A stretch of DNA of 16,581 nt from Candidatus Omnitrophota bacterium (GTDB lineage: Bacteria; Omnitrophota; Gorgyraeia; 1-14-0-20-64-10; JACQQZ01): positions 1-16,581 of the forward strand of contig JACQQZ010000132.1 of NCBI GenBank assembly GCA_016206755.1, written 5' to 3'. The position numbers and the translations under genes were made by a program. Below are positions 1 to 16,581 of this stretch, in pieces. Under the pieces are notes generated by a model. The model did not search any database. It saw nothing but the letters and a program-made list of their open reading frames with translations, and was not told the DNA's origin. Positions within the stretch are counted from its first letter, which is position 1; every line of letters begins with the position of its first letter.

Positions 1-615
1 TACGGCTGGTGCGGCCGCGGTGTCGCCACGCGTGCGCGCGGGGCAGGGGCCAACGTCGTTGTCTGCGAAGTCGACCCGGTTCGGGCGCTGGAAGCGGTGA
101 TGGACGGCTTCCGCGTGATGCCGATTGCGCAAGCCGCTCAAATCGGGGATCTTTTTGTGACGGTGACGGGTGATCTGCACGTCATCACGGCGGCTGAATT
201 CTCCAGGATGAAAGATGGAGCGATTGTGGCCAACAGCGGCCACTTCAACGTGGAGCTGGATTTAGAAGGATTGAAGAAAATTTCAAAAAGCGTCAAGACG
301 CTCCGACCCGACGTTCAAGAGTACGAACTCAAGAACGGCCGCCGCGTCGTCGTATTGGCCGAAGGGCGTCTGGTGAACTTAAGCTGCGCCGAAGGACACC
401 CGGCCGCCGTGATGGACATGAGCTTTGCCAACCAGGCGCTGGCCGCCGAGTGGATCTTCAAGAACGCCGGCAAGCTCGAGAAGAAAGTTTACAAGCTTTC
501 CAATGAAATTGACCTGCAGATTGCGCGGCTCAAGCTCAAGTCGCTGGGAATCAACATGGATACATTGACTGCCGAGCAGGAAAAGTATCTGTCCAGTTGG
601 GAAGCCGGCACCTAA
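1..615 (+). CDS. ahcY: Adenosylhomocysteinase, C-terminal part (5' end outside window)
   Basis: Hydrolyses S-adenosylhomocysteine to adenosine and homocysteine in the cytoplasm, relieving product inhibition of SAM-dependent methyltransferases. The frame is open from base 1, and 204 residues precede the TAA at 613-615. The first residues (YGWCGRGVA) are the glycine-rich NAD-binding loop of the Rossmann domain. They are followed by the family signature around [14 protein letters not shown], the NSGHFNVE block, and [27 protein letters not shown] (seen in pieces), which covers the conserved GRLVNL and GHP motifs. The protein ends in SSWEAGT, without the longer Lys/Tyr tail of eukaryotic and many proteobacterial enzymes; short-tailed bacterial and archaeal forms are known. 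Its stop codon lies inside a 33-nt repeat copied from the 3' end of lptG (see 613-645). Identity is very secure; only the catalytic N-terminal half is missing. Confidence 0.96.
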
Positions 616-645
616 GCCAGCCGGCGGCGAAGCAGCAGGATTCCC
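613..645. repeat. Left copy of 33-nt direct repeat (relic of lptG 3' end)
   Basis: This stretch matches 1361-1393 at 32 of 33 positions; the one difference is G at 620 versus A at 1368. The right copy is the coding 3' end of lptG. Read on the minus strand, the left copy would also encode the LptG tail [10 protein letters not shown] and end in TAG. It begins exactly at the ahcY stop codon. The pair brackets the toxin-antitoxin-like genes at 710-1275. Confidence 0.9.
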
Positions 646-664
646 CCAGGATACGAATAGAGAT

Positions 665-693
665 TTGACAAGCTTCTTGTCCAAGCATAGCAT
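665..693 (+). promoter_or_regulatory. Sigma-70-type promoter with operator-like palindrome for the TA pair
   Basis: A consensus -35 TTGACA (665-670), a 17-nt spacer and TAGCAT (688-693, 4 of 6 to TATAAT) form a plausible promoter. Transcription would start near 700. A perfect 6-bp inverted repeat, GACAAG (667-672) CTT CTTGTC (676-681), overlaps the -35 element, as expected for an autoregulated toxin-antitoxin operator. This argues against the TTG at 665 being the start codon of the downstream gene. Confidence 0.55.
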
Positions 694-709
694 AGTTGCA
701 TCCGGAGCT

Positions 710-1057
710 ATGATGCCTGAAGGTAGCAGCCCAAAAACAGGCAAACTCATTGGGTTTTCTGACAAGGATGGCATTCAGCTCTGGCTATCCCCGAGTGCAT
801 TGCATCATATCCAACACGATCATTGTATCCACGACCCCGTTTCATTTATTCAGCACGTGTTTGACAAAACACTGGCAATTGTAGAAAGTAAAACGAAAGT
901 CGGAACGCGTATCTATTATTCTGAACACTCAAAAGAAAAAAGTCTTTACAAAGCAGTAGTTGCTAATGTGCATGACCAAAGGATCAAGACAGCTTTTATT
1001 TCAGACGAAATTAAAGGAGGAGGCGTAATATGGATAAGCCCCAGCCTGATGAGTTGA
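710..1057 (+). CDS. Small putative toxin, possibly BECR-fold nuclease-like, partner of DUF2283 antitoxin
   Basis: A 115-residue soluble protein. The frame is open back to a TTG at 665, but that TTG is part of a consensus -35 box. ATG 710 or 713 is therefore preferred; GGAG at 704-707 is best spaced for 713. The central region contains LSPSALHHIQHDH (about residues 26-38), rich in His. The C-terminal half reads YKAVVANVHDQRIKTAFISDEIKGG, which looks to me like the strand-rich end of phage or barnase/EndoU/ColicinE5/RelE-like (BECR) nuclease domains. That family call is a resemblance, not a proven match. The next gene overlaps its 3' end by 28 nt and is a DUF2283 protein, a family often found as the antitoxin half of small TA pairs. 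The gene is AT-richer than its neighbours, which suggests transfer. It could also be a non-toxic hypothetical protein. Confidence 0.6.
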   Translation: MMPEGSSPKTGKLIGFSDKDGIQLWLSPSALHHIQHDHCIHDPVSFIQHVFDKTLAIVESKTKVGTRIYYSEHSKEKSLYKAVVANVHDQRIKTAFISDEIKGGGVIWISPSLMS

Positions 1058-1275
1058 GATTTGCATATGACAATGAAAGCGATGTTCTCTACGTTTCAAT
1101 CGGGGAGCCGAAAGAGTCGGTCAACAAGGTATTGGACAATGGAGTAATCGTTCGATACAAACCGGATACGCGGCAGGTAGTCGGTCTTACTATCATCGAT
1201 TTTTCTCATACGTTTGCTTCAACCCACCCTAGAGCAGTGGCCCCAGGTTTAAAGGCAGAGCTAATTCCTGCATAG
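1030..1275 (+). CDS. DUF2283 family protein, putative antitoxin
   Basis: An 81-residue protein matching the DUF2283 pattern: FAYDNESDVLYVSIGE at the N-terminus, then an acidic linker, GVIVRYKPDTRQVVGLTIID in the middle and a hydrophobic end of the domain at DFSHTF. Members are small single-domain proteins commonly encoded beside DUF4258 or other RelE/BECR-like toxins, where they are presumed antitoxins; biochemical proof is sparse. The start is well supported by AGGAGG at 1015-1020, nine bases before the ATG. The gene lies inside the last 28 nt of the upstream gene in another frame, so the two are translationally coupled with the toxin-like gene first. No DNA-binding domain is visible. If the palindrome at 667-681 is an operator, the complex or the partner protein would have to bind it. 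Confidence 0.8.
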   Translation: MDKPQPDELRFAYDNESDVLYVSIGEPKESVNKVLDNGVIVRYKPDTRQVVGLTIIDFSHTFASTHPRAVAPGLKAELIPA

Positions 1276-1359
1276 TAAAGTCTTGTTTTCCTGCTGATGT
1301 CCTTCTGGTAAGACCAGTCAAAGAAATGCTGTTCTCAGGTCGGGGGGCACTGGCAAGCT

Positions 1360-2463
1360 TTAAGCCAACCGGCGGCGAAGCAGCAGGATTCCCAATCCCC
1401 CGAAAATCAGGTTGGCCCCCCAGGCGGCCAATGCCGGAGGCAGCATCCCTCCTTTTCCGGCAGCCGTGAAGATGGCTTGTGCGGTGTAGAAAGCCAGGGC
1501 AATTCCGATGGCGGTTCCCATACCCATCAGCGTCCCTCCGCGCGAAGAGCGCACCGCCAGCGGCGTCCCGATGAGAATGATCACAAAGCTGGCAAACGGA
1601 TAAGCCAGCTTTGTCTGCAGCTCCACCTGTAATTTTTGCGTCGCTTCCGCGCCGGAGGGCCCCATGCGCTCAATGTATTTTTTAAGCTCCCGGAACGACA
1701 TCGCCTGAGACTGTTGGTCCGCCTTCATTAAAATTTCCGGGGATTCGCCGATCGGAATGATCTTTCGTTCAAAGCCGATTTTCTTCCCGAACGATTTTCC
1801 TTCCGAATCAAATCTCAAAACAGCGCAGTTGAAGAATCGCCACGAAGACCCGGTCCATTCCGCCCGCGCGGCGGTGATTTTGCGTTTGAGTTTTAAGTCC
1901 GGTCCGTGCTCGAGAATGATGACGTCTTCGAGAACTTTGCTGCGCGGGTCGAAAGATTTGGCATAGAGCAGCGTGTGCCCGGTGCCGTACACGGCCAAAG
2001 ATTCAATAGGCCGCTGTTCGCGCGGCGGGCGAGTTGGGTCCGGCGGGCGCTCCAGATAATCGTCCTTCAAAATTTGAAGCGTCAAAACGGCGCCGGGTGT
2101 GAGCTGTTCGTTGGCGTACAACACGAGGCCGCTGACCAGAAGTCCCGCCGCCAAAAGAGGCCGGACGATTTGCCAGGGGCCCAGACCGGAGGCCCGCATC
2201 GCGACCAGCTCCTGATTCTTATTGAGATTGCCCACGGTGTAGAGAACGGCCATCAGGCATGCAAAGGGGGCGACTTGGACAAAAATGACAGGGATCATTG
2301 CGCCGTAGTATTTCGCCAGGATGCGCAGAGGGACTTTGAATCTTAGGATTTCGTCCAGATGTCCAAACAGATCAATGACCAAATACAGAACCAAAAAGAG
2401 ACAAAAACACCAAATCAGCGGCCCGATCAATTGTCGGACAGTGTAGCGGTCTAAAATTTTCAT
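1360..2463 (-). CDS. lptG: LPS export ABC transporter permease LptG (YjgP/YjgQ family)
   Basis: An inner-membrane permease of the LptB2FG transporter, which extracts lipopolysaccharide from the inner membrane and feeds it to the LptC/LptA bridge. The protein has 367 residues, the usual family length. The N-terminus MKILDRYTVRQLIGPLIW leads into TM1. TM2 lies around YYGAMIPVIFVQVAPFA, followed by the coupling-helix sequence MRASGLGPWQIVRPL and TM3. A periplasmic beta-jellyroll of about 140 residues follows. Three C-terminal helices begin at LAYPFASFVIILIGTPLAVR and end in [12 protein letters not shown] 2463 is chosen because it gives the family N-terminus and lies two bases after the lptF stop; a longer upstream open frame runs inside lptF. 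It is the last gene of comF-lptF-lptG. The companion genes lptA, lptB and lptC are not in the window. LptF versus LptG is assigned by gene order and similarity and could be swapped. Confidence 0.92.
   Translation of the reverse strand: MKILDRYTVRQLIGPLIWCFCLFLVLYLVIDLFGHLDEILRFKVPLRILAKYYGAMIPVIFVQVAPFACLMAVLYTVGNLNKNQELVAMRASGLGPWQIVRPLLAAGLLVSGLVLYANEQLTPGAVLTLQILKDDYLERPPDPTRPPREQRPIESLAVYGTGHTLLYAKSFDPRSKVLEDVIILEHGPDLKLKRKITAARAEWTGSSWRFFNCAVLRFDSEGKSFGKKIGFERKIIPIGESPEILMKADQQSQAMSFRELKKYIERMGPSGAEATQKLQVELQTKLAYPFASFVIILIGTPLAVRSSRGGTLMGMGTAIGIALAFYTAQAIFTAAGKGGMLPPALAAWGANLIFGGLGILLLRRRLA
1361..1393. repeat. Right copy of 33-nt direct repeat (intact lptG 3' end)
   Basis: The copy partner of 613-645 (32/33 identical). 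It encodes the last residues of LptG on the minus strand, with the TAA stop spanning 1360-1362. The single difference from the left copy is synonymous (TTG versus CTG, Leu). Confidence 0.9.
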
Positions 2464-2465
2464 AT

Positions 2466-3557
2466 TTAGCGGTACGCGACCCTTGCCAGCAGTCCTATGC
2501 CGATGGCCGTCAGTAGAATGTTGGGCAGCCAAAGCGCGGGCGCTGCCGGCAAAAGCCCTTGGAGCGCCAAGCTCTGCCCCCCCAACAGCATCAAATAGTA
2601 AATGAGGATCAGCATCAAGCTCAACGCGAAGCCGACGGAGCGTTCCGCCCGGCGCGTGCGAATGGCCAGCGGCATTCCGATCAACACGAAGGCCAGCGTC
2701 GAGCCGGAGGCGGCCAGCCGCCGGTGGATTTCCGTTTCGAGGGGGGCAGGATCGATCCCTTGTTCTTTAAGCGAGGCCATTTCAGCGCGGATCTCCGAGA
2801 GCGTCATGTCTTTCGGTTTTTTCATGATGTCTCTTTGATTTTTTCCGGCCAGACTCAGCGTCATGGCGTAGCTGGCAAACTCCAGCTTGTAAAGCTTGGC
2901 GGCGTCTTCCAAGTCCGGCTCATCCGCCGTTCCGCGGTAAAGTTTAAATTGGACTTGGCGCGTTTCAGGCAGCGGCACAAATTCCGCGCGATCGGCCAGA
3001 ATGGTGCGGGTGGGCCGCCCCGGCATCGGCTCGTAGATGCGAACTTTGTAGAGCTGATTCCCCTCCATGCGATAGACAAACAAGATGTACGGTTTGAATT
3101 CTTTGACAAAAGTTCCCGGCTCAATGTAAGCGCCGGGATTGCGCACGCCGATTTCTTCCAAAACTTTTCGCGTCGCAAAATGGGTTCCGGGGACCACTCG
3201 GTCGTTGACCAGAACCAAGGCCACGCCCAGGATCAGTCCCACAATGCCGACGGGAAACGCCAAGGAAAGAACGCTGACTCCGGAGGCCTGCATGGCGGTG
3301 ATCTCCTGGTCGCTGGACAGGCGCCCGAAAGCCAGCAGTGTTCCTGTGAGAACCGCCATCGGTACGGTGTGAGACAAGAGGGTGGGGATCAACAAGCTGA
3401 AGAGCTTGAGAATGTCGATCAGCGGGACCCCTTTGTTCACCAGAAGATCCGCCAATTTGACCAGATTTCCGACCAGCAAGACAAAAGTGAAGACGACAAA
3501 GGCCATCAGGCAGGGCGCCAGCAGCTCTTTTAAGACGTATCGCCGTAAGATGAGCAA
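2466..3557 (-). CDS. lptF: LPS export ABC transporter permease LptF (YjgP/YjgQ family)
   Basis: The second permease half of LptB2FG. A TTG start at 3557 gives 363 residues beginning MLILRRYVLKELLAPCLMAF, the family N-terminus, and lies five bases after the comF stop. No in-frame ATG exists nearby, and the frame extends about 165 codons upstream only as antisense-free overlap within comF. Order of parts: TM1 (LLAPCLMAFVVFTFVLLVGN), TM2 (LIPTLLSHTVPMAVLTGTLLAF), coupling helix (ITAMQASGVSVLSLAFPV), TM3, a periplasmic beta-jellyroll of about 130 residues, then TM4-6 (LAFVLIGMPLAIRTRR and on to the C-terminus LARVAYR). The Shine-Dalgarno is weak, so translation probably depends on coupling to comF. 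Alternative starts cannot be fully excluded. Confidence 0.9.
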   Translation of the reverse strand: MLILRRYVLKELLAPCLMAFVVFTFVLLVGNLVKLADLLVNKGVPLIDILKLFSLLIPTLLSHTVPMAVLTGTLLAFGRLSSDQEITAMQASGVSVLSLAFPVGIVGLILGVALVLVNDRVVPGTHFATRKVLEEIGVRNPGAYIEPGTFVKEFKPYILFVYRMEGNQLYKVRIYEPMPGRPTRTILADRAEFVPLPETRQVQFKLYRGTADEPDLEDAAKLYKLEFASYAMTLSLAGKNQRDIMKKPKDMTLSEIRAEMASLKEQGIDPAPLETEIHRRLAASGSTLAFVLIGMPLAIRTRRAERSVGFALSLMLILIYYLMLLGGQSLALQGLLPAAPALWLPNILLTAIGIGLLARVAYR

Positions 3558-3562
3558 GGGGA

Positions 3563-4270
3563 TTATCCGTGGGCGAAAGCCAAACGCCCGGAGGCGATGG
3601 TTTCGCCTCCTCCAGCGAAAGCCAAAGTACCGACGGACTGGGCACCGGCTTTCAGAAGGGCTTGCGCGCAGGCCTTCGCAGTGGAGCCCGTGGTGAGGAC
3701 ATCGTCGATGAGGGCAATTTTCCGCCCGGCAATTTCCTCCGGGCGCCGTACGGAGAAAACGTTTTGAACATTGCCGCGCCGCTCCCGTGCGCTCAAAGCG
3801 CTTTGGATCCGGGAAGCCGCGTGCCGGATCAAGTTTCCGGAGGAAACCGGAAGGCGCATCTGCCGCCCAACGGCGTGCGCGAGAAGCCCCGCTTGATTGA
3901 ATTGCCTCTGGCGCAACCGGGTCGAATAGAGAGGCACGGGAACCAGCAGGTCCAGCACCGCGCCGCCGGAAATTTTCAGGGATTGCACCATGCGTCGGGC
4001 CATCGGTTGGGCCAATCCTTGCCTGCCGCCGTACTTCAAAAGCAAGACGCACCGCTTGGCCAATCCTTCATAGGCGCAGGCCGCGCGCGCCCAAGCCAAT
4101 GGATGGATGTCGGACGGAACCGATCGGTTTTCCGGCAGACCCACCCGGCAATTCGAACAGAACCAATCTTGGGCGTCGCTCGCGAGAGAAGACCGGCAGG
4201 CCAGGCAATGCGGGGGATAAACCAAACTGACAAAACCGGTAAAGAGATCTTGAAAAAATCCGACCGACAT
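3563..4270 (-). CDS. comF: ComF family protein (amidophosphoribosyltransferase-like)
   Basis: A 235-residue ComF-type protein with the usual two parts. A zinc ribbon has Cys at about 22, 25, 38 and 41 (CLAC and CSNC). The phosphoribosyltransferase domain carries the PRPP-binding loop IALIDDVLTTGSTA at about 185-198. Between them are LVPVPLYSTRLRQRQFNQA and an S-A-L-x-x-R-E-R-R-x-N segment typical of the family. In competent bacteria ComF acts in the cytoplasm during uptake of single-stranded DNA; in most other bacteria its role is undefined. ATG 4270 is preferred because an extended -10 element (TGGTATAAT) ends seven bases before it. ATG 4279 and the frame further upstream would lie within or before the promoter. 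It heads an operon with lptF and lptG. Confidence 0.88.
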   Translation of the reverse strand: MSVGFFQDLFTGFVSLVYPPHCLACRSSLASDAQDWFCSNCRVGLPENRSVPSDIHPLAWARAACAYEGLAKRCVLLLKYGGRQGLAQPMARRMVQSLKISGGAVLDLLVPVPLYSTRLRQRQFNQAGLLAHAVGRQMRLPVSSGNLIRHAASRIQSALSARERRGNVQNVFSVRRPEEIAGRKIALIDDVLTTGSTAKACAQALLKAGAQSVGTLAFAGGGETIASGRLAFAHG

Positions 4271-4277
4271 AGAGCGC

Positions 4278-4286
4278 ATTATACCA
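4278..4286 (-). promoter_or_regulatory. Extended -10 promoter of comF-lptF-lptG
   Basis: On the minus strand the sequence reads TGGTATAAT: a perfect -10 hexamer (4283-4278) with the TGn extension. No recognisable -35 is present at 16-18 nt. The -10 ends seven bases before ATG 4270, so the transcript would begin at or next to the start codon (leaderless). Confidence 0.55.
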
Positions 4287-4313
4287 TGCACCTGGTAAAC
4301 AGGCCCTCGAGTC

Positions 4314-4330
4314 GGGCGATCCGGTCGCCC
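4314..4330. other. Small hairpin GGGCGA / TCGCCC between divergent operons
   Basis: A perfect 6-bp inverted repeat with a 5-nt loop (GGGCGA at 4314-4319, TCGCCC at 4325-4330) lies in the roughly 116-bp gap between comF and the rightward operon. No T-tract follows on either strand, so it is not a convincing terminator. Confidence 0.35.
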
Positions 4331-4334
4331 AGAA

Positions 4335-4369
4335 ACTCCCGTTGACACTTCCATAATTTAAGTGGGAGT
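4335..4369 (+). promoter_or_regulatory. Operator-like nested inverted repeat upstream of the TIGR04255/PIN operon
   Basis: ACTCCC (4335-4340) pairs with GGGAGT (4364-4369), and inside them ACTT (4347-4350) pairs with AAGT (4360-4363). A TTGACA lies between the arms at 4342-4347, but no good -10 sits 16-18 nt after it. The best -10-like sequence is TGGTACGCT at 4369-4377, close to ATG 4387. I read this as a repressor-binding site in the promoter region; the promoter itself is unresolved. Confidence 0.4.
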
Positions 4370-4386
4370 GGTACGCTTGTAAAGCA

Positions 4387-5133
4387 ATGGCCAGACCTTA
4401 TCCAAATCCCCCAGTCCGAGAAGCCTTGTGTGAAATATATTTTTCCGGATCCCGATGGGACCCGGCAACGCAAGGCCAGTTTTACGAACGAATCAAGAGT
4501 GATTTTCCAGTCAGGCAGCAAATTTCAGAGTTTTTTGCCGAGTTCAACATATCGGAACAAGAACGGGGGACGCGTGTCTCGGAATCGAAAGCGCGCATGC
4601 GCTATGGCCGGACTGACGGTTCGCGACTGGTCCAGTTGGCACCGAATCTTCTGGTGGTCAATCAGCTCCAGCCCTACCCCCATTTCGGAGATTGGCGGCC
4701 GGTGATAGGGGCCATGGCGGCGATCTACGCTGAACTCGCCGTGCCGAAGACTGTCCAGCGGGTCGGCTTGCGCTACATCAACGAGATTGCCGTTCCCTTA
4801 GCTGGCGAGTTCAAGCTGGAAGAATATTTTACAGTTTACCCGAACATTCCTGAATCGGTGGGCGGGAAACACGGGCCGTACATGCTGCGCCTTGAAATGC
4901 CTACGGCCCATGAAGGACATAGTTTGGTGATTACGTTTGCCATGGGGCCGCGGAAGGATCCGGAAAAATTGGTGTTCACGCTGGATTTGTACGACACCTT
5001 TGCCCAGCCATTTCCGTTCTCGACGGCCGAGATCGAACGACGAGTAGATGAATCCCATGCGGAGATCGAACGAGTATTCGGGAATTTCTCGACGCAAAAG
5101 TTGAAGGCTTTGTTTGACAAGGAGAGCCCATGA
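4387..5133 (+). CDS. TIGR04255 family protein
   Basis: A 248-residue cytoplasmic protein of a sporadically distributed family with no known activity. The recognisable family start is YPNPPVREALCEIYF, followed by a W-D-P segment, FPVRQQ, then a core with LVVNQLQPYPHFGDW and VQRVGLRYINEI. The C-terminal part ends in a charged helix with ESHAEIERVFGNF, as usual for the family. Length matches the family (about 250). No signal peptide, transmembrane segment or nucleotide-binding loop is visible. The stop codon overlaps the next start (ATGA at 5130-5133), so it is translationally coupled to the small protein and PIN toxin downstream. No Shine-Dalgarno precedes ATG 4387, which may be leaderless. Scattered distribution and the TA partner suggest an accessory, possibly defence-related role; that is inference. 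Confidence 0.82.
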   Translation: MARPYPNPPVREALCEIYFSGSRWDPATQGQFYERIKSDFPVRQQISEFFAEFNISEQERGTRVSESKARMRYGRTDGSRLVQLAPNLLVVNQLQPYPHFGDWRPVIGAMAAIYAELAVPKTVQRVGLRYINEIAVPLAGEFKLEEYFTVYPNIPESVGGKHGPYMLRLEMPTAHEGHSLVITFAMGPRKDPEKLVFTLDLYDTFAQPFPFSTAEIERRVDESHAEIERVFGNFSTQKLKALFDKESP

Positions 5134-5360
5134 CCGGCATTGCAATCCAGAGCGAAGAGTATGTATGGGTGGCTTCCAGAGAATTGGTTGAGCACATCAT
5201 CCACTTGTTATCGGTAGATCAAGGATCAAGGATGACTGCTGTTTATCCGCTTTATCACCAAGCCACCCTCAGCTCTTTGCGCGGCTTGGGGAAAGAAATT
5301 TGGAAGGGAGTAGACGCCAAGGATTACGTGGATCGGCTACGAGATGAATGGGCGGGTTGA
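5130..5360 (+). CDS. Small protein, candidate antitoxin of the downstream PIN toxin
   Basis: A 76-residue protein that I do not recognise as a named family. It starts at ATG 5130, overlapping the upstream stop as ATGA, with AAGGAG about eight bases before it. The C-terminus, VDAKDYVDRLRDEWAG, resembles the short acidic or amphipathic tails of antitoxins that wrap around VapC or RelE toxins. The N-terminal half lacks an obvious ribbon-helix-helix or AbrB/MazE DNA-binding motif. It precedes and overlaps the PIN gene by 17 nt, the standard antitoxin position. Function is inferred from position. Confidence 0.6.
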   Translation: MTGIAIQSEEYVWVASRELVEHIIHLLSVDQGSRMTAVYPLYHQATLSSLRGLGKEIWKGVDAKDYVDRLRDEWAG

Positions 5361-5802
5361 GTCTTTTCTGCAAGGCAAGCGCGCGGTGTGCCTCGATTCC
5401 ATGGTAATTGTTTACTTCATTGAGGAAAACCCTGCTTATCTGCCGATTCTGGGACCTATTTTCAACCGGATTGATGCCGGCACCCTTAGCGCATCAACAT
5501 CCTTCATTACTCTTACCGAAGTGCTTGTTAAGCCGCTGGAGAAAGGCCGGTTCGATCTGGCTCAGCAGTATAGAGATCGTTTACTTGGCAGTACCGGCTT
5601 TACCTTGTTTCCAGTCGAGGAAACCATTTCCGAAACAGCCGCTCGCCTTCGGGCTCGTTATGGCACAACATTGAGGGTTCCAGATGCCATTCAGATTGCC
5701 ACGGCCATCGAATGCGGCGCACAGGCATTCCTCACCAACGATGAAAAGTTAAGCCGTGTTCAAGAGATTGAGATTGCTATTCTTTGTAACATGGTGGTCT
5801 GA
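5344..5802 (+). CDS. PIN domain-containing protein, VapC-like toxin
   Basis: A 152-residue single PIN domain, predicted Mg2+-dependent ribonuclease. The acidic residues are in place: D18 in CLDSMVIVYFIE, E59 in ITLTEVLVKP, D114 in RVPDAIQIATAI and D133 in LTNDEKL. Length is slightly above the usual 120-145 for VapC. The start at 5344 overlaps the preceding small gene by 17 nt; the next in-frame ATG (5401) would remove the first catalytic Asp, so 5344 is favoured. VapC toxins cleave tRNA or rRNA when released from their antitoxin. Here the module is extended by a TIGR04255 gene at the front of the operon. A catalytic role is likely; the target cannot be read from sequence. Confidence 0.87.
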   Translation: MNGRVESFLQGKRAVCLDSMVIVYFIEENPAYLPILGPIFNRIDAGTLSASTSFITLTEVLVKPLEKGRFDLAQQYRDRLLGSTGFTLFPVEETISETAARLRARYGTTLRVPDAIQIATAIECGAQAFLTNDEKLSRVQEIEIAILCNMVV

Positions 5803-5824
5803 TCGTCCAATTGACCCCTTCTTC

Positions 5825-5853
5825 TTGACCGGGCCGGAACATGCTTCTATAAT
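5825..5853 (+). promoter_or_regulatory. Strong sigma-70 promoter of the secreted protein gene
   Basis: TTGACC at 5825-5830, a 17-nt spacer and a perfect TATAAT at 5848-5853. The predicted start near 5860 leaves a leader of about 35 nt with GGAGG just before ATG 5895. This is the best consensus promoter in the window. It also separates the PIN operon from the following genes. Confidence 0.75.
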
Positions 5854-5894
5854 GAACGGAGCGTGGTCATGCGGCAAAACCCTTTGGAGGCAAC

Positions 5895-6404
5895 ATGAGC
5901 ATGAGGCGGTATTCCGGACAAGCGATCGTCATCGGCGCGGTGATTCTTGCGGCAACCTGTACAACGGCAGTGTCGGAGGAGGCCGGTGAAACGCCTGCCG
6001 CAGCCCCTGCACAGAGCTCTTCGGCGGCGCCCAATGTTCCTGCAGCACAGCCCGCCGCTCCGGCGCCTGCGGGGGAAACTCCCGCACCTGCGGTTGTCGT
6101 TCCTGCCGCGCCGGCGCTGCATCCGATCCCGATTAAATTTTCCGGCGAGCTGATGCAGATCAACAAGGAAGGCATTCAACCGCTCTTGACCGTCAAAGAC
6201 CGGTATGGCGTGACGAAAGAAATGGCCGCCGACCCAGCTTCCATCAAAGTGACTCGTGGAACCGACCCCGCAGCGTTGGATGATTTGAAGCAGGGGGATC
6301 AAGTGACGGTGGATTACACCTATGATGTCGCCAGCGGCAAGCGTTTCGTTCAGTCGATTGCCGTCGGGACGGCACAGAAAACCAGATCCTCTCCCGCGCA
6401 ATAG
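5895..6404 (+). CDS. Secreted Ala/Pro-rich protein of unknown function
   Basis: A 169-residue exported protein. Residues 1-27 are a Sec signal peptide (basic MSMRRYS, then a hydrophobic core), probably cut after Ser27; Cys22 follows LAAT, a poor lipobox. Residues about 30-75 are a low-complexity Ala/Pro linker. Residues about 78-158 form a compact domain with beta-rich character: KFSGELMQINKEG, LLTVKDRYGVTKEM, then LKQGDQVTVDYTYD. It resembles small OB-like domains in bacterial envelope proteins that start from a self-contained GEL/V motif, but I cannot name a family. It has its own strong promoter and a good ribosome-binding site (GGAGG). The methyltransferase gene follows almost directly and may share the transcript. 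Confidence 0.7.
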   Translation: MSMRRYSGQAIVIGAVILAATCTTAVSEEAGETPAAAPAQSSSAAPNVPAAQPAAPAPAGETPAPAVVVPAAPALHPIPIKFSGELMQINKEGIQPLLTVKDRYGVTKEMAADPASIKVTRGTDPAALDDLKQGDQVTVDYTYDVASGKRFVQSIAVGTAQKTRSSPAQ

Positions 6405-6411
6405 TTTTTCA

Positions 6412-7800
6412 TTGGGCAACAGCTCTGCGCTTCTTTTTCGTCCCGGCGACCTGCTGACCGTTGACATTGAAAAGCTCGCCCTGCTCGGCCGCGGCGTGGC
6501 TCGCGTCGACGGCAAAACCGTGCTGGTGCGGGGCGCTCTTCCCGGAGACCGCGCCCAAGTCCGTCTGACGAAGATCAAATCCAATTGCGCCCAGGCGGAT
6601 GTGGTGGCTCTCGAGCAACCCTCCCCCGATCGCGTCACGCCGCGCTGCGGTCATTTCGGATTCTGCGGAGGGTGCGATCTCCAGCATTTGTCTTACGCCG
6701 CCCAGGTCCGGTGGAAAACGGCTCAGTTGGCGGAAACGCTGGAACACCTCGGCCGCTTGCGGCACCTCCCTGAAATTTCCGTTGTTCCGATGGACGACCC
6801 GTGGCATTACCGCAACAAAATGGAATTTTCCTTCGGCCAGGAGGCCGGCCGTGTCGTGGTGGGCCTGCACCAGAAAGCGTCTTTTCAGCGCGTGGTCAAA
6901 ATTGATCACTGCTGGATCGCCCCGGAGCTTGCGAGTCAAATTTTGCAAGAGGTGGAAGCGGCCGCCGCCGGCTCAGGATTAAGCGCGTATCGTCCCAAGG
7001 AGCATACCGGATTTTGGAGATACATGGTCGTGCGGGTGGCGCGTTCGACGAATCAGGCGATGATCCTGATTGTGACGAATGAAGGTCCGCGGCAGGCGGT
7101 GGAGGCGTTGGCCAAGCAGGTGACCCGGCGTCTTCCGCAATGCGCGCACGTCGTTTGGGGAATTTCCACGCGCGTTTCCGATGTGGCCCATCCGGAAAAA
7201 ACAGAGCTGCTGGCCGGGTCCGATCTGTTGGAAGACCAAATCGGGCCGCTGACGCTTCAGATGAGACCGATGAGTTTTCTTCAGCCGAATTTGATCCAGG
7301 CCGAAGCGCTTTACCGGGAAATTCTGGCAAACATGGATTTGAAAGGGCAGGAGGTTGTGTACGATCTTTACTGCGGCATCGGGACGATTGCCCTGATGCT
7401 GGCCGCCAAGGCGAAAACAGTCTACGGCATCGAGAGCGAACCGGACAATTGTACTTTGGCCCGGATGAACGCCGGGCGCAACGGACTCAAAAACGCCACC
7501 TTCGTCTGCGGCAAGGTCGAAGAGCTGCTCACCCGGCGCGGCTTGTTGCGTTTGGGTCCGCGTCCCGACGTGCTGGTGCTCGATCCGCCCCGGGCCGGGA
7601 TTCATCCGGATGCGTTGAATCCGCTGCTGCAGGCGCAGTCGCCGCGCCTGATCTACATTTCATGCAATCCGGCCGGGCTTGCCCGGGATTTGCAGCTCAT
7701 CCTTGAGCGCGAGCCCGGTTATCGGTTGACAAAATTGACCCTGTTTGATTTTTTTCCGCAGACGTCCCACATCGAAACTTTTGCCGCTTTGGAACGGTAA
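6412..7800 (+). CDS. rlmD: 23S rRNA (uracil-C5)-methyltransferase, RlmD/RumA type
   Basis: A class I SAM-dependent RNA methyltransferase that makes 5-methyluridine (m5U) in 23S rRNA (position 1939 in E. coli). Order of parts, numbered from a TTG start at 6412: a TRAM-like RNA-binding segment at about 15-70 (VDIEKLALLGRGVARVDGK); [4Fe-4S] ligands C79, C85, C88 (CGHFGFCGGC) and C167 (DHCWI); SAM loop VYDLYCGIGTIALML; VLDPPRAGIHP; and catalytic nucleophile C418 in IYISCNPAGLARDL. It ends in SHIETFAALER as expected. The start is uncertain. The frame stays open to ATG 6322, inside the preceding gene, and no good Shine-Dalgarno is visible. TTG 6412 gives 462 residues, close to the family length. 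The exact target site (1939 versus 747, or a tRNA) cannot be fixed from sequence, though the Fe-S ligands favour RlmD/RlmC over TrmA. Confidence 0.88.
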   Translation: MGNSSALLFRPGDLLTVDIEKLALLGRGVARVDGKTVLVRGALPGDRAQVRLTKIKSNCAQADVVALEQPSPDRVTPRCGHFGFCGGCDLQHLSYAAQVRWKTAQLAETLEHLGRLRHLPEISVVPMDDPWHYRNKMEFSFGQEAGRVVVGLHQKASFQRVVKIDHCWIAPELASQILQEVEAAAAGSGLSAYRPKEHTGFWRYMVVRVARSTNQAMILIVTNEGPRQAVEALAKQVTRRLPQCAHVVWGISTRVSDVAHPEKTELLAGSDLLEDQIGPLTLQMRPMSFLQPNLIQAEALYREILANMDLKGQEVVYDLYCGIGTIALMLAAKAKTVYGIESEPDNCTLARMNAGRNGLKNATFVCGKVEELLTRRGLLRLGPRPDVLVLDPPRAGIHPDALNPLLQAQSPRLIYISCNPAGLARDLQLILEREPGYRLTKLTLFDFFPQTSHIETFAALER

Positions 7801-7827
7801 TCGGGTAAAATTGTTGCAGAGGCCTTT

Positions 7828-8370
7828 ATGAAAGAAAAAGAGAACAGCAACGGCAAAAAAGATCCCTTGCAAAAAGAAGCGCGCATTTTTTCCTTGGTGC
7901 TCATCCCGCTCCTGGGTCAATACGTCGTCACCCTCGAAGAGGTCGGGGGGCAGCGGCTCATCCCCATCTGGATCGGCATCAATGAAGGCAACGCCATCGG
8001 TTTAAAGCTGCAGGGTGAAGCGCTGCCCCGTCCCATGACCCATGATTTGATGGCCGCGCTGCTCGGAGAGCTCCAGGCGAAAGTGGAGCGCGTTGTGATC
8101 GTGGATTTGAAAGATGGAACTTACTACGCGGTCATTGAGATAGCCGGAGACGGTAAAAAACACGCCATCGATTGCCGTCCCTCCGACGCGATGGCCTTGG
8201 CCGTTCGCACCAGCTCCCCCATTTTCATTGATGAGAAAGTGTGGAAGAAATGCCCCGTCATCATGAAACCGATCACGGAGGAAGAAGTAGATAAATTCAA
8301 GCAGGAGCTCCAGCATTTGAAGCCGGAGGATTTCTTCAAAGGGTTGGACAAGGACGATAAGAAGGGTTAG
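7828..8370 (+). CDS. Bifunctional nuclease family protein (BFN/DUF151)
   Basis: A 180-residue cytoplasmic protein with a single BFN (DUF151) domain at about 20-145. Visible family features are IPIWIGINEGNAIGLKLQGE, RPMTHDLMAALLGELQAKVERVVI (in pieces), TYYAVIEI and the signature IDCRPSDAMALAVRTSSPIFI. A charged, Lys-rich C-terminal tail of about 35 residues follows. Plant homologues have RNase and DNase activity, and a Thermotoga structure is known; the role in bacteria is unsettled. ATG 7828 is preceded by an AGAGG-type ribosome-binding site. It lies 27 nt after rlmD and is probably co-transcribed with it. Confidence 0.9.
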   Translation: MKEKENSNGKKDPLQKEARIFSLVLIPLLGQYVVTLEEVGGQRLIPIWIGINEGNAIGLKLQGEALPRPMTHDLMAALLGELQAKVERVVIVDLKDGTYYAVIEIAGDGKKHAIDCRPSDAMALAVRTSSPIFIDEKVWKKCPVIMKPITEEEVDKFKQELQHLKPEDFFKGLDKDDKKG

Positions 8371-8391
8371 CGCCCCCGCCAGCGGGGCTAA
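8367..8391. terminator. Inverted repeat between convergent genes, possible two-way terminator
   Basis: TTAG...CCCC and GGGGCTAA form a stem of 8 pairs with a 2-nt bulge around a short loop. The stop codons of both convergent genes (TAG 8368-8370 on plus, TAG at 8390-8388 on minus) lie inside the arms. No T-run follows on either side, so intrinsic termination is only possible, not shown. Confidence 0.35.
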
Positions 8392-8762
8392 CCGATCCGC
8401 TTTGCGATGCGGGTTGCCAGGCGCTGGGCCACATCGATCTTGGGAAGCAGATTCCGGCGCGCCTTGATGACGACTTTCACCGTCAGCTCCGTTTCTTTGG
8501 CGACGGTAATCACCAGATGCGTTCCTTGGGCGTTGGCTTCGATCAGGCCCTGGGCCGGATAAGTTTCCTTGAGCAGGGCGAATCTTTTGGTTTCATCGAG
8601 CACGGCGGCCCACACTTGCGGGTAGGGGCGCTCGACCATCATCTCCACGTGGTCGCGGCTGACGGCGTAGCCGGCGACCGCGCCCGCCCCCAAAACGGCG
8701 GCAGCGGCGCAACCGCTGCCGGCGATGCAGAATAAAAAGACAAGCCCAAAGCGCAATTTCAT
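8388..8762 (-). CDS. DUF3568-like lipoprotein
   Basis: A 124-residue small exported protein. The signal sequence is MKLRFGLVFLFCIAGSG with Cys18 as the likely lipidated residue; the lipobox AGSGC is non-canonical at -3. A Gly/Ala-rich hydrophobic stretch (AAAVLGAGAVAGYAV) follows, then a compact alpha/beta domain with EMMVERPYPQVWAAVLDETK, GLIEANAQGTHLVITV and LTVKVVIKARRN. This matches the DUF3568 pattern, small envelope proteins of unknown function. A longer open frame extends to 9020 but runs antisense through the divergent gene. ATG 8762 is chosen because it gives the signal peptide and lies six bases after a -10 box. There is no Shine-Dalgarno, so the message is probably leaderless. Confidence 0.78.
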   Translation of the reverse strand: MKLRFGLVFLFCIAGSGCAAAAVLGAGAVAGYAVSRDHVEMMVERPYPQVWAAVLDETKRFALLKETYPAQGLIEANAQGTHLVITVAKETELTVKVVIKARRNLLPKIDVAQRLATRIAKRIG

Positions 8763-8768
8763 GGAGCC

Positions 8769-8797
8769 ATTGTAGCGGCTGGAGGGTGGCCGGTCAA
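8769..8797 (-). promoter_or_regulatory. Sigma-70 promoter of the lipoprotein gene, leaderless layout
   Basis: Minus strand: TTGACC (8797-8792), a 17-nt spacer and TACAAT (8774-8769), then six bases to ATG 8762. Transcription should begin at or beside the ATG. The -35 box touches the start codon of the divergent gene (ATG 8797 on plus). Confidence 0.65.
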
Positions 8798-9171
8798 TGA
8801 TGGATGATGCGAAAATCTCCGGTGAGGTCAAGAGGATTTTTGAAGAAGTCAAAACGCTTCTGAATGTCCCTTTTGTGCCTCGAGTTTTCCGCGCGATGGC
8901 CGCCGACCCGGAGCGGCTGGCTGCGACGTGGGAGCGGATGAAAGAGGTGATGATGACCGGTGAAGCGGACATCCGGACAAAATTTGTCGCGGCGTATTCG
9001 GCCGCGTTGAGCAGCAACAACCGTTACTTCGCCAGCGCCTACCGCGCGGCGCTGCAACGGTTGGGCGCGACGGAGCAGGAGATCGAAGAGCTCAAGCAGG
9101 TGGTGGAGCTAAACCGGGAACTGGATCGCTCGACATCCCGCCTGAATCTTCGTCCGGACCTGGAGCCATGA
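8797..9171 (+). CDS. AhpD/carboxymuconolactone-decarboxylase-like small protein without catalytic cysteines
   Basis: A 124-residue all-helical protein. The order is VKRIFEEVKTLLNVPFVPRVFRAMAADPERLAATWERMKEVM, seen in pieces, then IRTKFVAAYSAALSSNNRYFASAYRAALQRLGATEQEIEEL. This is the layout of AhpD-like/CMD proteins: a V-P-x-V-F-R-x-x-A-x-x-P segment and the helix that normally carries CxxC. Here the equivalent stretch (SSNNRYFASAY) has no Cys, and I see none in the whole protein, so AhpD-type disulfide chemistry is unlikely. Function unknown; the fold call is by pattern only. GGTGG before ATG 8797 can serve as ribosome-binding site. Its stop overlaps the next gene's start (ATGATG at 9168), so the two are coupled. 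Confidence 0.6.
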   Translation: MMDDAKISGEVKRIFEEVKTLLNVPFVPRVFRAMAADPERLAATWERMKEVMMTGEADIRTKFVAAYSAALSSNNRYFASAYRAALQRLGATEQEIEELKQVVELNRELDRSTSRLNLRPDLEP

Positions 9172-11210
9172 TGCGGCGCCCGTCCCGTTCAAAAATCAAA
9201 GCGTCCGATGTCCGTGCGGGTGGAAAGACGGAAGCCGCCCCCGAAATTCCGGAGCTGCAGGCGTTGGTCGCCCCCCCCGCGCTTTGTCATGATCTTCCCC
9301 AAGCCCTCAGCCAGGAATGGCTTGTCACCAACGGCATCGGCGGCTACGCTTCCTCGACGATACTGGGGGTCAATACGCGCCGTTACCACGGGCTTTTGGT
9401 GGCCGCGACGCGGCCCCCCGGGGGGCGTGCGGTGATGCTGGCAAAAGTGGAAGAGACCCTTGTGACTCCGGGGGCGCGCCATGATTTGTCCACCAACCGT
9501 TATCACAGGGTGATTCATCCGGAAGGGTACCATTATCAGGAAGAGTTTCGCATGGATCCTTGGCCGGCTTTTATTTACCGCGTGGCCGGCATCATTCTTG
9601 AAAAGCGGATTCGGATGATTCCCGGCGAAAATACCGTTTTGATCACCTACCATTTGAAAGAATCTCCGGGAGCCATTGAGCTCATCGTCCGCCCGTTGTT
9701 GGCCTGCCGTGATTTCCGGTGGGTTTCCCAGGAAAACCCCAGCTTTCAGACGCGCTTCGAACAAGGTCCAGGCACGCTCATTCTTCGGCCCTACGAAGGT
9801 TTGCCGGCGCTGGCCTTGCACCATGGGGCGGAATTATTTGAGCCCGCCGCGTATTGGTACAAAAATTTCGAGTATCCTGAAGAGGCCTCCACCGAAACCG
9901 CCTATCACGAAGATCTTTACAGCCCGGGCCAGCTCGTCTATTTGCTGCGGCCCGCGGAAACTGCGCATCTGCTGGCTTCACTGGACAAAACGCCTCCCGC
10001 GCACTTGGAGCATCTGAACACGCGCCTGACGGAGCACCGCTCGCGCATTCTGCAGAGAATCCAATCCAGACCGGCGGGCCCCTGGACGAAGCGTCTGATG
10101 GCGGCCGCCGAGAGCTTTTTTGCCAAAGCCAACGATGGAACTCGGCATCTGTTGTCCGGTTATCCGTGGGGAACGGCTTGCGGACGAGAGGCGCTCATGG
10201 CTTTGCCCGGACTCGCCTTGTCGACGGGGCAGCCGGAGATGGCGCGGGAAATCCTTCAAAATTTAATCAGCAATTGCCGGGATGGATTGCTTCCGGTCCG
10301 GTTTACCGAAGAAGACGCGTCTCCCGAATACGATTCGGTGGACGCATCGCTGTGGCTTTTTTGGGCAACGGACCGCTATTTGCGCGCCACCGGCGACCTG
10401 CGTTTCGTCAGCCGCCGGTTGTTGGATGTGCTCATGGACATCGTGGATTACTACGTCCAAGGCACGCAATTCCACATCGTCATGGATCAGGATGGATTAA
10501 TCACCACCGAAGGGGAAGAGCTTCCGCTGACCTGGATGGATGCCCGCGCCCAAGGCCATGCCGCGACCCCCCGGCAGGGGAAAGCCGTCGAGGTCAATCT
10601 GCTTTGGCACCACGCCTTGATGACGATGGCGGATTTGGGAGAGCGATTTAACTTGCGCCTGCGCCGCCAATACGCGCGGTTGGCCAAATTGGTTCGATCG
10701 AATTTCGTCCGCTCTTTTTGGGATGATCAGCGGAATTGTTTGTACGATGTGGTGCATCCGGCTCGGCCGGATGGCGCCGTCCGTCCCAACCAGCTTTTGG
10801 CTTTGAGTTTGCCTTACCCGGTTTTGAATCGCCAGCAGGGCAGGGCTTTGCTGGAGACGATGTCGCGGGAATTGGCGACCCCGCTCGGTTTGCGCTCGCT
10901 TTCCCCGTCCGATCCGGCTTACCAGCCGCAGCCGGGAATACATCATCAGGGATGTATTTGGCCTTGGTGGTGGGGCCATTACCTGACAGCGTATCTTTCG
11001 GTTTACGGAAAGACGGCAACGACACACGGTTTTGTGCGTCAACAGCTCCAGCAGTTTCACGATGAGCTGAATCGCATCGGACTTTTGGATTCTGTCCCGG
11101 AGCTTTTCAGTCCTCAGCCCCCCCATACCCCGGCCGGATTACCCTCCCATATGCTTGCCACTTCCGAGATACTACGCATCATACATGATTGTAATATAAT
11201 AGATTTATAA
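9168..11210 (+). CDS. Amylo-alpha-1,6-glucosidase / glycogen debranching enzyme-like glycosidase
   Basis: A 680-residue cytoplasmic enzyme of the bacterial glycogen-debranching type (GDE_N plus GDE_C, GH133-like). The N-terminal beta-sandwich domain starts at about residue 45 with the signature EWLVTNGIGGYASST and NTRRYHGLLVAA. The C-terminal (alpha/alpha)6 barrel from about 300 includes YPWGTACGREALMALPGL (332-349), YDSVDASLWLFWA, TWMDA with D458, TPRQGKAVEVNLLWHHAL, and HHQGCIWPWWWGHY (592-605). Family members hydrolyse alpha-1,6 branches left on glycogen or limit dextrins. The usual DWGRD block reads ACGRE here, so substrate or rate may differ. ATG 9168 overlaps the upstream stop; ATG 9171 is equally possible. 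No other glycogen genes are in the window. The C-terminus and stop codon run into an AT-rich repeat. Confidence 0.88.
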   Translation: MMRRPSRSKIKASDVRAGGKTEAAPEIPELQALVAPPALCHDLPQALSQEWLVTNGIGGYASSTILGVNTRRYHGLLVAATRPPGGRAVMLAKVEETLVTPGARHDLSTNRYHRVIHPEGYHYQEEFRMDPWPAFIYRVAGIILEKRIRMIPGENTVLITYHLKESPGAIELIVRPLLACRDFRWVSQENPSFQTRFEQGPGTLILRPYEGLPALALHHGAELFEPAAYWYKNFEYPEEASTETAYHEDLYSPGQLVYLLRPAETAHLLASLDKTPPAHLEHLNTRLTEHRSRILQRIQSRPAGPWTKRLMAAAESFFAKANDGTRHLLSGYPWGTACGREALMALPGLALSTGQPEMAREILQNLISNCRDGLLPVRFTEEDASPEYDSVDASLWLFWATDRYLRATGDLRFVSRRLLDVLMDIVDYYVQGTQFHIVMDQDGLITTEGEELPLTWMDARAQGHAATPRQGKAVEVNLLWHHALMTMADLGERFNLRLRRQYARLAKLVRSNFVRSFWDDQRNCLYDVVHPARPDGAVRPNQLLALSLPYPVLNRQQGRALLETMSRELATPLGLRSLSPSDPAYQPQPGIHHQGCIWPWWWGHYLTAYLSVYGKTATTHGFVRQQLQQFHDELNRIGLLDSVPELFSPQPPHTPAGLPSHMLATSEILRIIHDCNIIDL

Positions 11211-11221
11211 AGTATATAAAA
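11192..11221 (+). repeat. Left copy of 30-nt AT-rich direct repeat
   Basis: TAATAT, two variable bases, then 22 bases identical to 11291-11312 (TAGATTTATAAAGTATATAA followed by AA). It contains the last codons and TAA stop of the debranching gene. Confidence 0.85.
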
Positions 11222-11358
11222 CTGCTAGTCTAACTTCTCACATCCTGTTTATTTATTATCTGTTACATATTATACATAACTTTAATATTGTAGATTTATA
11301 AAGTATATAAAAATTTCTGGATTTTGGGGTATACTTAGGACTAGGAGGAAAGTCCTAA
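11211..11358. other. AT-rich intergenic leader of the pilin operon
   Basis: About 150 nt without a gene, much more AT-rich than anything else in the window. It holds the second copy of the 30-nt repeat, a quasi-palindrome at 11262-11280 (GTTA/TAAC arms with a central TATTATA), several -10-like hexamers, and the hairpin at 11333-11360. There is no GC-rich terminator for the upstream gene. Confidence 0.6.
11283..11312 (+). repeat. Right copy of 30-nt AT-rich direct repeat
   Basis: 28 of 30 bases match 11192-11221; the two mismatches follow the shared TAATAT. The copies are 91 bp apart. It ends 18 nt before a TATACT at 11330, where an UP-element or regulator site could lie. Confidence 0.85.
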
Positions 11359-11361
11359 GTG
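11330..11361 (+). promoter_or_regulatory. Perfect 10-bp inverted repeat enclosing the ribosome-binding site and touching the GTG start
   Basis: ACTTAGGACT (11333-11342) and AGTCCTAAGT (11351-11360) are exact reverse complements. The 8-nt loop is AGGAGGAA, a full Shine-Dalgarno, and the right arm takes in the first two bases of the GTG start (11359-11361). A -10-like TATACT (11330-11335) overlaps the left arm. If transcription starts upstream, the mRNA forms a hairpin with the SD in its loop. If TATACT is the -10, the palindrome is more likely a DNA operator. Confidence 0.7.
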
Positions 11362-11745
11362 CTTACACCACAGCCCCTTATAGTTAATAGAATAAAGAAT
11401 GAAAATGGTATCGCTCTTCCTTTGGCCTTGGTTTTAGGGATGCTGGTCACCCTCTCGGTGCTGGTGGCTTTGAATGCCACAGGGCACCGCTTGCGCATGA
11501 CTGCGCTCAATCAGCATCGAGGGACATTATTCTATGCGGATGAGGCGGCGGTTCAAGCGGCTTTCATCAAATTGGGGCGCGATCTGCCTGTCGGAGCTCC
11601 ACCCGGAACCAAACCCAGCGCGATGGTAGTCGGCGTGCCGGCGGCGGAAACGATGACGATAGGAACTCGAACGGTGACATTGACGGTGACCAAAACGCAG
11701 GCCAGTCCGCTGCAGTATAAAGTTGAAGCGAAATCCGACATTTAA
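11359..11745 (+). CDS. PilX/GspK-like minor pilin
   Basis: A 128-residue minor pilin. After a 17-residue basic leader ending ENG comes IALPLALVLGMLVTLSVLVAL, a hydrophobic helix, then a segment HRLRMTALNQHRGTLFYADEAAVQAA that mirrors the PilX N-terminal domain (Y-A-A-E-A-G-like block). The +5 position is Leu rather than Glu. Lack of Glu5 is typical of GspK/PilX-like tip pilins, which start pilus assembly. The start is GTG 11359: it is the only start codon in frame ahead of the leader, and AGGAGG lies ten bases before it. It is first of four genes in a pilin operon. A role in type IV pilus or pseudopilus priming is inferred from family knowledge. Confidence 0.75.
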   Translation: MLTPQPLIVNRIKNENGIALPLALVLGMLVTLSVLVALNATGHRLRMTALNQHRGTLFYADEAAVQAAFIKLGRDLPVGAPPGTKPSAMVVGVPAAETMTIGTRTVTLTVTKTQASPLQYKVEAKSDI

Positions 11746-11766
11746 CGGGAGAGCGCCAAAGATACG

Positions 11767-12216
11767 ATGACCCTCATCAATCGATCCGTCCCGGAAAAGG
11801 GCATGACGCTTCTTGAAGTGTTGGTGGCCATGGTGCTGGTGGCGCTGATTGGGCTTGGAACGTTTACCGCTTTTGTGTTTGGCCGGCGGGCCGCGACGGA
11901 CAGCAATTATAGGGTGATGGCTTCAAAGGCGGCGCAGGAAACCGCCGAAGAGCTCCGCCGCGCCATTCGACCGGATCTGGGCGTTGGATTGCCCGTCGAT
12001 TTGACGGACGGCAGCAATAAAGATTATCCGCTTCCCGCCGGCAGTCCGTTGGCCAAAGCCGGAGGCGGGAGAAAATATACGGTGGTCCATGGAAAATTCA
12101 ATCCGGACGGCACCATTCGATGGGATCCGAACATTGCCGACGACAGCGATGGAATATCGGATGCAGACCATGACATTTCGCGCGTGGACATTACGGTGGA
12201 GTTTCCGCCGTTTTAG
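11767..12216 (+). CDS. PilV/GspI-like prepilin, type IV pilin N-terminal methylation motif
   Basis: A 149-residue prepilin with a 12-residue leader (MTLINRSVPEKG) and the class III cleavage motif G-MTLLEVLVAMVLVAL: Met13 becomes +1 and Glu17 is the +5 residue. The hydrophobic alpha-1 helix is followed by a globular domain of about 110 residues with Asp-rich turns (DDSDGISDADHDISRVDITV) and no disulfide-forming cysteines. It lies 21 nt after the PilX-like gene and four bases before the PilW-like gene. It is predicted to be an inner-membrane minor pilin, processed by PilD and assembled at the pilus tip. Confidence 0.82.
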   Translation: MTLINRSVPEKGMTLLEVLVAMVLVALIGLGTFTAFVFGRRAATDSNYRVMASKAAQETAEELRRAIRPDLGVGLPVDLTDGSNKDYPLPAGSPLAKAGGGRKYTVVHGKFNPDGTIRWDPNIADDSDGISDADHDISRVDITVEFPPF

Positions 12217-12220
12217 GCCG

Positions 12221-12802
12221 ATGCCTTCGATGAGAGCTCGGCGCCGAGCGGCCGGCTTTACCCTGCTCGAGCTGCTGGTGGCTTCCAGTCTCGTTTCAGT
12301 CGTGACGCTCGGATTCATGGCCGTTTATGGAACTTCCCAGACTTATCTGACGGAGACCCTCAATTCGAGCGGGCTCAACGGGAATGCGGCTTACATCATG
12401 GAGCAGATCACGTCGCATCTTCGCGCCGCCAGCACTGTCAATCTGGCGGCGGGCACGCCTTCCAATACGGTGACCATTACATTGCCTGGCGCTCCTCCAG
12501 AAGTGATTTACAAGGTTGAAATAGATACTTCAGGTCAAGCAGTTTTATATTTTGATCCGGACGGAAGCGGCACTCAGGTGCGCACACCGCTGACAGAAAA
12601 TCTTGTTGCTGTAGATAAGCTGGATGATCGCGTGTCTCCCCCCATTCAGGGAAGCGACGGGATTCCGGACGGATTGGTTTTTAAGCGCGGGGGCGCCGCC
12701 GGCAACCCTGCATCTTCAGTCACCGTCATTCTTCGAATGAAGCAGGGAACTGCGGCGCTTGAATTGACAAGCACGACTCAGATGAGGGCTTCCCATGACT
12801 AA
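12221..12802 (+). CDS. PilW/GspJ-like prepilin
   Basis: A 193-residue prepilin. The leader MPSMRARRRAAG ends at Gly12, then FTLLELLVASSLVSVVTLGF with Glu17 at +5. The soluble domain contains YIMEQITSHLRAAS, a PilW/GspJ-like helix, and later a beta-rich part (VTVILRMKQGTAALELTSTTQMR). ATG 12221 is used because the stop of the previous gene ends at 12216; ATG 12230 (MRARRR) is also possible. The open frame that reaches back to 12089 overlaps the PilV-like gene and has no leader. The gene overlaps the next one by 8 nt, so the operon is tight. It probably forms a tip complex with the PilX- and PilV-like proteins. Confidence 0.82.
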   Translation: MPSMRARRRAAGFTLLELLVASSLVSVVTLGFMAVYGTSQTYLTETLNSSGLNGNAAYIMEQITSHLRAASTVNLAAGTPSNTVTITLPGAPPEVIYKVEIDTSGQAVLYFDPDGSGTQVRTPLTENLVAVDKLDDRVSPPIQGSDGIPDGLVFKRGGAAGNPASSVTVILRMKQGTAALELTSTTQMRASHD

Positions 12803-14150
12803 AAAAATCTCTCTCGTCGTTTTCATTGCGGCCGCGTTGTTTGGAACACCGGTGCGGGCCGAAAAGGTCGAATTCACCACATATTATCCTTCCCCCAGCA
12901 GTGATTTTTCACAATTGAACGCCGATTACGCGCATTCCAACCGTGCGACTGTGGGAGCGAAACTCAAAGCGTTTAGCTTGGCTACAGCGCCTGCCGATGC
13001 GACCCTCGCTGTTGGCGGACGGGTGGGAGTGGGAACTGCAACCCCAGTGGCCGCTTTGCACCTGGTTGGGCAAGCTCTCGTAGCGGCATCTTCCACCAAT
13101 GGAGATACGTTGCGTTTCAGAACAGATCCGAATTATTGGGCCATTGGTCAAGATGCTGCCATTGTTGAGAAGACGGAAGGAGCTTCCTTTGTCGACGGGG
13201 GTGTTATTCTGGGGGTTTCTTCCTCTACCGCTGACAATACATTGGCGGGTGGCGCCGGTTGGGCGGCAAACTTTTTGCCTCTCTTGACCGTACGAGGACC
13301 AGGCGCAATCAACGTCAGCACAGGGCTTCCTCCGTTTCCCGGAGGGCGCGTCGGAATCGGAACCGATGCGCCCAAAGCGCTGCTTCATGTCCAAGGGGCT
13401 TCGGATGCAGCAGCCGAAATCTTGTTTATGGAAGGAGTTGACACACCGGCCGCCGGAACGCCCAGTTTGAGGGTCGGCATTGGCGCTGCGCCCGATCCGA
13501 AGAGCCGGCTTTATGTTCAAGCCCAGCAGCCGATGGCTCAATACGGCATTTTTGCCAATCAAGCTTCTGTGGTGCCGGCAACGCCTAACGGCAGAAATTC
13601 CGCCATTGAAGGCCGCTGGGGTCCTGTGGGGGAAACAATCAACGTGACCGCGGGCGCCTTGGGGGTCTCTTATTCAGATTCCAAGGGCATTGTCAACCGG
13701 GTCGGTGTCTTCGGTTCCATCACGCCTCAAAACGCCGGTTATGCCGGCTATTTTGAAGGCGATGTGATGGTGACCGGAAAAGTTTTTGGTGGACAACAAA
13801 GCGTCTGGCTCGCCGACCCGGTATTGGTGTGGGATCCCGCCGGAAGCTTGGAGAACGCATGGAGAGTTGTCGTAGGAGTTCCTCTTACTCAGCACCCCAA
13901 TGAAGTGGCCGTTCTCAAGATCGTCATCAATGAAGCCAGGGTGTACATTCGCCGCACAGGCAGTAGCGCTTCCGTCGGCAACCAGAGCATCGTTGTGCGC
14001 GCCGGAAACAACAGCTCCGACGTTGGTTTTTATGCGGTGCCGCTGAGCTCCACGGGGACGTTTGAGGCGCAATTTCAGCGAACCGATCCCAGCTCGTTTA
14101 ACGTCGAAATTTATTGCTTGGGATTTCTAAAAAATGCAGTCGTTGAATAA
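12795..14150 (+). CDS. Large secreted protein with tail-fibre-like repeats, putative pilus-tip adhesin
   Basis: A 451-residue exported protein. Signal peptide MTKKISLVVFIAAALFGTPVRA is cut after Ala22, leaving EKVEFTTYYPSPSSDF. It contains repeated G-R-V-G-I-G-T-x-x-P-x-x-x-L-H-V-x-G units at about 74-92 and 183-201, and a weaker one at 224-244 (SLRVGIGAAPDPKSRLYV). Such units are common in phage tail fibres and bacterial surface proteins with beta-structured stalks. The C-terminal 120 residues (from about SVWLADPVLVW to EIYCLGFLKNAVVE) look like a separate binding domain. It is translationally coupled to the PilW-like gene by an 8-nt overlap (SD-like bases lie in the upstream gene). It lacks a prepilin motif, so a cargo or tip adhesin is more likely than a pilin. 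Role is inferred; no named family is claimed. Confidence 0.7.
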   Translation: MTKKISLVVFIAAALFGTPVRAEKVEFTTYYPSPSSDFSQLNADYAHSNRATVGAKLKAFSLATAPADATLAVGGRVGVGTATPVAALHLVGQALVAASSTNGDTLRFRTDPNYWAIGQDAAIVEKTEGASFVDGGVILGVSSSTADNTLAGGAGWAANFLPLLTVRGPGAINVSTGLPPFPGGRVGIGTDAPKALLHVQGASDAAAEILFMEGVDTPAAGTPSLRVGIGAAPDPKSRLYVQAQQPMAQYGIFANQASVVPATPNGRNSAIEGRWGPVGETINVTAGALGVSYSDSKGIVNRVGVFGSITPQNAGYAGYFEGDVMVTGKVFGGQQSVWLADPVLVWDPAGSLENAWRVVVGVPLTQHPNEVAVLKIVINEARVYIRRTGSSASVGNQSIVVRAGNNSSDVGFYAVPLSSTGTFEAQFQRTDPSSFNVEIYCLGFLKNAVVE

Positions 14151-14174
14151 TATTCGATAACCCTCCTTGTTTTC

Positions 14175-14190
14175 ATCGCTTTTTGGCGAT
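14175..14190. other. Weak hairpin after the pilin operon
   Basis: ATCGC (14175-14179) and GCGAT (14186-14190) pair around TTTTTG. No T-run follows. It may be a weak terminator or nothing; it precedes the gltA promoter. Confidence 0.25.
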
Positions 14191-14196
14191 CGGTCA

Positions 14197-14205
14197 TGTT
14201 AGAAT
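14197..14205 (+). promoter_or_regulatory. Extended -10 promoter of gltA
   Basis: TGTTAGAAT gives a TGn extension and a 5-of-6 -10 (TAGAAT, 14200-14205). No clear -35 at 16-18 nt. The start would be near 14212, with a leader of about 70 nt ending in TGAGGAGAA before the gene. Confidence 0.45.
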
Positions 14206-14280
14206 ACCCCCTGTTTCGTTTTAGAGCGCCTTTCAGAACCTCTTTTAACCTCACTGCCCTACGCATTTGATTGAGGAGAA

Positions 14281-15591
14281 ATGGAAGTCATGACTGCCGC
14301 CGCATCCACAGAAACGGCCAAATTGTCTCTCAATGGCCAGACAATCGACCTGCCTGTCATCATCGGAACGGAAAAAGAGAAAGCCTTTGAAATCGGCAAG
14401 CTCCGCGACCAGACCGGCGTCATCACGATGGACCCGGGTTTCGGCAACACCGGTTCCTGCGTCAGCTCCATCACCTTTCTGGACGGCGAGCGCGGCGTGC
14501 TGCGCTATCGCGGCATCCCGATCGAGCAACTGGCCGAACAAGCCACCTCCACCGAGACCGCGCACCTCCTCATTTACGGCGAGCTGCCCAACAAGCGGGA
14601 GCTCGAGCAATTCACCCAGCGCGTGAGCGAGCGCTATGCGCTGCCCGACGGCATGGAGAGATTCTTCGATGCGTTTCCGAAGAGCGCCCATCCGATGGCA
14701 GTCCTTTCGGCGATGATCACGGTTCTTTCCTCTTATTACCCGCAACTTTTAAACCCGTATCCGACCCGCGAAGAGATGGATGAAATCATTCTAACGCTCA
14801 TGGCCAAAATCCCGACGCTCGCGGCGGTCGCGTATCGCCGTTCCCGCGGGCTTGACGTGGTTGCCCCGCGCGCGGATCTCGGTTATTCCGCCAACTACCT
14901 CAATATGGTCTTCGGCGGCCCCGGCAAAAAAGATCCGGACCCGACCATCGTCCAGGCGTTCCGGCAGATGTTGATCCTGCACGCCGACCACGAGCAGAAC
15001 TGCAGCACCTCCACCGTGCGTTTGGTCGGCAGCTCCCGCACCAATGCTTTCTCCTCGATCTCGTCGGGGGTTTCGGCGCTGTGGGGACCGTTGCACGGCG
15101 GCGCCAATCAAGCGGTCATCGAAATGCTCGAATCCATTCAAAAGGGCGGGGGAGACTCCAAGAAATACATCGCCATGGCCAAAGACAAAACCTCAATGTT
15201 CCGTCTGATGGGCTTCGGCCATCGCGTCTATAAAAATTTTGACCCGCGCTCGCGCATCATCAAGAAGGCGTGCGATCAGGTATTGGCCAAACTGGGCGTG
15301 AAGGATCCGCTCCTGGACATCGCCAAGCAGCTTGAGGAAGCCGCCTTGAAGGATGAATATTTTGTGACCCGCAAGCTGTACCCCAACGTCGATTTTTACA
15401 GCGGCATTATCCTGCGCGCGATCGGCATTCCGACCAACGAATTTACCGTCATCTTTGCCTTGGGCCGCTTGCCGGGGTGGCTGGCCCACTGGAAGGAGCT
15501 GGTGGAATCCGGCCAGCGCATCGGACGGCCCCGCCAAATCTACATGGGACCGACGGAACGGCCGTACAGGCCTTTGACGCAGCGAGGATAA
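14281..15591 (+). CDS. gltA: Citrate synthase
   Basis: Condenses oxaloacetate and acetyl-CoA to citrate and CoA, the entry step of the TCA cycle. The protein has 436 residues, the length of large Gram-negative enzymes. Catalytic residues are in place: H272 in [12 protein letters not shown]314 in [14 protein letters not shown] and D371 in PNVDFYSG, matching E. coli His264, His305 and Asp362. [19 protein letters not shown] at about 234-252 is also typical. ATG 14281 lies only two bases after AGGAG (14274-14278). ATG 14290 (MTAAAST) is better spaced and would remove three residues. It has its own extended -10 promoter and is followed by mdh, with two short direct repeats between them. Confidence 0.95.
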
Positions 15592-15594
15592 GCG

Positions 15595-15627
15595 CGGTGT
15601 CAGACGCCGGTACGGTGTCAGACGCCG
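15595..15627. repeat. Two tandem copies of a 15-nt imperfect palindrome between gltA and mdh
   Basis: CGGTGTCAGACGCCG occurs at 15595-15609 and 15613-15627, 18 bp apart. Each copy is nearly its own reverse complement (GGTGTC A GACGCC, one G:T pair), so the pair could fold as two small hairpins. It fills most of the 55-bp gap after the gltA stop. It looks like a REP-type intergenic element. Confidence 0.65.
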
Positions 15628-15646
15628 AAATGAGAGGGAAGTCAAG

Positions 15647-16581
15647 ATGCGTTTGAAAGTCGGTGTGATCGGCGCGGGAAATGTCGGCGGAACGTGCGCC
15701 CAGAGAATTTTGGAGCGCGATCTTGCCGATGTGGCGTTGGTGGATGTGGCCGACGGTTTGGCCGCAGGTAAGGCGCTGGATTTGGCCGAAGCCGCTCCTG
15801 TCGAAGGCCACGATCGGCAGATTGCCGGCTCGACCGCGTACGACATCCTGAAAGGGGCGCAGGCGGTCGTCATCACGGCCGGTTTGGCGCGCAAGCCCGG
15901 CATGTCCCGAAGCGATCTTCTCGAAGCCAACGCAAAAATCATCGGCAGCGTTGTCCCCCAAGTCTTGGCCAACGCCCCCGGCGCCATTCTCGTGACCGTC
16001 ACCAATCCGCTCGACATCATGACCTATCTGACCTGGAAACTTTCCGGCTTTCCGTCCGAAAGGGTCGTCGGAATGGCCGGCGTTTTGGATGCCGCGCGCT
16101 TTCGATATTTTATTTCGCAGCGGTTGAAGGTCTCCGTCAAGGAAGTTTCCGCCATCGTCCTGGGCGGCCATGGCGACAGCATGGTGCCGCTGACGCGTTA
16201 TTCGGCGGTGGCCGGCATCCCGGTGCCCGATCTGGTGAAGATGGGATGGACCACGCAGGCGCGCGTCGACGAAATCGTCAGGCGCACCGCCAATGGCGGC
16301 GCCGAGATCGTCAATCTGCTCAAGACCGGCTCGGCGTTCTACGCGCCGGCGGCGTCGGCGGTTTCGATGGCGGAAAGCTATCTGCTCGACAAGAAGCGCG
16401 TGCTGCCTTGCGCCGCCTGGCTCAACGGCGAATACGGCATCAAGGATCTCTATGTCGGCGTGCCGGTCGTGATCGGCGCGAACGGCGTGGAGAAAATCGT
16501 GGAGATCCAACTCAACGCGGACGAGAAGAAGGCGTTCGACACCTCCGTCGCCGCCGTCACGAAGCTGATCGACGAAAGCAA
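15647..16581 (+). CDS. mdh: Malate dehydrogenase, 3' end outside window
   Basis: NAD-dependent oxidation of malate to oxaloacetate, which supplies gltA next door. The frame is open from ATG 15647 (GAGGGA lies about nine bases before it) to the window edge; 311 codons and two further bases are present, nearly the full family length. Visible parts are the NAD loop [10 protein letters not shown] (6-15), D33 that favours NAD over NADP, substrate Arg82 and Arg88 in ARKPGMSR (the mobile loop), N120 in [10 protein letters not shown]148 and R151 in GVLDAARFR, and proton-relay H175 in GGHGDSMVP. Loop residues fit the LDH-like MDH subfamily, and MDH is favoured over LDH by the Arg in the mobile loop. 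No stop codon is in view, so the C-terminal few residues are missing. Confidence 0.94.

Follow-up and report, generated by a model that had tools for sequence, protein, structure and literature searches.

The window analysed here is a stretch of 16,581 nucleotides, contig C102 of a draft Candidatus Omnitrophota genome (1.05 Mb, 165 contigs, 80% complete). It starts inside ahcY, and the 3' part of this gene (1-615, plus strand) converges on lptG (1360-2463, minus strand; PF03739 at 288.9 bits, TIGR04408 at 229.3 bits against a cut-off of 240). Between the gene ends at 615 and 1360 lie a copy of the lptG tail (613-645, minus strand) and a 715-nt insert (646-1360), whose final base already counts as base one of the lptG stop codon, and the right copy (1361-1393, minus strand) is the tail of the intact lptG. 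As proposed in an earlier sequence-only reading of this DNA, the two 33-nt copies are identical at 32/33 positions, with a sole mismatch at 620/1368, a synonymous change of the LptG tail (Leu CTG/TTG), and the start-to-start spacing of 748 corresponds to a segment of one repeat plus 715 bp. The longest exact stretch within the repeat is 25 nt (621-645). The first bases of the left copy are the ahcY stop codon (TAA, 613-615), and on the minus strand this copy reads as the LptG tail with TAG (612-614), where the right copy has TAA (1360-1362). That the left copy still reads as the LptG tail was correctly noticed, whereas its own TAG, given as part of the same claim, is weak evidence because base 612 is the last base of an ahcY Thr codon. 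With up to 3 mismatches allowed, the repeat occurs at exactly two places in the 1,045,256-base assembly, with no match on the reverse strand and none for a backwards control, so a chance origin is excluded. The direct repeat of the lptG tail around the gene pair described below is real. The insert is AT-richer than its flanks, as had been claimed (GC 0.443, versus 0.58 in the ahcY part and 0.555 in lptG), and this value is low, yet not exceptional, since 62/1282 overlapping 715-nt segments from the window and 20 other contigs are as low or lower. Also in agreement with the earlier reading, no terminal inverted repeats were found around the insert, no integrase-like ORF was found within it, and 613-1393 contained neither a recombinase ORF nor a recombinase Pfam match. 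Searches of the window with Rfam at gathering scores and for tRNAs gave nothing usable.

The insert carries two overlapping genes. A PBECR2-like, toxin-like gene of 114 aa (713-1057, plus strand) is followed by an antitoxin-like DUF2283 gene of 81 aa (1030-1275, plus strand; PF10049 at 29 bits, cut-off 23), and the 28-nt overlap between them is the same in the relatives L123 and L124. A longer ORF of the toxin-like gene has a TTG start at 665. The 114-aa protein had no Pfam match of its own; PF18810 was present in 4/52 of its relatives, which were found through an alignment, and L123 matched this family, but below the cut-off. PF18810 is PBECR2, a RelE/barnase-like nuclease family with an RNase-like fold. 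The structural model of the toxin-like protein (pLDDT 86.9) gave no structure match that reached E 0.001; BrnT, an RNase toxin, appeared in this search with a probability of 0.82 and E 0.37, and a sequence search of solved structures returned three matches with a best E of 0.13. Nothing usable came from searching plasmids and phages with the toxin-like protein, viral contigs with P0002 (a toxin-like protein, 78% identical, from a 116-kb contig) or from a PADLOC search. All three relatives of the toxin-like protein with a named source belong to Candidatus Omnitrophica, which makes this the probable phylum of the class. Upstream of the pair, a promoter-like site (TTGACA-17-TAGCAT, 665-693, plus strand) agrees with the consensus at 10/12 positions; the region holds two such sites against a shuffle mean of 1.1, and this count gives no evidence of promoter function. 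A DUF2283 partner above the PF10049 cut-off that overlaps a gene of predicted nuclease fold is what would be expected of a type II toxin-antitoxin (TA) system. The pair at 713-1275 is TA-like, as previously suggested, and its TA activity is putative.

The same footprint was found elsewhere in this genome. A family search located three DUF2283 places, and all three lie between direct repeats. On contig C112, a DUF4258/DUF2283 pair and about 1 kb more sit between tRNA-Pro copies that are 76/76 identical. The place on C82 has a 119-aa gene next to DUF2283, flanked by 52-nt copies (46 identical) of a class II aldolase 3' region, and the stop codon of the left-hand ORF falls inside the left copy, as with ahcY in the window. 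Two HEPN modules stand in a row on C58, each between copies (30/30 identical) of the region upstream of a lysS-like gene; HEPN was recognised by family search, the nucleotidyltransferase partners and the lysS identity by eye. Five other TA-type places, from a set that excludes a PIN place on C32, had no such repeat (PIN on C123, C79 and C144, HEPN on C110, and the PIN gene of the window). Twenty whole contigs (125,712 bases) yielded nothing beyond palindromic repeats (L139, L147) and two matches of lower score (L133, L144, score 18-19), and under the strict bracket test defined below 0/1905 positions were bracketed. A search with lptG in the genome_contigs set gave nothing usable. The check proposed earlier, a search for the 33-nt duplication next to other cargo, was negative in the genome itself and positive in a wider form, with other gene ends beside other TA-type pairs.

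DUF2283 is present in 73/384 genomes of the class. We read 108 loci, of which 19 were too near contig ends, leaving 89 eligible, and a locus was counted as bracketed when it lay in a two-copy direct repeat with a score of at least 24 and a spacing of 300-1300, one filter being applied to loci and controls. Fourteen of the 89 loci were bracketed, against 84/6042 control positions in the same stretches (binomial p 3e-11), and this and the following p-values treat loci as independent, which orthologous loci (e.g., the five dnaK loci) are not. Without the 17 loci in long open frames the counts were 10/75 against 71/5113 (p 1e-7), and these 10/75 compare with 31/1747 for controls outside ORFs of 150 codons (p 9e-7). 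Because the thresholds were set after the window and L155 had been seen, a count was also made without this genome and without the long-frame loci, in which 8/73 were bracketed (p 8e-6). At ahcY loci of other groups, 42/12004 positions were bracketed. The repeats of the 14 strict matches are 27-83 nt long, and some have identical copies (L291 83/83, L229 51/51, L228 27/27). The remaining 75/89 loci had no bracketing repeat, including all six from the order relatives (L163-L167, L295). Also outside the 14 are L154, with a spacing of 1713 beyond the strict limit, and the sub-cut-off Pfam places G183, G113:C35 and G005:C93, which were left out. Among the loci left out as near contig ends, L212 has a 128/128 repeat and L216 one of 35/36. 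We also considered that the toxin family itself carries the repeat and rejected this, as L123, L124, L126 and L127 have none, L125 lies in dispersed repeats and L128 has one. The locus at 613-1393 looks like one case of a wider pattern.

In six coding repeats, 21/33 differences are synonymous versus 23% expected (p 1e-6), namely 1/1 in the window, 4/6 in L155, 2/2 in L281 (response regulator), 2/3 in L282 (dnaK), 7/13 in L296 and 5/8 in L293. In L293 and L296 the frame was assigned by eye, and without these two the count is 9/12 (p 1.7e-4); this genome alone gives 5/7 (p 0.01). In contrast, only 5/20 differences are synonymous in three repeats within giant frames. Six of the 14 strict matches thus form the main set of the codon test and three lie in giant frames, and the test excludes L228, L229 and L291, which have identical copies, and L268 and L294, to which no frame was assigned. 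A drifting spare copy has no reason to spare amino acids, and the copies are therefore read as diverged alleles: the differences most likely arose while both copies sat in working genes, i.e., in different lineages. For the window taken by itself, the allele argument consists of one base and a stop codon.

DUF2283 pairs also occur next to dnaK, on its downstream side, in five genomes (four from family f10, plus G238 of f51), with Hsp70 confirmed by Pfam in L282 only. By eye, dnaJ comes after the gene pair in L280 and L287, and a HEPN-type gene, recognised by reading, precedes it in L292. Only in L282 is the pair followed by another dnaK tail, one whose end is variant; its congener L285 has the pair and lacks the second tail. 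The L282 repeat seems to have come with a later exchange and not with the arrival of the pair, and this fits neighbour-anchored recombination better than duplication at arrival.

For the ahcY-lptG junction, one genome of the same family and others of the order, none of them from the genus, were available for comparison; the nearest, G001, has 63% identity in LptG and 75% in AhcY. In six order relatives with the two genes convergent on a single contig, the gaps between ahcY and lptG are about 3000, 1064, 307, 2520, 3474 and 1916 nt, with an uncertainty of a few nt as the lptG ends were taken from alignments. The two genes touch in 0/6 of them, and the lptG-tail repeat is absent from all six (best direct-repeat scores 10 to 16, versus 30 in the window). 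The sequence-only reading had proposed an ancestor in which ahcY and lptG met tail to tail, and had looked to relatives for an empty site with one repeat copy; such a site was not found among these six, which have roughly 307-3474 nt between the two genes, and the proposed ancestor is not supported and is unproven. Nor was a donor found. The contents of the junction vary among the order relatives: a PIN/FitA-like pair adjoins lptG in G004, and a nucleotidyltransferase/HEPN pair, with HEPN at its cut-off, does so in G006, while no TA pair was recognised at the junction in the other four of the six. In G005, where ahcY and lptG are on separate contigs, the genes after ahcY look by eye like a nucleotidyltransferase and a HEPN gene. 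We considered that the two genes once had an ancestral gene in common between them and rejected this, since the proteins of G001, G004, G005 and G006 share a stretch of at most 66 aa and none of them matches the window better than E 0.079. The ahcY-lptG junction is a place of changing contents.

The best explanation of the locus, to which we give just under an even chance, is an exchange that homology to a flanking gene anchored on one side and that was joined illegitimately on the other. A segment with the PBECR2-like/DUF2283 pair would have been exchanged at the convergent ahcY-lptG junction. Homologous pairing with one of the flanking genes, most simply lptG, would anchor the incoming DNA at one end, and joining at its other end would proceed without homology. 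The lptG-tail copies would then be alleles that differ slightly, a resident one and an import, and the product would be a 748-bp unit between direct repeats, with ahcY and lptG left whole. The repeat, the gene pair, the enrichment of such repeats at DUF2283 genes and the synonymous bias are observed, whereas the sequence of events, the identity of the imported copy, the way the ends were joined and the TA activity are inferred. Illegitimate recombination from a related strain that carried the pair beside lptG had been named before as one option, and it is the option supported here. The points in its favour are the bracketing of 3/3 DUF2283 places in the genome, the class-wide enrichment, the synonymous bias, the contrast between L282 and L285, the varying junction contents and the precedent of effector-immunity arrays (PMC5361080); the points against it are the missing empty site and donor, the 0/6 relatives with touching ahcY and lptG, the single base and stop codon behind the allele argument at this locus, the identical repeats at several loci and the 75/89 loci without a repeat.

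The identical repeats (tRNA-Pro, L291, L229, L228 and C58) are as expected of a fresh duplication. Together with the variable repeat lengths and the precedent of restriction-modification genes, as far as the available text of the reports describes it (PMC3874152, PMC3031569), they speak for a true long target duplication at insertion, which ranks second and which we nevertheless consider unlikely. The bias of 21/33 synonymous differences at gene ends is unexpected of a drifting spare copy, and L285 has the pair of L282 without the second dnaK tail. Gene 3' ends and tRNA genes are classic integration sites, and the use of both kinds of site here would suit an att-type, site-specific integration at the lptG 3' end, with a recombinase acting in trans and the cassette being a tiny non-autonomous element. 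Three tyrosine recombinase matches, of which two are open, occur in the genome, and the lptG and aldolase repeats are weakly similar (a similarity reached by 21/500 shuffles). However, no core is common to the remaining five repeat pairs (their similarity was reached by 161 to 496 of 500 shuffles), a promoter region also serves as a repeat, the match on C9 looks XerC/D-like by eye, the third match has stops, and none lies in the insert. A shared att core was rejected on the common-core test of six repeat pairs, which gave one weak pair only. The att-type event raised in the sequence-only reading is thus weakly supported, with repeats of 27-83 nt and no clear common core at other TA-type loci; we regard it as improbable, and a shared event of this kind as less likely than anchored recombination.

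Two further explanations are less likely still. The left copy could come from an unrelated templated event beside ahcY through the microhomology TAAGC, a motif that follows ahcY in G003, a relative, as well as at 4 ahcY loci of those counted. But DUF2283 genes are bracketed about eleven times more often than control positions, and a coincidence of this kind is very improbable. An artefact of assembly or of binning would be in keeping with the fragmentation of the metagenome bin (165 contigs, 80% complete) and with a longest exact match of 25 nt, near short assembly k-mers; on the other hand, the two copies are not identical, their one change is synonymous, and a similar anatomy is found in other genomes, including L229 from a single-contig genome, which leaves the artefact hardly any probability.

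Nobusato 2000 and Furuta 2010 are reportedly the founding papers on insertion with long target duplication. Such insertion was first seen in Helicobacter pylori, according to the accessible text of the reports (PMC3874152, PMC3031569, PMC1643837, PMC4978471), and restriction-modification genes insert with long, variable target duplications (PMC3874152, PMC3031569). The locus described here resembles these cases, in the parts of those reports available, in its small addiction-type cargo, its long and variable direct repeats in the chromosome around the cargo (33 nt here, 27-83 nt elsewhere) and the lack of a transposase of its own; it differs in that the cargo is TA-like and of about 0.7 kb and the differences between copies of coding repeats are mainly synonymous, and no paired empty site was found. 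Homology-facilitated illegitimate recombination has been proposed for effector-immunity arrays of Vibrio, as the available portion of that report states (PMC5361080). The Vibrio arrays, as described there, share with the history proposed here one homologous anchor, one illegitimate join and remnants of displaced gene 3' ends, but they concern secretion-system clusters within and between Vibrio species, whereas here convergent housekeeping genes of uncultured bacteria are involved and no donor was found. In Microcystis aeruginosa, a ParE/ParD-like module linked to MaOC1 sits between 152-bp direct repeats (PMC7935541, accessible part), which is likewise a TA module between two direct repeats beside a gene end. 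In that part of the report, the MaOC1 repeats are identical, have inverted repeats, start 14 bp past the gene's stop codon and, unlike those found here, are not described as a gene tail. The locus also differs from a classical transposon, as it has no terminal inverted repeats and a 33-nt repeat of a kind that changes in length among loci. Some integrative elements restore the gene 3' end through a direct repeat. The locus is like them in that a direct repeat of the gene 3' end keeps the gene whole, and unlike them in having an insert without integrase, a cargo of 715 nt and no core shared between the sites of the genome. The footprint of the locus is a variant of an already known footprint, and among the open-licence papers listed, no title or opening of an abstract described repeats of gene ends at TA pairs as a broader pattern.

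A broader reading, which we put forward as a whole only tentatively and consider doubtful, is that the DUF2283 pairs of the class are minimal mobile units of about 600-750 bp with no mobility gene. Such units would pass between lineages through homology of the adjoining gene, copying its end or promoter, and could enter essential junctions (lptG, dnaK-dnaJ, lysS, tRNA-Pro) without damage; their repeats would make insertion reversible, so that an addiction function may help to keep the unit. How a small chromosomal TA pair can move when no transposon carries it is an open question, and the footprint makes it testable: it is measurable, with about 1 in 6 DUF2283 genes bracketed against about 1 in 70 control positions, its repeats name the anchor gene, and the synonymous differences can point to the donor lineage. 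The footprint also links TA pairs to the long target duplications of restriction-modification genes, another addiction-type cargo.

In the window itself, the AT-rich 49-nt direct repeat at 11173-11221 and 11264-11312 has 84% identity between its copies, the first of which overlaps the 3' end of the ORF at 9168-11210. This makes it the window's second gene-end duplication. A second TA-like pair is located at 5130-5802, where an ORF of 76 aa accompanies a gene for a PIN-domain protein, and the direct-repeat check of this locus found no flanking repeats around it.

Several other arrangements were found in the source genome (G000). On contig 112, a DUF4258/DUF2283 pair is enclosed by two identical tRNA-Pro (CGG) genes (L154, 1100-1175 and 2813-2888) that are separated by 1.7 kb. 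On contig 58, two HEPN modules stand in tandem (L159, 1760-3345), and each is preceded by a copy of the upstream region of a lysS-like gene, assigned as lysS by reading, so each module may have acquired a promoter in this way. Several sites carry a palindromic repeat some 66 nt long (AGCGGTACCGTTTCC...), including L139 (43-108 and 4978-5043) and L147 (10-78 and 1163-1230), and one copy directly follows a XerC/D-like gene. The C-terminal part of a tyrosine recombinase could also be matched on contig 68 (L153), where it is interrupted by two stops.

Elsewhere in the class, a relative of the TA-like pair lies between identical 83-nt repeats on contig 17 of genome G261 (loci L128 and L291), and its toxin-like gene is a 74-aa ORF, far shorter than its relatives, in which the middle part is absent. 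The loci L272 (G134) and L273 (G249) share 4030 identical nt even though their bins belong to different families, which is probably a binning or contamination artefact; both fall outside the strict count of repeat-bracketed genes.

Seventeen of the 108 DUF2283 genes, namely those of L198, L200, L202, L228 and 13 more loci, are nested in the long open frame of another gene. These host frames are at least 1145 nt long, reaching 7173 nt in L228, where the frame is an antisense reading, and the hosts are apparently often giant genes. Such long frames also contain 1153 of 3530 control positions (one third). The repeat spacing is divisible by 3 in four nested loci (936 in L198, 759 in L200, 783 in L202 and 711 in L228), which suggests that giant genes may harbour nested pairs while their reading frame remains unbroken.
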